Assembly: GCA_017935675.1 (NCBI GenBank)
Contig: JAGBHE010000095.1
Location: 62,001-126,000 of the forward strand
Reading direction: 5' to 3'
Origin: Clostridia bacterium
GTDB lineage: Bacteria > Bacillota > Clostridia > UBA1381
DNA: 64,000 nucleotides
Part shown: positions 1 through 64,000 of the stretch, in pieces
Layout: each line of letters begins with the position of its first letter
Position numbering within the stretch: the stretch's first letter is position 1
The notes under the pieces: model-generated
Database searches by the model: none
What the model saw: the letters and a program-made list of their open reading frames with translations, nothing else
Told to the model about the DNA's origin: nothing
Position numbers and translations under genes: made by a program

Positions 1-17
1 AAATTATAAACTCTCAT
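1..17 (-). CDS. Start of a gene running off the left edge (unknown product)
   Basis: Only the first five complete codons are present, reading Met-Arg-Val-Tyr-Asn from an ATG at 17-15. The call rests on its signals. A GGAGGT ribosome site lies at 30-25, seven bases before the ATG, and a good promoter lies upstream at 64-92. The product cannot be guessed. The start is well supported; whether the frame stays open beyond the window is unknown. Confidence 0.6.
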
Positions 18-63
18 TTGAACGACCTCCGATATTTTTTTGTGTCATGTATACACTTATTAT

Positions 64-92
64 ATTATATCTCTTTTTTCTTAATTCGTCAA
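64..92 (-). promoter_or_regulatory. Sigma-A-type promoter for the leftward edge gene
   Basis: On the minus strand a TTGACG -35 (92-87) and a TATAAT -10 (69-64) are separated by exactly 17 bases. It lies between the methyltransferase stop and the ATG at 17, so the edge gene probably has its own transcript with a leader of about 40 nt. Confidence 0.65.
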
Positions 93-185
93 TATTTTCA
101 CAAAGATATTTTAAAGATTTTTTAACAAAAAAAATTAGATTTATTTGATTTTTTGCGTAAAAACAACCAAAAGGCACAAAATATC

Positions 186-923
186 TCACGCCAACGCCGC
201 AAAAACAAGTCTTTGCGATTTATCTGTGCTTTTTTCAAACGAAAATCCATCAAAGACTTCAACTGTCGAAAAGCCTCCGTCAATAAGAGCTTTTTTTATT
301 TGTTTTTCGCTGTAAGCACGCTGAATCTGTATCTCGCGGAAGCGTTTATACGCACCGTCTTTTTCCTTTGAAAAGAAATTAAGCTCCATCCGGCAAAGAC
401 CGGATTTATATTCATTCTCCCAAGCATAAAACATATCTTCCGTGTCATATACAAATGTGTTTGAGCCAAGAATATTTTTAAGCTTATAGGGCGAACTGAT
501 ATCAAAAACAAAAATGCCGTCGTTATCAATAAAGCATGTGCGTATTCTTTTAAAAATATTTTTCAGATCATTATAGCTTGTTATGTAATTAAATCCGTCA
601 AGCATACACAAAAAAGCGCCGCAGCTGCCGTAAAGATCAAGCTTTCTTAAGTCCTGGTGCAGAAACAGAATATCGCAGCCGGCTTTTTCTGCTTTATCTC
701 CTGCAACATTCAGCATATCCTCCGAGATATCAACAGCAATAACATCATATCCTTTTTTCGCCATGGGAATCGAAACATTTCCCGTTCCCGCAGCAAGGTC
801 GCAGACAAGCTCAGGCGATTTGTTGAAATGCTTGAAAATATTTTCTATAAAATCGGTTATGCCATCATAATCTATATCCTGAAGCATAAGCGAATCATAA
901 ACCGAAGCAAATTCAGCGTACAC
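186..923 (-). CDS. Class I SAM-dependent methyltransferase
   Basis: This 245-residue protein is predicted to be a cytosolic methyltransferase of the class I Rossmann fold; the substrate is unknown. The SAM-binding motif I is visible as DLAAGTGNVSIPMAKKG, followed by the acidic end of strand 2 in VIAVDIS. I chose the GTG at 923 because an AAAGGTGG ribosome site sits seven bases upstream; a start further upstream at 1010 would lie above the promoter at 955-983. It follows the clpC operon but has its own exact-consensus promoter, so it is probably monocistronic. The family is broad, so no gene name is offered. Confidence 0.85.
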   Translation of the reverse strand: MYAEFASVYDSLMLQDIDYDGITDFIENIFKHFNKSPELVCDLAAGTGNVSIPMAKKGYDVIAVDISEDMLNVAGDKAEKAGCDILFLHQDLRKLDLYGSCGAFLCMLDGFNYITSYNDLKNIFKRIRTCFIDNDGIFVFDISSPYKLKNILGSNTFVYDTEDMFYAWENEYKSGLCRMELNFFSKEKDGAYKRFREIQIQRAYSEKQIKKALIDGGFSTVEVFDGFSFEKSTDKSQRLVFAALA

Positions 924-954
924 AAAAAAACCACCTTTAAAATAATATATTGAA

Positions 955-983
955 ATTATATCATTTCTCGGTGGTTTTGTCAA
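955..983 (-). promoter_or_regulatory. Exact-consensus sigma-A promoter of the methyltransferase gene
   Basis: TTGACA at 983-978 and TATAAT at 960-955 on the minus strand are separated by 17 bases, which is the full sigma-A consensus. The predicted transcript starts about 25 bases before the GTG start at 923. Confidence 0.8.
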
Positions 984-1046
984 CTGCTGTGCAGAATAAA
1001 AAATCAGCAAAAATCAAACAACCTTCATAAGCTTATTCAGTCACAA

Positions 1047-1076
1047 GCGGGGATGCCGCCCGGTGCAGCATCCCGC
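1047..1076 (-). terminator. GC-rich hairpin after clpC, possible terminator
   Basis: GCGGGGATGC (1047-1056) and GCATCCCGC (1068-1076) form a stem of about 9 bp with one bulged G and an 11-nt loop, starting 17 bases beyond the clpC stop. The minus-strand sequence after it is not U-rich, so it may be a weak terminator or an mRNA-stabilising hairpin. Confidence 0.4.
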
Positions 1077-1093
1077 CGGTTTCGGAAACTTAT

Positions 1094-3547
1094 TCAATCA
1101 GCTTTGACTATTATATATTTGTCATCGGAATAATCTATCGTGATTTTATCACCGGCTTTAACGCTGCCGTCTATGATTTCCTCGCTTATAAGATCCTCTA
1201 TATCCGACTGTATGGCACGGCGCAGCGGTCTTGCGCCGTAGACAGGATCAAATCCAGATTCGGCGATTTTCTTTACTGCCGCATCGGAGAAATCGGCTTT
1301 TATTTCGTTTGCCGCAAGTCTGCCCGCCAATCCATTAAGCATAATTTGTGCGATTTTCCGGATATCCTCCGATGTCAGGCGCGAGAATACCATAATTTCA
1401 TCAATTCTGTTAAGAAATTCAGGTCTGAAAGCTCGTTTCACTTCTTCCATAACTTTTTCACGTATTTTCTTATTATCCTCCGAAGCATCTTCCGAGTTTA
1501 ATTCCTTAGAGAAACCAAGCTTCGCCCCCTGAGGATTCAGAATGTTCTTTGCGCCGAGGTTCGATGTCATAATAATGACTGTATTCCTGAAATCAACCTT
1601 TCTGCCCTGAGCATCTGTCAGAATCCCGTCCTCAAGCACCTGAAGAAGTATATTGAAAACGTCAGGATGAGCTTTTTCAATTTCATCAAAAAGGAGCACG
1701 CTGTAAGGATGTCTCCTTATTTTTTCCGTAAGCTGTCCTCCCTCTTCAAAGCCTACATATCCCGGAGGTGAACCGATAAACTTTGAAACGGCATGCTTTT
1801 CCATATACTCCGACATATCAACTCTGATCATAGCATCCTCAGAACCAAACATGCTTTCCGCAAGTGCTTTTGAAAGCTCGGTTTTACCGACGCCGGTAGG
1901 ACCCAGGAACAGGAATGAACCTATCGGTCTTTTCGGGTCTTTAAGTCCTGCCCTGCCGCGTCTTATCGCTCTTGCAACCGCCTTTACCGCATCATCCTGT
2001 CCCACAACACGTTCATGCAAAGCAGCTTCAAGATTTTTAAGCCTTTCATTTTCGCCTTCTCGAAGCTTTCCGGCAGGTATATTAGTCCATTCGGCAAGAA
2101 CCGAAGCAATATCATCAGCCGTAACGGTCAGTCTGCCGGAGGTATTGTTTCCTTTCCAGTCCGCCTTCTGTTTTTCAAGCTTTTCACTCAGTTCTTTTTC
2201 CTCGTCCCTAAGACCTGCCGCTTTTTCAAAATCCTGAGCAGTAATAGCTTCTTGTTTTTCGTTCTGAAGCGCTTCAAGCCTTTTTTCGAGAGTTTTCAGC
2301 TCTTCAGGGGGGGTTTGCTCGGAAAGCCGTTTTTTAGAAGCGGTTTCATCGATAAGGTCAATTGCCTTGTCCGGAAGGAATCTGTCACTGATATAACGGT
2401 ACGACATTTTTGCGGCTGCTTCAAGGGCGTCATCGGTAATTGATACGCCGTGATGAGCTTCATATTTGTCTCTTATGCCCTTTAAGATTTTAATAGTTTC
2501 ATCAACTGTCGGTTCTCCTACCGTAACCGGCTGAAAACGGCGTTCAAGTGCAGCATCCTTTTCAATATGCTTTTTGTATTCGTTAATAGTGGTTGCTCCT
2601 ATGAGCTGGAGCTCGCCTCTTGCAAGTGTCGGCTTCAAAATGTTGGATGCATCCATTGCACCTTCAGCGCTTCCCGCTCCGACAATTGTATGAACCTCAT
2701 CTACAAACAGTATAACATCCTTTGCCCCTACAACCTCTTCAACAACCTTTTTAAGCCTCTCTTCAAATTCACCTCTGTATTTTGCTCCGGCAATCATTCC
2801 GGATAAATCAAGACATACGAGTCTTTTATTAAGAAGCGGTTCGGGAACGTTGCCGGCTGCAATTTTTTGAGCAAGTCCTTCAATTACTGCCGTTTTGCCA
2901 ACACCCGGCTCCCCGATTAAGCAGGGATTATTCTTTGTTCTTCTTGACAATATCTGTATGACTCTGTCAATCTCACTGCTTCTGCCAATTACGGGATCAA
3001 ACTTATTTTCTGATGCCATTTGGGTAAAATCACGCCCGTACTGGTCAAGCATAGGAGTTTTTGTATTCCCGCTTCTTCTTTGACTGCGCTGATTTTTATC
3101 TGTTTCAGGCCCGTCAACAGCCGAAACGATATTATTGTAGAATGAACCGGTGTTTATATTGAGCCCTCGCAGTATTCTTGCCGCAACACCGTCACCGTCA
3201 TGAATTATCGCCATAAGAATATGCTCTGTTCCGATATAACCGTGACCGAGACGCTGCGCCTCAAGAGCGCTTATTTCAAGAATTCTTTTTGTTCTCGGAG
3301 TCAGAGACAATTCACTGTTTTGATCAAGGGGCACTCCTGTACCTATTATTCTGGCTATTTCATTGCCGACCATCTCATAGGTTACTCCTGCTTTTTCAAG
3401 CTCCTTTGCGGCAACGCCGCTCCCTTCTTTTATAAGGCCGAGAAGCAAATGCTCACTTCCGATATATCCATGCCCCATCTCACAAGCTGCATGATGGGCA
3501 AGCGTTATCGCTTCTCTTGCTTTTTCCGTAAAATTAGAATTCAACAT
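1094..3547 (-). CDS. clpC: ATP-dependent Clp protease ATPase subunit ClpC
   Basis: ClpC is the AAA+ unfoldase that feeds proteins, including arginine-phosphorylated ones marked by McsB, to the ClpP chamber. At 817 residues it is full length. Two Clp-N repeats occupy about 1-145. The first nucleotide domain has Walker A GEPGVGKT (212-219) and Walker [15 protein letters not shown]-containing middle domain lies near 425-460. The second nucleotide domain has [14 protein letters not shown] and [11 protein letters not shown]. The start has a GGAGGT site, 14 bases after the mcsB stop. It is last in ctsR-mcsA-mcsB-clpC and should share CtsR control. Confidence 0.97.
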
Positions 3548-3561
3548 AATAAAGACCTCCC

Positions 3562-4557
3562 TTATACATTGCCGCGTATATACTCCGAACGTTTTATATC
3601 ACGCACATCCGGCGTTGCCGAGCCGTCTGTAATATGTGCAGGTCCGGAGCAAACAATCATTTCCATTGGTGATATTTTGCTTTCCTCTTTAATTATTCCC
3701 ATATTTTTGCCAAACAAAACATCAGATATCAAAGAAATAGCTTCTTTTGAAGAAATACTTCTTGCGTACTTCAAAATTCCGTACGACCTGTAGACTCTGT
3801 CTTCAACAGCAGTTTTATTATTCTTCAATAAAGACGCTCTCGCTTCTTTTTCAAACGCTATTATTTGATCGCTGACATTTTTTACTCTGTCTATGATTTC
3901 TCTTTCTGTTGCACCGGTGGTAATCTGGTTTGAAATCTGATAGAAAAAGCCTTCAGCCTCCGAACCTTCTCCGTAATATCCGCGTACGGTTATTCCGACA
4001 TTGCTTGCCGAAGCTATAATACGATTCATGCTTCCCGAAAGAGTAAGTGCGGGAAGATGCATCATCACAGAAGCTCTTAAGCCCGTTCCGACATTTGTCG
4101 GGCACGCGGTAAGGTAACCTGTTTGTTCATCAAATGCAAAATCAAGGTTTTCGCTTAACACATCATCCACCTTATCACATATTTCAAATGCATCATCAAG
4201 CTTGTAACCGCCCAGGATAACTTGCTCTCTCAGATGATCCTCCTCCATTATCATAAGACTCATGGTTCTGTCCTTATTAATAAGACATTCATGGCTGCCG
4301 GAGCTGAGCATCTGACTGCTGATAAGATGGCTTTCCGAAAGCCGAATTTTTTCTTCCTTTGAAAGCATTGAAAGCTTCATATCCTCAAAATCTGCCGACA
4401 GGGTTGAATTTGAGTTAAAAACGGCATCTTTTATTTTTTTAATCACTTCATCCGGATTATCCAAAGCCCCCGGAAACGGAATTTTATCTAAATTTCTGGC
4501 AAGTCTGACGCGTGTGCTTATCACGATATCCGGATTCTTCTCTTTATACCAAATCAT
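3562..4557 (-). CDS. mcsB: Protein-arginine kinase McsB
   Basis: McsB phosphorylates arginines, marking proteins for ClpCP and inactivating CtsR. The 331-residue protein keeps the guanido-kinase landmarks: STRVRLARNL near residue 15, the acidic stretch MIMEEDHLREQ, the catalytic-cysteine segment LTACPTNVGTGLRASV, and RGYYGEGSEAEG. The ATG at 4557 is chosen over an upstream in-frame ATG because homologues begin close to it, an AAAGGA site precedes it, and the longer form would overlap mcsA. The mcsA stop lies 7 bases upstream, so the two are probably translationally linked. Confidence 0.95.
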   Translation of the reverse strand: MIWYKEKNPDIVISTRVRLARNLDKIPFPGALDNPDEVIKKIKDAVFNSNSTLSADFEDMKLSMLSKEEKIRLSESHLISSQMLSSGSHECLINKDRTMSLMIMEEDHLREQVILGGYKLDDAFEICDKVDDVLSENLDFAFDEQTGYLTACPTNVGTGLRASVMMHLPALTLSGSMNRIIASASNVGITVRGYYGEGSEAEGFFYQISNQITTGATEREIIDRVKNVSDQIIAFEKEARASLLKNNKTAVEDRVYRSYGILKYARSISSKEAISLISDVLFGKNMGIIKEESKISPMEMIVCSGPAHITDGSATPDVRDIKRSEYIRGNV

Positions 4558-4564
4558 AATTCGC

Positions 4565-4921
4565 TCATCCTTTCTCAATATCCCGTATTTCCTTATGCAG
4601 CTTTGCCGCGGTCTCATAATCCTCGCTTCGAACAGCCTCCTGAAGCTTTGTCCTCAATTCTTCAAGTCTTCTCTTCTTTGACAGCTTCATGCGCATATTT
4701 CCGGGAATTTTTCCTGTATGAACAGGATTCTGATGAATTTGTCTGAGAACTGCCGAAAGAGGTGCTGCAAAGGTTTTATAGCATTCCGAACAGCCAAGCT
4801 TGCCTGTTTTCTTAAAATCGCTGTATGTTCTGCCGCAAACAGGGCAATGCGTTTCTTCTCTGTAGGTTGTCGGAATCTGAAAAAAATCAGAATCATTAAA
4901 TAAATCAAAAATATCAAACAT
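4565..4921 (-). CDS. mcsA: McsA-like activator of McsB, compact form with one zinc-finger half
   Basis: McsA activates the McsB kinase. This copy has 118 residues. It contains one pair of CxxC motifs (CPVC at about 26-29 and CSEC at about 44-47) and a C-terminal UVR-type helix pair (about 87-118, SEDYETAAKLHKEIRDIEKG). Family members such as the B. subtilis protein have about 185 residues with an additional N-terminal cysteine-pair module. That module is absent here, and there is no room for it: the ATG at 4921 overlaps the ctsR stop by 8 bases and upstream sequence is ctsR in another frame. The shortness therefore looks real unless ctsR and mcsA are both affected by an error. Confidence 0.9.
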   Translation of the reverse strand: MFDIFDLFNDSDFFQIPTTYREETHCPVCGRTYSDFKKTGKLGCSECYKTFAAPLSAVLRQIHQNPVHTGKIPGNMRMKLSKKRRLEELRTKLQEAVRSEDYETAAKLHKEIRDIEKG

Positions 4922-5378
4922 TTTTATTCTCCGTCCCTTCTGTCAGCTTTGATAATGTGTTTTTTAATATTGAGGCTCTTACCTTGTTTTTATACGGCTG
5001 ATTTATCGGAATGCTTCTATCGGAAACAGCGCTTCCGATAAGCAAAGCGTCATGCTGTGATATTATGCCGGCTGAAACTGCCGAGCCGAGAAGCGATACT
5101 GCTCCGCCGGCGTCAATTTCCGCTCCGATAAGTCCGATATATGAAGCCAAAGCTCCGGCACCGGTCATACGGCGTATTCTGAGATATCCTCCTCCGCCGC
5201 GCTTTGATTCGGTCACATATCCGTTCTCTTCGCTGAATCTCGTGGACAGCACGTAGTTTATCTGTGACGGCACACAGTTAAATACGGACGCAAGCTCATT
5301 TCTCTTTAATTCAATCCATCCGTCCTCATCATTCAGAAGCTGCAATATAAAAGCCTCTATTCTGTCGCTCATACCCAC
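4914..5378 (-). CDS. ctsR: Transcriptional repressor CtsR
   Basis: CtsR is the dimeric repressor of class III heat-shock genes (clp operons). The 154-residue protein has the N-terminal winged-helix segment (ELASVFNCVPSQINYVLSTR, about 28-47) and the glycine-rich wing SKRGGGGYLRIRRM. The GTG at 5378 is favoured because a GGGGTGAT site lies about six bases upstream. Two codons later is an ATG that could also serve. It is first in its operon, and a CtsR-type operator just below the promoter indicates autoregulation. Confidence 0.95.
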   Translation of the reverse strand: MGMSDRIEAFILQLLNDEDGWIELKRNELASVFNCVPSQINYVLSTRFSEENGYVTESKRGGGGYLRIRRMTGAGALASYIGLIGAEIDAGGAVSLLGSAVSAGIISQHDALLIGSAVSDRSIPINQPYKNKVRASILKNTLSKLTEGTENKNV

Positions 5379-5426
5379 TTGGCAATCACCCCAATCTAAC
5401 CTTTACTGACCTTCGGTCATTTTAAC

Positions 5427-5443
5427 TTTGACTTTCCTTGACC
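5427..5443 (-). promoter_or_regulatory. CtsR operator
   Basis: On the minus strand two heptads, GGTCAAG and AGTCAAA, are separated by three bases. This matches the established CtsR direct repeat (GGTCAAA, 3-nt spacer, RGTCAAA) at all specified bases but one. It begins 9 bases below the -10 and so covers the probable transcription start. A further short inverted repeat, TGACC-TTC-GGTCA, lies at 5407-5419. Confidence 0.8.
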
Positions 5444-5452
5444 TTTAATTAA

Positions 5453-5481
5453 ATTATACAGCCTCTTTTATATTTTGTCAA
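5453..5481 (-). promoter_or_regulatory. Exact-consensus sigma-A promoter of ctsR-mcsA-mcsB-clpC
   Basis: TTGACA (5481-5476) and TATAAT (5458-5453) are separated by 17 bases on the minus strand. The CtsR operator lies immediately downstream, so a strong promoter appears to be held down by its own repressor. Confidence 0.85.
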
Positions 5482-5655
5482 GTATTTTTTGTTATATATT
5501 TATTTAACTTTTTATGAACGCATCACCTGCTGTTGAAAAATAACCAAAGCGCTAAATACGACGAATGACGAATTTCAGCCCTTATTGAAATAATTATTAT
5601 AAAAATAGCACAAAATATATGCAAAAATTAGCGATAAATAAATTAAAAATAGCAC

Positions 5656-5684
5656 TTGAAAAAAAGCTGAACTTGTGTTATAGT
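5656..5684 (+). promoter_or_regulatory. Promoter of the PRPP synthetase-like gene
   Basis: TTGAAA (5656-5661) and TATAGT (5679-5684) with a 17-nt spacer, about 90 bases before the start codon. A second TATAAT at 5692-5697 lacks a well-placed -35. The AT-rich stretch 5485-5650 between the two divergent promoters holds no ORF or hairpin that I can support. Confidence 0.6.
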
Positions 5685-5775
5685 TATATTGTATAATTTT
5701 GCTTATGAAGTATACATTATTTCTTCATGGTAAACTTACATCCGATATGGTATTTAAGGAAGGAATGGATAGGAA

Positions 5776-6897
5776 ATGGCAACAAGTTTAGAAAGCATGC
5801 CTATTTACGGCAAACTCAGCATCATCAGCATGAGAGGCACAGAAGATATTACCGCAAAAATTGACAGATATCTTAAAAGCTTCCGCGCTTTTGAGGACGA
5901 AGAAAGTTATCAGACACATGTTACCTGTCCGAGATTCGGCACAGGAGAGGGCAAATGTGTAATTAATGAAACCGTGCGCGGTCATGACGTTTACATTATA
6001 TGTGATATGTTTAATTACGGTGTTACATATAAGATGTACGGTTTTGAAAATCACATGAGCCCGGATGACCACTATCAGGATTTAAAAAGAATAATAGCAG
6101 CAATGGGCGGAAAAGCGAGACGTGTTACAGTTGTAATGCCAATGCTTTATGAGGGACGTCAGCATAGGAGAGCAAGCCGCGAATCGCTGGATGCCGCACT
6201 AATGCTTCAGGAGCTGGTTCGCATGGGCGTTTCAAATATAATCACTTTTGACGCTCACGACCCGAGAATCCAGAATGCTATCCCCCTGTCCGGATTTGAT
6301 AATGTTCAGCCAACCTATCAGATGATTAAGGCTCTTATACGTGCCATACCTGATATTTCGCTCGATAAGAATGATACAGTTGTAATCTCCCCCGACGAGG
6401 GTGGTATGTCGCGTTCAATGTACTATTCCTCAGTGCTTAAGCTTGATCTCGGAATGTTCTATAAAAGAAGAAATTACAGCGTAGTCATTGACGGTAAAAA
6501 CCCCATTGAGGCACATGAGTACCTCGGGCGTGATGTTTCGGGAAAGGATGTTATTATCGTTGACGATATGATATCAAGCGGAGAATCAATGATTGATGTT
6601 GCCGGGAAGCTTAAATCCAAGGGCGCAAAAAGAATTTTCGTTTTCACATCCTTCGGTCTTTTCACAAACGGGCTTGAAGTCTTTGACAGAGCTTACGAGG
6701 AAGGAATTCTTGATAAGGTTTTTACCACCAACCTTATTTATCGTCAGCCGGGTCTCAAGAACCGCGAATGGTACTGTGAGGTTGAAATGGCAAAATACGT
6801 ATCCCTTCTGATAAACACCATGAATCATGATGCAACAATAAGCGAACTGCTAAATCCTGTCCAGAAAATTCAGGCACTTGTTGATAAACTGAAATAA
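5776..6897 (+). CDS. Ribose-phosphate pyrophosphokinase (PRPP synthetase) family, long form
   Basis: The family makes phosphoribosyl pyrophosphate from ribose 5-phosphate and ATP for nucleotide, His and Trp synthesis. At 373 residues this is longer than classical Prs (about 315). Recognisable parts are YEGRQHRRASRESL in the position of the ATP-binding flexible loop, ITFDAHDPRIQNAIPL with the catalytic His, and VIIVDDMISSGESMID, the PRPP-binding loop. The loop differs slightly from the usual VDDMIDTAGT form. The extra length lies mostly at the N-terminus and C-terminus. It is monocistronic, with its own promoter and a strong terminator. Whether it is the housekeeping enzyme or a paralogue cannot be told from this window. 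Confidence 0.85.
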   Translation: MATSLESMPIYGKLSIISMRGTEDITAKIDRYLKSFRAFEDEESYQTHVTCPRFGTGEGKCVINETVRGHDVYIICDMFNYGVTYKMYGFENHMSPDDHYQDLKRIIAAMGGKARRVTVVMPMLYEGRQHRRASRESLDAALMLQELVRMGVSNIITFDAHDPRIQNAIPLSGFDNVQPTYQMIKALIRAIPDISLDKNDTVVISPDEGGMSRSMYYSSVLKLDLGMFYKRRNYSVVIDGKNPIEAHEYLGRDVSGKDVIIVDDMISSGESMIDVAGKLKSKGAKRIFVFTSFGLFTNGLEVFDRAYEEGILDKVFTTNLIYRQPGLKNREWYCEVEMAKYVSLLINTMNHDATISELLNPVQKIQALVDKLK

Positions 6898-6910
6898 AAT
6901 TATATATAAA

Positions 6911-6978
6911 AAAACAGGCTGTTTTTTGAACCGACTCCCAAAAGTCAGAACGGTTCATTTAAAACAGCCTGTTTTTTT
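6911..6978. terminator. Bidirectional intrinsic terminator between convergent genes
   Basis: A long inverted repeat: AAAACAGGCTGTTTT followed by TTGAACCG on the left (6911-6932) pairs with CGGTTC and AAAACAGCCTG on the right, ending in T7 on the plus strand and with A-rich sequence on the other side. It can stop the PRPP synthetase transcript and also that of malic enzyme, whose stop is at 6983. Confidence 0.85.
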
Positions 6979-6982
6979 ATGA

Positions 6983-8155
6983 CTAAATTCGCGCAACGCC
7001 GGTTTTTCTTGCCGCATCAGCCACCGCGTCAGCAACATAGTCAACTACTCTTTTATCAAACACATCAGCAATTATGTATTCTTCGTTCAATTCATCATCG
7101 GAAATAATTGAAGCAATCGCCTGCGCCGCTGCAATTTTCATTTCCTCATTTATATCACGAGCCCTGACCGCAAGTGCGCCCTTAAAAATTCCCGGGAACG
7201 CAAGAACATTATTAATCTGATTAGGATAGTCAGATCTGCCGGTACCAACAATCCTCGCTCCTGCCGCCTTCGCTTCCTCAGGCATAATTTCCGGAACAGG
7301 ATTTGCCATTGCAAAAATAATGGGATTTTCGGCCATTGTGCCTATCCATTCTCCATTTAAAACGCCCGGCGCAGACACGCCGATAAATACATCTGCATTT
7401 TTCAAAGCAGCTTCAAGGGTTCCTTTAACACATTTTTTGTTTGATTTTTGCGCTATTTTGCACTGCTCGGGATTTAATTCGTCCATTCCGGAATACAAAG
7501 CACCCTGCTTATCGCACATAATAAGCTCTCCGACGCCGCGCGACAAGAGCAGGTTTCCTATTGCCATTCCCGCAGCACCTGCACCGTTAATTACAACAGT
7601 GATGTTCTCAATGCTTTTTCGGGCAACACGAAGCGCATTAAGAAGTGCCGCAAGAACAACAACAGCTGTTCCATGCTGGTCATCATGAAAGACAGGAATG
7701 TCGCATTCCTGCTTAAGCCGCCTTTCTATTTCAACACAGCGCGGCGCGGATATATCCTCAAGATTGATTCCGCCGAAGGAGCCGGAAATCAATGAAATCG
7801 TTCTGACGATTTCATCTACATCCTTTGATTTTATACAAATAGGGAAAGCGTCGATATCGGCAAAGGTTTTAAATAACGCACATTTTCCCTCCATAACAGG
7901 CATTCCTGCCTCAGGTCCGATATCTCCAAGCCCGAGAACAGCCGTTCCGTCTGTTATTACCGCAACAAGGTTTCCGCGCCTCGTATACTTATATGACAGC
8001 TCCGTATCCTTACTGATTTCAAGACACGGCTGGGCAACGCCCGGAGTATACGCAACTGCCAGCTGTTCCCTGTTTTTTACCTCCGCTCTCGATATAACCT
8101 CTATCTTCCCTTTCCATTCCTCATGCTTTTTTAAAGCAACTTCTTTTTTGTCCAT
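6983..8155 (-). CDS. NAD(P)-dependent malic enzyme (oxaloacetate-decarboxylating)
   Basis: It converts malate to pyruvate and CO2 with reduction of NAD(P). The 390-residue short bacterial form shows the N-terminal AVAYTPGVAQPC motif, the metal-site region HDDQHGTAVVVLAALLNAL and the Rossmann glycine motif INGAGAAGMAIGNLLLSRG. Cofactor preference cannot be read with confidence. The ATG at 8155 has an AGGAAGG site; an in-frame upstream extension to 8230 would run into the antiporter gene, whose stop is only 11 bases away. It is last in its operon. Confidence 0.93.
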   Translation of the reverse strand: MDKKEVALKKHEEWKGKIEVISRAEVKNREQLAVAYTPGVAQPCLEISKDTELSYKYTRRGNLVAVITDGTAVLGLGDIGPEAGMPVMEGKCALFKTFADIDAFPICIKSKDVDEIVRTISLISGSFGGINLEDISAPRCVEIERRLKQECDIPVFHDDQHGTAVVVLAALLNALRVARKSIENITVVINGAGAAGMAIGNLLLSRGVGELIMCDKQGALYSGMDELNPEQCKIAQKSNKKCVKGTLEAALKNADVFIGVSAPGVLNGEWIGTMAENPIIFAMANPVPEIMPEEAKAAGARIVGTGRSDYPNQINNVLAFPGIFKGALAVRARDINEEMKIAAAQAIASIISDDELNEEYIIADVFDKRVVDYVADAVADAARKTGVARI

Positions 8156-8166
8156 TAAAAACCTTC

Positions 8167-9090
8167 CTATCTTGTTAAAATATATACAAAGAATACCGCA
8201 TACATAAGCAGCATACAGTTGCCCTTCCACATGGTAAGTCTTTTCTTATGCAAACATAAGCCGTATACTGCAAGACTTCCGCAAATACATATTATAATAT
8301 CATAAAAAGCCTCTGCGGAAACAGCAACCGGAGAAATAACAGATGCCATTCCGATAATAAACAGCGTATTGAATATATTTGAGCCGATTATATTTCCGAC
8401 AGCTATATCACATTCATTTTTCTTTACAGCCACAAGACTTGTTACAAGCTCAGGCAGCGAGGTACCGACGGCGACAATCGAAAGACCTATAAACTGTTCG
8501 GTAAGCCCGAAGCTCAGAGCAATCTCTTTAGCGCCGTTTACCACAGCTTCACCCCCGACAACAATTGCGGCAGCACCTATAACAATATATAAAACAGTCT
8601 TGACATTGCTTAAAGAAACATAATTATCTTCTGCGGCAGATGCTTTATTTTGTTTTGCATTGCGAACAAGAATAAACATGTAAAAGGTCATGAACAAAAG
8701 AAGAACAATACCTTCAAATCTTCCCAAAACACCTCCGACAGAAAACACAAGCAAAAGTACCAGAGAAAAAATATAAAACGGATAATCACGTATTAAGGTT
8801 ATGCGGGAAACGTCCATTTTTATAAAGAAAAGACATATGCCGATAACAACTAACAGATTAAAAACATTTGAACCGATAATATTTCCTACTGCAATTCCGG
8901 CAGCCTTTTGTATTGACGCTGCAATGCTTACCGCAGCTTCAGGTGCGCTTGTCCCCATCGCAACTATTGTAAGCCCGATAACCATTGGCGGAATGTGAAA
9001 TTTATTTGCCACAGAAATACATCCGTCAACAAAAAAGTCAGCACCTTTAATCAACAAAACAAAACCGATTATTAATAAAAAATATTCCAC
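8167..9090 (-). CDS. Calcium/sodium antiporter (CaCA family, YrbG-like)
   Basis: An integral membrane cation exchanger of 307 residues. The two inverted alpha-repeats of the Na+/Ca2+ exchanger superfamily are plain: IGLTIVAMGTSAPEAAVSIA with GNIIGSNVFNLL in the first half, and IGLSIVAVGTSLPELVTSLV with GNIIGSNIFNTL in the second. About ten hydrophobic segments are visible. The acidic residues within GTSxPE bind the cation in family members. It sits between a lipoprotein gene (13 bases away) and malic enzyme (11 bases). I see no functional reason for this grouping. Confidence 0.9.
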   Translation of the reverse strand: MEYFLLIIGFVLLIKGADFFVDGCISVANKFHIPPMVIGLTIVAMGTSAPEAAVSIAASIQKAAGIAVGNIIGSNVFNLLVVIGICLFFIKMDVSRITLIRDYPFYIFSLVLLLVFSVGGVLGRFEGIVLLLFMTFYMFILVRNAKQNKASAAEDNYVSLSNVKTVLYIVIGAAAIVVGGEAVVNGAKEIALSFGLTEQFIGLSIVAVGTSLPELVTSLVAVKKNECDIAVGNIIGSNIFNTLFIIGMASVISPVAVSAEAFYDIIICICGSLAVYGLCLHKKRLTMWKGNCMLLMYAVFFVYILTR

Positions 9091-9103
9091 TGAAAATTAA
9101 CTC

Positions 9104-9622
9104 CTATTTTTCATATTGCTGTAAAAACACATCAAGATTTTCAACCGCGGTTTTCCCAAGGGAAATCAGCAAATCAATTTGCTCCTGAGTATCTCCGGAG
9201 CCCGCAGTAATTACGATAAGATATCCGTTCTGATAAATATTAATAGAGGGAAAAGCAATATATGCCGCATTACCTAATCCCTCAACTTTCTTTTTCTTTG
9301 TTCTGCCCTCATATCCGGACTCATAAAGTTCCTTTACCGAGCTTTCGGGAAGCTCCTCAGACGGACTGGTAACAGTAACGAAAACAGGGTCTCCGCTGCC
9401 GAGCGGTTCTGCAAGATAAGAAGCCTTATATGAATTATCGTTAATGCTGACCACGGCATCATAATTAAGCTTAAGCTCATATTTTCCTCCGATTGCAGCT
9501 TTGGCATCCTCTTCGGAAATAATATCCGTAGGCATAACGGGAGGAACAACAACTTCTTTTTTATCGCAGCCGCACATTAGCATTGCAGAAATTGCAAGTA
9601 TAAGTATAAAAAATCTGTTCAT
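9104..9622 (-). CDS. Predicted lipoprotein of unknown function
   Basis: A 172-residue protein beginning with a short lipoprotein signal, MNRFFILILAISAMLMCGC, with the likely lipidated cysteine at position 19 (Cys17 is a poorer alternative). A proline- and valine-rich linker follows, then a compact domain of mixed strands and helices with many charged residues (KKKKVEGLG near the middle). No enzyme motif is recognised. It should be anchored on the outer face of the membrane. It lies between split transketolase and the antiporter, transcribed the same way, with a GGGGAGG ribosome site. Confidence 0.75.
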   Translation of the reverse strand: MNRFFILILAISAMLMCGCDKKEVVVPPVMPTDIISEEDAKAAIGGKYELKLNYDAVVSINDNSYKASYLAEPLGSGDPVFVTVTSPSEELPESSVKELYESGYEGRTKKKKVEGLGNAAYIAFPSINIYQNGYLIVITAGSGDTQEQIDLLISLGKTAVENLDVFLQQYEK

Positions 9623-9695
9623 GTAAATATCCTCCCCGATTATTATGGTTCCATCCGAACATTGCAGCAGCCGTTATTATGCCGGATACAAAAAG

Positions 9696-10628
9696 TTATT
9701 TTTTCAAATTTAATATTTCTTTAACATTCTTTGCGATATTTTCCGCAGTAAGACCGTATGCCTCAAACAGCTCTGCCGGTTTCCCGGAAGCTCCGAAGCG
9801 ATCCGTGCCGATTATTTTTACGGGCACAGGACAGGATTTACATACAACTTCGCAAACAGCACTGCCGAGACCGCCCATTATATAGTGCTCCTCAGCCGTC
9901 ACAATTGCCCCGGTTTCTTTAGCCGCCTTTATTATTATATCCTCATCAATAGGCTTTATTGTATGGATATTAATAACTCTTGCGTTAATTCCGTCTTTTT
10001 TAAGCATATCCTTTGCTTCAAGCGCAGCATTTACCATAAGTCCCGTTGCAACAATCGTTGCATCACCGCCGTCCGATAATTGAACGCCCTTGCCAAGCTC
10101 AAATTTATAATTTTCATCATTAATATCAGGAACTGCAAGGCGGCCGAAGCGCATATATACAGGTCCGTCATAATTGCACGCCGCATGTACAGCCTGCATT
10201 GCTTCTATATCATCTGCCGGATTTATTATTACCATCCCGGGAATGGATCTCATAAGCGCAATGTCTTCAAGGCACTGATGTGTTGCGCCGTCCTCGCCAA
10301 CTGATATTCCGGCATGGGTCGCACCGATTTTAACATTAAGGTGAGGATATCCGATAGAGTTTCTTATCTGCTCAAATGCGCGCCCCGCAGCAAACATTGC
10401 AAACGAAGAAGCAAAAGGAATTTTTCCGCATGCAGCAAGACCTGCAGCAACACTCATCATATTACCTTCAGCAATCCCCATGTTTATAAAACGCTCAGGA
10501 TATTTCTTCTTAAATACTTCTGTCTTGGTGGATTTGGAAAGATCGGCATCCAAAACCACAACATTTTCATTTTCACCGCAAAGCATAAGCGCTTCACCGT
10601 AGGATTCTCTTGTCGCTCTTTTCGCCAT
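9696..10628 (-). CDS. Transketolase, C-terminal subunit
   Basis: This is the pyrimidine-binding and C-terminal half of transketolase as a separate 310-residue chain. It acts with the N-terminal subunit in the non-oxidative pentose phosphate pathway using thiamine diphosphate. Family features include the early segment RATRESYGEALMLCGENEN, the central FASSFAMFAAGRAFEQIRNS and the acidic GISVGEDGATHQCLEDIALM. The C-terminal domain carries EEHYIMGGLGSAVCE. The N-half gene stops 5 bases upstream, so the two are probably made in equal amounts. Related DXP synthase fusions are longer, which argues against that assignment. Confidence 0.92.
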   Translation of the reverse strand: MAKRATRESYGEALMLCGENENVVVLDADLSKSTKTEVFKKKYPERFINMGIAEGNMMSVAAGLAACGKIPFASSFAMFAAGRAFEQIRNSIGYPHLNVKIGATHAGISVGEDGATHQCLEDIALMRSIPGMVIINPADDIEAMQAVHAACNYDGPVYMRFGRLAVPDINDENYKFELGKGVQLSDGGDATIVATGLMVNAALEAKDMLKKDGINARVINIHTIKPIDEDIIIKAAKETGAIVTAEEHYIMGGLGSAVCEVVCKSCPVPVKIIGTDRFGASGKPAELFEAYGLTAENIAKNVKEILNLKK

Positions 10629-10633
10629 AACCG

Positions 10634-11467
10634 TTAACCCTCCAATTCTTTTATGATTTTGTCAAGCTCATCAATTGCCTGAGCATACTGCTCATCATTC
10701 GGTGCAGAGCCGTGCCATGCAGCATTATTCTCCATAAAAGAAACATTTTTTCCTTTTACCGATTTCATTATTACTGCCGTAGGCTTCGATTTTGTATTCT
10801 TAGCATTATCTATTGCACTGCGCAGGCTCTGAAAATCATGAGCGTCGCTAATTACAGTATTCCATCCAAAGGCTTCAAACTTTTTATCAATGGGTGTAGG
10901 ATTCATTACATTAGTAATATCACCGTCAATCTGCAAACCGTTAAAATCAATAAAAGCTGTAAGGTTGTCCAGCTTATAGTGAGCAGCAAACATCGCCTGT
11001 TCCCAGACCTGCCCTTCTTCAAGCTCACCGTCGCCCAAAATTGCATACACGCGATAGTCTGCGTTGTCAAGCTTTCCGGCAAGCGCCATTCCTCCGGCAG
11101 CGCTGATACCTTGTCCCAGTGAACCTGTTGACATATCAACACCGGGAACGCCTTTCATATCAGGGTGACCCTGAAGATAGCTTCCGAAATGACGGAAGGA
11201 AGGAACATCTGATATGGGAAAAAATCCCCTTTCAGCCAATGCTCCGTAAAGTGCGGGAGCTGTGTGACCCTTAGACAGAACAAGCCTGTCTCTGTTCTCC
11301 ATTTTGGGATTTGCAGGATCAACATTCATAACCTCAAAATACAGCAGCGCTAAAAGGTCAGCAATTGAAAGTGAACCTCCCGGATGACCGGATTTAGCGG
11401 AATGAACTGCCGTCAATGCATCCTTGCGGATTTTATTTGCAATAATTGCAAGACGCTTTTCTTCCAT
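10634..11467 (-). CDS. Transketolase, N-terminal (thiamine diphosphate-binding) subunit
   Basis: This 277-residue chain carries the diphosphate-binding half of transketolase. The ThDP motif is visible as GDGELEEGQVWEQAMFAAHY, ending near the expected Asn-containing region. HSAKSGHPGGSLS near residue 23 and SKGHTAPALYGALAERG contain the substrate-site histidines. It is directly followed by the C-terminal subunit gene. Two-gene transketolases are common in Clostridia and archaea. The preceding mrnC gene ends 23 bases upstream. Confidence 0.93.
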   Translation of the reverse strand: MEEKRLAIIANKIRKDALTAVHSAKSGHPGGSLSIADLLALLYFEVMNVDPANPKMENRDRLVLSKGHTAPALYGALAERGFFPISDVPSFRHFGSYLQGHPDMKGVPGVDMSTGSLGQGISAAGGMALAGKLDNADYRVYAILGDGELEEGQVWEQAMFAAHYKLDNLTAFIDFNGLQIDGDITNVMNPTPIDKKFEAFGWNTVISDAHDFQSLRSAIDNAKNTKSKPTAVIMKSVKGKNVSFMENNAAWHGSAPNDEQYAQAIDELDKIIKELEG

Positions 11468-11490
11468 TTCTACAATACCTCCGTTTACAA

Positions 11491-11889
11491 TTAATCAAGA
11501 GCCGAATCAAATGCAGCTCTCATTATTTTCTTAAGTCTTTCCTGCCTTCCGGCAAGATATAAGTATCCGATCAAAGCTTCAAAGCCCGTAGCCCGCCTGT
11601 ACTCATTTACATCAGCATTCCGTGGGACAGTCGGAGATTTCGCATTTCTCCCGCGCTTATAAACAGCCTCCTCCTCTTCGGTCAGTATTCCTTCAAGAGC
11701 GCGGACGCTGTTTGATTGAGCATGAGCTCTGACATATTTTACAGCTTCAACATGCAGCTTGTGAACAGGCATATTACTATGAATGAGTATAAGCTCATGC
11801 CGGACAAAAATTTCATACACACTGTCACCAATGTACGCAAGTACAAGAGGCGACAGCAGCTCAGGTCTTTCTATTCTGTTTTTGTCCAT
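11491..11889 (-). CDS. mrnC: Mini-ribonuclease III (MrnC)
   Basis: MrnC is a small RNase III-like nuclease that matures 23S rRNA in Firmicutes. The 132-residue protein is only the catalytic domain with no dsRNA-binding domain. [18 protein letters not shown] holds the RNase III signature with its acidic residue, and [14 protein letters not shown] holds the second catalytic acid. Its start overlaps the cysS stop by 19 bases, and the order cysE-cysS-mrnC matches the B. subtilis arrangement. Confidence 0.93.
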
Positions 11890-13277
11890 TTCACACCCAT
11901 AGGAGTATCCTTCAGTTCTATATTCATAGCCTTGAGCCTGTCACGGATTTCATCAGCTGTTTTGAAGTCCTTCGCCTTTCTTGCTTCCTCTCGTTTTGCA
12001 ATCAGTTCTTCAACCTCGGAATCAATATTTTTTTCTTTTTCACGCGTAAATATGCCGAGAACATTTCCAAGCTCACGAATAAGCTCCAGAGTTTTCTTAA
12101 CCACCGAACGAGCATTCATTTTTTCGGTTGACAAGGTTGTATTTGCCGCATACGTAATATCAAATATAACAGATATCGCATCAGCGGTATTAAAATCATC
12201 CTCCATAGCATCAATGAATTTCTGTTTAAGCTCATCAAGCTTTAAGCTGTATGCCTCTTCATCATGGCCAAGAGCCCTGTCCTCGCTGTTATCCATTAAA
12301 AATTCGAGATTATCAATGCATGTATAAACACGGGCAACAGCAGATTTTGCCTGTTCCATAAGCGCATCACTGAAATTAATGGGATTTCTGTAATGAGCGC
12401 TCAGCATGAAATATCTTATTACCTCATAATCATATTTTTGAGAAATATCTCTTACCGTAAAGAAATTGCCGAGGGATTTACTCATTTTTTTGTTATCAAT
12501 ATTGATATATCCGTTATGCATCCAATAATGTGCAAAAGGCTTTCCGTTTGCACATTCGCTTTGAGCAATCTCGTTTTCATGATGAGGAAAAACAAGATCC
12601 TGACCGCCGGAATGTATATCAATTGTCTCGCCAAGGTATTTATTTACCATTGCTGAGCATTCAATATGCCAGCCCGGCCGTCCCTCTCCCCACGGGCTTT
12701 CCCAAAAGGGTTCTTCCGGCTTGCGGCTTTTCCACAAAGCAAAATCCATAGCATCATGTTTTTCGTCGTTCACGTCAATACGGGCGCCGGCTTCAAGCTC
12801 ATCCATCGGCTGACCGGAAAGCTTACCGTATTCCTTGAATTTCTTTGTTGAAAAATATACATTACCGTTGACTACATAGGCATAACCTTTGTCTATAAGC
12901 TTCTTGATTATATCGATTATAGCATCAATATTTTCTGTCGCCTTCGGATGAACGGTAGCCTTTTTTATACCGAGTGCCTGTGCATCCTTAAAATATTCAG
13001 CGATAAATTTTTCGCCGAGCTCACTGACGGTTATTCCTTCTTTATTTGCACGGTTTATCATCTTATCGTCAACATCAGTAAAATTCTGAACAAATTTTAC
13101 TATATATCCGGAGTACTCAAAATATCTTCGAAGACAGTCAAAAACAATAAACGGACGTGCATTTCCGATATGAAAAAAATCATAAACAGTAGGCCCGCAG
13201 GAATACATTTTTACCTCACCGGGTACAATCGGAACAAACTCCTCTTTTCTTCTTGTCATCGTATTATATATTTTCAT
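11871..13277 (-). CDS. cysS: Cysteinyl-tRNA synthetase
   Basis: A class I aminoacyl-tRNA synthetase of 468 residues, normal for the family. The HIGH-type motif is [10 protein letters not shown], near residue 35. [11 protein letters not shown] is the KMSKS loop. Zinc ligands are expected in [19 protein letters not shown] and [16 protein letters not shown]. It lies 9 bases after cysE, so cysteine synthesis and charging are made together. No T-box leader is present upstream of cysE: the gap 13932-14110 contains no AGGGTGG-like element on the minus strand. Confidence 0.96.
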
Positions 13278-13286
13278 GTTAACACC

Positions 13287-13931
13287 TCAGTCCTTCTTCT
13301 TAAGCTCAGCTTCAAGTTCGGATATCTTTTTTTCTAAATTGCTGACATGCACCGAAAGAGTGCACAGCTGCAAAGAAACAGGGTCAGGCACGCAAACCTG
13401 ATCAAGACTGTCTACCTTTTTTCCGTCCTGCTTTACAATCCGTGCCGGAACACCGACGCATGTTGAATCGGGCGGCACGGTACTGAGAACAACAGCTCCT
13501 GCCGCAATTTTTGAGTTATCACCCACAGTAAACGGTCCGAGAACCTTTGCGCCGCTCCCCACCATCACATTATTACCGAGAGTGGGATGGCGCTTTCCGG
13601 TTTCCTTCCCGGTGCCTCCCAGCGTCACGCCCTGATAAATGGTACAGTTATCACCGATTACGGTAGTTTCGCCGATCACAACACCCATACCGTGGTCAAT
13701 AAGAAGACCTTTGCCAATCCTCGCACCCGGATGAATTTCTATACCGGTCAAAAACCGTGCGAACTGCGATATCAGCCTTGCGATAAACTTCATATGAAAT
13801 CTGTAAAAAAAATGTGCAATTCTATGCCATATTACAGCATGCAGTCCGGGATACAGCAGCAATACCTCAAGTCCGTTTCTTGCAGCAGGGTCTCTTTCCA
13901 GGACGGCGCGTATATCATAAAATAAAGACAA
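13287..13931 (-). CDS. cysE: Serine O-acetyltransferase
   Basis: It acetylates serine with acetyl-CoA, the first step of cysteine synthesis. The 214-residue protein shows the left-handed beta-helix hexapeptide region (IHPGARIGKGLLIDHGMGVV, then VIGDNCTIYQGVTLGG) with catalytic His and Asp in DHGMGVVIGE. The TTG at 13931 is preferred because an AGGGGAGG site is 8 bases upstream and homologues begin at SLFYDIRAVLERDPAARN; the ORF can be extended to 13973 without such a site. The last 30 residues are a likely coiled coil (SNLEKKISELEAELKKKD). Confidence 0.93.
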   Translation of the reverse strand: MSLFYDIRAVLERDPAARNGLEVLLLYPGLHAVIWHRIAHFFYRFHMKFIARLISQFARFLTGIEIHPGARIGKGLLIDHGMGVVIGETTVIGDNCTIYQGVTLGGTGKETGKRHPTLGNNVMVGSGAKVLGPFTVGDNSKIAAGAVVLSTVPPDSTCVGVPARIVKQDGKKVDSLDQVCVPDPVSLQLCTLSVHVSNLEKKISELEAELKKKD

Positions 13932-14110
13932 ATTATAAAACCTCCCCTTAAATTCGGATATTAAAAACAACAATTAATATATAATGTGAAATACATCCGA
14001 AAAGGTTACAAGAATAATTATATAATAACTTGTAATAAAATACAACAATAATTTTAAATTTTATGCAATTTTCTGTATTTTATTTTTATTTCCGCGGAAA
14101 AATATATTAT

Positions 14111-14884
14111 TTACATAATGCTTATCCGAGTTACATTCTCGGTTATGCCTTTATCATTAATATCAAAAATGCAGCCGCAAAGCCTTCCCTCGCCGTCAGC
14201 CACGCTGAATTTCTGCGGCATTCCGGTAATAAACCTTTCTATGACCGGCTTTCTTTCCATTCCGAGTATTGAGTAAACAGCTCCTGTCATTCCAAGGTCG
14301 GTAATATATCCCGTACCTGAAGGCAAAATCATTTCATCTGCGGTCTGAACATGTGTGTGCGTGCCGAAAACTGCGCTCACCTTGCCGTCAAGATACCAGC
14401 CCATAGCCTGCTTTTCACTGGTTGCTTCGGCATGGAAATCCACAAGTATAATATCCGTTTCTTTTTTTAAGCTTTTAATTTCACGTTCGGCAGCCTCAAA
14501 CGGACACGAGCATGGATTCATATATGTCTGCCCCGACAGATTTATCACACCGACGCGCTGTCCGTTCCTTGCCGTGAGAAGCATTGAGCCTTTCCCCGGG
14601 CAGCGGTCGCTGAAATTTGCAGGCCTGATTATATTTTTATTATACATCATAAGGTTTACAATTTCTTTGCAATCCCATGCATGATTGCCTAAAGTAAATC
14701 CGTCAACACCGCAATCCGTCATTTCCTCATACGCCCTGCGTGACATACCGTGTCCGTGCGACAGGTTTTCACCGTTAATTACAGTCAGGGAAATATCATT
14801 TTCATCTATAACCCTTCTGAGGTGAGTATGCAGCATTTCACGCCCCACACGACTCACAACATCACCCACACAAAATATTTTCAT
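14111..14884 (-). CDS. ymdB: YmdB/TIGR00282-family metallophosphoesterase (2',3'-cyclic-NMP phosphodiesterase)
   Basis: Characterised members hydrolyse 2',3'-cyclic AMP and affect biofilm and motility decisions. The 257-residue protein has the family metal-site motifs: FCVGDVVSRVGRE at the start, TVINGENLSHGHG, FTLGNHAWDCKE, VDFHAEATSEKQAMG and VFGTHTHVQTADEMI. It is the last gene of the block that begins with acpP, 20 bases after polC. Between its stop and cysE is an AT-rich gap with a 12-bp palindrome, TTTCCGCGGAAA at 14090-14101, but no convincing terminator. Confidence 0.92.
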   Translation of the reverse strand: MKIFCVGDVVSRVGREMLHTHLRRVIDENDISLTVINGENLSHGHGMSRRAYEEMTDCGVDGFTLGNHAWDCKEIVNLMMYNKNIIRPANFSDRCPGKGSMLLTARNGQRVGVINLSGQTYMNPCSCPFEAAEREIKSLKKETDIILVDFHAEATSEKQAMGWYLDGKVSAVFGTHTHVQTADEMILPSGTGYITDLGMTGAVYSILGMERKPVIERFITGMPQKFSVADGEGRLCGCIFDINDKGITENVTRISIM

Positions 14885-14904
14885 AGTTCTCTCCTGTTTC
14901 TGAA

Positions 14905-17900
14905 TTACTGTAAATCAAAGATTGTAACCTGGTCTTTTTCCGGTATGCCGTCAAGGCAATGATTGTTTTCAAGAATTTCCATTGCTGTTTTTGTTATTCC
15001 TGTCCTAATTCGGAGCTCCTCCCTTGTTTTAAACGGAGCCTTTTCCCGTTCCTCGGTTATGCTTTTGGCGGCATTTTCTCCCATTCCCGGAAGTGCGTTC
15101 AAAGGCGGAAGTATTCCCTCCGGTGTCTGCAAAAAATCCGTAGCATGTGATTTATATAAATCAACACGCACAAAATTAATTCCGCGGGCATACATTTCTA
15201 TGCATATTTCAAGAATAGGAATCAGGTTTTCTTCTTTAGGAGAAATACTGTTATCCTTTTTCTTTTCAATTAAATCTTCCATAGCCTGACGCGCAATATT
15301 CATTCCGTTTGCCATAATTGATGCATCAAAGTCATCAGCACGAACAGAAAAATACGCAATATAAAATGCTTCCGGATAATGCACTTTGCAGTATGCTATA
15401 CGAAATGCCATTGTTACATACGCAACAGCATGCGCCTTCGGGAACATATATTTTATCTTTCTGCACGAATCAAGATACCATTCGGGGACGCCGGCTTCAT
15501 GCATTGCGTCAACATCCTCCGGCTTCAATCCCTTGCCTTTGCGAACGCTTTCCATTATTTTAAATGAATGTCCGGGGTCAACGCCCTGATTTATAAGATA
15601 AAGCATTATATCATCACGGCAGCATATAGCATTACTCAGCGTTGTTATATTCTGCTGAATAAGCTCCTGTGCATTATTCAGCCACACATCCGTTCCGTGA
15701 GAAAGCCCTGAAATGCGCACAAGCTCGGAAAATGTGGTTGGTTTTGTGTCAACAAGCATTTGACGAACAAATTTTGTACCGAATTCCGGAACACCGTATG
15801 TGCCTACAGTTGTTCCGATATCACAGCTCAGATTAAGCGCGTCAGTACTTGTAAAAAGACTTAGAGTGTCAGGATCGTCAAGTCGTATTTGCTGCGGATC
15901 AATACCTGTAAGGTCCGTAAGCATTCTGATAACAGTCGGATCATCATGCCCAAGCTCGTCAAGCTTCAGCAGGTTCTGGTCAATCGAATGATAATCAAAA
16001 TGTGTTGTAACTATATTTGAATTAACATCATCTGCCGGATGCTGTATCGGACAGAATTCATGTATATCATTTTTAAACGGAACCACTATAATTCCGCCGG
16101 GATGTTGACCCGAAGTTCTTTTAACGCCTACGCAGCCTGCGGCAAGTCTCTTCATTTCAGCATTTCTTATGGGTATATTTTTTTCTTCGGAATACTTTCT
16201 GACATAGCCGTACGCCGTTTTTTCCGCGACGGTACCAATGGTACCCGCGCGGAAAACATGTCCCTCTCCGAAAAATGTTTCGGTATATTTATGTATAACC
16301 GGCTGATATTCACCGGAAAAATTGAGGTCAATATCCGGTTCTTTATCGCCCTTGAAGCCAAGAAAGGTTTCAAAAGGAATATTATGACCGTCCTTATTAT
16401 AATCAGCACCGCATCTGGGGCATTTTTTATCAGGAAGATCACAGCCTGAAATGTCCTTTCCGAGAATAAACTCAGAATTCTTGCAGTTTGGGCATATATA
16501 ATGGGGCGGCAGGGAATTAACCTCCGTTATATCCGATAAGAAAGCAACAAATGATGAACCGACCGAACCTCTTGAGCCGACAAGATACCCATCCTGCAAG
16601 GATTTACGAACAAGCTCCTGCGCTATTCTGTACATAACAGAAAAACCATAGGTTGTTATGGAATAAAGCTCTTTATCAAGCCGCTCCTGAACAATCTCGG
16701 GAAGAGGATCTCCGTAAATCGATTTTGCTTTATTATGGGAATCATTTACAATCCCCTCTTCTGCACCGTCAATTTCCGGCGGGCATTTTTCTTTCGGAAT
16801 CGGTCTGACATTCTCAATCATATCAGAAATGAGATTTGTATTTGTAACAACAACCTCATATGCTTTTTCCTTGCCGAGATATGCAAATTCCTCAAGCATT
16901 TCTTCAGTGGTGCGAAAATACAGCGGAGCCTGCTGATCGGCATCCTTAAAGCCCTTATAATGCATCAGTATTTTTCTGTAGTTTGCCCCTTCCGGGTCGA
17001 TAAAATGCACGTCGCAGGTTGCAACAACGGGCTTATTCATTTTTTCTCCAAGCTCAACTATTTTTCTGTTCAGATTCCGCAAATCTTCATCACATGTAAT
17101 ATTCGGATGCTCATCTGAACGGATCATATAGCTGTTATTTCCTATCGGCTGTATTTCAAGATAATCGTAAAATTCCGCTATTTTTATCAGTTCATCCTCG
17201 TCTGCGCCGCCGACAAGTGCGCTGAACAGTTCTCCCGCTTCACAAGCAGACCCTATTATAAGGCCTTCTCGTTTTTCTTCAAGCAAGCTTTTCGGGATTC
17301 TCGGCGTTCTGAAAAAATACTTCAGATGCGATTCTGACACCATTTCATAGATATTTCTTATTCCCTGATGATTTTTTGCAAGCAATATGATATGATGTGC
17401 CCTGTTTTTCTTTGCCGCATTTCTGAGATCAAAGCTCTCGTTTACCGATGACAAGTCATCAATCCCTTTTTCCTTCAATTCTTCAAGCATTTTAATAAAT
17501 ACATCTGCTGTAGCAGCCGCATCGTCAACAGCACGATGATGGTTTTTCAAAATTACATTGTAGTGCTTTGAAAGTGTATCAAGCTTATGATTTGGGAGCT
17601 CAGGATTAAGACATCTGGCAAGAATAAGCGTATCAAGGCAGGAATAATTATATTCGGCTCCGTATTTTTTACATGCGGTTTTAATAAATCCGGTATCAAA
17701 CCCGGCATTCTGCGCCACTAAAACACAACCGCTGCAAAATTCAAGGAATTCCGGAAGTATCTCTTTCGTTGTCGGTGCATTCTGCACCATTTCATCAGAA
17801 ATACCGGTAAGATGAGTTATTTTTTCCGGTATCGGTCTTTGCGGATTAACAAAGGTTGAAAAATTATCTATAACTTCACCGTTTTTGATTTTAACGGCAC

Positions 17901-18957
17901 CTATTTCCGTTATTCCGTCACTATTTTTATTAAGTCCTGTTGTTTCCAGGTCAAAAACAACAAATGTACTGTCGTACGAGACACCGCTGCAATCATATGC
18001 TATTTTCGCGCTGTCATCGACAAGGTACCCTTCCACACCATACAGAACCTTGATTTTTTCATTATTGGAGGATGCTTTCATGCCGTCGGGATATGACTGA
18101 ACAACTCCATGGTCGGTAATTGCAATCGCCTTATGCCCCCAGCTTATGGCTCTGTCAATAAGCTCCTTTGCCGAAGTAACGCCGTCCATCGCCGACATCT
18201 GCGTATGCAAATGAAGCTCAACACGTTTTTCTGGACTGTTATCAGATCTTACAGGTCTGAAATCATCGGTCTGAGCTATTGAATCAGCCGAAATAATAAC
18301 TTCCCTGGCATAATCGTTATACTGTGCGCGTCCCCTGACAATTACAAATGCGCCCTTCTTTATGTGAGCGCTCACATTTTTATATACATCGTCTTCATCT
18401 GTTTTGTTAATAAACAGCTGTACGGAGATTGAATCCTCATAATCAGTTACATCAAATAAAATAAGATGATATTCTTTGTCGTTTTTGCGGCTTTTTATAT
18501 CCTTTGTCTCAACACCGAAAATTTCGCCTCTGAAGACAACTCTGCCCGAATCCTCATTGATTTCACAAATCGGGGTCAGATTGTCACGTATACTTCTCCC
18601 GTAAATCATTTCATTTGCCAGAACGCGATGCATTGTTCTGTGCCTTCTTTCAGAGTGAAAAAGCGGTGCCTGCAAATCGGCATGAGCTGCGCTTTCAGAA
18701 TGTACACTGATATCGGCAGTTTCAGGAATCGCTGTATTTTCAGAGCCTTCAGCAATAAAAGAAATATTTACACTGTCAAGATGATATACTCTTTTAAGCT
18801 CCGAAACAAGCAAATCTGCCGTTGCATCGGGCATTTTACTGCCGAAGGTCAGCCAGACCTTTCTTCGCTGGCGCGATACACACATTTTTTCAACCTGAAT
18901 TTCGCCTATTTCCGGATTTGTAATAAGAGGAAAAATTACATTGATTTTTGGTTTCAT
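14905..18957 (-). CDS. polC: DNA polymerase III alpha subunit, Gram-positive PolC type
   Basis: The replicative polymerase of low-GC Gram-positives, with built-in proofreading. The 1350 residues include an OB-fold region, the start of the PHP domain (VELHLHTQMSAMDGV, about 250), a DEDD exonuclease (FVVFDLETTGLNKNSDG, about 340, ending HRAVDDAAATADVF), a zinc-binding Cys cluster (CPNCKNSEF and KKCPRCGADY) and the polymerase active-site segment EPDIDLNFSGEYQP. ATG 18957 has a GAGG site about 10 bases upstream. An earlier in-frame TTG at 18966 overlaps the ftsY stop but sits too close to that site. Confidence 0.97.
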   Translation of the reverse strand: MKPKINVIFPLITNPEIGEIQVEKMCVSRQRRKVWLTFGSKMPDATADLLVSELKRVYHLDSVNISFIAEGSENTAIPETADISVHSESAAHADLQAPLFHSERRHRTMHRVLANEMIYGRSIRDNLTPICEINEDSGRVVFRGEIFGVETKDIKSRKNDKEYHLILFDVTDYEDSISVQLFINKTDEDDVYKNVSAHIKKGAFVIVRGRAQYNDYAREVIISADSIAQTDDFRPVRSDNSPEKRVELHLHTQMSAMDGVTSAKELIDRAISWGHKAIAITDHGVVQSYPDGMKASSNNEKIKVLYGVEGYLVDDSAKIAYDCSGVSYDSTFVVFDLETTGLNKNSDGITEIGAVKIKNGEVIDNFSTFVNPQRPIPEKITHLTGISDEMVQNAPTTKEILPEFLEFCSGCVLVAQNAGFDTGFIKTACKKYGAEYNYSCLDTLILARCLNPELPNHKLDTLSKHYNVILKNHHRAVDDAAATADVFIKMLEELKEKGIDDLSSVNESFDLRNAAKKNRAHHIILLAKNHQGIRNIYEMVSESHLKYFFRTPRIPKSLLEEKREGLIIGSACEAGELFSALVGGADEDELIKIAEFYDYLEIQPIGNNSYMIRSDEHPNITCDEDLRNLNRKIVELGEKMNKPVVATCDVHFIDPEGANYRKILMHYKGFKDADQQAPLYFRTTEEMLEEFAYLGKEKAYEVVVTNTNLISDMIENVRPIPKEKCPPEIDGAEEGIVNDSHNKAKSIYGDPLPEIVQERLDKELYSITTYGFSVMYRIAQELVRKSLQDGYLVGSRGSVGSSFVAFLSDITEVNSLPPHYICPNCKNSEFILGKDISGCDLPDKKCPRCGADYNKDGHNIPFETFLGFKGDKEPDIDLNFSGEYQPVIHKYTETFFGEGHVFRAGTIGTVAEKTAYGYVRKYSEEKNIPIRNAEMKRLAAGCVGVKRTSGQHPGGIIVVPFKNDIHEFCPIQHPADDVNSNIVTTHFDYHSIDQNLLKLDELGHDDPTVIRMLTDLTGIDPQQIRLDDPDTLSLFTSTDALNLSCDIGTTVGTYGVPEFGTKFVRQMLVDTKPTTFSELVRISGLSHGTDVWLNNAQELIQQNITTLSNAICCRDDIMLYLINQGVDPGHSFKIMESVRKGKGLKPEDVDAMHEAGVPEWYLDSCRKIKYMFPKAHAVAYVTMAFRIAYCKVHYPEAFYIAYFSVRADDFDASIMANGMNIARQAMEDLIEKKKDNSISPKEENLIPILEICIEMYARGINFVRVDLYKSHATDFLQTPEGILPPLNALPGMGENAAKSITEEREKAPFKTREELRIRTGITKTAMEILENNHCLDGIPEKDQVTIFDLQ

Positions 18958-18962
18958 ATCAA

Positions 18963-19874
18963 TCAATCCTCAAATAATGCACGTGAAAAATCAGGTGCAT
19001 TGAATTCCTGAAGGTCATCAATTCCCTCGCCGACACCTATAAATTTCACCGGAATCTGCTGCTCACGCGAAATTGCAACAACAATTCCGCCCTTAGCAGT
19101 ACCGTCAAGCTTTGTAAGAATGATTCCTGTTATGCCCGCAACTTCACCGAAGAGCTTTGCCTGACTGACAGCATTCTGACCCGTAGTCGCATCAAGAACA
19201 AGAAGTATTTCCTTGTCGCTGCCCGGGAGCTCCCTGTCTATCACCCTGCCGATTTTTTCAAGTTCAGCCATCAGATTTTTCTTATTATGAAGTCTTCCGG
19301 CAGTATCACAAATAAGTATGTCGGTTCCCCTCGCCCTTGCAGCATTGCAGGCATCAAAGACAACAGCCGCAGGATCACTGTTTTCCTGATGCTTTATTAT
19401 ATCACAGCTGCTGCGCTCTGCCCAGACGTTTAGCTGGTCTATAGCAGCCGCTCTGAACGTATCGGCAGCCGCAAGAAGAACAGATTTTCCCTGCGATTTA
19501 TAGAAGCTTGCAAGCTTGCCGATGCTTGTTGTTTTTCCGACTCCGTTAACACCGATAACAAGAATAACAGAGGGCTTTGTTGAAAGCTTCATGCCCGTGT
19601 CATTTTCGCACAGAACCGAAGCGATTATTTCCTTAAGCTCCTCCTTAACATCATTACCGTCGGTAATTCTCTTTGTTTTCACTGCATCTCTGAGCTGTTC
19701 GATTATAAATGTTGAGGTTTCAACACCGAGGTCTGCCATTATAAGAGCCTCCTCAAGATTTTCAAACAGTTCATCATCAACCTTTACAAACACCTTAAAA
19801 ACATTATTAACCTGCTCGGAAATTGCGCTTCTTGTTTTTCCGAGTCCTTGCTTTAGCTTATCAAAAAATCCCAT
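18963..19874 (-). CDS. ftsY: Signal recognition particle receptor FtsY
   Basis: The SRP-receptor GTPase that docks ribosome-nascent chain complexes at the membrane. This 303-residue form has the NG domain and essentially no acidic A domain. G motifs are clear: GVNGVGKTTSIGKLA, DTFRAAAIDQL, ILICDTAGRLHNKKNLM and TKLDGTAKGG. It follows smc with a 12-base gap and precedes polC. The smc-ftsY pair is conserved across Firmicutes. Confidence 0.97.
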   Translation of the reverse strand: MGFFDKLKQGLGKTRSAISEQVNNVFKVFVKVDDELFENLEEALIMADLGVETSTFIIEQLRDAVKTKRITDGNDVKEELKEIIASVLCENDTGMKLSTKPSVILVIGVNGVGKTTSIGKLASFYKSQGKSVLLAAADTFRAAAIDQLNVWAERSSCDIIKHQENSDPAAVVFDACNAARARGTDILICDTAGRLHNKKNLMAELEKIGRVIDRELPGSDKEILLVLDATTGQNAVSQAKLFGEVAGITGIILTKLDGTAKGGIVVAISREQQIPVKFIGVGEGIDDLQEFNAPDFSRALFED

Positions 19875-19886
19875 GAACTTCTCCTT

Positions 19887-22800
19887 CTAATCAGCCATTG
19901 TTTCATCAACATCATCCATGTGCAGCGAAAGCAGCTTTGACACTCCTTTTTCCTGCATAGTAACACCATACATTATATTTGCAGCCTCCATTGTACCTCT
20001 GCGGTGAGTTATAACAATAAATTGAGACTGGTCAAGATAATTTTTCAGATACGTTGCAAATCTTGCAACATTAACATCATCAAGAGCAGCATCTATTTCA
20101 TCCAGTATACAGAATGGCGTAGGCTTTACCCTTAGTATTGCAAACAGAAGTGCTATAGCAATAAAAGACTTTTCTCCGCCGGAATAAAGATTAATATTCT
20201 GAAGCCCCTTCCCGGGCAGCTGAACTTCAATTTCTATTCCGCTTTCAAGTATATTTTCAGGGTCCTGAAGATATAATCTTCCGCGTCCTCCGCCGAAAAG
20301 CTCTCTGAACACAAATCCGAAGCTTTCATTTATCGCCGAAAACTGTTCGGAAAAATGCTCCTTCATAAGCTCCTCCATGGAGATTATAATTTTTTCAAGA
20401 TTTTCCTTTGAATCGTCAAGGTCCTTCTTCTGCGCCGAAAGGAAATCATATCTTTCGGAAACATTTTTATATTCCTCAATGGAATCCATGTTTATGCTTC
20501 CGAGAGCTTTTATTTGCCCTTTCAGTTCAGAAAGACGCTTTGACTCCTCCTTTTCGTTTTCCGGTTCCTTAAATCGTTCCTCTGCATCAGAATATGTAAG
20601 CTCATATTCCTCCCATAAACGGTTGATTATGTTTTCTTTTTCCATTGTCAGCTTAACCTGCTTTGAATTTATGCGGGAAAGCTCCTGCTGCAAAGTTATT
20701 AATCTGTCGGTAAGCTCCTTATTTGAGCTTTGGATTTCTTTAAGCCTTGCCACAATAGCTGATTTTTCAACGGTAATCTGCTCGATGCGGGCTTTGATTT
20801 CCTCGCCGGCAGTCTCAAGCTCTTCAGCGTCTTTCAGCTTCTGTTCCTCGCTTAGTATGAGAGCTTCATTTGATTTTTTTATGTCCTCTATATCCTTTTT
20901 CTTCTTCTCGGTCTGTTCCAGAGCTTGCTCCATACCTTCCTTAAAGCTTTTTATCTGACGCGAAAGCTCCTCAATATCACGCCGGACATTAGTAAGCTCA
21001 AGTGTAATATTCATATTTTCTGCTGATATATTCTCTTTTTCCGAAAGAAGCTTCCGGTGCTCCTCCTCAAGAGCCGCACACTTTTCATCGGTATTCTTCT
21101 TTTCAAGCTCAAGACTGCGGATTCCGGACAGAGTTACGGCTATCTGCTCTCCGGTTTCAGAAAGCTTTTCCTCAATAGTCTTAAGCTCATTTTCAAATCC
21201 CTCTTCAGTGCCGCCGCTTCCTCCGATTGCTTCACTGAGATGACGAAGGGTTTCTTCATTTTTAAGCAGCTCATTTTCATACTCTCTCTGCATTTGCAGA
21301 TATGAATCCAATCTTTCCTTCATTCCGTCAAGCTGAGATGTTTCGCGGCTTACATGTTCGGAACGAATCTTCATTGTGCGTTCAATCTCGGCAAGCTGCG
21401 ATCTGAGCGTTTTTATTTCAGCGGCTCTCGATAGAAAACCTCCTGTCTTTCCTGTGCTTCCTCCAGTCATTGAACCGCCTGCGTTCATGATATCGCCTTC
21501 AAGAGTAACAACACGGAATTTGTACGAAAATTTTCTGCTCAGAGCGATTCCGTTATCTATATTATCGACTACTACAACCCTTCCCAGCAGCTGCTTCATT
21601 ATCCCGTCATACTTAGGATTATATTTTATAAGCTCACAGCCGATACCAATAAAGCCGGGGGCTTTGGAAACCTCTCCTATATTGTCAAGGGTTCTGCCAT
21701 TTACCGATGAGACAGGAAGAAAGGTTGCCCTGCCGGAATTTGTTTTTCTTAAGAATGCAATAGCAGCCTTGGCATCCTCCTCAGTCTCAACAATTAAGTT
21801 CTGAGAAGCTGCTCCAAGGGCTGTTTCAACAGCAACCGCGTATTTTGCCGAAGCCTCGACAAGTCCCGCAACCGTACCGTAGATTGAAAGTTTTTTCATT
21901 TCATCAGACCGGAGAATAGTTTTTACGCTTTTTGCGTAGCCCTCATACTCATTTTCCATATCCTCAAGTATACGTCTTTTCGAAGCCTTTGAACGGTATT
22001 CAATCTGAGCGGAATTCTGTTCATCATTCAGACCCTGCAATAACCTGCGCTTTTCAAACATGGAATCATTTTGTTTTTTTATAAGCGCTGTAAGCTTTTC
22101 ATGCTTTTCAGTAAGCGCAGATTTTTTTTCATCAAGCTGTTCAAGCTTAATTTTGGTGCTTTCAATATTACGTTTAAAGCTTTCAAGCTCCTCAGAAATT
22201 GAATTTCTTCTGGATATAAAGCTTTCTCTGAGCTGCTCAATACCTGCAGCCTTAGCTTTTTCCGATGATATGCTGCTGAGTATATCGGTTGCTTCGAAAC
22301 GGAGAAGTGATATTTCCTTATCATTATCAGAAATTTTTTCCCCGATCTCACGCTCATGCGCCTGGGAATCAGACAGTTTTTCGCATAGAGAAATCATTTC
22401 AGCATGCTTTTCTTCAAGTCTGATTTCACCTTCCGCAGCCGCTTGTTTCATATTCGCCGATTTTAATGCTTCATCATTAATTTCATTTTCAAGACGCTGT
22501 ATCATCAATAAATTACTTTGAACAGTGTTCCCGGAAAGAGACGCTTCGTTTTTTAATTCCATTATTTTTGAATGGTTCTCAACAAGCTTTTCGTTTTTCT
22601 CTGCCTGTTCGTCGTCTTTTTGCCTGCTCTGCTCATAGAGCGATGATATTTTCTGTTCTGTATCGCTTTCTTTGCTTCTGATATCCTCTATTTCACCGTT
22701 AACGGAAGCCGCATCTGCATTTACCTTTTCCTCGGTTGCCTCATTGCGTTTAAGGGACAGCATGGAAATATTAATATCAAGAGTTTTGTACTCATCGTAA

Positions 22801-23453
22801 AGGAGAAGATATTTTCTTGCTTTCTCCGATTGATTTTTCAAAGGCCCAAGCTGACCTTCAAGCTCGGCTGCAATATCGCCTATACGGACAAGGTTTTCCT
22901 CAACCTGCACAAGCTTTCGCTCGGATTCCTCTTTTTTATATTTATATTTTGATACTCCGGCAGCCTCCTCAAACAGGTTTCGGCGGTCTTCAGCTTTTGT
23001 TGACAAAATCTGAGCCACACTACCCTGACCTATGATTGAATATCCATCCCTGCCGAGACCTGTATCCATGAACAGCTCGTGAATATCCTTAAGACGGCAA
23101 TTCACCCTGTTTATCTGATATGCGGTTTCGCCGGAACGAAAAACACGGCGGGTAACTATTACTTCATTATAATCAACATTAAAGACACGGTCACTGTTAT
23201 CAAGAACAAGACTCACCTCTGCATAATTCAAGGGTTTTCTTTTTTCCGTTCCGGCAAAAATAACATCCTGCATATTTGAGCCACGCAGTGATTTTGCACT
23301 CATTTCGCCCATAACCCATCGTATGGCATCGGAAATATTGCTTTTCCCGCTTCCGTTCGGTCCGACAACGGCAGTAACACCTCCGCCGAATTCAAGAACG
23401 GTCTTATCAGCAAAGGATTTAAAGCCTTGCAGCTCCAATCTTTTTAAGAACAA
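19887..23453 (-). CDS. smc: Chromosome segregation ATPase SMC
   Basis: SMC forms the condensin ring with ScpA and ScpB. At 1188 residues it is full length. The head has Walker A GPNGSGKSNISDAI near residue 32, the C-terminal signature LYSGGEKSFIAIALLFAI and Walker B CILDEIDAALDD. Two long coiled coils flank a hinge at about 510-680 that includes GGSMTGGSTGKTGG. The start is a TTG at 23453 preceded by GAGGTG at 8 bases; it overlaps the radical SAM gene end by 10 bases, suggesting coupled translation. Confidence 0.97.
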   Translation of the reverse strand: MFLKRLELQGFKSFADKTVLEFGGGVTAVVGPNGSGKSNISDAIRWVMGEMSAKSLRGSNMQDVIFAGTEKRKPLNYAEVSLVLDNSDRVFNVDYNEVIVTRRVFRSGETAYQINRVNCRLKDIHELFMDTGLGRDGYSIIGQGSVAQILSTKAEDRRNLFEEAAGVSKYKYKKEESERKLVQVEENLVRIGDIAAELEGQLGPLKNQSEKARKYLLLYDEYKTLDINISMLSLKRNEATEEKVNADAASVNGEIEDIRSKESDTEQKISSLYEQSRQKDDEQAEKNEKLVENHSKIMELKNEASLSGNTVQSNLLMIQRLENEINDEALKSANMKQAAAEGEIRLEEKHAEMISLCEKLSDSQAHEREIGEKISDNDKEISLLRFEATDILSSISSEKAKAAGIEQLRESFISRRNSISEELESFKRNIESTKIKLEQLDEKKSALTEKHEKLTALIKKQNDSMFEKRRLLQGLNDEQNSAQIEYRSKASKRRILEDMENEYEGYAKSVKTILRSDEMKKLSIYGTVAGLVEASAKYAVAVETALGAASQNLIVETEEDAKAAIAFLRKTNSGRATFLPVSSVNGRTLDNIGEVSKAPGFIGIGCELIKYNPKYDGIMKQLLGRVVVVDNIDNGIALSRKFSYKFRVVTLEGDIMNAGGSMTGGSTGKTGGFLSRAAEIKTLRSQLAEIERTMKIRSEHVSRETSQLDGMKERLDSYLQMQREYENELLKNEETLRHLSEAIGGSGGTEEGFENELKTIEEKLSETGEQIAVTLSGIRSLELEKKNTDEKCAALEEEHRKLLSEKENISAENMNITLELTNVRRDIEELSRQIKSFKEGMEQALEQTEKKKKDIEDIKKSNEALILSEEQKLKDAEELETAGEEIKARIEQITVEKSAIVARLKEIQSSNKELTDRLITLQQELSRINSKQVKLTMEKENIINRLWEEYELTYSDAEERFKEPENEKEESKRLSELKGQIKALGSINMDSIEEYKNVSERYDFLSAQKKDLDDSKENLEKIIISMEELMKEHFSEQFSAINESFGFVFRELFGGGRGRLYLQDPENILESGIEIEVQLPGKGLQNINLYSGGEKSFIAIALLFAILRVKPTPFCILDEIDAALDDVNVARFATYLKNYLDQSQFIVITHRRGTMEAANIMYGVTMQEKGVSKLLSLHMDDVDETMAD

Positions 23454-24463
23454 TCGTTTTTCACCTCAATAACTATTAATTCTCCGCAAGCTGCGGTTTC
23501 ATTGATTTGTGTTTTTAAGCGTATATTTCGTGTATTTTCAAGTCTTTTTCGATTTACGGCATTATGTCCGATAACCTTCGACACTTCCTCCCTGCGGCAG
23601 GCAACTGCTAATGTACAATTTTCAAGACCGTCTGATATTTCAAGCAGTTTTTCATAAAAAATCTCGCTTTCGGTCAACTCACCTATGGCAGGATGAAAGG
23701 GTCCGCCCGTAACAGACGCGCCCGGAGAAATCTCCTCGGTTGTCTGCAGACCCATTCTGATAATTTTAATTTTTTCATTATCAAAAATTCTTTTTATTTT
23801 TACCAGTACAGGCACTGTATCTTCTACTGTCCACGGAATGTATGTTCCACACTGCATCATGCGTTCCAGCTCTGTTCCGCGTATTACAAGTGTAGGATAT
23901 ACACGCACCGCATCAGGTCTGAGATTTGCAATTTTCAGCGCAGTTTCAACAGATTTTTCAGGGGTGTCGCCGGGCAGCCCCGTCATCATCTGAAGACCAA
24001 GCTCAAAGGGGTATTTCTTAATCAGCCCTACAGCATGCACTACATCGGCTGCGGTATGACCGCGGCCGCTTTGTTTCAGCACCTCATCATCCATTGACTG
24101 AACACCAAGCTCAATGGCAGTAACGCCGTAAGACATTAATTCATCAAGTATCTCAACATTAATATAATCGGGTCTTGTTGACAGCCGTATACCGTCAGCC
24201 AAGCCCCGATTAACATATTCATACCCGACAGACAGAAGCTCTCTGCGCTCCGATTTCGGTATGCCGGTAAAGCTTCCGCCGAAAAAAGATATTTCAACAT
24301 TGCCTGACGGTCTGACAGCCTGCAGATAATCATCAATTATTTTCCGTGCCGTCTCTCCGGTAACATTCTGCGTAATTCCCGTAATTTTCTTCTGACTGCA
24401 AAATACACAATCGTGGGGACATCCCATATGGGGAACAAATACAGGAATATTATAATGCTTCAT
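23444..24463 (-). CDS. Radical SAM protein, Elp3-like, function unassigned
   Basis: A 339-residue radical SAM protein. The cluster motif is CPHDCVFC (CxxxCxxC) near residue 15, in the context FVPHMGCPHDCVFCSQKK. The core shows VEISFFGGSFTGIPKSE, LSTRPDYINVEILDEL and VTAIELGVQSMDDEVLKQSGRGH, which resemble the Elp3 catalytic core. No acetyltransferase domain follows. The ATG at 24463 is chosen because the iron-sulfur motif follows at family spacing; it overlaps the rnc end by 14 bases. Genes of this kind commonly sit between rnc and smc in Clostridia. The substrate is unknown. Confidence 0.88.
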   Translation of the reverse strand: MKHYNIPVFVPHMGCPHDCVFCSQKKITGITQNVTGETARKIIDDYLQAVRPSGNVEISFFGGSFTGIPKSERRELLSVGYEYVNRGLADGIRLSTRPDYINVEILDELMSYGVTAIELGVQSMDDEVLKQSGRGHTAADVVHAVGLIKKYPFELGLQMMTGLPGDTPEKSVETALKIANLRPDAVRVYPTLVIRGTELERMMQCGTYIPWTVEDTVPVLVKIKRIFDNEKIKIIRMGLQTTEEISPGASVTGGPFHPAIGELTESEIFYEKLLEISDGLENCTLAVACRREEVSKVIGHNAVNRKRLENTRNIRLKTQINETAACGELIVIEVKNDCS

Positions 24464-25139
24464 TGATAAGTTTTGACACCGCCTGACCTGCCGCGTGCTG
24501 CTCAGCCTCTTTTTTACTGCTGCCGCAGCCGCGTCCCAATTCAGTATCATCGACCATAGCAGCAACGGTGAACTCCTTCATATGATCCTTTCCGGCCTCG
24601 TTAAGTATCACATATGTTACCGTTTTGCCGCCGTTTTGCTGGAGCATCTCCTGAAGCTGGGTTTTATAATCACCAAAGTATTTCTGATGCTCTACAGCCT
24701 CTATTTCGGATTTGAAAAGAGCTGTTATCCATTTTGTTACATTCCTTATTCCGCTGTCAAGATATATTGCGGCAATCAGCGCTTCAAAAGCATCGGAAAC
24801 CACAGAAGCGCGTTTTCTTCCGCCTGTGCGTTCCTCGCCCTTTCCGAGCCTGATAATATTTCCAAGATCTATTTTTTCCGCAATATAATTAAGTGATTGC
24901 TCACATACAAGTGAAGCACGCATCTTCGAAAGACGTCCCTCGTCAATATGACCGAACTTATGAAATAATTTATCACTGATAACAAGACTTAAAATTGAAT
25001 CCCCCAAAAACTCAAGACGCTCATTATTGTCACAATGGTTTTCGTTCGCATAGGAGCTGTGAGTTATTGCTCTCTCAAGCAATGAAGTATTTTTAAACTG
25101 ATACCCGATTTTATTCTGTATTTTTTCCAATTCTACCAT
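24450..25139 (-). CDS. rnc: Ribonuclease III
   Basis: It cleaves double-stranded RNA in rRNA processing and regulation. The 229 residues hold the catalytic domain with signature ERLEFLGDSILSLVIS (about 40-55) and the second acidic motif DAFEALIAAIYLDSG, then a dsRNA-binding domain from DYKTQLQEMLQQNGGK to the end. An AGAGGTG site precedes the ATG. A stable-looking hairpin lies in its leader at 25175-25212. It is the first gene of the rnc-smc-ftsY-polC run after the acpP terminator. Confidence 0.96.
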   Translation of the reverse strand: MVELEKIQNKIGYQFKNTSLLERAITHSSYANENHCDNNERLEFLGDSILSLVISDKLFHKFGHIDEGRLSKMRASLVCEQSLNYIAEKIDLGNIIRLGKGEERTGGRKRASVVSDAFEALIAAIYLDSGIRNVTKWITALFKSEIEAVEHQKYFGDYKTQLQEMLQQNGGKTVTYVILNEAGKDHMKEFTVAAMVDDTELGRGCGSSKKEAEQHAAGQAVSKLINEAL

Positions 25140-25174
25140 TTACCACACCTCTTCAATAATTATCGCTGCTCGTT

Positions 25175-25212
25175 TTTTGAATTTGTTCCGGAAATGCAAA
25201 GCAAATTCAAAA
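25175..25212 (-). other. Hairpin in the rnc leader
   Basis: TTTTGAATTTG (25175-25185) and CAAATTCAAAA (25202-25212) form an 11-bp perfect stem with a 16-nt loop that contains TTCCGGAA. It is not followed by a U tract in either direction that would make it a standard terminator on the minus strand. It begins 35 bases before the rnc ATG. Confidence 0.5.
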
Positions 25213-25230
25213 CATGAGAAGCTGCTTAAT

Positions 25231-25274
25231 AAGAAAACTAAGCTATGTACAATTCACTGCAAACTGCACATAGC
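25231..25274 (-). terminator. Probable terminator after acpP
   Basis: On the minus strand GCTATGTGCA and TGTACATAGC (25274-25265 and 25251-25242) form a 10-bp stem with one G-U pair, followed by a U-rich stretch (TTAGTTTTCTT). It starts 7 bases beyond the acpP stop. Read-through into rnc is likely at some level, as no promoter for rnc is evident. Confidence 0.6.
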
Positions 25275-25281
25275 CGCACAA

Positions 25282-25518
25282 TCAGATGTTCTCTTTTATA
25301 TAGTCTACGGCATCTCCGATAGTAATCATACATTCAGCTTTATCGTCCGGTATTTCAATATCAAACTCCGTTTCAAATCCCATTATTAATTCGACTATAT
25401 CAAGCGAATCCGCTCCAAGATCATCTGCAAAAGAAGTATTGAGAGTAATTGAATTTTCATCTATTCCTAATTGCTCATTGATTACCTTCTTAATGCGTTC
25501 AAACACTCCCACATCCAT
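25282..25518 (-). CDS. acpP: Acyl carrier protein
   Basis: Carries growing acyl chains in fatty acid synthesis. The 78-residue acidic protein has the phosphopantetheine serine in [17 protein letters not shown], about residue 38. The ATG at 25518 lies almost directly on its purine-rich ribosome site (AAGGGGGTGA). A GTG two codons later, at 25512, has more normal spacing and may be the true start. It has its own promoter. The pairing with plsX upstream and rnc downstream is typical of Firmicutes. Confidence 0.95.
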
Positions 25519-25552
25519 TCACCCCCTTCTTATAGAAAGATAAGTCATAAAT

Positions 25553-25581
25553 AATATATCACATTACAGCCAAAACGTCAA
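25553..25581 (-). promoter_or_regulatory. Promoter of acpP
   Basis: TTGACG (25581-25576) and TATATT (25558-25553) with a 17-nt spacer on the minus strand, about 30 bases before the acpP start. I see no FapR-type operator here. Confidence 0.6.
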
Positions 25582-25642
25582 TATTATTTAAAATCAGAAT
25601 GAATAATTAGGTGATTTAAGCAATGTTTTTTAATTTATATTA

Positions 25643-26644
25643 TCAGTTGTTGCTTTTTTTACCAAGCAACTCTGCAATTTCATCATTGACATTGCCGTTT
25701 ACCCACTTCTGAGCCTGCGCAAGTGCCAAAAACATGCTTCTTTCATCAGAAGCGCCGTGAGCTTTGATTACAGGTCTCTTTATACCGAGAAGCGGCGCTC
25801 CGCCGTATTCACGATAATCAAAGGTTCTCTTAAACTCTTTAAGCTCTCCTGACATAAGAGCTGCGCTTATTTTAGTCTTTACGCTTGCAAGCAGCATACT
25901 CTTGAGATATCCGCTGAGCATTTTAGCTGTTCCCTCAACAGATTTTAAGGCTACATTTCCGACAAAACCATCGCATACTACAACATCAGCACCGTCAAGC
26001 ATAATATCCCTGCCCTCACAGTTCCCCGTAAAATTAATATTTTGTGCTTCGGACAGAAGCTCATATGCTTCCTTTACAAGCTGATTGCCTTTTCCTTCTT
26101 CCTCGCCGTTTGAAAGCAAAGCGACCTTCGGATTTTCTATCTTCATAATTTTCTTCATATAGATATTGCCCATAATCGCAAAGTTATACAAGTCCTCGCT
26201 TCTGCAGTCAATATTTGCACCGCAGTCAAGAAGCAATGTTCCCCCGGAAGCCGAAGGAAGCACGCTTGCAAGAGCCGGTCTTCTTACTCCCCTTATCCTT
26301 CCGACTATCGTAAGTGCCGCAGTCAGAACTGCTCCGGTGCTTCCGGCTGAAACAAGAGCATCGCCCCTGCCGTCCTTCAGCAGCCCGGCAGCTACTGCTA
26401 TTGAGGAATCCTTCTTTGTTCTTACTGCAGACGCAGGCGCTTCCGAGTTGGATATAACCTCAGATGCATGAACAATATGTACTCTGTCGTCTGAATATCC
26501 TTTTGAGTGAATATACTCATTCAGAAGCTTTTCATCGCCGACAAGTATTATCTCGGTATCCAGTTTTTTTGCAGCCGTAAATGCAGCATTTACAGGGACC
26601 TGAGGAGCATTGTCGCCTCCAAAGGCATCAAGTATTATTTTCAT
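25643..26644 (-). CDS. plsX: Phosphate acyltransferase PlsX
   Basis: Makes acyl-phosphate from acyl-ACP for phospholipid synthesis, working with PlsY. The 333-residue soluble protein begins MKIILDAFGGDNAPQVPVNA, typical of the family, and contains VSAGSTGAVLTAAL, LLSNGEEEGKGNQL and VVCDGFVGNVALKSVEG. It starts 6 bases after the MFS gene. acpP follows but has a separate promoter. Confidence 0.96.
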   Translation of the reverse strand: MKIILDAFGGDNAPQVPVNAAFTAAKKLDTEIILVGDEKLLNEYIHSKGYSDDRVHIVHASEVISNSEAPASAVRTKKDSSIAVAAGLLKDGRGDALVSAGSTGAVLTAALTIVGRIRGVRRPALASVLPSASGGTLLLDCGANIDCRSEDLYNFAIMGNIYMKKIMKIENPKVALLSNGEEEGKGNQLVKEAYELLSEAQNINFTGNCEGRDIMLDGADVVVCDGFVGNVALKSVEGTAKMLSGYLKSMLLASVKTKISAALMSGELKEFKRTFDYREYGGAPLLGIKRPVIKAHGASDERSMFLALAQAQKWVNGNVNDEIAELLGKKSNN

Positions 26645-26650
26645 TATGCC

Positions 26651-27838
26651 CTACTTCCTTTCCAACAGATTTATTTTTAATGCAGCAAGCATAACCACAA
26701 AAAGAATCGGAAAAACAGCTGATGCAAATATACCTGCACGCAGATTATCGTTAAACGCACTTGACACAAATCCAAGAAAAGCCGGTCCTCCGGCACATCC
26801 CATATCTCCGGCGAGTGCAAGATATGCAAACAGTCCCGTCCCGCCGCCTTTAATCACTTCTGTGGATATACTGTAAATTCCGGGCCACATGATGCCGACT
26901 GATGTTCCGCACAATACACAAGCGGCAAGAGAAATTGCGGCGGACGGAGAAACTGCCGCTGTAACATATAATGCAGCACATAAGCTTCCGCTAAAAAGCA
27001 TAAACCTTGCAAGGTTGATTTTTCTGCTGAATTTCCCGTACAATACCCTTGAGCTACCCATGAAAACCGCAAAAAGACATGTTCCGATTAAATCTCCGGT
27101 TGTTTTTTCAATCCCCAGACCCGATTCGGCAAATGTAGAAATCCATTGACTTATGCATTGCTCGGCAGCACCGGAACAAAACATAAGAACAATAAGTATC
27201 CAGAAGGTACGCATCCCCGACATTTTTCTTCCGGAAATTATTTCTCCGTCATCTGCCAGACTGCGCATAGGCACCTTCATAAACATGAACATTACGACAA
27301 TCGGAAACAGCGACCAGATACACGATAGGAAACGCCAGCTATCAGTTCCGAATAAAGCGAAAAATATACTTGAGCCGAGGACTACAAGAACATGCCCCCA
27401 GCAATAATGAGAATGCAGCATGCTCATCTGCGCATCCTTATCTTCTATCGGACACGCCTGAACTATCGGGCTTCCCACAGTTTCGATAAGTCCGCTTCCA
27501 ACAGCATATACGAAAACAGATATTATTATTCCCAAATAGGCGTTTTTCATAACAACCGGCAAAAATGCCAGCCCGAGAAGGCCAAGGGCAGACAAAAGCT
27601 GCCCGGTCACTGCGCTTTTTCTGTATCCGGCAATATCTACAAGCTTTGCACTTAAATAATCAACAAGCATCTGCACGCCGAAATTTACCATTATAAGAAA
27701 GGATATCCGGTCAAGAGTCAAACCATAAGTACGCCTGAAGGTCAAAAAAAGAAGAGGGATGAAATTATTTAAAATCCCTTGAACCAGATACGACAAACCG
27801 CACGCTCTGACTGTCAGAAAATATTTATTTTTTTTCAT
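26651..27838 (-). CDS. Major facilitator superfamily transporter
   Basis: A 395-residue inner-membrane protein with about 12 hydrophobic segments and an MFS-like loop between segments 2 and 3 (SAKLVDIAGYRKSAVTGQLL). The second half carries GTSVGIMWPGIYSISTEVI, similar to sugar or drug MFS carriers. The substrate is not predictable. It lies between iscU (35 bases upstream) and plsX (6 bases downstream), apparently a passenger of that transcript. Confidence 0.85.
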   Translation of the reverse strand: MKKNKYFLTVRACGLSYLVQGILNNFIPLLFLTFRRTYGLTLDRISFLIMVNFGVQMLVDYLSAKLVDIAGYRKSAVTGQLLSALGLLGLAFLPVVMKNAYLGIIISVFVYAVGSGLIETVGSPIVQACPIEDKDAQMSMLHSHYCWGHVLVVLGSSIFFALFGTDSWRFLSCIWSLFPIVVMFMFMKVPMRSLADDGEIISGRKMSGMRTFWILIVLMFCSGAAEQCISQWISTFAESGLGIEKTTGDLIGTCLFAVFMGSSRVLYGKFSRKINLARFMLFSGSLCAALYVTAAVSPSAAISLAACVLCGTSVGIMWPGIYSISTEVIKGGGTGLFAYLALAGDMGCAGGPAFLGFVSSAFNDNLRAGIFASAVFPILFVVMLAALKINLLERK

Positions 27839-27873
27839 TTACATTCCTCGTTCTTTAGTTTTAAGCTTTTGTA

Positions 27874-28314
27874 TCAATCCTCGTTTTTATAACATTTTTT
27901 ACAGCAAAAGCCGCATCCTGATGAATCCTCCGATTCAATACCCTTACGCTTATTATAGTCCTCTATTGCGCTGCGGATGGCTTCTTCGGCAAGCACGGAA
28001 CAATGTATCTTTTCCGGCGGCAGTCCGTCAAGAGCTTCCATAACAGCCTTATTTGTAAGCTCAAGAGCCTCCTTTACGGTTTTGCCCTTAACCATTTCAG
28101 TTGCCATAGAGCTTGTGGCAATAGCAGCTCCGCAGCCAAAGGTTTTAAACTTAACATCCTTTATAATGTCATCCTCAATGTCCATATATATTTTCATAAT
28201 ATCGCCGCACTTTGCATTTCCAACCTCACCTACGGCGTTTGCACCTTCAATTTCTCCGACATTTCTCGGATTTGCAAAGTGATCCATTACTTTTTCACTG
28301 TACATATCATTCAT
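27874..28314 (-). CDS. iscU: Iron-sulfur cluster scaffold IscU/NifU N-terminal type
   Basis: A scaffold on which IscS builds Fe-S clusters before transfer. The 146-residue protein has the three scaffold cysteines in VGNAKCGDIMKIYMD, KTFGCGAAIATSSMATE and KIHCSVLAEEAI. The start overlaps the iscS stop in an ATGA. Unlike classical IscU, it ends with a tail after about residue 128 that holds four more cysteines in SGCGFCCKKC plus acidic residues. The tail is reminiscent of a short metal-binding appendage. Confidence 0.93.
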   Translation of the reverse strand: MNDMYSEKVMDHFANPRNVGEIEGANAVGEVGNAKCGDIMKIYMDIEDDIIKDVKFKTFGCGAAIATSSMATEMVKGKTVKEALELTNKAVMEALDGLPPEKIHCSVLAEEAIRSAIEDYNKRKGIESEDSSGCGFCCKKCYKNED

Positions 28315-29495
28315 TCCTTTCCATGAGCTATTTTTTCATACAGCGGTGACATATCCCGCAGGCGCTGCACAATCTGCGGAAGCACTTCAAGGACATAATC
28401 AATATCCTCTTCGGTTGTTTCGTTGCTGACACTTAATCTCAGAGACCCGTGCGCAATTTCATGCGGCAGTCCGATTGCAAGCAACACATGAGACGGATCA
28501 AGAGACCCTGACGCGCACGCGCTGCCGCTTGATGCTGCAATACCGTTCATATCAAGAAGCATAAGAATCGATTCACCTTCAATATATCTGAAAGAAAAAT
28601 TAACATTGCTGCTTGATCTGTTTTCGCGCGGTCCGTTAAGAATACAGTACGGAATTCTCTCCTCAATACCGTCAATAAGCTTTTTCTGAAGCCTACTGCA
28701 CCACTTAGTGTTTTTATCCAAATCCCGGCAGGCAATTTCAAGTGCTTTGGCAAGTCCGACAATATATGCAACATTTTCTGTTGCAGCCCGTTTGCCGCGC
28801 TCCTGACCTCCGCCGTGAATAAGATTGTCAATTTTAACGCCGTTGCGGATATAAAGAGCCCCGACACCCTTCGGCCCATGAAATTTATGTCCGGACAGCG
28901 ACAGCAAATCAACCCCGAGCTCAGAAACATTTACAGGCATATGCCCGACAGCCTGAACAGCATCGGTGTGAAAAAGAATCTTGTGCGACTTAGCTATTTC
29001 GCTGATTTCCTTAATCGGCTGTATTGTTCCGATTTCGTTATTAACGGTCATAATGCTTATAAGCACCGTATTTTCGTTAATGGCGCTTTCAACGCTTTCA
29101 GGCGAAACACGTCCCTCGCTGTCAACCGGAAGATATGTCACATCAAAGCCTTGTTTCTCAAGCCATTTACATGTATTAAGCACTGCATGATGCTCAATCG
29201 AAGATGTTATTATGTGATTTCCCTTTCCCTTGTTTGCAAAAGCAATTCCTTTTAAAGCCCAGTTATCTGCTTCACAGCCGGAGCCTGTAAAATAGATTTC
29301 ATTCGGCTTTGCACCGAGACAGGATGCAACCTTGCTTCTTGCCTCAGCAACAGCATCCTGCGCATCTCTGCCAATCTTATAAAACCTTGATGAAGCGTTG
29401 CCGTAATTATTACAGAAATACGGAAGCATTGCTTCCAGCACCTCTTCACTTAACCTGGTGGTAGCGTTATTATCAAGATATATATTATGCTCCAT
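28311..29495 (-). CDS. iscS: Cysteine desulfurase
   Basis: A PLP enzyme that removes sulfur from cysteine to make the persulfide for Fe-S and thio-cofactor synthesis. The 394-residue protein has the PLP lysine in LSGHKFHGPKGVGALYIR and the reactive cysteine loop IAASSGSACASGSLDPSHVL. The NifS-type start NIYLDNNATTRLS is intact. I prefer the ATG at 29495 to the one at 29507, which sits directly on the AAAGGG site. No iscR-type regulator precedes it; it has an exact-consensus promoter. Confidence 0.95.
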   Translation of the reverse strand: MEHNIYLDNNATTRLSEEVLEAMLPYFCNNYGNASSRFYKIGRDAQDAVAEARSKVASCLGAKPNEIYFTGSGCEADNWALKGIAFANKGKGNHIITSSIEHHAVLNTCKWLEKQGFDVTYLPVDSEGRVSPESVESAINENTVLISIMTVNNEIGTIQPIKEISEIAKSHKILFHTDAVQAVGHMPVNVSELGVDLLSLSGHKFHGPKGVGALYIRNGVKIDNLIHGGGQERGKRAATENVAYIVGLAKALEIACRDLDKNTKWCSRLQKKLIDGIEERIPYCILNGPRENRSSSNVNFSFRYIEGESILMLLDMNGIAASSGSACASGSLDPSHVLLAIGLPHEIAHGSLRLSVSNETTEEDIDYVLEVLPQIVQRLRDMSPLYEKIAHGKE

Positions 29496-29546
29496 AAAAT
29501 CAATCATCCCTTTCGGTATCCGTAATTTTCCGGGTGCTTATAATAT

Positions 29547-29575
29547 ATTATACTTTTTTTTACACCGATTGTCAA
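29547..29575 (-). promoter_or_regulatory. Exact-consensus sigma-A promoter of iscS-iscU
   Basis: TTGACA (29575-29570) and TATAAT (29552-29547) with 17 bases between on the minus strand, about 50 bases before the iscS start. No obvious operator is seen around it. Confidence 0.8.
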
Positions 29576-29622
29576 GACAATTTCAAAAACCAAAAAATAT
29601 TATTTGAAATTTTAAAAAAATA

Positions 29623-29651
29623 TATACATTTTCAAATTTTTATTGTATAAT
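29623..29651 (+). promoter_or_regulatory. Likely promoter of tmcAL
   Basis: TATAAT at 29646-29651 with a weaker TATACA at 29623-29628 and a 17-nt spacer, about 50 bases before the ATG at 29704. The region 29576-29645 is very AT-rich and shared with the divergent iscS promoter. Confidence 0.5.
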
Positions 29652-29703
29652 ATATATGTTAAAAATATCTGTTTGTTCGATAAATTACAGAAGGAGCTTA
29701 AAA

Positions 29704-30873
29704 ATGAAGGTTTGCGGTATTATAGCGGAATACAATCCGCTCCATTGCGGACATGAATATCAGTTAAAGCTGGCACGGCAGCATTTCGATTCAATCGTTA
29801 TAATAATGAGCGGAAGCTTTACCCAAAGAGGTGACACGGCGGTAATTGATAAATGGCAGCGGGCGCAGTGCGCACTTTTGGCAGGTGCTGACCTTGTTCT
29901 GGAGCTTCCGGCAGTATATGCCGTCAGCACCGCCGAAAGATTTGCATGCGGCGGAGTAAGTGTTTTAGAAGCTATCGGCTGCGCAGACGCACTGCTTTTC
30001 GGCTCGGAATGCGGTGACATTTCTGCTTTGACAAAAGCCGCAGAAAGGCTCGCAGATGAAACACAGGAAGTAAAGGATAATATTCGAAGTCTAATGAAAT
30101 CCGGCATTTCTTACGCGTCAGCACGCACAGAGGCATATAAGGGAATTATCTCCGGGGAACTGCTAAGCAAGCCAAATAACATTCTTGCAATAGAATATAT
30201 AAAGCAGCTTTTACTCACCGGAAGCCGTATATCCCCGGTTACGCACAAGCGCTCAGGCTCGGGATATCTTGATACAAAGCTTCCGGAATGCCGGTTTGCA
30301 AGCGCAAGCGCCATAAGGGCAAATCTTGCGTCCCCGGAAAAAATAAAAGCATATATGCCGGACAGCTCTTTTGATATTTTAACAAAATCAGAGAAATACA
30401 GCCTTAAAAATCTCGGTACAGCAGCTGCGTATTTTATACGAACTGCCGGCCCCGATGCTCTTAAGTCATGCCTTGAATGTACGGAAGGGCTGGAAAACCG
30501 TATCTATTCTGCCGCACAAAGCTATTCGGATATTGAACAAATATCCGATGCAGCCTGTACAAAACGCTATACAAGAGCAAAAATCAGGAGGATAATTCTG
30601 AATTCAATGCTCGGAATAACAAGGGAAATGTGCTTTATTAAGCCGAATTATATAAGAGTTCTCGGCGCTTCATCAAACGGGCAGAAGCTTTTATCACGGA
30701 TTAAAGAAAACTCATGTACAGATATTATAACAAAGGTTTCTGCCTACAAAAAAAAGAATACCCTTTTTAAAAAGGATATTCTTTCTACAGACATTCATGC
30801 ATTGTCTGCTTCAATCGAAAGCAACAGGCGATGCGGTTCGGATTTTTACACATCACCAATCATGCTGCAATAG
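29704..30873 (+). CDS. tmcAL: tRNA(Met) cytidine acetate ligase TmcAL (YlbM family)
   Basis: In B. subtilis this enzyme acetylates the wobble cytidine of elongator tRNA-Met using acetate and ATP. The 389-residue protein starts MKVCGIIAEYNPLHCGHEYQ, in which NPLHCGH is the nucleotidyltransferase HxGH motif, and continues with IVIIMSGSFTQRGDTAVI and DKWQRAQCALLAGADLVLEL. The ATG at 29704 follows an AAGGAG site; an in-frame extension upstream overlaps the promoter. Its stop lies 2 bases from the convergent pheA stop. Confidence 0.93.
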   Translation: MKVCGIIAEYNPLHCGHEYQLKLARQHFDSIVIIMSGSFTQRGDTAVIDKWQRAQCALLAGADLVLELPAVYAVSTAERFACGGVSVLEAIGCADALLFGSECGDISALTKAAERLADETQEVKDNIRSLMKSGISYASARTEAYKGIISGELLSKPNNILAIEYIKQLLLTGSRISPVTHKRSGSGYLDTKLPECRFASASAIRANLASPEKIKAYMPDSSFDILTKSEKYSLKNLGTAAAYFIRTAGPDALKSCLECTEGLENRIYSAAQSYSDIEQISDAACTKRYTRAKIRRIILNSMLGITREMCFIKPNYIRVLGASSNGQKLLSRIKENSCTDIITKVSAYKKKNTLFKKDILSTDIHALSASIESNRRCGSDFYTSPIMLQ

Positions 30874-30875
30874 CA

Positions 30876-32009
30876 TTAGCCTTCGGTATATGCTCCCATA
30901 AATACAAATCCGGCTGAGCTGTTTTCAAGCTCTGTTATAAGAGCAAGGAATTCGTCGGAATATACGGAAATATTCATATCCAGAAGGAACATAAACTCAA
31001 AATCAAGTCCGCAGATAGGACGGCTTTCGATTTTAGTAAGGTTTACACCAACGCTTGCAAACTTGGAAATGAGGTTGTAAAGACTTCCCGGCTGGTGCTG
31101 CAGCTTAAGCATAACAGTTATTTTGTCCGCACCCGGATATATTTCCATATCCTTTGAAATGCATATGAAACGCGTATAATTGTTATCGCTGTCTTTAATA
31201 TTTGAGTTAATTATCTGAAGCCCGTACAGCTCACCGCAGATGGCGGATGAAATGGAAGCAATATCATCTCTGTCGCTTTCAGCAACCATTTTCGCCGCAA
31301 CAGCAGTATTTTCACATACTGTTATCTTAACATCCTTCAATGACTTCAAGAACTTTTCGCACTGTCCCAGTGCCTGTCTGTGTGAGAAAATTTCTTTTAT
31401 TGTCTTAGTGCCTTTTTTAGCAAGAAGTACATGATTAATCTGAACCTTTACAGACTTTACTATATTAAAATCATATTCCGCCATAAGATCCGATACCTCT
31501 GTAACAGAACCGTAAATACTGTTTTCCACCGGCAGAACACCGTAACGGCACATTCCCTGATTTACAGCCTCAAATACACCGCGGAAATTATTAAAATACA
31601 TTATGGACGGATTGGAAAAAAGCTTCTCGGCAGCCATTTCTGAATATGCCCCCTCCGTTCCCTGACACGCCACCATGGCGTCAGAAGGAAGCATTTTCGG
31701 TGTTCTGGCAACAGCCTCTTCAATTTTTTTCGATATTTCGGACATCTCATTGATTTTTTTGCTCTGATAAGATCTGCTTATATCAAATATGGTATTATAG
31801 AGCATTTTCGTATATACAGACATATCATCATCTACGAGCTGTGAAAGTCTGTTTACTATTTCCCTTTCTCTGGTGCGGCTGAATACGGGCATTTTATTTT
31901 CCTTTTTGTATTCAGCTATCTTTGCTACGGTTTTCATCCGTTTCTCAAAAAGCTTAATTATTTCGTTGTCCGTTTCATCAATTTCCTGTCTGATTTTTTC
32001 AATTTCCAT
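30876..32009 (-). CDS. pheA: Bifunctional chorismate mutase / prephenate dehydratase (P-protein)
   Basis: It turns chorismate into prephenate and then phenylpyruvate, the Phe branch. The 377-residue protein has an AroQ-type mutase at 1-85 (IRQEIDETDNEIIKLFEKRM), a dehydratase from about 108 (VACQGTEGAYSEMAAEKLF, with the catalytic motif NYTRFICIS), and a C-terminal ACT domain with the Phe-binding motif KIESRPICG. Feedback by Phe is expected from that motif. It is last in the aro operon, 15 bases after aroC, and no terminator separates it from tmcAL. Confidence 0.96.
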   Translation of the reverse strand: MEIEKIRQEIDETDNEIIKLFEKRMKTVAKIAEYKKENKMPVFSRTREREIVNRLSQLVDDDMSVYTKMLYNTIFDISRSYQSKKINEMSEISKKIEEAVARTPKMLPSDAMVACQGTEGAYSEMAAEKLFSNPSIMYFNNFRGVFEAVNQGMCRYGVLPVENSIYGSVTEVSDLMAEYDFNIVKSVKVQINHVLLAKKGTKTIKEIFSHRQALGQCEKFLKSLKDVKITVCENTAVAAKMVAESDRDDIASISSAICGELYGLQIINSNIKDSDNNYTRFICISKDMEIYPGADKITVMLKLQHQPGSLYNLISKFASVGVNLTKIESRPICGLDFEFMFLLDMNISVYSDEFLALITELENSSAGFVFMGAYTEG

Positions 32010-32024
32010 CTTAAATACCTCATT

Positions 32025-33077
32025 TCATAATATTTTTCCGAGTATCACAAGCGCACACATGCTCTCTATGCATGGAACAGCTCGCGGAACAACACAGGGG
32101 TCATGCCGCCCGATAATTTCAAGCTCAACATTCTTATGCTTTGACAAGCTGACTGAATTCTGCTTCATTGCAATAGAAGGCGTCGGCTTCATGGCAACAC
32201 GAAGCAATATCGGCATACCCGAGGACATACCGCCGAGAATTCCTCCATGGTTGTTTGTAACTGTTTTAATGTCAGTACCGTCCGTATAATACGCGTCGTT
32301 GTTTTCACTTCCAAGCATTCCGCATACATCAAAGCCTGCACCGAATTCAACACCTTTAACTGCGGGAACAGCAAATACTGCTTTCGCAAGCTCGCCGTCA
32401 AGACCGCCGTAAAGAGCGTCGCCTATACCGGGGCTAAGACCGGTCACCGCACATTCAATGCAGCCTCCTACGGAATCACCGGACATACGCGCCTTATCGA
32501 TTTCAGCCTTCATCAATTCGCCTGCAGCGTCAGATATAACCGGGAATTCCTTACCGCTTACATCTGAGATTTCAGAGCTGTAGCTTTCATCACGGATTCC
32601 GTGTATTGAGGCAATATGACCGCAAACCTCAATTCCTTTTTCGGAAAGAAGCTGCTTAGCTATACCGCCTGCAAAGCACATTGCAGCCGTGAGCCTGCCG
32701 GAGAACTGGCCTCCTCCGCAAAAATCAAAATACTCACCGAATTTTACACTTGCCGGATAATCGGCATGAGCAGGTCTCGGCACATCAAGCCTTTCGCCGT
32801 AATCTCTGCTTCTTGTATCGCTATTTTCAATCATAGCGCTTATCGGTGCACCGGTTGAAAACCCGTTTTTTATTCCCGACAAAATAATCGGTATATCCGT
32901 TTCATTTCTGGAGGTAGAGTATTTATTCTGACCCGGCACTCGTCTTTTCATAAAATCCCTCAGCTTAAAGCTGTCTATTTTAACACCGGCAGGAATACCT
33001 TCAATAATAACGCTGAGCGCTTTGGCATGTGATTCTCCCGCGATCGTCACAGAAAGCTTTCCTATATTAAATGACAT
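32025..33077 (-). CDS. aroC: Chorismate synthase
   Basis: Catalyses the final shikimate-pathway step, EPSP to chorismate, with reduced FMN. The 350-residue protein has the family signatures GESHAKALSVIIEGIPAG, RRVPGQNKYSTSRNETD, ADYPASVKFGEYFDFCGGGQ and GILGGMSSGMPI. The ATG at 33077 has GGAGGTGA 5 bases upstream and overlaps the aroA end by 11 bases, so translation is probably coupled. The ORF extends in frame to 33110 but without a ribosome site. Confidence 0.96.
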   Translation of the reverse strand: MSFNIGKLSVTIAGESHAKALSVIIEGIPAGVKIDSFKLRDFMKRRVPGQNKYSTSRNETDIPIILSGIKNGFSTGAPISAMIENSDTRSRDYGERLDVPRPAHADYPASVKFGEYFDFCGGGQFSGRLTAAMCFAGGIAKQLLSEKGIEVCGHIASIHGIRDESYSSEISDVSGKEFPVISDAAGELMKAEIDKARMSGDSVGGCIECAVTGLSPGIGDALYGGLDGELAKAVFAVPAVKGVEFGAGFDVCGMLGSENNDAYYTDGTDIKTVTNNHGGILGGMSSGMPILLRVAMKPTPSIAMKQNSVSLSKHKNVELEIIGRHDPCVVPRAVPCIESMCALVILGKIL

Positions 33078-34257
33078 TAACTTCACCTCCAAGCTTCTTA
33101 TATTCTTCAAAAAACAGCGGATACGATTTATTTACAGCTTCAGCACCGACTATTTCAACGGCATCGCTGCATATTGAAGCTGCAACCGCAGCAGACATAA
33201 CTATACGGTGGTCATTGAAGCCGTGAACCGTACCTCCCGAAAGAGAACCGCTGCCATGTATTACAAGAAAATCTTCTCCCTTGCTTGTTTTTCCGCCGAG
33301 AGAACGAATGAGACAATCTGTTGCTTCAATCCTGTCACTTTCCTTAAGCCTGAGCCGCGCGGCATTGTAAAGCATGGTATCTCCGTGCCTTCCGGCTGCC
33401 AATACAGCCAATACAGGAAACAAATCGGGAATTTCACTCACATCGATTTTATCCTTATCAAGCAGCTTTGTTATTTTCCGGTCACCCTGCACGGAGGAAT
33501 AGTTAAGCCCTTCAACCTTAACTTCATTTCCGAGTGCCGATGCAACAATCCAGAAAGCTGAATTTGACCAATCTCCCTCTACAAAAACCTCTCCCGGTGT
33601 TCTGAGCTTTCCCGCCGGGACATCATAGCCGTAAGATTTTTTTTGTATATCAATTCCGAATTCCTTTAAGACATCACGGGTCATTTCCACATATGCCGCA
33701 GACTGCAGCGGTGTTTTAAGCACTATCCTGCTTCCCGAATCAAGGGTTGAAAGCGCAAACATAAGTCCGGTGATATACTGTGAGCTGATATGACCTTCTA
33801 TCTCATAATCACCGCTTTTCAGACCGCCGCATACAGATATCGGGAGCTTGTCGGATGACAGGCTTGCGCCGCCCTCCCTCAGCACTCTGACAATTTCGGA
33901 AAAAGGTCGCTCCGGGAGTCTGCCGCTGCCGCTTATAACCGCGCTTTTTGCTGCTGCGGCACAAACGGGAAGCATAATTCTGGCAGTTGTTCCACTCTCA
34001 CCGCAATCTATTAATGCATTCTCGGCAAATGCATGAATCGGTGAGACTGTAACGCTGCTGCCGGCACGCGAATATTCTCCGCCCAATGCATCAACACATG
34101 ACAGCGTTTTTAAAATATCATCCGAGTAGGCATTAATATTTATACGTGTCTTATTGTCAGAAAGCATGGCGGCAACTATATATCTATGGGCAAAGGATTT
34201 TGAAGCAGGTGCTTCAACACAGCCGCCAAGTGCCCTGGGAGTAAGTCTTACATTCAT
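33067..34257 (-). CDS. aroA: 3-phosphoshikimate 1-carboxyvinyltransferase (EPSP synthase)
   Basis: Joins shikimate 3-phosphate and PEP. The 396 residues show APASKSFAHRYIVAAML near the start, IDCGESGTTARIMLPV, SGSGRLPERPFSEIV, the catalytic ARLRLKESDRIEAT and the C-terminal GFNDHRIVMSAAVA. It is somewhat shorter than the usual 425-430 residues but retains the motifs of both lobes. The ATG overlaps the aroB stop as ATGA. Confidence 0.96.
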   Translation of the reverse strand: MNVRLTPRALGGCVEAPASKSFAHRYIVAAMLSDNKTRININAYSDDILKTLSCVDALGGEYSRAGSSVTVSPIHAFAENALIDCGESGTTARIMLPVCAAAAKSAVISGSGRLPERPFSEIVRVLREGGASLSSDKLPISVCGGLKSGDYEIEGHISSQYITGLMFALSTLDSGSRIVLKTPLQSAAYVEMTRDVLKEFGIDIQKKSYGYDVPAGKLRTPGEVFVEGDWSNSAFWIVASALGNEVKVEGLNYSSVQGDRKITKLLDKDKIDVSEIPDLFPVLAVLAAGRHGDTMLYNAARLRLKESDRIEATDCLIRSLGGKTSKGEDFLVIHGSGSLSGGTVHGFNDHRIVMSAAVAASICSDAVEIVGAEAVNKSYPLFFEEYKKLGGEVNVI

Positions 34258-35309
34258 GACTGCCCTCCGTATTCAAGACCTGCCGAAGCAAATTCTTCAA
34301 GCTTCGCCACATCTGTTTTACAAAGCTTACAGCTCCCGATTCGTTCGGGTATTACAAGAGTTATTGTATTTCCTGAACGTTTTTTGTCACCAAGTGCGAC
34401 AGACGCAAGCTCAGCAGCGCTGTAGCTGCACGAAACCGGCAATCCGAAGCCCTTTAAAATATCAATGATCTCAGCTGTGGTTCCCTTTTCAGTTATCCCC
34501 TCTTTCTCACCGCCGCCTGACGCCAACACCATTCCGATTGCAACGGCATGACCGTGAGTAATTTTAAAGCTGCTGAGCTTTTCAATTGAATGACCGAGAG
34601 TGTGTCCGAGATTAAGAAACTGCCTGCTGCCGGTATCAAATTCATCATCGGCAACAACATCACGCTTTATTCCCACACACCGTCTGACAGTTTCCGCAAT
34701 GTCCGTATCAATAAGCTTCGTTATTTCCTTATCCTTTAAAACCGCATATTTAACAGCCTCAGCGACACCGTCAAGAAAGATTTCACGCGTCAGTGTTTTA
34801 AAGCAGTCCGTATCGCATACAACAAGTGAAGGCTGATGAAATGCACCGGCAAGGTTCTTTCCGGCGTTAAGATTAACGCCGGTTTTGCCGCCGACCGAAG
34901 AATCAATGGCGGCAAGAAATGTCGTAGGAAGCTGTACAAACTTTATTCCGCGAAGATACACCGCAGCCGCAAATCCTGCCATATCTCCGGTTACTCCGCC
35001 TCCGAGAGCCGCTATAATATCACTTCTTGTCAAGTGATTTTCGGCAAGAAATTCAAGCATGTCTGTAAGAGTTGATATATTTTTTGATGCCTCTCCGTTT
35101 TTAAATACGTATTCTATTACTTCAAAACCGCTTTTCTCAAAGGATTTTTTTACAGTATCAAGATACAACTTGGCCACTGCATCATCGGAAATTATACATA
35201 CGCGGCACGGAGCTGTGACTTCTCTTGTAAGCTCTCCGCATTTATCAAGTATACCGCTGCCGATTACAACATCATACACTGCAGAAGCGTTAACTCTTAT
35301 TCTTTCCAT
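34254..35309 (-). CDS. aroB: 3-dehydroquinate synthase
   Basis: NAD- and zinc-dependent cyclisation of DAHP to dehydroquinate. The 351-residue protein has the glycine-rich core ALGGGVTGDMAGFAAAVYLR, QLPTTFLAAIDSSVGGKTG, the zinc histidine region FLNLGHTLGHSIEKLSS and ITHGHAVAIGMVLAS. It starts 5 bases after tyrA and its stop overlaps aroA. The shikimate genes for dehydroquinase, shikimate dehydrogenase and kinase are not in this window. Confidence 0.96.
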   Translation of the reverse strand: MERIRVNASAVYDVVIGSGILDKCGELTREVTAPCRVCIISDDAVAKLYLDTVKKSFEKSGFEVIEYVFKNGEASKNISTLTDMLEFLAENHLTRSDIIAALGGGVTGDMAGFAAAVYLRGIKFVQLPTTFLAAIDSSVGGKTGVNLNAGKNLAGAFHQPSLVVCDTDCFKTLTREIFLDGVAEAVKYAVLKDKEITKLIDTDIAETVRRCVGIKRDVVADDEFDTGSRQFLNLGHTLGHSIEKLSSFKITHGHAVAIGMVLASGGGEKEGITEKGTTAEIIDILKGFGLPVSCSYSAAELASVALGDKKRSGNTITLVIPERIGSCKLCKTDVAKLEEFASAGLEYGGQS

Positions 35310-35314
35310 AGTCC

Positions 35315-36136
35315 CTACCTTCCGTCAATTTTTTCTTTAATCATTCGTCCTTCACGCAAAAGCTCCCTTAAAACAACATCATCGCCTGATGTTATTGCTT
35401 TGGAATACTTTTTCAGATTTTCAATAAGCCCGTCAATTTCAGCGGAAAGGAAATCCCTGTTTTCAAGAAACAGCTCAGTCCACATGTTTTCATTAAGCCA
35501 TGCAACACGCGTAAGATCCTTAAGGCTTCCCGCAGAATACCCCGGATGCTTCGGATATTCCGGGCTTTTTACCATTGCGTTTGACACTACGTGCGCAAGC
35601 TGGGAAGTAAAAGCAATAACGCTATCATGATTTTCCGCCGTAGTGTATTTAAAGGTTTTAAAACCGATTTTTCCGAATACCTCTTCCATAACGGGCTCTT
35701 TCTCAGCGGAACAAATTATCAGCGACGCGCCGCCGAACAAATCAGCATTTGAAAACCCATAGCCTGAATGCTCGGTTCCCGCCATAGGGTGAGCCCCTAC
35801 GAATTTAAATCCGCATTTTTCGGCAATCGGAACACATTTATCACACACAAGTCTTTTTGTTCCTCCGCAGTCGCAAACCAAAGCACCCTTTTTAATACGC
35901 TTGCAGAATTTTTCAAGGTAACTGACCGTTGCTTCCGGATATAATGCAGAAATAATCATATCACATTCCTCGGGAAGCATTTCACCGTCAATAGTACCGT
36001 CATACACGGCAGAGGTTATAATTTCAGGTTCAATATCATAGGCTGTAACAGAATAATCGGTATATTTCTTTAAAGCCTTTGCCATCGAACCGCCTATCAA
36101 ACCAAGTCCTATTATTCCGATTTTATTTATATGCAT
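35315..36136 (-). CDS. tyrA: Prephenate dehydrogenase
   Basis: Oxidative decarboxylation of prephenate to 4-hydroxyphenylpyruvate, the Tyr branch. The 273-residue protein has the NAD site KIGIIGLGLIGGSMAKALKK and the substrate motif FVGAHPMAGTEHSGYGF. It ends soon after the helical dimerisation domain and has no C-terminal ACT domain, unlike many Gram-positive TyrA proteins, so direct Tyr feedback may be weak. The start overlaps the aroF end by 14 bases. Confidence 0.95.
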   Translation of the reverse strand: MHINKIGIIGLGLIGGSMAKALKKYTDYSVTAYDIEPEIITSAVYDGTIDGEMLPEECDMIISALYPEATVSYLEKFCKRIKKGALVCDCGGTKRLVCDKCVPIAEKCGFKFVGAHPMAGTEHSGYGFSNADLFGGASLIICSAEKEPVMEEVFGKIGFKTFKYTTAENHDSVIAFTSQLAHVVSNAMVKSPEYPKHPGYSAGSLKDLTRVAWLNENMWTELFLENRDFLSAEIDGLIENLKKYSKAITSGDDVVLRELLREGRMIKEKIDGR

Positions 36137-37127
36137 ACGGTAATATCGCCCTCACTTTGTTCGCTAAGTCATCAAACGCTTCAGGCGTAAGAGACTGCTG
36201 TCCGTCACACAATGCATGCGGCGGGTCGTTATGAACCTCAATTATGAGTCCGTCCGCACCGCAGGCAGCAGCGGCAAGGGACATCGGTTCAACAAGCTTT
36301 GCAATTCCTGTTGCATGGCTCGGGTCAACAATTATCGGAAGATGTGTCAGTGATTTAAGAAGCGGTATAGCCGATAGATCCAGCGTATTTCTTGTCTTTT
36401 GCTCAAAGGTTCTTATTCCGCGCTCACAAAGTATAACCTTTTCATTTCCGCCTGCCATAATATATTCGGCACTCATCAGAAGCTCGTCAATGGTGCTTGA
36501 TAAGCCTCTTTTTAAAAGTATTGGCTTGTCGGTATGCCCCAGCTCTTTAAGAAGTTCAAAGTTCTGCATATTTCTGGCTCCGACCTGAATAACATCAACA
36601 TTTTCAAAAAGCGGCAAATGTGATATATCCATAATCTCAGTAACAATGGGAAGACCTGTTTTCTCCTTTGCTGCCATGAGCAGGTCAATTCCCTTCTGAC
36701 GCAGCCCCTGGAACGCATACGGTGATGTTCTCGGCTTAAATGCGCCGCCTCTAAGCAATCCTGCACCGGATTTCTTGACGCTTTCGGCAATAGAGCAAAG
36801 CTGCTGCTCGGATTCAACGGAACAGGGCCCTGCAATTATTGAAAAATTACCGCCGCCGATTTTGGCATCACCCACCTCAACAACCGTATCAAGGGGATGG
36901 AATTTTCTGTTAGCACTTTTATAAGGCTCGCTGACACGCTTAACAAGCTTAACAATGTCAAGCGATTCCATCATATCGGTATCAAGTGATGATGTGTCAC
37001 CAATCAACCCGACTACCGTGCTTTCAAGTCCTTTACTTACATGAAGCTCAAAATCCTTGGATTTAAGCCACGAAATAAGGTTGTCAAATTGTTTTTGTTC
37101 ATAGTTTTCGTTTAATACGAGTATCAT
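36123..37127 (-). CDS. aroF: DAHP synthase, type I-beta with N-terminal ferredoxin-like regulatory domain
   Basis: Commits PEP and erythrose 4-phosphate to aromatic synthesis. The 334 residues comprise a regulatory domain of about 70 residues (MILVLNENYEQKQFDNLISW onward) and a TIM barrel with FSIIAGPCSVESEQQL, GGAFKPRTSPYAFQGL, IQVGARNMQNFELLKELG and IIVDPSHATGIAKLVE. Related enzymes with this N-terminal domain are inhibited by Tyr or Phe. The ATG at 37127 has an AAAGG site. A longer in-frame start at 37187 would lie at the edge of the terminator and is rejected. It is the first structural gene after the attenuator. Confidence 0.95.
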   Translation of the reverse strand: MILVLNENYEQKQFDNLISWLKSKDFELHVSKGLESTVVGLIGDTSSLDTDMMESLDIVKLVKRVSEPYKSANRKFHPLDTVVEVGDAKIGGGNFSIIAGPCSVESEQQLCSIAESVKKSGAGLLRGGAFKPRTSPYAFQGLRQKGIDLLMAAKEKTGLPIVTEIMDISHLPLFENVDVIQVGARNMQNFELLKELGHTDKPILLKRGLSSTIDELLMSAEYIMAGGNEKVILCERGIRTFEQKTRNTLDLSAIPLLKSLTHLPIIVDPSHATGIAKLVEPMSLAAAACGADGLIIEVHNDPPHALCDGQQSLTPEAFDDLANKVRAILPYAYK

Positions 37128-37159
37128 ATTTTTCAGCCTTTCTTGATTAAAATTATCAA

Positions 37160-37184
37160 CACAAGCTTCGCGCGACGGCTTGTG
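37160..37184 (-). other. Hairpin between the attenuator and aroF
   Basis: CACAAGC (37160-37166) and GCTTGTG (37178-37184) form a perfect 7-bp stem with a GC-rich 11-nt loop. It is not followed by a U tract. It lies past the terminator and before the aroF ribosome site; a role in protecting the read-through mRNA is possible but unproven. Confidence 0.4.
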
Positions 37185-37188
37185 CATG

Positions 37189-37225
37189 AAAAAAGGATTA
37201 CAGGATGTTGTGTTACCTGTAACCC
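37189..37225 (-). terminator. Intrinsic terminator in the aro leader (attenuator)
   Basis: On the minus strand GGGTTACAGG (37225-37216) pairs with CCTGTAATCC (37204-37195), a 10-bp stem with one G-U pair and an 11-nt loop, followed directly by U6 (37194-37189). It sits after the leader ORF and before aroF, with no gene of its own to end. It is therefore best read as a conditional terminator for the whole aro operon. Confidence 0.85.
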
Positions 37226-37265
37226 TTATAATACATTATGTATATTCAACAAAATGCTATAAACT

Positions 37266-37349
37266 TTACAACGCAACACAAACAGGCTTTCTAAAGTAAA
37301 AATAAAAGCCTGTAAAGTAATATTGAGCTGTAAAGCTGTATAACTTCAT
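37266..37349 (-). CDS. Phe/Tyr-rich leader peptide of the aro operon
   Basis: A 27-codon ORF from ATG 37349 to TAA 37266, too short for usual gene calling. An AGGAGG ribosome site lies 10 bases upstream. The peptide begins MKLYSFTAQ. Residues 10-19 read YYFTGFYFYF and the end is RKPVCVAL. Tyr is at 4, 10, 11, 16, 18 and Phe at 6, 12, 15, 17, 19: ten aromatic residues of 27 and no Trp. The downstream genes make Phe and Tyr. A hairpin whose 5' arm covers codons 13-15 and a U-tailed terminator 40 bases past the stop complete a classical attenuator. No homologue is claimed; the call rests on layout and composition. Confidence 0.85.
   Translation of the reverse strand: MKLYSFTAQYYFTGFYFYFRKPVCVAL
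37282..37313 (-). promoter_or_regulatory. Pause/anti-antiterminator hairpin within the leader ORF
   Basis: On the minus strand ACAGGCTTT (37313-37305) pairs with AAAGCCTGT (37290-37282): 9 bp with a 14-nt loop. The 5' arm holds codons 13-15 and the loop holds the Phe/Tyr codons 16-19. A ribosome stalled on those codons would block this hairpin and release the downstream arm, as expected of segments 1:2 in a classical attenuator. Confidence 0.65.
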
Positions 37350-37420
37350 TGTGAAATATCCTCCTGTATGCAGAATACGGATTAAATATGTAAATTAAAA
37401 ATATATCCGCTTATGCCATT

Positions 37421-37449
37421 ATAATACCACGATAATTGTCAAATGTCAA
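37421..37449 (-). promoter_or_regulatory. Promoter of the aro operon leader
   Basis: TTGACA (37449-37444) and TATTAT (37426-37421) with a 17-nt spacer on the minus strand. A TATAAT overlaps three bases downstream but has poor spacing. The predicted leader RNA runs from about 37414 to aroF, roughly 290 nt, and includes the leader ORF, pause hairpin and terminator. Confidence 0.75.
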
Positions 37450-37590
37450 GCTGTTTCATAAAAAAAGTATAATTATCACAACAATTTATTTTCTGCAAAT
37501 TATTATTTTGTCATAAATTCATAAATCAATAAATCTTATCATACACTGTAAAAGAAATACTGATTACGTTAAAATTCCGGAGGTGATTTT

Positions 37591-37944
37591 ATGAAGGGCA
37601 TAGTAAAGGGAACGCTTTTTTCACTTATTTCAATTGCTGTTATTGCATCTGCAGCCGCTGCAATTTCGCTGTTTGCCGAAATTCCCGATGCAATACTCAA
37701 AACTGTCTTGTGGTCAATGGCAGGTCTTTGTGTATTTATCGGTTCATTGCTTGTTTCAAAAGGAGCACAGTCTTATAAGTCGCTGCGAGGCATCATAAGT
37801 GCCGCTGCAACAATCCTTGGATTGCTTACGGTATCCTCTGTTGCAAACAAGGGGATTCCGTCAAACGGCGGATTTTATACGTTGGCTCTCATTGCAGCAA
37901 TTTGCGGCATACTCGGTGCTCTTATGGGCTCTCGTCAGGGATAG
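37591..37944 (+). CDS. Small integral membrane protein, TIGR04086-like
   Basis: A 117-residue protein with about four hydrophobic segments (for example FSLISIAVIASAAAAISLFA and TLALIAAICGILGALMG) and short loops. It resembles the TIGR04086 membrane family of Firmicutes, which has no known function. A GGAGGTGA site precedes the ATG by 5 bases. Transcribed away from the aro operon; I could not identify a convincing promoter in 37450-37575. Its 3' end overlaps the convergent kinase gene by 23 bases. Confidence 0.8.
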   Translation: MKGIVKGTLFSLISIAVIASAAAAISLFAEIPDAILKTVLWSMAGLCVFIGSLLVSKGAQSYKSLRGIISAAATILGLLTVSSVANKGIPSNGGFYTLALIAAICGILGALMGSRQG

Positions 37945-39304
37945 TATCAATCGGCATGGTAAAGGTGAAGGTACTGCCGCAGCCGGGGCTGCTTACAACG
38001 TTCAGTCCGGCATTAAAGAGCTTTGCAATCTCCTTTACCATGGAAAGTCCAAGTCCCGTGCTTCCGCTTTCGTCACGTTGTCTTGCGGTGTCAATCTGAT
38101 AGAAGCGGTCCCATATACGGTCAATATGCTCAGGTGCAATACCTTCTCCGTCATCAGTAACAGAAAAAACAATATTTCCGTCTTTTTTTTCTAAAGAAAC
38201 AGAAACGCTTCCGTTATCACGTCCGTATTTAAACGCATTGCCGATAAGGTTGGCAAAAACGCGTGTAAGCATAACCCTGTCTGTAAAAATTATAATCTCC
38301 GGCTCAATATTCTTTTCAAGGCGTATACCTCGCTTTGAAACCTCCGATTGATCGTCACATATAAAACTCAAAAGCTCGGAGACATCCGTTTCCTCCGAAG
38401 AAAGCCTGAAAACACCCCTGTCCATTCTTGACATTGCAAGAAGCTCAGAAATAAGCTTTGACATCCGCTCCGCCTGCTCCTTTATATCTCCCGCTGCTTC
38501 CTTATACTCATGTTCACTGCAAGGGCAGTTCAGCATATACTCACATTCTGATATAATTACTGCTACAGGTGTGCGAAGCTCATGAGATGCATCAGAGGTA
38601 AACTGCTTTTCCGCTTCAAAATTTTTTTGAAGCTTCTCAAGCATATCATCAAAGGTTGATGCAAGACGATGTATTTCATCATCTCCCCTTTCAAGCCCAA
38701 TGCGCTCCGAGAGGTCGTTGCTGTCACAAATTTTACGCGCAGTTTCAGTTATTTTTTCTACAGGGCTCAGCAAACGCTTTGATATAAAATAACCTCCGCA
38801 GGAAGCAAAAATTATAAGCAAAGAAATCATCAGCACATTTGCAAGCAAAGAAGAACCGGCAATCATTGACGCGTTTGATTTGCTGATAATACCTCTTACC
38901 CAGACCCTGTATGTATTCCCCACCCAGATAAGGCGGTCATATACATAGTAATTCTGCCCGGCACGGGAAACCTCAGAAATAACATTATTATGAAATACCT
39001 GTTCTGCCGACGCATCAAAATCAGGCGGAAGCTCTCCGTACAAAAGTTTTCCGTCTTCCGTGTATACCGAAATATGTACGCCTTCATCAAAATATCTGAA
39101 GCTCGGACGAAAATAAAGATCACCGTGATTAACGTCAATTCTTGCAGAATTATCACTCACATGACTTGCAAGCATTCTTCTTGTATCTCCTTCGATAAGC
39201 GTCTTGCTTGATACTATCATGAGAATTGTTATTATAATGCCGAGAATCAGCATTGCGGCTGCATACCAGATGGAAAGTCTGACCTTGATTGATAGGTTTT
39301 TCAT
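37922..39304 (-). CDS. Sensor histidine kinase (HisKA, HAMP)
   Basis: A 460-residue membrane kinase. It has an N-terminal membrane helix (about 12-32), an extracellular domain of about 125 residues, a second helix near 160-185, a HAMP region (SKRLLSPVEKITETARKI), the phosphoacceptor segment FTSDASHELRTPVAVI and ATP-binding motifs NLIGNAFKYG, VTDDGEGIAPEHIDRIWDRF and GSTGLGLSMVKEIAKLF. The start overlaps the response-regulator stop as ATGA, so they form a pair. The signal is unknown. Confidence 0.93.
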   Translation of the reverse strand: MKNLSIKVRLSIWYAAAMLILGIIITILMIVSSKTLIEGDTRRMLASHVSDNSARIDVNHGDLYFRPSFRYFDEGVHISVYTEDGKLLYGELPPDFDASAEQVFHNNVISEVSRAGQNYYVYDRLIWVGNTYRVWVRGIISKSNASMIAGSSLLANVLMISLLIIFASCGGYFISKRLLSPVEKITETARKICDSNDLSERIGLERGDDEIHRLASTFDDMLEKLQKNFEAEKQFTSDASHELRTPVAVIISECEYMLNCPCSEHEYKEAAGDIKEQAERMSKLISELLAMSRMDRGVFRLSSEETDVSELLSFICDDQSEVSKRGIRLEKNIEPEIIIFTDRVMLTRVFANLIGNAFKYGRDNGSVSVSLEKKDGNIVFSVTDDGEGIAPEHIDRIWDRFYQIDTARQRDESGSTGLGLSMVKEIAKLFNAGLNVVSSPGCGSTFTFTMPIDTIPDESP

Positions 39305-39969
39305 ACCTGACTCAGCTCCTTAAGAAAATATCCGTTATCCTCCTCTACATATACATTTGCATTTAATGACTTAAGCTTTTTATTTATGTAAGAAATATAC
39401 ATACGAACTATAAGTTCATCTCCGACATCATTCCATATTTTATGATAAAAGGTTTTTGATGTAATAGGATAGCCTTTTTCAGAAATCAGCATGGTAAGCA
39501 TTGTACACTCCATATTGTTAAGTCTCAGGGCGGAGTCATCGTTTTTTATCTCCAGCTGAGCTGTATCGACCACAACATTACCTACAGAATAGATTGTCTG
39601 CTTTGTTTTTTCAAGCATGCGCGTCTGCGCACGCATTCTCGCAAGAAGTTCTTCAGACGCAAAGGGCTTGGTGAGATAATCGTTTGCACCTGCGTCAAGA
39701 CCATTAATTCTGTCTTCAAGCTCTGCCTTTGCAGTGAGCATTATAATAGGCGTGTCTATACCTGCATCACGTATTTTTTTCATCGCATCAATACCGCTCA
39801 TAACCGGCATCATTACATCAAGAACAAGTATATCGTATTCGTTTTTCATAGCATATTCAAGAGCTGTGCCGCCGTCATAAACAGCGTCAACCTCACATCC
39901 GTTATGAGTTAATATTGCCGCTATTACTTTAGATAAATGCTTTTCATCCTCTGCATATAAAACCTTCAA
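39301..39969 (-). CDS. OmpR-family response regulator
   Basis: A 222-residue regulator paired with the kinase that follows. The receiver domain has the acidic pocket YAEDEKHL, the phosphorylated Asp in YDILVLDVMMPVMSGIDAM, and TAKAELEDRINGLDAGANDY with the conserved Thr; the Lys is in YLTKPFASEELLARM. The C-terminal winged helix includes LNNMECTMLTMLISEKGYPI. The stop codon of the alarmone synthetase gene lies 18 bases upstream. Confidence 0.93.
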   Translation of the reverse strand: MKVLYAEDEKHLSKVIAAILTHNGCEVDAVYDGGTALEYAMKNEYDILVLDVMMPVMSGIDAMKKIRDAGIDTPIIMLTAKAELEDRINGLDAGANDYLTKPFASEELLARMRAQTRMLEKTKQTIYSVGNVVVDTAQLEIKNDDSALRLNNMECTMLTMLISEKGYPITSKTFYHKIWNDVGDELIVRMYISYINKKLKSLNANVYVEEDNGYFLKELSQV

Positions 39970-39987
39970 AATAATCCTTATCCTTTC

Positions 39988-40596
39988 TCAGTCAAATTCA
40001 CCTTTTATCATATCACGTATTGCCTGCATCTTTATATCCGTTGAAGCTATATCATCTGCACAGCTTTTTAATTCACCGGCTATAAACTCCTGGTTTTCGA
40101 TATTCTTTTTATATTTCATTTCATGTTCAAGGCTTGCCCAACAATCCATAGCAATCGTGCGCAGCTGTATTTCTGCATTAACCATGTGTGTTTCGTCCGC
40201 AACATAAATAGGAACCCTCACAATCATGTGATAGCTTCTGTAGCCGTTGGGCTTCGGTTTTTTTATATAATCCTTTTCTTCAATAACCTCTATATCACGT
40301 CTTGCCCGTATCATGTCAGCAACGGAATAGACATCATCAATATATGAACAAATTATACGGACTCCTGCAATATCATACAAATTTTCAAGAGCTGCTTCAG
40401 CTGTCTGCGGCAAGCCGCGCAGTTTAAGCTTTGCAAAAGCGCTTTCCTTTGTCTTTACCCTGCTTCTCATACTTTCAATACAATCCCTGCCACGCCTTGA
40501 TTTCATGTATTTTTTAATTATTGTCATACAAGATAAAAGCTCAACAATGGCAGCCTCTACATATATTTTTGATTCCTCGTACAAAAGTTCCTCCAA
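39988..40596 (-). CDS. Small alarmone synthetase (RelA/SpoT synthetase domain, RelQ/RelP-like)
   Basis: A single-domain (p)ppGpp synthetase of 202 residues without a hydrolase domain. Motifs include VKTKESAFAKLKLRGLPQTA, the acidic DIAGVRIICSYIDDVY, KKPKPNGYRSYHMIVRVP and the catalytic-glutamate segment VNAEIQLRTIAMDCWASLEH. The length suits RelQ/RelP, but I cannot assign which. The start is a TTG at 40596 after a GGGGG site. It is followed by a two-component system, probably one transcript. Confidence 0.9.
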   Translation of the reverse strand: MEELLYEESKIYVEAAIVELLSCMTIIKKYMKSRRGRDCIESMRSRVKTKESAFAKLKLRGLPQTAEAALENLYDIAGVRIICSYIDDVYSVADMIRARRDIEVIEEKDYIKKPKPNGYRSYHMIVRVPIYVADETHMVNAEIQLRTIAMDCWASLEHEMKYKKNIENQEFIAGELKSCADDIASTDIKMQAIRDMIKGEFD

Positions 40597-40694
40597 AGCA
40601 ATCCCCCGCTTTAAGTATTCTATAAGTACATGATACTATAAAATTATTAAGTTGTGATTAACTGTCTGTAAAAACATATGTAATTTTAATTAAC

Positions 40695-40735
40695 AAAAAA
40701 AGCTTAAGGGTCATAAGCTCAGACCCTTAAGCTTT
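40695..40735 (-). terminator. Terminator after the SLH gene
   Basis: AAAGCTTAAGGGTC (40699-40712) and GACCCTTAAGCTTT (40722-40735) form a perfect 14-bp stem with a 9-nt loop. On the minus strand a U-rich run follows (40700-40695). It begins 13 bases beyond the SLH stop codon. Confidence 0.85.
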
Positions 40736-40747
40736 CAAAGCTAAAGA

Positions 40748-43714
40748 TTATTCATAAATAAGAATCATCTTGCACTTTCTGTCAGTTCCCTTTGTTCCAT
40801 ACATATATACTGCAACCTTGCTGCACTTCGTATCATAGAAAACTGCACCGTTTAATCCATCAGCAGTTACTCTTTCTGTGGTAGAGCCCTCAAGATAAGG
40901 AGTAACCTTGTTTCCTGCATCGTTGAATCTATAAATTATTGTGCTGTCTTCAATTGAAACAATGCTTTCATTTATATCTTCAGGCAGCTTACCATTTACA
41001 AATCCGTCACGCGTTAAGCGAAGTGAATACTTTCCGCCGTCCTCAAGAACCTCTACAACGTTTGCGGCATATGCATATCCGTAAGAGCTTGTCTCATATG
41101 GAGTTAAAACCGATCCATCCTTTTTATATGAAGAATACCATTCAAATTTGCTGTCGGTAAAGTCATACTCATCCCCGGCAAGAACTTCTTTCACATCATT
41201 ATAAGAAATTGCAATTTCTGCATTCATCAAGCCTTGCGAAGAATCAGAGCCGGCTCTGAACAAATCTCCGATTCCGAGATCTGCAACATCAACCAGATTA
41301 TAGTTTACATCCTCATCATCAAGATTTATATTTTCTGCTTCAGCAGTTCTGTTCACAGCTGTTGCTGCGCTGTTAAAGAAGTTAACAGCATAAACCTCTT
41401 CATCATTCTTCATAGTAGGATATATGTTTTCCGACATAAGCCAGAGATTGCTGCTGTTTACAGGCTTTGAGCTTGAAGATTCCGAGCCGAATAAAAGCAC
41501 AAGATTAGCAATCTTAGAATTGTTTACATTATACGGCTGAACAAGGTACCTGCTATCCGAAGTAAATGATGACATTGTACGCTTGCTGTATGATGATGTC
41601 TTTGATCTGTCTGAAGGAACATAAATAAAGGTTGTTGACGAGTTAACAATGAACTTGCCGTCGAAGTTGTTTGAACCTTTATATGTTGTATAAGCAAGCT
41701 TACCGTCAGAACCAATACAGCTGTCATATAAAATCATTGCAGAAGAATCTTCTGTTTTTGTTCCTTCCTTTGTTTCATCAACAGTTATTATTTCATCAAT
41801 TTCCGTACCGTTAACAGAAATTCTTGCAATCTTGCTGACATTAGCGCCGGTTGTTGATACCGATGAGAAACGTGTAGCATCAGGCAAAGTCATTGTATCA
41901 ACATCCTTAAGTATCTCAACAGCGCCTTCGACAGACATACTTTCACCATTTAATTTTACCTTTTCCGGTATACTGTATGTTTTAACACCGCCTGCTGACG
42001 GAACATAAGCCGTAACGGTAGCGCTGTCCTGGTCATCGCTTAAAACAGCTTTAACGATATAAGCATAAGGATATGTAACCTCGGTTGTGGAAAGAGTACC
42101 GTAAACAATTGTGTTATAATTGTCAACATAGAAGGTTCCCTGTGTAGAGGATTCAATCTTTATACCGTTCTCGTCAAAATACTGCTGTGCAAAATCACTT
42201 ATCTTATAATCCTTTGAGTTAATTGTAACCTTGTTCTCGTCTGAAGAATAAGCTGTGATTTTTCCGGTAACAGGCGTTGAATTAACCTTAACGGTATACA
42301 TATCTCCGTCAAGACTTGCTGCTACAAGAACAACGTCATTGGCTTTAATGGATGTCGTCGAAATTGATGCGCCTGAAGCATTTGTTATGGTAAATGTATA
42401 TTTAACATCATCGGGATCAAGTACAACCGAAGGGAGATAGCCGTCCGGATTACCGTTTTTAAACTTCACCTTATTCGTGATTGTATAGTCAACTGTTGAC
42501 GGTGTCTTTGTTGCAACCATAAACTCATAGTCGGTAATCTCTATAATATCAATAGAGTTGTCACTTCCGCTGTCCGTGAGTCTCAATTCGCCGTAAATAA
42601 ATCCGGTGCTTGCGGGAGAGAGCCAGTCATCAAGACGGCTTTCAAAATCAGTAACCGCTTTTCCGTTATAATATACAGATATTTCTTCAGGTTTAAAGGA
42701 AATGCTCTTGGATTTTCCGTCTTCCGTGTAATATCTGATATTAGAACCGTTAAACGAATCAATGTCCTCACTGTTGATTGTGGTTATGGTATTTTTAACT
42801 GTTTCAAGGTCAAGCTCAACAAGGGTATTTACATCTCCGCCCTTGCCTTCCTTGTAAAATACAACAGCCTGCTGACCGAGGAGGTTTTCAATAACAGACT
42901 TGTCCTCTGTATACGTGGTGTAATCCATCTTAACAATCTCGTTGCCCTTCAAACGAACAGCCATTTCATCGTTAAGAAGTGTATCCGCAAAATCAGCTGT
43001 AACCTTGTCCTCAATACCGACAATAGTAGCTTTTTCCTTAACGATACCCATATATGTTTCCATAAAGGTCTCAAGATTGGATTCAAGCCTTCCGGTAGTT
43101 GCGTTGTACACAGGTACATCAACCTCAAGCACATTATAAATGAGCTGAGCAACAATTCCGCGCGATGCGGCGCCGGACTGATTTGCATTTACAGCGCCTT
43201 TTGTAATTCCGAGAGTATTAGCCTCAGCAATGTAACCGTTAGGCCATCCGCCGAGCGCTGTTGCAGCCGGTTCATAACCTGCAGCGCAGACAATCATCTT
43301 TACAGCCTGCTCATATGTAACCTGTTCGTCAGGACGGAAAGTAGAATCCTCAAAACCGTTTACAATACCTCTGCCGCTTGCAAGGATGATGTTCTTCTTT
43401 GCCCAGTGCTCATTAACATCTGTAAAAGATGACGTATCAGCAGCAGCTGAATCTGCAATACCGAGAGCAACAGTGATAATTTTTGTAAACTCCGCTCTCG
43501 TAATCTCGCCCTCAGGCTTAAATGAAAACGTGCCGTTGCCGTCATCATAGCCATTGATTATTCCAAGCTTGGACAATGTAATAATAGCACTGCTGTACTG
43601 AGTAGAGCTTGTTACATCGGAAAACGATGTAGATGCGGCTTTTACAATGCCGCCAAATGACAGGCTGCTGAAAAGACACGCAGCTGCCAGTACAAGTGAA
43701 AACTTTCGTTTCAT
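40748..43714 (-). CDS. Large secreted protein with three N-terminal SLH domains
   Basis: A 988-residue protein with a signal peptide (KFSLVLAAACLFSSLSFGG, cleavage near KAAS). Three S-layer homology repeats occupy about 28-200: FSDVTSSTQYSSAIITLSKL with GIINGYDDGNGTFSFKPEG, then FTDVNEHWAKKNIILASGRG with STFRPDEQVTYEQAVKM, and a weaker third at about 155-195. SLH domains bind pyruvylated secondary wall polymers. The remaining 780 residues are rich in Ser, Thr, Asp and Val with beta-strand character and no catalytic motif that I recognise. A strong promoter and a 95-nt leader suggest high expression, so it may be a surface-layer protein. Confidence 0.88.
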   Translation of the reverse strand: MKRKFSLVLAAACLFSSLSFGGIVKAASTSFSDVTSSTQYSSAIITLSKLGIINGYDDGNGTFSFKPEGEITRAEFTKIITVALGIADSAAADTSSFTDVNEHWAKKNIILASGRGIVNGFEDSTFRPDEQVTYEQAVKMIVCAAGYEPAATALGGWPNGYIAEANTLGITKGAVNANQSGAASRGIVAQLIYNVLEVDVPVYNATTGRLESNLETFMETYMGIVKEKATIVGIEDKVTADFADTLLNDEMAVRLKGNEIVKMDYTTYTEDKSVIENLLGQQAVVFYKEGKGGDVNTLVELDLETVKNTITTINSEDIDSFNGSNIRYYTEDGKSKSISFKPEEISVYYNGKAVTDFESRLDDWLSPASTGFIYGELRLTDSGSDNSIDIIEITDYEFMVATKTPSTVDYTITNKVKFKNGNPDGYLPSVVLDPDDVKYTFTITNASGASISTTSIKANDVVLVAASLDGDMYTVKVNSTPVTGKITAYSSDENKVTINSKDYKISDFAQQYFDENGIKIESSTQGTFYVDNYNTIVYGTLSTTEVTYPYAYIVKAVLSDDQDSATVTAYVPSAGGVKTYSIPEKVKLNGESMSVEGAVEILKDVDTMTLPDATRFSSVSTTGANVSKIARISVNGTEIDEIITVDETKEGTKTEDSSAMILYDSCIGSDGKLAYTTYKGSNNFDGKFIVNSSTTFIYVPSDRSKTSSYSKRTMSSFTSDSRYLVQPYNVNNSKIANLVLLFGSESSSSKPVNSSNLWLMSENIYPTMKNDEEVYAVNFFNSAATAVNRTAEAENINLDDEDVNYNLVDVADLGIGDLFRAGSDSSQGLMNAEIAISYNDVKEVLAGDEYDFTDSKFEWYSSYKKDGSVLTPYETSSYGYAYAANVVEVLEDGGKYSLRLTRDGFVNGKLPEDINESIVSIEDSTIIYRFNDAGNKVTPYLEGSTTERVTADGLNGAVFYDTKCSKVAVYMYGTKGTDRKCKMILIYE

Positions 43715-43814
43715 GTTTTATCCTCCTTAAGAGATTAAATAATTTGCCTCGTCCGCCCACCAAAAACATTCAAAGCAGCAAGACACAGACGTAAGCATTT
43801 ATGTCTATGTAGCT

Positions 43815-43843
43815 ATTGTATCATCTTTTTGTCAATAAGTCAA
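43815..43843 (-). promoter_or_regulatory. Promoter of the large SLH gene
   Basis: TTGACT (43843-43838) and TACAAT (43820-43815) with a 17-nt spacer on the minus strand. It leaves an untranslated leader of about 95 nt. The remaining part of the gap, 43844-43984, is AT-rich; I see no clear terminator for the upstream carboxypeptidase gene in it. Confidence 0.7.
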
Positions 43844-43984
43844 TGGTTTTTTTGTAAGAATATCATGGTAATCGAAAATATTTGTAACGTTTTAATAAAC
43901 AATCCGAACAAATATGTATCATATTAACAAAAAGGATATTTTTTTTGCCCTCATCCGTTAAGGGATGTATCGGAACAGCACCCC

Positions 43985-45091
43985 CTAATGAAAATTAAAG
44001 ACTTTTTGAAAAAAACCGATAAATTTTTCCGCAAAATTTTTCTTTTTGATATACTCTCTGCCGGCAACAAGCTCATGTTCAGCTACTACTCTGCCGTCAA
44101 AGATTACCTCACAGAAGCCCAGCTTATCCCCTTCTTCAACATCAGCGTCAACCTCCGGCACCGTATGAAGGACAACTTCAAGCTTTGACTCATCTCCCCT
44201 GCACAGAGCCAAAGAAAAATCCTCTTTGCTTTTTACGGGAATAATGATGTCGTCCGGGCTTTTGAGCTCCTTAAGAACCTTATCCGTTTCAAGAACGGTT
44301 TTCCACCGTATGTTTTCAAAGCCGTAATCAAGCAAAGCAGCGTGATCCCTCCAGTCATCGGGGTCTCCGAGTGTTACACAGACAAGGGTTACACCATCGC
44401 GCTCTGCTGCCGACACAAGACACCTTCCTACCTTTTTCGTATATCCGGTTTTTACGCCGATACAGCCGTCATATAAATTAAGCAGTTTGTTATGATTTGA
44501 AAAATACAGTGTTCCTGCGGAATAATCAGTTTTATGTATCCGTGTCGAAACAATTTTTCTGAATTCTTCATTATTTAAAGCGTATGACGAAATCCGCGCA
44601 AGATCGGCTGCTGTTGTGTAATGACCCTCACTATCAAGACCGCTCGGATTTTTAAAGGATGTGTTCACTGCGCCGATTTCAGCAGCCTTCTCATTCATCT
44701 TCTCCGCAAAACAGCTTATGTTTCCGGAAACATGCTCCGCAACAGCAACCGCCGCGTCATTCCCGGAATTAAGCATCAGGCCGTAAAGAAGCTCGCCCAT
44801 GGGTATTTTATCCCCTTGTCTCAGATAAGCGCTCGATCCCTCCTGCATAACCGCAAGATTACTGACGGTTACTTCATCATCAGGTTTTGAATTTTCAAGC
44901 GCCACAACAGCTGTCATAATTTTCGTTGTGCTTGCCATAGGATATTCTTCAAACCCGTTATATTCATAAATTATACTGCCGGTCTTTTGTTCCATCAGGC
45001 AGGCATGCATTGCGGATATTTCCGGAGGTGCAGCCTCCGCGGACACAGACAGCAAAAATACAGCTGCGGCTGTCAATAAAAGCTTTTTCAA
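43985..45091 (-). CDS. D-alanyl-D-alanine carboxypeptidase (PBP5/DacF type)
   Basis: Trims the terminal D-Ala of peptidoglycan peptides outside the membrane. The 368-residue protein has a signal peptide (KKLLLTAAAVFLLSVSAEA) and the three serine-peptidase S11 motifs: STTK in YPMASTTKIMTAVVA, SGN in LMLNSGNDAAVAVA and KTG in IGVKTGYTKKVGR. A C-terminal beta domain of about 90 residues follows. The TTG at 45091 has GGAG 8 bases upstream; an earlier GTG at 45100 overlaps that site. Confidence 0.93.
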   Translation of the reverse strand: MKKLLLTAAAVFLLSVSAEAAPPEISAMHACLMEQKTGSIIYEYNGFEEYPMASTTKIMTAVVALENSKPDDEVTVSNLAVMQEGSSAYLRQGDKIPMGELLYGLMLNSGNDAAVAVAEHVSGNISCFAEKMNEKAAEIGAVNTSFKNPSGLDSEGHYTTAADLARISSYALNNEEFRKIVSTRIHKTDYSAGTLYFSNHNKLLNLYDGCIGVKTGYTKKVGRCLVSAAERDGVTLVCVTLGDPDDWRDHAALLDYGFENIRWKTVLETDKVLKELKSPDDIIIPVKSKEDFSLALCRGDESKLEVVLHTVPEVDADVEEGDKLGFCEVIFDGRVVAEHELVAGREYIKKKNFAEKFIGFFQKVFNFH

Positions 45092-45178
45092 AATAATCAC
45101 TCCGTTTCATTACTCATTACGATTTTATGAAAAAACATAAGAGTATAGAACAGCCCGGAGGATTTAAAAAGGAAAAGC

Positions 45179-46552
45179 TTACTTTAATTCCGCCTCAGCA
45201 GCTGCGATAGCGGAATTTACTGCCTCTTTTGCCGGTCCGCCGACCAGCTTTCTTTCGTTCACGCAGGTATCCATACTTATGGCATTATATATATCATCAT
45301 CTATTTTTTCTGAAAATTCTTTGAATTCCTCCATAGTAAAATCATCAAGATTCTTTTCATTTTCAATAGCGTAAAATACCATTCTGCCGACAATGCCGTG
45401 AGCTTCGCGGAACGGGACGCCCTTTTTCACAAGATAATCCGCCGCATCTGTGGCATTTGTAAAGCCTCCCTTTGCGCCCTGAAGCATTTTGTCCTTCTTA
45501 ACCTTCATGGAGGCAAGCATATCTATAAAAACAGGAAGGCACATTTTTACAGTGTCAACAGAGTCAAATATAGGCTCCTTATCCTCCTGCATATCCTTGT
45601 TGTACGCAAGAGGTATACCTTTCATTGTTGTGAGAAGTCCCATCAAGTGCCCGTAAACTCTCCCGGTTTTTCCGCGTATAAGCTCGGCAACATCAGGATT
45701 TTTCTTCTGGGGCATTATTGAACTGCCGGTTGAATACGCGTCATCCATTTCTACAAAAGAAAATTCGTGGCTTGACCACAGAATTAATTCCTCACAAAAT
45801 CTGCTGAGATGCATCATTATAATAGAAAGACATCCGGCAAGCTCAATACAGAAATCCCTGTCACTGACGCCGTCAAGGCTGTTAGCGGTAATTTTTTCAA
45901 ATCCAAGCTCCCCGGCAACGAATTCTCTGTCAAGAGGATAAGTAGTTCCGGCAAGTGCGCCGCTTCCAAGGGGCATAACCTTCATTCGTCCCACACAGTC
46001 CTCAAGTCTTGCGCAGTCACGCTTAAACATCTCGTAGTATGCCATAAGATGATGTGCAAGCGTTACGGGCTGCGCCTTCTGAAGATGAGTGTATCCCGGC
46101 ATAACAGTTTCCGTGTGCTCCTTTGCAAGAGAAATAAGAGTGCTTCTCAGCTGAAGCAGCATTTCTGAAATTTCAGCCGCTTCATCCGACAAATACATGC
46201 GTATATCAAGCGCAACCTGGTCATTTCTGCTTCTGCCGGTGTGAAGCCGCTTCCCGGCATCACCTATACGCTGAGTCAGTATTGTCTCAATATTCATGTG
46301 AATATCCTCAGCATCAATCATAAAGCTTATTTTCCCGGCTTCTATATCCTCAAGAATCCCCTGAAGTCCTTCTATTATCTTTTCGGCATCTTCCGCAGGA
46401 ATAATGTTTTGTTTCCCGAGCATTTTTGCATGAGCAATACTTCCGCGGATATCCTGCCTGTACATCCTTTTATCGAATCTGATTGATGAATTAAAGTCAT
46501 CCACCTTAACATCGGTGTTTTTACTAAATCTTCCTCCCCAAAGCTTTGCCAT
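45179..46552 (-). CDS. argH: Argininosuccinate lyase
   Basis: Last step of arginine synthesis, releasing fumarate. The 457-residue protein begins [13 protein letters not shown] and has the fumarase-superfamily signature [19 protein letters not shown], with [19 protein letters not shown] and [18 protein letters not shown] carrying active-site residues. A GGAGGG site precedes the ATG. It follows argG after a 62-base gap that contains a strong hairpin. Confidence 0.97.
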
Positions 46553-46581
46553 TGCGAAACCAGTCCCTCCTTAATTTTTTG

Positions 46582-46608
46582 AAAGCGGCTTGTAAAACAA
46601 GCCGCTTT
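46582..46608 (-). other. Hairpin between argG and argH
   Basis: AAAGCGGCTTG (46582-46592) and CAAGCCGCTTT (46598-46608) form a perfect 11-bp stem with a 5-nt loop in the argG-argH gap. On the minus strand the bases that follow are A-rich, not U-rich, so it is a poor terminator. A role in partial termination, mRNA processing or 3' protection of argG is possible. Confidence 0.55.
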
Positions 46609-46614
46609 TAATAT

Positions 46615-47829
46615 TTATTTTTCACATTTAGCCTTCATCATTGCACGAACCTTCAGCGGCAGTCCGAACAGATTGATAAATCCTTCGCTGTCCTTGTGGC
46701 TGTAAAGCTCATGGCTGTCTCCGAAGCTTGCAATATCCTCGTTATACAAAGAATAAGGACTTGTTGCTCCGGCAGGAGATATACTTCCCTTATAAAGCTT
46801 AAGCTTAACCTCTCCCGTCACTGTTTCAGTCATTGAATCAAACATAGCGGAAAGAGCTTCTCTCAGCGGAGTATGCCATTTACCATCATAAACGAGCTCT
46901 GCAAACTTTATGGCAGCCTGACGCTTAAAGCTCTGCGTGTCGCGGTCAAGGCAAAGATACTCAAGCTCCTGAGCTGCTGCATATAAAATTGTACCGCCGG
47001 GTGTTTCATAAACGCCTCTGGATTTCATTCCGACAAGCCTGTCCTCAACAATATCAGCTATACCAATTCCGTTTTCGCCGCCGATTTTATTAAGCTTTTC
47101 CACTACGCCGCGAGGTGAAAGCTTTTCGCCGTTTACGGCAACAGCCTCTCCCTTTTCAAATGAAATTGTAACATAAGCGGGTTTATCCGGAGCTTTTTCC
47201 GGAGGAACAGTAAGCTTGAGAAGGCTGTCAAGCTGCGGTTCGTTTGCAGGATCTTCAAGATCCATACCCTCATGACTTATATGCCAGATGTTACGGTCAC
47301 GCGAATAAAGTTCTTTTTTTGTTACAGGTATGCTTATGTTATGCTTTTCTGCGTAGTCAACAGCATCCTCACGTGACTTAATGTCCCATATACGCCAGGG
47401 AGCTATTATTTTAAGGTGCGGTGCAAGAGCTTTGATTGTAAGCTCAAACCTTACCTGGTCATTCCCCTTGCCGGTTGCGCCGTGGCATATAGCAACAGCA
47501 CCCTCCTTCAAAGCAACCTCAACAAGCTTTTCGGCAATTATCGGGCGGGCGTGAGATGTACCGAGCAAATATTTACCCTCATATACAGCGCCTGCTTTCA
47601 CAGTCGGATATATGTAGTTTTTCACATAATCATCAACAAGATCCGCAATATAAACCTTTGATGCACCTGCTGCCTTTGCTCTTTCCTCAAGACCGTCGGT
47701 TTCCTTTCCCTGACCTACATTACCGCAAACGGCTATAACCTCGTAATCATAATTTTCAATGAGCCATGAAATTATAATAGACGTATCAAGTCCGCCGGAA
47801 TATGCAAGAACAACTTTTTCCTTAGCCAT
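46615..47829 (-). CDS. argG: Argininosuccinate synthase
   Basis: ATP-dependent joining of citrulline and aspartate. The 404-residue protein has the PP-loop [18 protein letters not shown] at its start, [17 protein letters not shown] and [20 protein letters not shown], all typical. An AGGAGG site precedes the ATG. In the 5' leader, AAAATTTC and GAAATTTT (47851-47871) can form a weak AT-rich hairpin; I see no clear ArgR box. Confidence 0.97.
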
Positions 47830-47880
47830 AATAAAAACCTCCTAAAAATAAAAATTTCCTCTTGAAATTTTCTTTTAAAT

Positions 47881-47909
47881 ATTATATACTATATTTTGAG
47901 GCAAATCAA
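47881..47909 (-). promoter_or_regulatory. Promoter of argG-argH
   Basis: TTGATT (47909-47904) and TATAAT (47886-47881) with a 17-nt spacer on the minus strand, about 50 bases before argG. The rest of the gap to ruvC is AT-rich. Confidence 0.7.
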
Positions 47910-47997
47910 TACCATGTATGAATTTTTGTTTATTTTTATATAAAATTAAAAATATGCAATTATTTTTGTATATTATGCATACCAAAGGAGAAAAAAT

Positions 47998-48498
47998 ATG
48001 ATTATTTTAGGTATTGACCCAGGCTATGCAATAGTCGGAGTCGGCGTTATTGAATATAAAGGCAATAAATTCAGAACAATTTCTTACGGCGCAATTACAA
48101 CGGAAGCCGGCGTGCCGACGCCGCAGCGCCTGCAAAAAATATATAACGAGCTGAATTTATGTATAGATACATACAAGCCTGACGCTGTTGCAGTTGAAGA
48201 GTTGTTTTTCAATTCAAATCAAAAAACAGCAATACAGGTTGCCCAGGCACGGGGCGTCATAATAATTTCAGCCGTAAACAAGAACGTACCTCTTTATGAA
48301 TACACCCCGCTGCAAATTAAGCAGTCTGTAACAGGCTACGGACGTGCCGAAAAAAAACAAATTCAGCAAATGGTAAAGATGATGCTTGGTCTGAATGCAG
48401 TCCCGAAGCCGGATGATGTAGCGGATGCTCTTGCGGTAGCAATATGTCATGCCCATTCCAGCAACCTGAACGACAGGCTTAATATCAATAAAATGTAA
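47998..48498 (+). CDS. ruvC: Crossover junction endodeoxyribonuclease RuvC
   Basis: Cuts Holliday junctions together with RuvAB. The 166-residue protein has the catalytic acids at Asp7 ([17 protein letters not shown]), the Glu in [19 protein letters not shown] and the C-terminal Asp in [24 protein letters not shown] precedes the ATG. It is followed after 104 bases by ruvA, which has a promoter of its own. Confidence 0.97.
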
Positions 48499-48539
48499 TG
48501 CTTTTGTAATATTTTAATATATTTTTAATATATTATCTG

Positions 48540-48568
48540 TTGACATCAGAAGGAATATAAGTTATTAT
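48540..48568 (+). promoter_or_regulatory. Promoter upstream of ruvA
   Basis: TTGACA (48540-48545) and TATTAT (48563-48568) with a 17-nt spacer, about 35 bases before the ruvA ATG. It would allow ruvA-ruvB and the genes behind them to be transcribed separately from ruvC. I see no LexA-type box. Confidence 0.7.
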
Positions 48569-48602
48569 ATTATTGTACTATTCTGACGAAAGGGAAAATT
48601 TC

Positions 48603-49187
48603 ATGTACAATTATATTAAAGGGAAATACATATGCTCCGGTGACGGCTTTATTGTTGTCGAGACAGGCGGAATCGGGTATACTATATACACATCGCTGAA
48701 TACAATCGGAAGATTCAGCAGCAAGGACAATATAACGGTTTATACATATTTATATCTCCGCGAAGGGATAATGGATTTATACGGATTTGCAACCGAGGAG
48801 GAGAGAAAAATGTTTCTGCACCTTATTTCAATTTCAGGTGTCGGTCCGAAGGCTGCAATTTCAATTCTATCCGTTGCCCCCCCCGAAAGCATTGCTATTG
48901 CCATTTTAAACGGCGACTCAAAGCTGATACAAAAGGCTCAGGGTGTCGGTCCGAAGGTTGCACAGCGTGTTGTTATGGAGCTTAAGGACAAGCTCAAGGG
49001 AATAGAGATAAATGTTGACGATATGCCTTTCATTCCCGAATCTGATGATAACAGAAGCGAGGCGCTCAGTGCTTTGCTTGTTCTCGGATATACAGAGGCT
49101 GAAGCGAAAGCTGCTGTTAAGGATATCAGCTGCGGGCTTACAACCGAAGAAATCATAAAGAATGCACTGAAGGCTATGCTGAAGTAG
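48603..49187 (+). CDS. ruvA: Holliday junction branch-migration protein RuvA
   Basis: Forms the tetramer that holds the Holliday junction and recruits RuvB. The 194 residues start with the OB-fold ([20 protein letters not shown]), followed by helix-hairpin-helix segments ([17 protein letters not shown] and [18 protein letters not shown]) and a C-terminal RuvB-binding domain ([20 protein letters not shown]). The ATG at 48603 has GAAAGGG upstream; the in-frame extension to 48573 crosses the promoter. Confidence 0.96.
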
Positions 49188-49222
49188 CAGTCAGTCTGAA
49201 GCAAAAGGAGAAGGAATTTATT

Positions 49223-50239
49223 TTGTTTAACGATGAGGAACGCTTTGTTACAAGTGATTTTATTGCTGAGGACAACGAAATAGAAACAGGTCTCAGGCCA
49301 AAAAGACTTGATGAATACATCGGTCAGACAAAAGCAAAGGATAATTTGTCAATATACATAAAGGCTGCTCTTAACCGCCGTGAAGCTCTCGACCACGTAC
49401 TGCTTCATGGGCCTCCGGGACTCGGCAAAACAACGCTTGCCGGAATTATCGCAAACGAGATGGGTGTTAATATAAGAATTACCAGCGGTCCTGCTATTGA
49501 GAAAGCGGGAGATATTGCTGCCATTCTTACAAATCTGTCCGAGCACGATATTTTATTCATCGATGAGATTCACAGAATGTCCCGAACGGTTGAAGAAATA
49601 CTTTATCCTGCAATGGAGGATTATGCTCTTGATATTATAATAGGAAAAGGACCTTCTGCCCGCTCAATAAGACTTGATTTGCCGAAATTCACTCTTATCG
49701 GAGCGACCACGAGAGTCGGTCTTCTTTCCGCACCCCTTCGCGACCGTTTCGGCGTTATTTCACGACTTGAGCTGTACAGCACGGAAGAGCTTAAAACAAT
49801 AGTAAAGCGTTCTGCGTCTTTGCTTGATGTTGACATTTCCGATGACGGTGCTGCAGAAATTGCTTCACGTTCCCGCGGTACTCCGAGAATTGCAAACAGA
49901 TTTCTTAAAAGAGTCCGTGATTTTGCAGAGGTAAAATACAGCGGAAAAATCACGTGCCAAGTTGCAGACGACGCACTCGGCAGAATGGAGGTTGACAAAC
50001 TCGGCCTTGACCAGACAGACCATCGTCTGCTTAAAGCAATGATTTTTAACTTCGGCGGAGGTCCCGTAGGACTTGACACCATTGCTGCCACAATCGGCGA
50101 AGAGCCGTCAACAATAGAAGATGTTTATGAGCCGTACCTGCTTCAAATCGGATTTATCACACGAACTCCCCGCGGCAGAGTTGCCGCACCGGCAGCTTAT
50201 ATGCATCTTGGCATACCCTTTGAAGGAGGTAATACATGA
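49223..50239 (+). CDS. ruvB: Holliday junction branch-migration ATPase RuvB
   Basis: The hexameric motor for branch migration. The 338-residue AAA+ protein has Walker [19 protein letters not shown], Walker [18 protein letters not shown], sensor [19 protein letters not shown] and the arginine-containing [19 protein letters not shown], followed by a winged helix ending [13 protein letters not shown]. The start is TTG at 49223 with an AAAGGAGAAGG site. The stop overlaps the amidase start as ATGA. Confidence 0.97.
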
Positions 50240-51852
50240 TGAAAAAAATTTCTTATCTGATAGTTTTTTGCATTATTACATTTTTTTTCAACACCTCCAC
50301 GCATGCTATGACAATTCAATATGATGGAATAACCGAAGAATACACAGGTTCTGTTTATGACCTCAAAGTAAACGGAAAATCTGTTTCAATGCCTATTCCG
50401 CCTATTATTTTCAATGACCGTGCCCTTGTTCCGGTTCGTGAAATATTTGAAGAGCTTGGCGCTTCGGTAGTCTATGAAGAGAAAACAAAATGTGTTAACA
50501 TCAGCTATTACGGAAATACGGTTTCTCTGTATATTAATAATCCTTCCGCGTACATCAACGGCAAGAAGACTGCAATTCCCGACAAAGCTGTGCCGAAGCT
50601 TATAAACATAGTTGGGTCATCGGCCAAAACAATGGTTCCTGTCCGCTTTATTTCCGAAAGTCTGAATATGAATGTTGATTTCAGAAATAACACCATATAT
50701 ATTTCAAACGGCGATGAACCGGAAGACACTCCCGCTCCTACGCCGGGAAATACGCATAACAACCCGGCTGCAGGCGGCGGAAGCTCCGCTCTGACCGGAA
50801 TAAGCTTTCTCTCTTCCGGGGAATCCGGAATTGTAATTACGGCGTCCATATCAGGTACTGTACCTGAAACAAATTCCTTTGCGCTCAGCAATCCCACAAG
50901 ATTTGTCATTGACCTTTCAGAGTGTAAGATGAATACGCCTCAAACCTCATATGATGTCGGAGTGTCCGGAATATCAAAAATCAGAATCGGCCATGAAAAT
51001 AACAGAACAAGAATTGTAGTAGATGCAGAGAAAATATCCGATACCAAGGTATATACGGAAAATAACGCTGTAATAATAGAAGTATCTGCATCCGGAGCAC
51101 TGCCTTCAGAAACAGCGCCGCCAAGCAAGCCGGCTTTGCCGAGCTCCGGCGAAAATAATACTTCCTCAGCAAGCATTGAAAAAATACCCCATGCAGAATA
51201 TTCCAATTCACAGAAGCTTATAGTGATAGATGCAGGGCACGGCGGAAGTGACGGAGGAGCTCAAGGCAGTCTTGACGGCAAAACGGTCCTTGAAAAGGAT
51301 TTGACCCTTTCAATTTCGAAAAAGGTCAGGGATACGCTTTCAGCAAAGGGCTACAATGTTGCTATGACGCGTGACAGCGATGAATATCCGACGCTGAACG
51401 CACGTTCCGAATTTGCCAACGCGTCAAATGCCGCCGTCTTTGTCAGCGTACATATAAACTCTGTTGAATCAGCTCCGACAGCATCGGGAACGGAGGTTTA
51501 TTACTCATCAATCAACAATGAGGATTCTTACGGTGTAAAAAGCAGTTACCTTGCAAAATGCATTCTTGATGAGCTTATAAAAAACCTTGGTTCAAAAAAC
51601 AGAGGTGTTAAACAAGCAAACCATGTTGTTACACGGACTTCACTTATGCCTGCGGCCCTGGTAGAGGTAGGATTCATTTCCAACACCGACGAACTGGCTA
51701 ATATGTGCAACGAAACATATCAGCAAAAGACTGCTGACAGCATTGCTGCCGGTATTGTAAAAGCACTCGAAAAAATTGCGATACCGGAAAATAGGACAGA
51801 GCTCGAACAGCAGCGCGCTGCAGACTTGAATGAATGGGAGAAATCACAGTAA
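50236..51852 (+). CDS. Secreted N-acetylmuramoyl-L-alanine amidase with stalk and AMIN domains
   Basis: Cleaves the amide bond between muramic acid and the peptide in cell wall. The 538-residue protein has a signal peptide (about 1-24), a copper-amine-oxidase-N type stalk domain ([18 protein letters not shown] and [18 protein letters not shown]), an AMIN-like domain near 190-285 ([17 protein letters not shown]), a Pro/Ser linker and a C-terminal Amidase_3 zinc domain: [42 protein letters not shown] and [17 protein letters not shown]. The catalytic Glu lies in LVEVGF. It overlaps ruvB and abuts queA. Confidence 0.93.
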
Positions 51853-52881
51853 ATGTTAAAAAAAAGCGATTTTTATTATGACCTGCCTCAGGAGCTGATA
51901 GCTCAGGAGCCCCTTGCAGACAGAAGCTCATCGCGGCTTCTTGTTCTTGACAAAAAAAGCGGCGAAATAAAGCACAGTCATTTTTATAATATTACAGATG
52001 AGCTGCACCCCGGTGACGTTCTTATTCTGAATGATACCAAGGTAATACCGGCAAGGCTTTACGGCTGCCGCGAGGATACGGGCGGAGCAATTGAGTTTCT
52101 CCTGCTAAGCAAAAAAAGCCTGAATGAGTGGGAGGTTATCGTCAAGCCCGGAAAGCGGGCAAAGCCCGGACGCCGTTTTGCCTTCGGTAACGGTGAGCTT
52201 AAGGCTGAGGTTATTGACATCGTAAATGACGGTAACAGAATCGTGCGGTTTGAGTATGAAGGAGTATTTGAAAACATTCTTCAAAAGCTTGGCGAAATGC
52301 CTCTTCCCCATTATATAACGCATAAGCTTGATGATCCTGACAGATATCAGACTGTCTATGCGAAAAATGACGGTTCGGCAGCGGCGCCAACCGCCGGATT
52401 ACACTTCACTCCGGAGCTTCTTGATAAAATTGAAGCCATGGGCGTGAGCATTGGCTATGTTACGCTGCACGTAGGTCTCGGAACCTTCAGACCCGTAAAG
52501 GCAGAAAATATTACCGACCACAAAATGCACTCAGAATTTTATTTTCTTTCCTCTGAAACCGCAAACCTTATTAACAATGCAAAAAAAGACGGAAGAAGGA
52601 TTATTTCTGTCGGAACAACCGCAACGCGGGTGCTTGAAACCGTTGGCGCTTCCGGCTTCCCGCTCAAGGAAAGCAGCGGCTGGACTGACATCTTTATTTA
52701 CCCCGGCAAAAAATTTAATGTTATAGACGCGCTGATAACCAATTTTCATCTTCCGGAATCAACGCTTATAATGTTGGTCAGCGCACTTGCAGGACGTGAT
52801 AATATAATGAACGCGTACGAAACTGCCGTCCGCGAAAAATACCGATTCTTCTCTTTCGGGGACGCGATGTTTATCCATTAA
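51853..52881 (+). CDS. queA: tRNA preQ1(34) S-adenosylmethionine ribosyltransferase-isomerase QueA
   Basis: Transfers the ribosyl of SAM to preQ1 in tRNA to form epoxyqueuosine. The 342 residues start [20 protein letters not shown] and include [53 protein letters not shown] and [20 protein letters not shown]. Its ATG directly follows the amidase stop, so initiation probably depends on ribosomes coming from that gene. Confidence 0.96.
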
Positions 52882-52903
52882 TTACAGACAGGAGATGATT
52901 TAC

Positions 52904-54520
52904 ATGAAAAAAACATTAACAATGATTACAGCATGCATTATTGCAATATCAAATCTTTTCTTTCCGGCACATATTTTAGCGGCGGAAAATGATGTGCTAT
53001 CAGCAAAAGCTGAACTGCAAAGCCTTAAAAAGCTTTATGATGAGTATGATTATACGGCTGAAAACTGGGCGCTTCTTGAAGACGCATATATGGGCGGTCT
53101 TGCTGCAATTGACGCGGCAGAAGATATTGATTCGGCATATGCTGCACTGAACAGTGCGGCAGAGACCATGATCGGTATCGACCACAGGGGCGGCAGCGTT
53201 AAGGTATGTGTTTCTGTGGAAAAGCTTACAATAAATAAAGGCTTTATTGTTTTACCCGGCTTCGTGCGCGTAAGGAAATATGAACGCGCTTCTCAGGTTA
53301 TTTCCGACTTTCTGACCGAAAAATATGACGGCGTAACAAGAAATCCGTATTCAGCTTCCGGAACAATTGAACACAATTTTGAACTGACAGGAGTTTATGA
53401 ATCGTATATTGATACCGGAGATGATGAATATGACGAAATAGATGTTCCCGACTACCTGACAAACTACGTCGGTAAATATCTCCCACAGAGAGATAATAAG
53501 GGCTATATCAGAAAAGGCGACTATACAGATGAAAGCTGCTTTGTTTATTCAGTTAATAATAAATTTCCGAATGTAAGCGCCTCAGCTATTCCGGTCCTTG
53601 ACGAGGACGTGCTCAGATGGCAGTTTTCAATTTACGGCAACGGCGCGGATGTGGGAGCAGGCAAGTATAATTCAGAAGCTACAATTTCAAGATTTCCCGA
53701 CAAGGGCGAGCTTCTTTGGAAGATGGCGGACGTGAACGAAAAAAATGATCTTGAGCTCTTGCTTTCAGATGCGGATAATCAGAAAAAATACAATGACGCT
53801 ATGATTGTTCTGGAAAAATCAAACATATCACAAACCGCAGTTGACAGGGCTCTTAAAAAGATAGAGGCTCTTGTCCCGATAACTGAAAAGCCGCTGCAGC
53901 CGGAAGTTCCGGAAAATCCGGACGGAGATGAAGACTCGGAAAAACCGGAAATTGAAGCCCCGCTGCCGGATTTTTCATTTGATGATGTGCCGGAGACTCA
54001 TTTTGCACATGAATACATAAATTTTCTTGCCGAAAAAGGAATATTAAGCGGAAGAACAGAAACGCAATTTGACCCGGACGGGTATGTAACACGTGCCGAA
54101 TTCGTTGTAATGCTGGCAAGAGCCGCAGGCTCTGAAAATACCTCCGCAAACGTATTTGAGGATGTTCCCTCAGACGCCTGGTACAGCGGCGGCGTTGCGT
54201 TTGCATACAATGCAGGCATAACAAACGGAACATCGGAAAAGACCTTCTCGCCTGATGAAAAAATCACAAGAGAACAGCTTGCTGCAATGCTTAAGCGATT
54301 TGCAGACTTTTCGAAAATAACTCTGAAATCATCATCAGAGCACACGGCATTTTCCGATGAAGATGAAATATCGGATTACGCCTCAGAATGCGTCGCGATT
54401 ATGCACGCATCAGGAATAATAGGAGGGCACGGTGATAACAGCTTTGCACCGAATAAAGCCGCAACGAGAGCTGAAACCGCAAAAATGCTTTCGCTTCTTC
54501 TTAAAATGCAGGAGAACTGA
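52904..54520 (+). CDS. Secreted protein with FIVAR-like, DUF4430-like and C-terminal SLH domains
   Basis: A 538-residue exported protein. A signal peptide (about 1-27, ending AHILAA) is followed by a FIVAR-like helical repeat (YDYTAENWALLEDAYMGGLA) and a beta-rich segment near 100-260 that recalls DUF4430 (VCVSVEKLTINKGFIVLPG), a tentative match. A Pro/Glu-rich linker (PEVPENPDGDEDSEKPE) leads to three SLH repeats at about 365-535, for example THFAHEYINFLAEKGILSG with FDPDGYVTRAEFVVMLARA. It should be anchored to wall polymer. The ATG at 52904 is preferred to 52895 because GGAG lies directly before the latter. Confidence 0.88.
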   Translation: MKKTLTMITACIIAISNLFFPAHILAAENDVLSAKAELQSLKKLYDEYDYTAENWALLEDAYMGGLAAIDAAEDIDSAYAALNSAAETMIGIDHRGGSVKVCVSVEKLTINKGFIVLPGFVRVRKYERASQVISDFLTEKYDGVTRNPYSASGTIEHNFELTGVYESYIDTGDDEYDEIDVPDYLTNYVGKYLPQRDNKGYIRKGDYTDESCFVYSVNNKFPNVSASAIPVLDEDVLRWQFSIYGNGADVGAGKYNSEATISRFPDKGELLWKMADVNEKNDLELLLSDADNQKKYNDAMIVLEKSNISQTAVDRALKKIEALVPITEKPLQPEVPENPDGDEDSEKPEIEAPLPDFSFDDVPETHFAHEYINFLAEKGILSGRTETQFDPDGYVTRAEFVVMLARAAGSENTSANVFEDVPSDAWYSGGVAFAYNAGITNGTSEKTFSPDEKITREQLAAMLKRFADFSKITLKSSSEHTAFSDEDEISDYASECVAIMHASGIIGGHGDNSFAPNKAATRAETAKMLSLLLKMQEN

Positions 54521-54557
54521 AAAAAACCGCGAATACGCCATGTGTTCGCGGTTTTTT
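54521..54557. terminator. Bidirectional intrinsic terminator
   Basis: AAAAAACCGCGAA (54521-54533) and TTCGCGGTTTTTT (54545-54557) form a 13-bp stem with an 11-nt loop; the outer A/T tracts give a U run in either direction. It lies between the SLH gene and the convergent TIM-barrel gene. Confidence 0.88.
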
Positions 54558-54569
54558 GAAAGGCGTAGG

Positions 54570-55424
54570 TTATGCCCTGTCATATATTTCTCTCAGTTTA
54601 GCAGACCGTATGTGGTACTCGGCTTCGTTCACACCCTCAAAAATCATCGGAATTTCACGCTTGTATTGCTTTACAAGAGAAAACAACGTATCAAAGTCGA
54701 AAATACCGTCTCCTGCAAGCAGTGTGTGCATCTGATTATCGGAAATATTAAAGTCCTTTATATGAACAGCGTATGTCAAATCACCAAGCAGCTCAAACTG
54801 CTCCTTCATCATATCCGCCTGCTTTGTATAGTTCGATGCACTAATATAATTCACAGGGTCAAATATAACACCGACGTTAGGCGACGCAAGATCATTTACA
54901 AGTCTTGCCATTTTTTCGGGAGTATTTATAATGTGTTGTTCAACTCCCTCAATACCGATCATAACTCCAAGCTTTTCAGCCGCTTCAACAAGAATGCCGA
55001 GACTTTCCAGACAAAATCTGTAGGCATTTTCAGTCTGATTCCTCGAGCGTGAATTGTCTTCTCCGACAAAGGTTGTTTCAAGACCAACCATATCAGCATC
55101 CATAAACTTTGCATACTTCAGCTGTTCGATAAAATAATCAAGCTCATTAAACCTATTCTCGACATCAAAATGAACAGAGCGTATATACGCTCCCAGAACA
55201 CTTACATGAATATTATTCATATCAAGAATGGATTTCATTTTTCTTGCATATGCCGGAGTAAAAAGCCCCTTTCTGAAATCAGGAAAGCTTTTTTTGATTG
55301 CAAGCTGTATGTTCTCAACTCCCGTTTCGGCACACTTTATTGATAATTCCGTAAAACCGGCAGCATCAAAATCATGCCCTCTTACACCAAACCTTAATGA
55401 TTTATCACGTTTTCTTGTTTCCAT
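54570..55424 (-). CDS. Sugar phosphate isomerase/epimerase-like TIM-barrel protein
   Basis: A 284-residue xylose-isomerase-like TIM barrel of the AP-endonuclease-2 superfamily. Visible barrel segments include LGVMIGIEGVEQHIINTPEK with a metal-ligand Glu, NVGVIFDPVNYISASNY with Asp, and LTYAVHIKDFNISDNQMHT with His, ending in a Glu in EIPMIFEGVNEAEYH. This pattern of Glu, Asp, His and Glu ligands fits a metal-dependent sugar isomerase or epimerase; the substrate is unknown. The ATG at 55424 has AGGAG 8 bases upstream. It is third in rluB-proC-this gene. Confidence 0.85.
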   Translation of the reverse strand: METRKRDKSLRFGVRGHDFDAAGFTELSIKCAETGVENIQLAIKKSFPDFRKGLFTPAYARKMKSILDMNNIHVSVLGAYIRSVHFDVENRFNELDYFIEQLKYAKFMDADMVGLETTFVGEDNSRSRNQTENAYRFCLESLGILVEAAEKLGVMIGIEGVEQHIINTPEKMARLVNDLASPNVGVIFDPVNYISASNYTKQADMMKEQFELLGDLTYAVHIKDFNISDNQMHTLLAGDGIFDFDTLFSLVKQYKREIPMIFEGVNEAEYHIRSAKLREIYDRA

Positions 55425-55444
55425 ATTTGCAGCTCCTTTCACTT

Positions 55445-56239
55445 TTACGCCATAGAAGATGACTTATCACGGCATACTGCCATTGCTTCTATAATACTGC
55501 TGCGAAAACCAAGCTCTTCAAGCTTTGCCACAGCATCAATTGTTGTTCCCTTCGGGGAACAAACCATATCCTTAAGCTCTCCGGGATGCTTTCCTGTTTC
55601 AAGTACCATCTTCGCGCTTCCGAGAACCGCCTGTGCCGCAAATTTGTATGCAGACTCTCTCGTCATTCCTCCCTGCACTGCCGCGTCTGCCATAGCCTCA
55701 ATCATCATAAATACATAAGCAGGTGATGAACCGCTGACCGCTGTAACAGTGTCCATAAGACCTTCAGAAACAACCTCGCATTTTCCGAAGCTTTCAAGTA
55801 TTTCCGTTACTTCTTTAAGTCCTTCCGCTCCGGGCTTATTCGCGCATACAGCACTCATCGCCTCTCCTACAAGCGCAGGGGTATTCGGCATTACACGCAC
55901 TATTTTTTTATCATTGCCCAAGCCCTCTTCAAGTTTTGCAAGACTAATGCCTGCCGCAATTGACACAACGGTTGTGGATTGTTTTACGAAGCTGTTTATT
56001 TCTTTCATAACCTCAGCAATAACGTTCGGCTTGACACAAAGGAAAAGAATATCGGCTTTTTCCGCCGCGGCTTTGTTGTCTGTTGTCACTTCAGCGGAAT
56101 ATCTGTCATGTATACGCTTCAAGGTGCTGTCATTTTTATCTGATACTATAATATTCCCTCCCGGCGCAAGCCCGGAGCTGACAATGCCGCCTATAATCGC
56201 ACCTCCCATATTTCCGCTTCCAATAAAACCAATTTTCAT
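55445..56239 (-). CDS. proC: Pyrroline-5-carboxylate reductase
   Basis: Last step of proline synthesis with NAD(P)H. The 264-residue protein has the nucleotide motif MKIGFIGSGNMGGAIIGGIV and the C-terminal signature TAVSGSSPAYVFMMIEAMAD together with CSPKGTTIDAVAKLEELGF. It follows rluB by 19 bases and is followed by the TIM-barrel gene. Confidence 0.96.
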   Translation of the reverse strand: MKIGFIGSGNMGGAIIGGIVSSGLAPGGNIIVSDKNDSTLKRIHDRYSAEVTTDNKAAAEKADILFLCVKPNVIAEVMKEINSFVKQSTTVVSIAAGISLAKLEEGLGNDKKIVRVMPNTPALVGEAMSAVCANKPGAEGLKEVTEILESFGKCEVVSEGLMDTVTAVSGSSPAYVFMMIEAMADAAVQGGMTRESAYKFAAQAVLGSAKMVLETGKHPGELKDMVCSPKGTTIDAVAKLEELGFRSSIIEAMAVCRDKSSSMA

Positions 56240-56258
56240 TATAATACATTCCTTTCGT

Positions 56259-56981
56259 TTATGAATTCATAAGATAGCTTATCTCACCGGAGGTCAGATG
56301 ACGCCAATGACCGGACGGGAGATTGCCAAGCTCAACATTTCCGATTTTTATCCGCTTAAGATAAGTCACCTTGCAGCCTACAGCCTCAAACATCTTACGT
56401 ATCTGGCGGTTTCTGCCCTCATGTATTGTAATATTAAATGTAGTCCTGCCTTTTTCCGCTTTCAGCATTTCCACCTCTGCGGGACTTGTTACATAATCCT
56501 CAATATGCACGCCGTGACGAAGGGCCTTTATACCTTTAATTGTAATTCCTCCGTTTATCTCAACATAGTATGTTTTTGATGTGTTAAATTTAGGATGTGC
56601 TATATGAAAATTAAAATCACCGTCATTTGTCATAAGCAAAAGCCCCTCAGTCTCAAAGTCAAGTCTCCCGACAGGCACAAGCCTTGCACTTATATCATTT
56701 TTTATAAGATCAATAACTGTCGGTCTTTCAAACTGATCCTTTACCGTTGTTACATATCCGGCAGGCTTATTCAGCATGATATAATACTTTTTCATTGCAG
56801 GCTTCAGTTCTTCCCCCGAAAGACTGACCTTATCCGCGCCGACCTCGACTTTTATTCCCATTTCGCGGATAACTTTTCCGTTAACCGAAACCTTTCCGTC
56901 TGCGATAAGCCTTTCAGCCTCACGTCTTGAAGCCGCACCGCACATTGAAATATATTTTTGCAGCCGAACTATTTCACCCAT
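56259..56981 (-). CDS. rluB: Pseudouridine synthase, RsuA/RluB family
   Basis: Isomerises a specific uridine in ribosomal RNA. The 240-residue protein has an N-terminal S4 domain (RLQKYISMCGAASRREAERL) and the catalytic-Asp motif VPVGRLDFETEGLLLMTNDG, followed by TTFNITIHEGRNRQIRKMFE. The RluB name is by similarity; RsuA or RluE-type specificity cannot be excluded. The ATG at 56981 is chosen because AAGGAG lies 6 bases upstream, inside the longer ORF that begins at 57002. Confidence 0.92.
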   Translation of the reverse strand: MGEIVRLQKYISMCGAASRREAERLIADGKVSVNGKVIREMGIKVEVGADKVSLSGEELKPAMKKYYIMLNKPAGYVTTVKDQFERPTVIDLIKNDISARLVPVGRLDFETEGLLLMTNDGDFNFHIAHPKFNTSKTYYVEINGGITIKGIKALRHGVHIEDYVTSPAEVEMLKAEKGRTTFNITIHEGRNRQIRKMFEAVGCKVTYLKRIKIGNVELGNLPSGHWRHLTSGEISYLMNS

Positions 56982-57024
56982 GTTTTTCTCCTTATCTGCC
57001 ATATAATAAATTTACCCATTACAT

Positions 57025-57053
57025 ATTATAGCACAAAAAAAACGGATAGTCAA
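57025..57053 (-). promoter_or_regulatory. Promoter of rluB-proC-TIM barrel
   Basis: TTGACT (57053-57048) and TATAAT (57030-57025) with a 17-nt spacer on the minus strand. The transcript would begin about 40 bases before the ATG at 56981, which supports the shorter rluB start. Confidence 0.75.
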
Positions 57054-57079
57054 CTCATACATTAATTTTAACGATTTTT

Positions 57080-57129
57080 TATGATAAAATAAAAGACAGC
57101 GGGAAGCGACGAAGCTTTCCGCTGTCTTT
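57080..57129 (-). terminator. Terminator after the GH105-like gene
   Basis: AAAGACAGCGGGAAGC (57092-57107) and GCTTTCCGCTGTCTTT (57114-57129) form a 16-bp stem with one G-U pair and a 6-nt loop. On the minus strand it is followed by a U-rich stretch (TTTTATTTTATC begins within it). It ends the sugar locus before the rluB promoter. Confidence 0.85.
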
Positions 57130-57155
57130 ATGCACCGCCGATATGCATACGATTT

Positions 57156-59192
57156 TTAATCCAATAGCTCTGATAACTCAAGCAAAGCCCGAAGAACCAT
57201 TCCGGTTCCGTGGTCGTCATTTTTTATTGTTTCAAGCCGGGCATAATAATTCGGGTCATCCTTGCTGCCGGAGCCTCTGCAAACGCCGACAACATCGCCA
57301 TGCTCGTCAACCGAATGTTCAAGAAGTCCGCAAACGGCCCTTTCAACTACAGGCAAATACTTTGCCTTTTCAAGTATTCCGGAGCGTATTCCTCTTGAAA
57401 TCGCTATTGAAAAAATCGCCGTACAGGAGGTTTCCGGGTATGACGCCGGCATATTCAGCACCTGATGCCACAAGCCTGTTTCTCCCTGCAGCCGGGCAAG
57501 ACCGCAAACAGCCTTTGAATATATTTGAATAAGCTTCTCCCTGCCGTCAAAATCATGCGGAAGATGCTCTATGACATCAATAAACGTCAGATATACCCAT
57601 CCGTTTCCGCGACCCCACGGCACAAGGTTGGGGCGGTTTTTATCAGGATAAAATATATGAGAAAATATGTTCTCACTTTCGATATAAAGTCTTTGCGTAT
57701 ACATCAGCAACTGTTTTACCGCCTCGCGGTAATATTTTTCACTGCCCGTAAGGTTTCCCATTCTGACAAGAAACGGGCAGCTCATATATGTATCGTCCGC
57801 CCACATGGTATCAATCCTGTAAAAGCAGCCGTCCTCCATTCTCGGAATGTTAGTGTAAATGCTTTTCATCAGACTTTCAAGCACGCCCATAATCTTTTTC
57901 TTTTCAGCTGCATCTGTTTCTCTTAAATAAAGCTCGCACAAGTTTGTTCCGATTGTGCCTATTGAATCAAGATCGCCTTTTCTTACACTGCGCTTGAGGA
58001 ATGGAACGTCTCCGAAAACTCCCGCGTCATACTGCATATATTCATAATATTCATACAGAATATGCATACTGTCACGAAAATAATCCCCGTATTCCGACTT
58101 ATATTCCGAGCAATATAACAGCCCAAGCTCTCCAACCATAATCGCATAAAACCATTGTCCGAAAAAGCTTGTATCAAGATACGGTCTCAGATATGAAATG
58201 CCGTCCGAAAAACACCAGAATGTCACTTTGCCATCAGCATTTTTGTAAGGCTCCTTAAATTGTACCTTCGGGCAATCCGCTCCGTTAAACGAGCCGAGCA
58301 GCAGCCATGTACAGCCGTTTTCCCTGTTGCTTTTGAAATCGGGGCAGGATAAGATATCATTCGACAGGCATTCAAATCCCCAGCCGCCATCTGTTCTTTC
58401 GCATATTATTTTTATTGTATCGCCTTTTTTCAGGCTGTAATTTTCTGTTTTTTGATCATTTATATATACTGTGCAGCTGCTGTGCGGTATAATTCTGAGA
58501 ACTCCGTCACAGCAGGCAGCGGAATACGCCAGGGCATATCGTCCGCTTTCGCATCCGTAAATTTTTTCAAAATCAATTATTTTGCCCGGAACAGACGGCT
58601 TCGGGAACGAAACTCCGCAGTCTGTATAATCCCTGCTTTCATCTGCCTCTATAAGCTCAGAAATACAAAATCCCTGTTCCCCGCTGTATTCCTCTGCCGG
58701 GATCGTATCCCTGACCCAAAGGAGATAATCACATGTCCAATACTCCGGCCAATAAACATGGGCGCAATTATAATAAAGTTCAAATACATCATCTGCGCAT
58801 ACACATTTAAATACAACCGAATTATCACCCTCATTCAAGTGAATATGAAATATCTCACCGTCCTGACAGGTTTTAAAGCAGCCTTTTCCGTCAACGGTGT
58901 AAGCTTCGCCATTGACTGTAAAAGAAACGGCTCCTCTTACAGTAAGTGCCGCTTTTGAAGCATGCTGACACATAAGATTAACCGAAACATAAGCATAATC
59001 TCCGTTTTTAGCTTCCGTATAAAACTTTGCCAAATCAATATGTACTCCCCGCCGAAGTCTTTTAGAAACAAAATCCGGCTTGATATACGGACGCATAACA
59101 ACAGATGACCGCGGACGTGTTTCCAGCATGCGATCGGCTATAAATGTTATTTTTTTAATACACTCACTTTTATTCATTATAAACTCATTCAT
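57156..59192 (-). CDS. GH105/GH88-like unsaturated glucuronyl/rhamnogalacturonyl hydrolase with long N-terminal region
   Basis: The C-terminal part, about 340-678, looks like the (alpha/alpha)6 barrel of GH105: FYRIDTMWADDTYMSCPFLV holds the catalytic Asp region and PNLVPWGRGNGWVYLTFID is the typical WGRGNGW motif. Such enzymes remove unsaturated uronic acids from oligomers left by pectin or related lyases. The first 300 residues are beta-rich, with many aromatic and cysteine residues and no motif I can name. At 678 residues it is nearly twice the usual GH105 length. No signal peptide is seen, so it acts in the cytosol. The start is uncertain: ATG 59192 lies next to AAAGGA, ATG 59177 is five codons later. 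Confidence 0.82.
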   Translation of the reverse strand: MNEFIMNKSECIKKITFIADRMLETRPRSSVVMRPYIKPDFVSKRLRRGVHIDLAKFYTEAKNGDYAYVSVNLMCQHASKAALTVRGAVSFTVNGEAYTVDGKGCFKTCQDGEIFHIHLNEGDNSVVFKCVCADDVFELYYNCAHVYWPEYWTCDYLLWVRDTIPAEEYSGEQGFCISELIEADESRDYTDCGVSFPKPSVPGKIIDFEKIYGCESGRYALAYSAACCDGVLRIIPHSSCTVYINDQKTENYSLKKGDTIKIICERTDGGWGFECLSNDILSCPDFKSNRENGCTWLLLGSFNGADCPKVQFKEPYKNADGKVTFWCFSDGISYLRPYLDTSFFGQWFYAIMVGELGLLYCSEYKSEYGDYFRDSMHILYEYYEYMQYDAGVFGDVPFLKRSVRKGDLDSIGTIGTNLCELYLRETDAAEKKKIMGVLESLMKSIYTNIPRMEDGCFYRIDTMWADDTYMSCPFLVRMGNLTGSEKYYREAVKQLLMYTQRLYIESENIFSHIFYPDKNRPNLVPWGRGNGWVYLTFIDVIEHLPHDFDGREKLIQIYSKAVCGLARLQGETGLWHQVLNMPASYPETSCTAIFSIAISRGIRSGILEKAKYLPVVERAVCGLLEHSVDEHGDVVGVCRGSGSKDDPNYYARLETIKNDDHGTGMVLRALLELSELLD

Positions 59193-59238
59193 TCCTTTAT
59201 TGGTTTTTTAGCATGAAGAGATAATCTTCCGGTAAATC

Positions 59239-60540
59239 CTAATCATCGTATTCCACAAGCATTACCGCATCACAATGCCAGCCTCCGGTATGGGCGGAAT
59301 AGCTTCCCTCATGCCAATATACCGGCAAATTGTCCTGTGCATATATAGGTACTGTCGGTCTCCATATTTTTATATTTTCGCTCTTTGAAATTTTTCTTAT
59401 AGTCTGTTCCAATTTATAGCTTTTGCCGCAGTCGTGGGATACATAGCTCTCAAGATACCAAAATTCTCCGTCAGCGCGGGAAAGGTATATGCGGTTTGTG
59501 TCAATTACTCCGCCGTCCGCAGGATTAAAGCCTGCCTCGCCGGCACCGTAGTAAAACGCCATGCCGCCAACATATGTCTGTGAACCGTCTGTCTGGTTCG
59601 GTGCAAGGAAGTCACCCGCCTTTGCAACAGGCTCTGACAATACCCACTTTCCACCGCCGTACTCTGCGGCGTAATATACAATTGAGTCTGCATTATCAAG
59701 CGTAAAAGCTGCCAAGCCTATTCTGTAAGGCATTACGGGAGATACGGCAAGCAGCCTCACGGTTGTTCCCTCAGGCGATTCATAAACAGTCTCAAGTTTT
59801 TCAAGTTCAATTTCCGATTTCCCCTTGCCGAACAGATTTACCTCTGTTCTTTTTCCGTCACATGTCAGAAGCCAGCCATCAGCGTCAAACACACCGCTCC
59901 TTACGGTATGGTCCTTTGAAATGCGCGGATGTCCGTAAAGCGCAAAAAACCACTGTTCACCTGTTCCGCTTGCTGTCGGTATCAGCTGCTTTCTGACGTC
60001 AAAATAAAACAGTCCTCCGGCATCTGATTTTAAAAAGGTTGTCGGCTCACTCCATGTAGCGCCCTCGTCCTTTGAGAACCTGAACTCCCACGTTACCGAT
60101 TTAACACGTGCAAACATCCAGATTTCGTGTCTTTTCGTATTTTCAAACACCTGAGCATATGTAACATTATTTTCATATGTAAGAACATGCTCTTTTCCGA
60201 AGGATGTAATATCATAAGGCTTTTCGGTAATTCTGTAGCTAAGCGTATGAGTCTGAGCGTGACCCGTATATGTTACCATAATCCTTCCGTTTTCTAATAT
60301 ACAAAGTGACGGTGCGTTATGCTCATCGGCATATGTGCAGTTCATTCTGCAAACACGCACATCATGGCTCAGCGCTCTGCTGCATTTTGCGTCAAGCTCC
60401 TTGACATGTATCTCACCCATGTCTGTAACATATGCTATATAAGTCAAGCCGTTTGCTCCGACAACAGCCTTTTCATTTATCCACCAGTCTGTATTTGCTC
60501 TTTTTATTCTTACTTCTTTTGCCCTATCCGTTAAAATCAT
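59239..60540 (-). CDS. BNR-repeat (sialidase-like beta-propeller) protein
   Basis: A 433-residue protein with Asp-box-like motifs (WEFRFSKDEGATWSEPTTF and ESYVSHDCGKSYKLEQTIRK) and HNAPSLCILENGRIMVTYTG near residue 80, the kind of opening seen in BNR_4-type proteins. These proteins occur in rhamnose- and uronate-containing polysaccharide loci as hydrolases or lyases; the reaction here is not known. No signal peptide is visible. The ATG at 60540 follows AAGGAG by about 10 bases; an in-frame extension to 60573 would run into the regulator end. Confidence 0.75.
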   Translation of the reverse strand: MILTDRAKEVRIKRANTDWWINEKAVVGANGLTYIAYVTDMGEIHVKELDAKCSRALSHDVRVCRMNCTYADEHNAPSLCILENGRIMVTYTGHAQTHTLSYRITEKPYDITSFGKEHVLTYENNVTYAQVFENTKRHEIWMFARVKSVTWEFRFSKDEGATWSEPTTFLKSDAGGLFYFDVRKQLIPTASGTGEQWFFALYGHPRISKDHTVRSGVFDADGWLLTCDGKRTEVNLFGKGKSEIELEKLETVYESPEGTTVRLLAVSPVMPYRIGLAAFTLDNADSIVYYAAEYGGGKWVLSEPVAKAGDFLAPNQTDGSQTYVGGMAFYYGAGEAGFNPADGGVIDTNRIYLSRADGEFWYLESYVSHDCGKSYKLEQTIRKISKSENIKIWRPTVPIYAQDNLPVYWHEGSYSAHTGGWHCDAVMLVEYDD

Positions 60541-60569
60541 TATATATTTACTCCTTCTGTGCCGATTTC

Positions 60570-61541
60570 TCAATTATTTTTCTTGTTAAAGCTCTCCCTG
60601 TAGGAGGCAGGAGTCATTTTTACCTTTTCGGCAAATTTTACACAAAAGTAATTCGGGTCATTAAATCCAACCTCATGTGCTATTTCATATATTTTACCGG
60701 TACTGCTTTTCAGCAGTTCCTTTGCCGCCTCAACGCGTATATCAAGCAGATATGCATTGAAGCTCATCCCTATACGCTCCTTAAACATTTTACCAAGATA
60801 AGCATTGTTTATATAATAATTATCTGCAATCTTTTGCAGCTTAAGATCCTCATCCATATAGTGTTCTTTGAGATAATCTACAACCTCGCCGACAACACCG
60901 AGAGAATTTTTTGTCTTCAGTTCACCGAGAAACTTATTCAAATCAACAGCATTTTCCTTTAAAAACGAGGATACTATGCTGAAATTTACGAACTCGGAAT
61001 TTTTAAGCATGGAATACCTGTAAAAAAACTTTACAACATCACCGCCCATGCCGCTTGCTTTATTGCCTATATCAAAAATTATGTTGTAGATATAAACAAA
61101 CACCATGTTTGGATTTACGCATTCCTGCTTTATCCGGCTGCAGAATTCATCCACAGCCTCCAAAATATCCTCAGCATCGGAATTTTTTATTTTATCCGAT
61201 ATATTTATATAAAACGAATCGTCAGAAAGCTTCTCGGAAAAAGAAATATCTCTGACAGAATCATATATAAAAACATGCTTTTCCGACTCATAAAAAGCCG
61301 CGGCTTCCGTTTTTAAAGCAGTGTCCCGTGAGCTTTTGACAGATTTTATACTGTCAACCTCTTCTCCGACAAGAATTACATAATTATTATCAATAGCATT
61401 CTTGATTTGGTTTTCTATATTCATGCAATATCTTTTGATATTGTTACCGTAAATAAGGGAACCGATAATAAGCTCAATAAACCCATTATCGTTTTTTGAG
61501 ACATAAACAGAATTGTTTTCACCGACAAAATTATTAAGCAT
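60570..61541 (-). CDS. AraC-type output half of a frameshifted YesN-like response regulator
   Basis: This is the C-terminal part of a regulator whose N-terminal part is in another frame at 61421-62113. The last 100 residues form an AraC double helix-turn-helix: DLKLQKIADNYYINNAYLGK, MSFNAYLLDIRVEAAKELLK, then IYEIAHEVGFNDPNYFCVKF and MTPASYRESF. The first 200 residues are a YesN-type linker. The ATG at 61541 is only the first one in the frame. Sensible coding (VCAIRIFNEEIVV) continues upstream of it to about 61634, so the true chain begins in the other frame. Confidence 0.8.
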   Translation of the reverse strand: MLNNFVGENNSVYVSKNDNGFIELIIGSLIYGNNIKRYCMNIENQIKNAIDNNYVILVGEEVDSIKSVKSSRDTALKTEAAAFYESEKHVFIYDSVRDISFSEKLSDDSFYINISDKIKNSDAEDILEAVDEFCSRIKQECVNPNMVFVYIYNIIFDIGNKASGMGGDVVKFFYRYSMLKNSEFVNFSIVSSFLKENAVDLNKFLGELKTKNSLGVVGEVVDYLKEHYMDEDLKLQKIADNYYINNAYLGKMFKERIGMSFNAYLLDIRVEAAKELLKSSTGKIYEIAHEVGFNDPNYFCVKFAEKVKMTPASYRESFNKKNN

Positions 61542-62113
61542 TTCGAATACTTTTTCAACAGCTTCGGAATAATGGGCTTTAGAACCCGAAACAACGATTT
61601 CTTCATTAAAAATCCGTATAGCACATACCTCAGCCCTGCATCGTTTTCAAAGGATTTATCATTGAACTCATTTTCAATATCGCCTGAAAGCAGCTTCTGT
61701 ATATGCTTGTCACGCTGATGCTTAACGTATTTATTTTCGTCATGTATTTCATTCTTAACACGCTGAAGAAGTCCAATCAATTCATCCTCGTCTACAGGCT
61801 TAAGCAAATATCCGTTTGCCTGATAATCCAGTGCTTTTTTTGCGTATTCAAATTCTGCATATCCGCTCATTATTATAAACTTAACACGGGGATCTATCTT
61901 TCTTATTTCTTCTATCAACTCAAGTCCCGACATTCCCGGCATTCTTATATCACTGATAATTAAATCCACGTGATTTTGCTCGGTGAAGCTTACAGCGTCT
62001 GCCGCACACCTTAATGCAGCCGCAATTTCAAATCCGTACTGTTCCCATTCTATCAGGTATTTCATGCCTTCGACTATACTTTTTTTGTCGTCAATCAATA
62101 CAACCTTAAGCAT
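61421..62113 (-). CDS. Receiver-domain half of a frameshifted YesN-like response regulator
   Basis: The N-terminal part is a normal receiver domain: MLKVVLIDDKKSIVEGMKYL, the phosphorylated Asp in HVDLIISDIRMPGMSGLEL, FIIMSGYAEFEYAKKAL and YLLKPVDEDELIGLL with the conserved Lys. Good coding runs to about residue 160 (NDKSFENDAG). From there this frame degenerates and the AraC part continues in the frame of 60570-61541. The break is near three G bases at 61634-61636; one extra base would restore a protein of about 510 residues. It is either a real lesion or a sequence error. Confidence 0.8.
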   Translation of the reverse strand: MLKVVLIDDKKSIVEGMKYLIEWEQYGFEIAAALRCAADAVSFTEQNHVDLIISDIRMPGMSGLELIEEIRKIDPRVKFIIMSGYAEFEYAKKALDYQANGYLLKPVDEDELIGLLQRVKNEIHDENKYVKHQRDKHIQKLLSGDIENEFNDKSFENDAGLRYVLYGFLMKKSLFRVLKPIIPKLLKKYSKCLIILSVKTILFMSQKTIMGLLSLLSVPLFTVTISKDIA

Positions 62114-62139
62114 AAAGCTCTTCTCTCCTTTGAAACAGT

Positions 62140-63876
62140 TTACTGATACTTAACAGGCAACGTAAGCCTTATCTGTGTTTTTTCATAAGCAGCACTTGAA
62201 ACGTGCAGCGTAAATTCGTTATCAAAATAAAGCTTCAGCCTGGTAATTACATTTTTAATTCCGACGCCGGTATTTTCCGGATAATTATCAACGGAGCCGG
62301 AATTTATCGCCTCAAGCAATGCTTTATCAAATCCCTCACCGTTATCACATATCTCAATGCACAGCCTGTCTCCGGATGCATGAGCGTTTAATGAAAACAT
62401 TTTATTTTTACTTATGCTCTCCAAACCATGCAGGAAAGCATTTTCAACAAAAATCTGAACAGACATTTTCGGAAGAAGGCACTGCTTTGCCTCATCGTCC
62501 ACAGATATATTAACAGTTACCTCGTCGTCCATACTGTATGACTGCACGTCAATAAAAGCATTAACAAAAACCATCTCTTCTTCAAGCGTTATCATATCCT
62601 CCTTCCAGGATATCAAACGCCTGAACATTTTTGAGATATTCTTAAGAATCCCTGCTAATTCCCTGTCGCGTTTCCTTAAAGCATTCATTCTCATGACTTC
62701 AAAAATATTAAACATAAAATGCGGATTTACCTGTCCCTGAAGTGCGCTGAGCTTCGCTTTGTAATGTGCTTTTTCAATTTCAGTATTTTTAATTCTTTCC
62801 TTGTAAACCTCGTTTATGAGAGAATTGATTTTAACAATTGCATCATTGATTCCCCGCGCAAGAGTTCCTATCTCATCCTTCCCCATATCCTTATCATCCA
62901 CGGTTTCAAAAATCCCCTGCTGAATTTTAAGCGCACATTCCGTAAGCCTGTTCAGCTTCGTAGTCTGCGAATTGGTAATCATTACAATTACAATAGATGA
63001 AAGAAAAAGAATAAAGAATATAATCACAATAAACGTTATTGTTTCAGCTGCAAACATGCCGGGAGCGTTTTTCGGGTTATAAACCGCCGCCACCTTATAT
63101 CCTGACGGGAAATCAAGCTCCCGGAAAATAATATTGTTATCATTTGTGTTCAGCTCGTCACCTATATTATATTCATATTCCGGCAATGAGGAATCATATT
63201 TTCTTAAAGCTATTACATTACTGCCGCCTACAAGATATATATTGCATTTTTCCGAATACATATAAAGCGCCCGGGAAATATCAGCAAGTGATAAATCCAG
63301 CTTCAGTATATTAGATTCATCGTCATGCTTTTTCTTGTTCATTTTCCTGAGTATGGAAATCTGATAGCGGTTAATGCTGTCATCATAATATGCAAGCATA
63401 TTAGCATTTTTATCTGCAGAAAGAAAATCTCCAAGCCATTTTTCGCCTTTAACATCAGACATCTTTTTCAGCACGGTACTCCGGTACAGATATTCATTGC
63501 TGCTGTAAATCTCTATTCTTTCGAGAGTGTCTGCGATTATGTAAGACAGAATTCTGCTGTCAAGCGCACCTGCAGAACGAATCTGACTTTTTCCGTCGCC
63601 CTCGTAAAGCGATAAATTATCATATATATCATCATCTGAGTAAATTAAATCACTTACGAGCAATGCTCTGTCGATAATTGCCTGGACTGAGCCTTTTGCA
63701 TGCAATACAGAGTTCTCCACTTCCTCGGCATTAAGAGCATTGACCTTGCTTCTTGTGATAAAGTAATAAAATATGCTGACTACTATCATAGGAATAATAA
63801 CGCACATAATATATATCACAATCATTTTTCCGGAAAAAGACATATCTCTGAAAAAATCTCTTTTTTCATTCTTCAT
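62140..63876 (-). CDS. YesM-like sensor histidine kinase
   Basis: A 578-residue kinase of the His_kinase/HATPase_c (LytS/YesM) type. Two membrane helices (about 17-40, MIVIYIMCVIIPMIVVSIFY, and near 285-305) enclose an extracellular sensor domain of about 240 residues. A HAMP region follows, then the phosphoacceptor segment ALQGQVNPHFMFNIFEVMRM. ATP-binding motifs are VQIFVENAFLHGLES and CIEICDNGEGFD with ENTGVGIKNVITRLKLYF. It normally pairs with a YesN-type regulator, which follows 26 bases later. The ATG at 63876 has GGGTGA upstream; an ORF start at 63897 lacks a ribosome site. Confidence 0.9.
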   Translation of the reverse strand: MKNEKRDFFRDMSFSGKMIVIYIMCVIIPMIVVSIFYYFITRSKVNALNAEEVENSVLHAKGSVQAIIDRALLVSDLIYSDDDIYDNLSLYEGDGKSQIRSAGALDSRILSYIIADTLERIEIYSSNEYLYRSTVLKKMSDVKGEKWLGDFLSADKNANMLAYYDDSINRYQISILRKMNKKKHDDESNILKLDLSLADISRALYMYSEKCNIYLVGGSNVIALRKYDSSLPEYEYNIGDELNTNDNNIIFRELDFPSGYKVAAVYNPKNAPGMFAAETITFIVIIFFILFLSSIVIVMITNSQTTKLNRLTECALKIQQGIFETVDDKDMGKDEIGTLARGINDAIVKINSLINEVYKERIKNTEIEKAHYKAKLSALQGQVNPHFMFNIFEVMRMNALRKRDRELAGILKNISKMFRRLISWKEDMITLEEEMVFVNAFIDVQSYSMDDEVTVNISVDDEAKQCLLPKMSVQIFVENAFLHGLESISKNKMFSLNAHASGDRLCIEICDNGEGFDKALLEAINSGSVDNYPENTGVGIKNVITRLKLYFDNEFTLHVSSAAYEKTQIRLTLPVKYQ

Positions 63877-63936
63877 TTTTTTCACCCGTTCCAGCATCAG
63901 CGCATAAAATATATAAACCTACCGGCTCATGCTATC

Positions 63937-63965
63937 AGTATAACACAAAATTTCAAAAAAGTCTA
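63937..63965 (-). promoter_or_regulatory. Possible promoter of the YesM-like kinase operon
   Basis: TAGACT (63965-63960) and TATACT (63942-63937) with a 17-nt spacer on the minus strand, about 60 bases before the kinase start. The -35 overlaps the stop codon of the permease gene. The match is moderate; read-through from the transporter is the alternative. Confidence 0.4.
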
Positions 63966-64000
63966 CCCTTTTATTGAGCCAATCATAACACCTTTTACAA
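63963..64000 (-). CDS. C-terminal end of a carbohydrate ABC transporter permease
   Basis: The last 12 codons of a gene entering from the right read VKGVMIGSIKG before a TAG at 63965-63963. This ending closely matches the conserved C-terminus of MalG/LplC-type sugar ABC permeases (family endings such as GVTIGSVKG). Only this tail is visible. It fits the sugar-utilisation genes that follow. Confidence 0.7.
   Translation of the reverse strand, partial: VKGVMIGSIKG

What the first reader, a model, noticed from the sequence alone, without database searches (positions are those of the whole stretch)
37189..37449. Undescribed-looking Phe/Tyr leader-peptide attenuator controlling the aro operon
Between a TTGACA-N17-TATTAT promoter and aroF lie, in order: an AGGAGG site, a 27-codon ORF with ten Phe/Tyr codons (residues 10-19 are YYFTGFYFYF), a 9-bp hairpin whose loop carries the control codons, the ORF stop, and a 10-bp terminator with U6. 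The downstream genes make Phe and Tyr. This is the complete arrangement of ribosome-mediated attenuation known from enteric pheA and trp operons. In Firmicutes amino-acid operons are usually controlled by T-boxes or TRAP, and I see no T-box sequence here. I do not know of a described Firmicute aro leader with this peptide, but cannot search.
Basis: partly seen in the sequence, partly recalled or inferred. Interest (0 to 1): 0.92.

Follow-up and report, generated by a model that had tools for sequence, protein, structure and literature searches.

The report
Phe/Tyr leader-peptide attenuator of aro operon
Before its operon for making phenylalanine and tyrosine, this Clostridia-type bacterium carries a short gene whose stalled translation most likely switches the operon on when those two amino acids run low; the same switch, in many sequence versions, precedes this operon across many Clostridia and I found no earlier description of it there.

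Summary
Behind a TTGACA-N17-TATTAT promoter lie an AGGAGG site, a 27-codon ORF (MKLYSFTAQYYFTGFYFYFRKPVCVAL) with ten Phe/Tyr codons, a 9-bp hairpin over the control codons, an intrinsic terminator, then aroF-tyrA-aroB-aroA-aroC-pheA. The relatives settle it. 71 of 110 AroF loci have such an ORF, nearly always with a terminator after it. In the 78 scanned named loci, 50 have at least five Phe/Tyr in ten residues; the antisense control never exceeds three. Control-region codons are TTY/TAY (418) against TTR (2). Terminator sequences differ freely, yet each leader's own antiterminator pairs better than shuffled controls (mean z -2.3, 62 leaders). Rfam and T-box searches are negative, while the same genome keeps T-boxes before pheST and thrS. 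Best explanation: classic ribosome-mediated attenuation sensing Phe and Tyr, not Trp. The mechanism is known; the closest precedent is the predicted Acholeplasma uORFC-13-1 aroF motif. So this is a new, widespread member of a known kind. No expression data exist here.

The parts
37421..37449 (-). Promoter TTGACA-N17-TATTAT with TG before the -10
   Evidence: 11 of 12 matches; TTGACA-like / TATAAT promoter just upstream of the leader also visible in L005-L007, L009
37360..37365 (-). Shine-Dalgarno AGGAGG, 10 nt before the leader ATG
   Evidence: SD retained before the leader ORFs of relatives
37266..37349 (-). Leader ORF MKLYSFTAQYYFTGFYFYFRKPVCVAL*, 27 codons
   Evidence: relatives' counterparts in 71 of 110 AroF loci
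37293..37322 (-). Control codons 10-19 (YYFTGFYFYF); main stall site probably codons 15-19
   Evidence: codon usage across 62 leaders TTT 193, TTC 33, TAT 95, TAC 97 against TTA 0, TTG 2
37282..37313 (-). Hairpin 1:2 (37313-37305 with 37290-37282), disrupted by a ribosome on the control codons
   Evidence: control region pairs with the following 45 nt more than shuffles in 58 of 62 leaders
37265..37285 (-). Antiterminator 5' strand (segment 2) CTGTTTGTGTTGCGTTGTAAA, overlapping the end of the ORF
   Evidence: -16.3 kcal/mol with 37223-37205; GTGTTGC invariant in five close relatives
37205..37223 (-). Antiterminator 3' strand (segment 3) GTTACAGGTAACACAACAT = terminator 5' arm and loop
   Evidence: AACAC in the terminator loop invariant in close relatives while the stem differs
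37189..37227 (-). Intrinsic terminator: AAGGGTTACAGG / loop TAACACAACAT / CCTGTAATCCTT, then U run to 37189
   Evidence: -15.6 kcal/mol; a terminator follows the leader in 65 of 71 loci
36123..37127 (-). aroF, DAHP synthase with N-terminal ferredoxin-like domain; first gene of the controlled operon
   Evidence: PF00793, PF18152; start chosen from the conservation
35315..36136 (-). tyrA, prephenate dehydrogenase
   Evidence: PF02153, PF20463
34254..35309 (-). aroB, 3-dehydroquinate synthase
   Evidence: PF01761, PF24621
33067..34257 (-). aroA, EPSP synthase
   Evidence: PF00275
32025..33074 (-). aroC, chorismate synthase
   Evidence: PF01264
30876..32009 (-). pheA, chorismate mutase-prephenate dehydratase
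   Evidence: PF01817, PF00800

Best explanation
A ribosome-mediated transcription attenuator that senses charged tRNA-Phe and tRNA-Tyr. Transcription starts at the promoter at 37421-37449 and a ribosome begins the leader ORF. With enough Phe and Tyr it reaches the stop codon and covers segment 2 (37285-37265); the terminator 37227-37193 forms and RNA polymerase stops at the U run before aroF. When Phe or Tyr is short, the ribosome stalls in codons 10-19, opens hairpin 1:2 and frees segment 2, which pairs with segment 3 (37223-37205, terminator 5' arm and loop) before the 3' arm is made; polymerase reads on into aroF-tyrA-aroB-aroA-aroC-pheA. With no ribosome, hairpin 1:2 takes up segment 2 and the terminator forms, so the operon stays off. 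Shown here: the parts, their conservation, coding constraint on the Phe/Tyr codons, and mutually exclusive pairings above chance. Inferred: initiation, stalling, termination and the response to starvation.
For: Anatomy. Relatives: leaders before aroF in 21 of the 30 AroF loci (the window's own included) and, in the separate set of named loci, 50 of 78 have an SD-preceded ORF with >=5 Phe/Tyr per 10 residues, antisense control never above 3. Coding: Phe/Tyr 6.7 per 10 codons in frame against 1.6 and 1.9 in the other frames; TTY+TAY 418 codons against TTR 2; Trp 9 residues in 62 peptides. Within conserved Phe/Tyr codons of close pairs, differences fall at positions 3 (16) and 2 (12), none at position 1. 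Structure: antiterminator better than dinucleotide shuffles, mean z -2.28 over 62 leaders, and than swaps between loci, mean z -1.77. Hairpin 1:2 above shuffles in 58 of 62. Modelled stall leaves segment 3 sequestered (mean 0.76) compared with ribosome at stop (0.39), higher in 56 of 62. Operon makes Phe and Tyr; leaders precede aroF with tyrA, aroB, aroA or pheA after it. In its own genome the peptide profile finds only this site.
Against: No expression, ribosome-profiling or termination data. At equilibrium the terminator is predicted to win even with a stalled ribosome in most leaders, so the switch must be kinetic. It needs a ribosome close behind the polymerase, and in B. subtilis the polymerase is reported to outrun the ribosome (cited in PMC9226507). 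39 of 110 AroF loci have no recognised leader.
Confidence: 0.9

Rival explanations
1. A translation-independent RNA switch (T-box or unknown riboswitch) controls the terminator and the ORF is incidental.
For: The leader is strongly folded and T-boxes exist in this genome before pheST and thrS.
Against: No Rfam match in the window, and none with a relevant family up to E 10 in the leader; no T-box consensus at the leader. What is conserved is the Phe/Tyr coding and the pairing scheme, not a fixed RNA sequence.
Confidence: 0.03
2. The ORF encodes a small aromatic-rich peptide with its own function, merely ending before a terminator.
For: The ORF is conserved and aromatic-rich; some leaders share motifs such as FAAEYFYF or GKAYFGLA.
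Against: Length and sequence vary widely and only Phe/Tyr density is constant; the C-terminal Cys-Cys seen in many peptides coincides with TGTGTTGC needed for the antiterminator; found directly before aroF and its terminator.
Confidence: 0.03
3. Leader translation acts mainly another way: a ribosome at the stop codon affects aroF translation or Rho access, the terminator being secondary.
For: Many of these Clostridia are uncultured and their coupling is unknown; in B. subtilis RNA polymerase outpaces the ribosome (as cited in PMC9226507).
Against: A strong intrinsic terminator (median -19.7 kcal/mol) ends a median of 104 nt after the last control codon, and its 5' arm is the antiterminator's partner. 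In the window aroF has its own SD outside these structures.
Confidence: 0.04

Closest known systems
uORFC-13-1 motif, Acholeplasma aroF (PMC8632094)
   Same: uORF with promoter, RBS and at least one Phe codon, just before a terminator, exclusively upstream of aroF.
   Different: Reported in Acholeplasma and unassigned environmental sequences only, 24 examples, a U run coding Phe; here ten Phe/Tyr codons, a defined antiterminator, and Clostridia. Relationship not tested.
Enteric pheA attenuator (Rfam RF01859 Phe_leader) and trp attenuator
   Same: Leader ORF rich in the product amino acid, hairpins 1:2, 2:3, 3:4 with the same logic (general knowledge).
   Different: No sequence match; senses Phe and Tyr together; controls aroF-to-pheA; antiterminator includes the terminator loop.
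Leu/phe leader of Lactococcus lactis (RF01743, PMC2864571)
   Same: Firmicute cis-regulatory leader with Phe codons (and general knowledge).
   Different: No match; confined to Lactococcus lactis in that paper.
Firmicute leader-peptide attenuators: hisS/hisZ in Bacilli (PMC2965389), his in Peptostreptococcaceae and others (PMC9413887), ilv in S. aureus (PMC5794164)
   Same: Same mechanism class in the same phylum, used where others have T-boxes.
   Different: Other amino acids and operons.
T-box leader (RF00230)
   Same: Senses aminoacylation of tRNA and controls an antiterminator; used in this genome for pheST and thrS.
   Different: Reads uncharged tRNA directly, no ORF; absent here.

Membership tests
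Ribosome-mediated transcription attenuators (pheA/trp type) | Short ORF with SD between promoter and first structural gene | tested here: met
   conserved in relatives
Ribosome-mediated transcription attenuators (pheA/trp type) | Clustered codons for the operon's product, under coding constraint | tested here: met
   operon products
Ribosome-mediated transcription attenuators (pheA/trp type) | Intrinsic terminator before the first gene | tested here: met
   65 of 71 leader-bearing loci
Ribosome-mediated transcription attenuators (pheA/trp type) | Antiterminator exclusive with the terminator | tested here: met
Ribosome-mediated transcription attenuators (pheA/trp type) | 1:2 hairpin involving the control-codon region | tested here: met
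Ribosome-mediated transcription attenuators (pheA/trp type) | Read-through rises on starvation and depends on translation of the leader | not testable with these tools
   needs reporter assays
Rfam RF01859 Phe_leader (enteric pheA) | Covariance-model match | tested here: not met
   none up to E 10
Rfam RF01743 Leu/phe leader | Covariance-model match | tested here: not met
T-box (RF00230) | T-box consensus and covariance-model match at the leader | tested here: not met
uORFC-13-1 (Acholeplasma aroF) | Match to its published consensus | not tested
   no model held; text description only

The most novel reading that the evidence does not exclude
An old class of Phe/Tyr leader-peptide attenuators, inherited with the AroF operon across many Clostridia families, in which the antiterminator nucleates on the terminator loop. 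If it works, the lead ribosome must keep close to RNA polymerase in these bacteria, unlike the uncoupled transcription reported for B. subtilis.
Probability: 0.45. Interest if true: 0.68.

Novelty: new member of a known kind. Interest (0 to 1): 0.52.

Why it matters
Control of Phe/Tyr synthesis in a large group of Clostridia, many from animal guts, gets a concrete, testable mechanism. It adds a broadly distributed case of ribosome-mediated attenuation in Firmicutes, where T-boxes dominate, and in this genome both sensors of Phe supply coexist: a T-box on pheST, a leader peptide on the biosynthetic operon. Because the mechanism needs tight coupling of ribosome and polymerase, it offers a natural reporter for coupling in bacteria where this has hardly been studied. 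The leader also occurs in named species with genomes not marked as metagenome assemblies (Oscillibacter valericigenes, Angelakisella massiliensis, Bittarella massiliensis).

Tried and rejected
DNA similarity search with the leader: only the congener is clearly recovered; nearly everything else is at noise level, as expected for a fast-changing leader. Peptide-profile search: strong hits sit before aroF; the weak hits inspected (E > 5e-4) lay inside other genes or without a leader context, one at a contig end is unresolved. The first upstream scan missed minus-strand loci because genome-search loci are not re-oriented; corrected. Looked for a His leader before hisG: none in that stretch; trpE and ilvB were not found in the genome, so other leaders could not be compared. 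An equilibrium model of the three ribosome states does not separate them (the terminator wins in most); only the sequential version does. The swap control for the antiterminator is weakened by related loci sharing motifs; the shuffle control is the cleaner one.

Full report
OBSERVATION. The 27-codon ORF 37349-37266 reads MKLYSFTAQYYFTGFYFYFRKPVCVAL with five Phe and five Tyr. It is the only SD-preceded small ORF in the window with eight Phe/Tyr in ten residues; the next best ORF has five; in 5000 dinucleotide shuffles of the leader none reaches seven. The transcript folds at -67.2 kcal/mol against -38.9 for shuffles, z -7.3.

OPERON. Pfam identifies aroF (DAHP synthase with ferredoxin-like domain), tyrA, aroB, aroA, aroC and pheA (chorismate mutase-prephenate dehydratase) at 37127-30876, closely spaced or overlapping. 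The operon therefore holds both branches to Phe and Tyr, and no trp gene. trpE was not found in the 90.6%-complete genome. The aroF start is most likely 37127, where the family's conserved N-terminus begins, rather than the ATG at 37187 given by the mechanical ORF list.

THE MISSING PART. Segment 2, 37285-37265 (CTGTTTGTGTTGCGTTGTAAA, across the ORF's end), pairs with segment 3, 37223-37205 (GTTACAGGTAACACAACAT, the terminator's 5' arm and loop), at about -16 kcal/mol, as strong as the terminator itself at -15.6. With the upstream RNA removed, as under a stalled ribosome, the minimum-energy structure is the antiterminator, although the centroid contains the terminator. Segment 2 can also pair back on the control-codon region, which is the 1:2 hairpin of the classic scheme.

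CONSERVATION. AroF relatives were taken from 60 related genomes and from named public genomes. Upstream of aroF, 71 of 110 loci have an SD-preceded ORF dense in Phe/Tyr, 65 of them with a recognised terminator after it. In the scanned named set of 78, 50 have at least five Phe/Tyr in ten residues; on the opposite strand of the same stretches none exceeds three. Examples: MSTFTFAAEYRYFSFTYYFGKAYFGLAENECV (Oscillibacter valericigenes, L071), MNKFAFAAEYYFTFIFTFAYFSKGSLRLAAKGASC (Angelakisella massiliensis, L056), MSNFFFASFYYYFTDRLR (L060). On an AroF tree the trait needs 19 changes against 32 for shuffled labels, so it is clustered but patchy; failures of detection, gains and losses are not separated. 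Some titles name other phyla (Treponema, Planctomycetaceae, Lentisphaerae); these are MAGs and I place no weight on them.

CODING, NOT JUST U-RICHNESS. In the clusters, TTT+TTC+TAT+TAC make 418 codons and TTA+TTG two; Phe/Tyr density is 6.7 per ten codons in frame and 1.6 and 1.9 in the other frames (the in-frame value is inflated because the cluster was chosen in that frame). In close pairs, differences inside conserved Phe/Tyr codons fall at position 3 (16) or position 2 (12), none at position 1. Phe and Tyr exchange for each other, so the sensor seems to treat them as one signal. Trp makes 9 residues in 62 peptides.

STRUCTURE. Terminator sequences are largely unrelated between groups, yet each leader's segment 2 matches its own segment 3: mean z -2.28 against shuffled segment 2, -1.77 against partners from other loci. 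In five close relatives GTGTTGC in segment 2 and AACAC in the terminator loop are invariant while the terminator stems differ with both arms changing together. This accounts for the Cys-Cys or Leu-Cys-Cys near the end of many peptides (TTGTGTTGC). The control region pairs with the following 45 nt above shuffles in 58 of 62. In a sequential model, before the 3' arm is made, the terminator's 5' arm is held by upstream RNA with probability 0.76 when the ribosome is at the last control codon, 0.39 when it is at the stop, 0.58 without a ribosome. Covering more RNA lowers pairing in any sequence, so this shows consistency, not proof; the shuffle tests carry the weight.

MECHANISM. Ribosome-mediated attenuation. 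Ample Phe/Tyr: the ribosome reaches the stop, covers segment 2, the terminator forms. Shortage: stall on codons 10-19, the antiterminator forms first, the operon is read. No translation: 1:2 and the terminator form, operon off. The steps in vivo are inferred.

ALTERNATIVES. T-box or riboswitch: no Rfam match, no T-box consensus there. In the same genome T-boxes precede pheST and thrS, so the bacterium uses both kinds of sensor. Functional peptide: only the Phe/Tyr density is constant. Chance: excluded by conservation.

NOVELTY. The mechanism is classical. In Firmicutes, leader peptides have been reported or predicted for hisS/hisZ in Bacilli (PMC2965389), his operons in several orders (PMC9413887) and ilv in S. 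aureus (PMC5794164). The nearest is uORFC-13-1, upstream of aroF in Acholeplasma (PMC8632094). I found no description for aroF in Clostridia in Rfam 15 or the open-access library; subscription papers, including the attenuation survey by Lopatovskaya et al. 2010 (cited in PMC4833913), could not be read. Verdict: a new, widespread member of a known kind. The wider point is coupling: in B. subtilis RNA polymerase is reported to outrun the ribosome (Johnson et al. 2020, read only as cited in PMC9226507), whereas this leader implies that in these Clostridia the ribosome keeps up.

Noticed in passing
L001 1501-1738 (G000:C6) and L002 1501-1718 (G000:C40), outside the window: The window's genome has T-boxes before pheST and thrS, so tRNA-Phe charging is presumably sensed by a T-box for the synthetase and by a leader peptide for biosynthesis.
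   Followed up: partly
L012, L015, L016, about 90 nt upstream of aroF: AroF relatives without the Phe/Tyr leader have other stable hairpins followed by GUAG(C/U)A(C/U)GG(C/U)AGAAAGGA just before the start codon; possibly a different, unnamed control element. No Rfam match.
   Followed up: partly
L020, L021, L024-L027, L029: A sister group has its own leader type (FYYF..SRSFFGFGYFCC) with a nearly fixed terminator GGGAACTCATT...ATGAGTTCCC; in L020 and L029 the antiterminator strand is TGATGAGTT.
   Followed up: partly
whole genome G000: No trpE and no ilvB found although all 14 control genomes were positive; possible Trp and branched-chain amino acid auxotrophy, or gaps in a 90.6%-complete assembly.
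   Followed up: no
36123-37187 (-): The mechanical ORF start of aroF (37187) lies at the end of the terminator's U run; the conserved start is 37127, so automatic annotation may make the protein 20 residues too long.
   Followed up: yes
37922-39969 (-): A sensor histidine kinase and response regulator pair lies upstream of the operon on the same strand, separated by a small plus-strand ORF (37591-37944).
   Followed up: no
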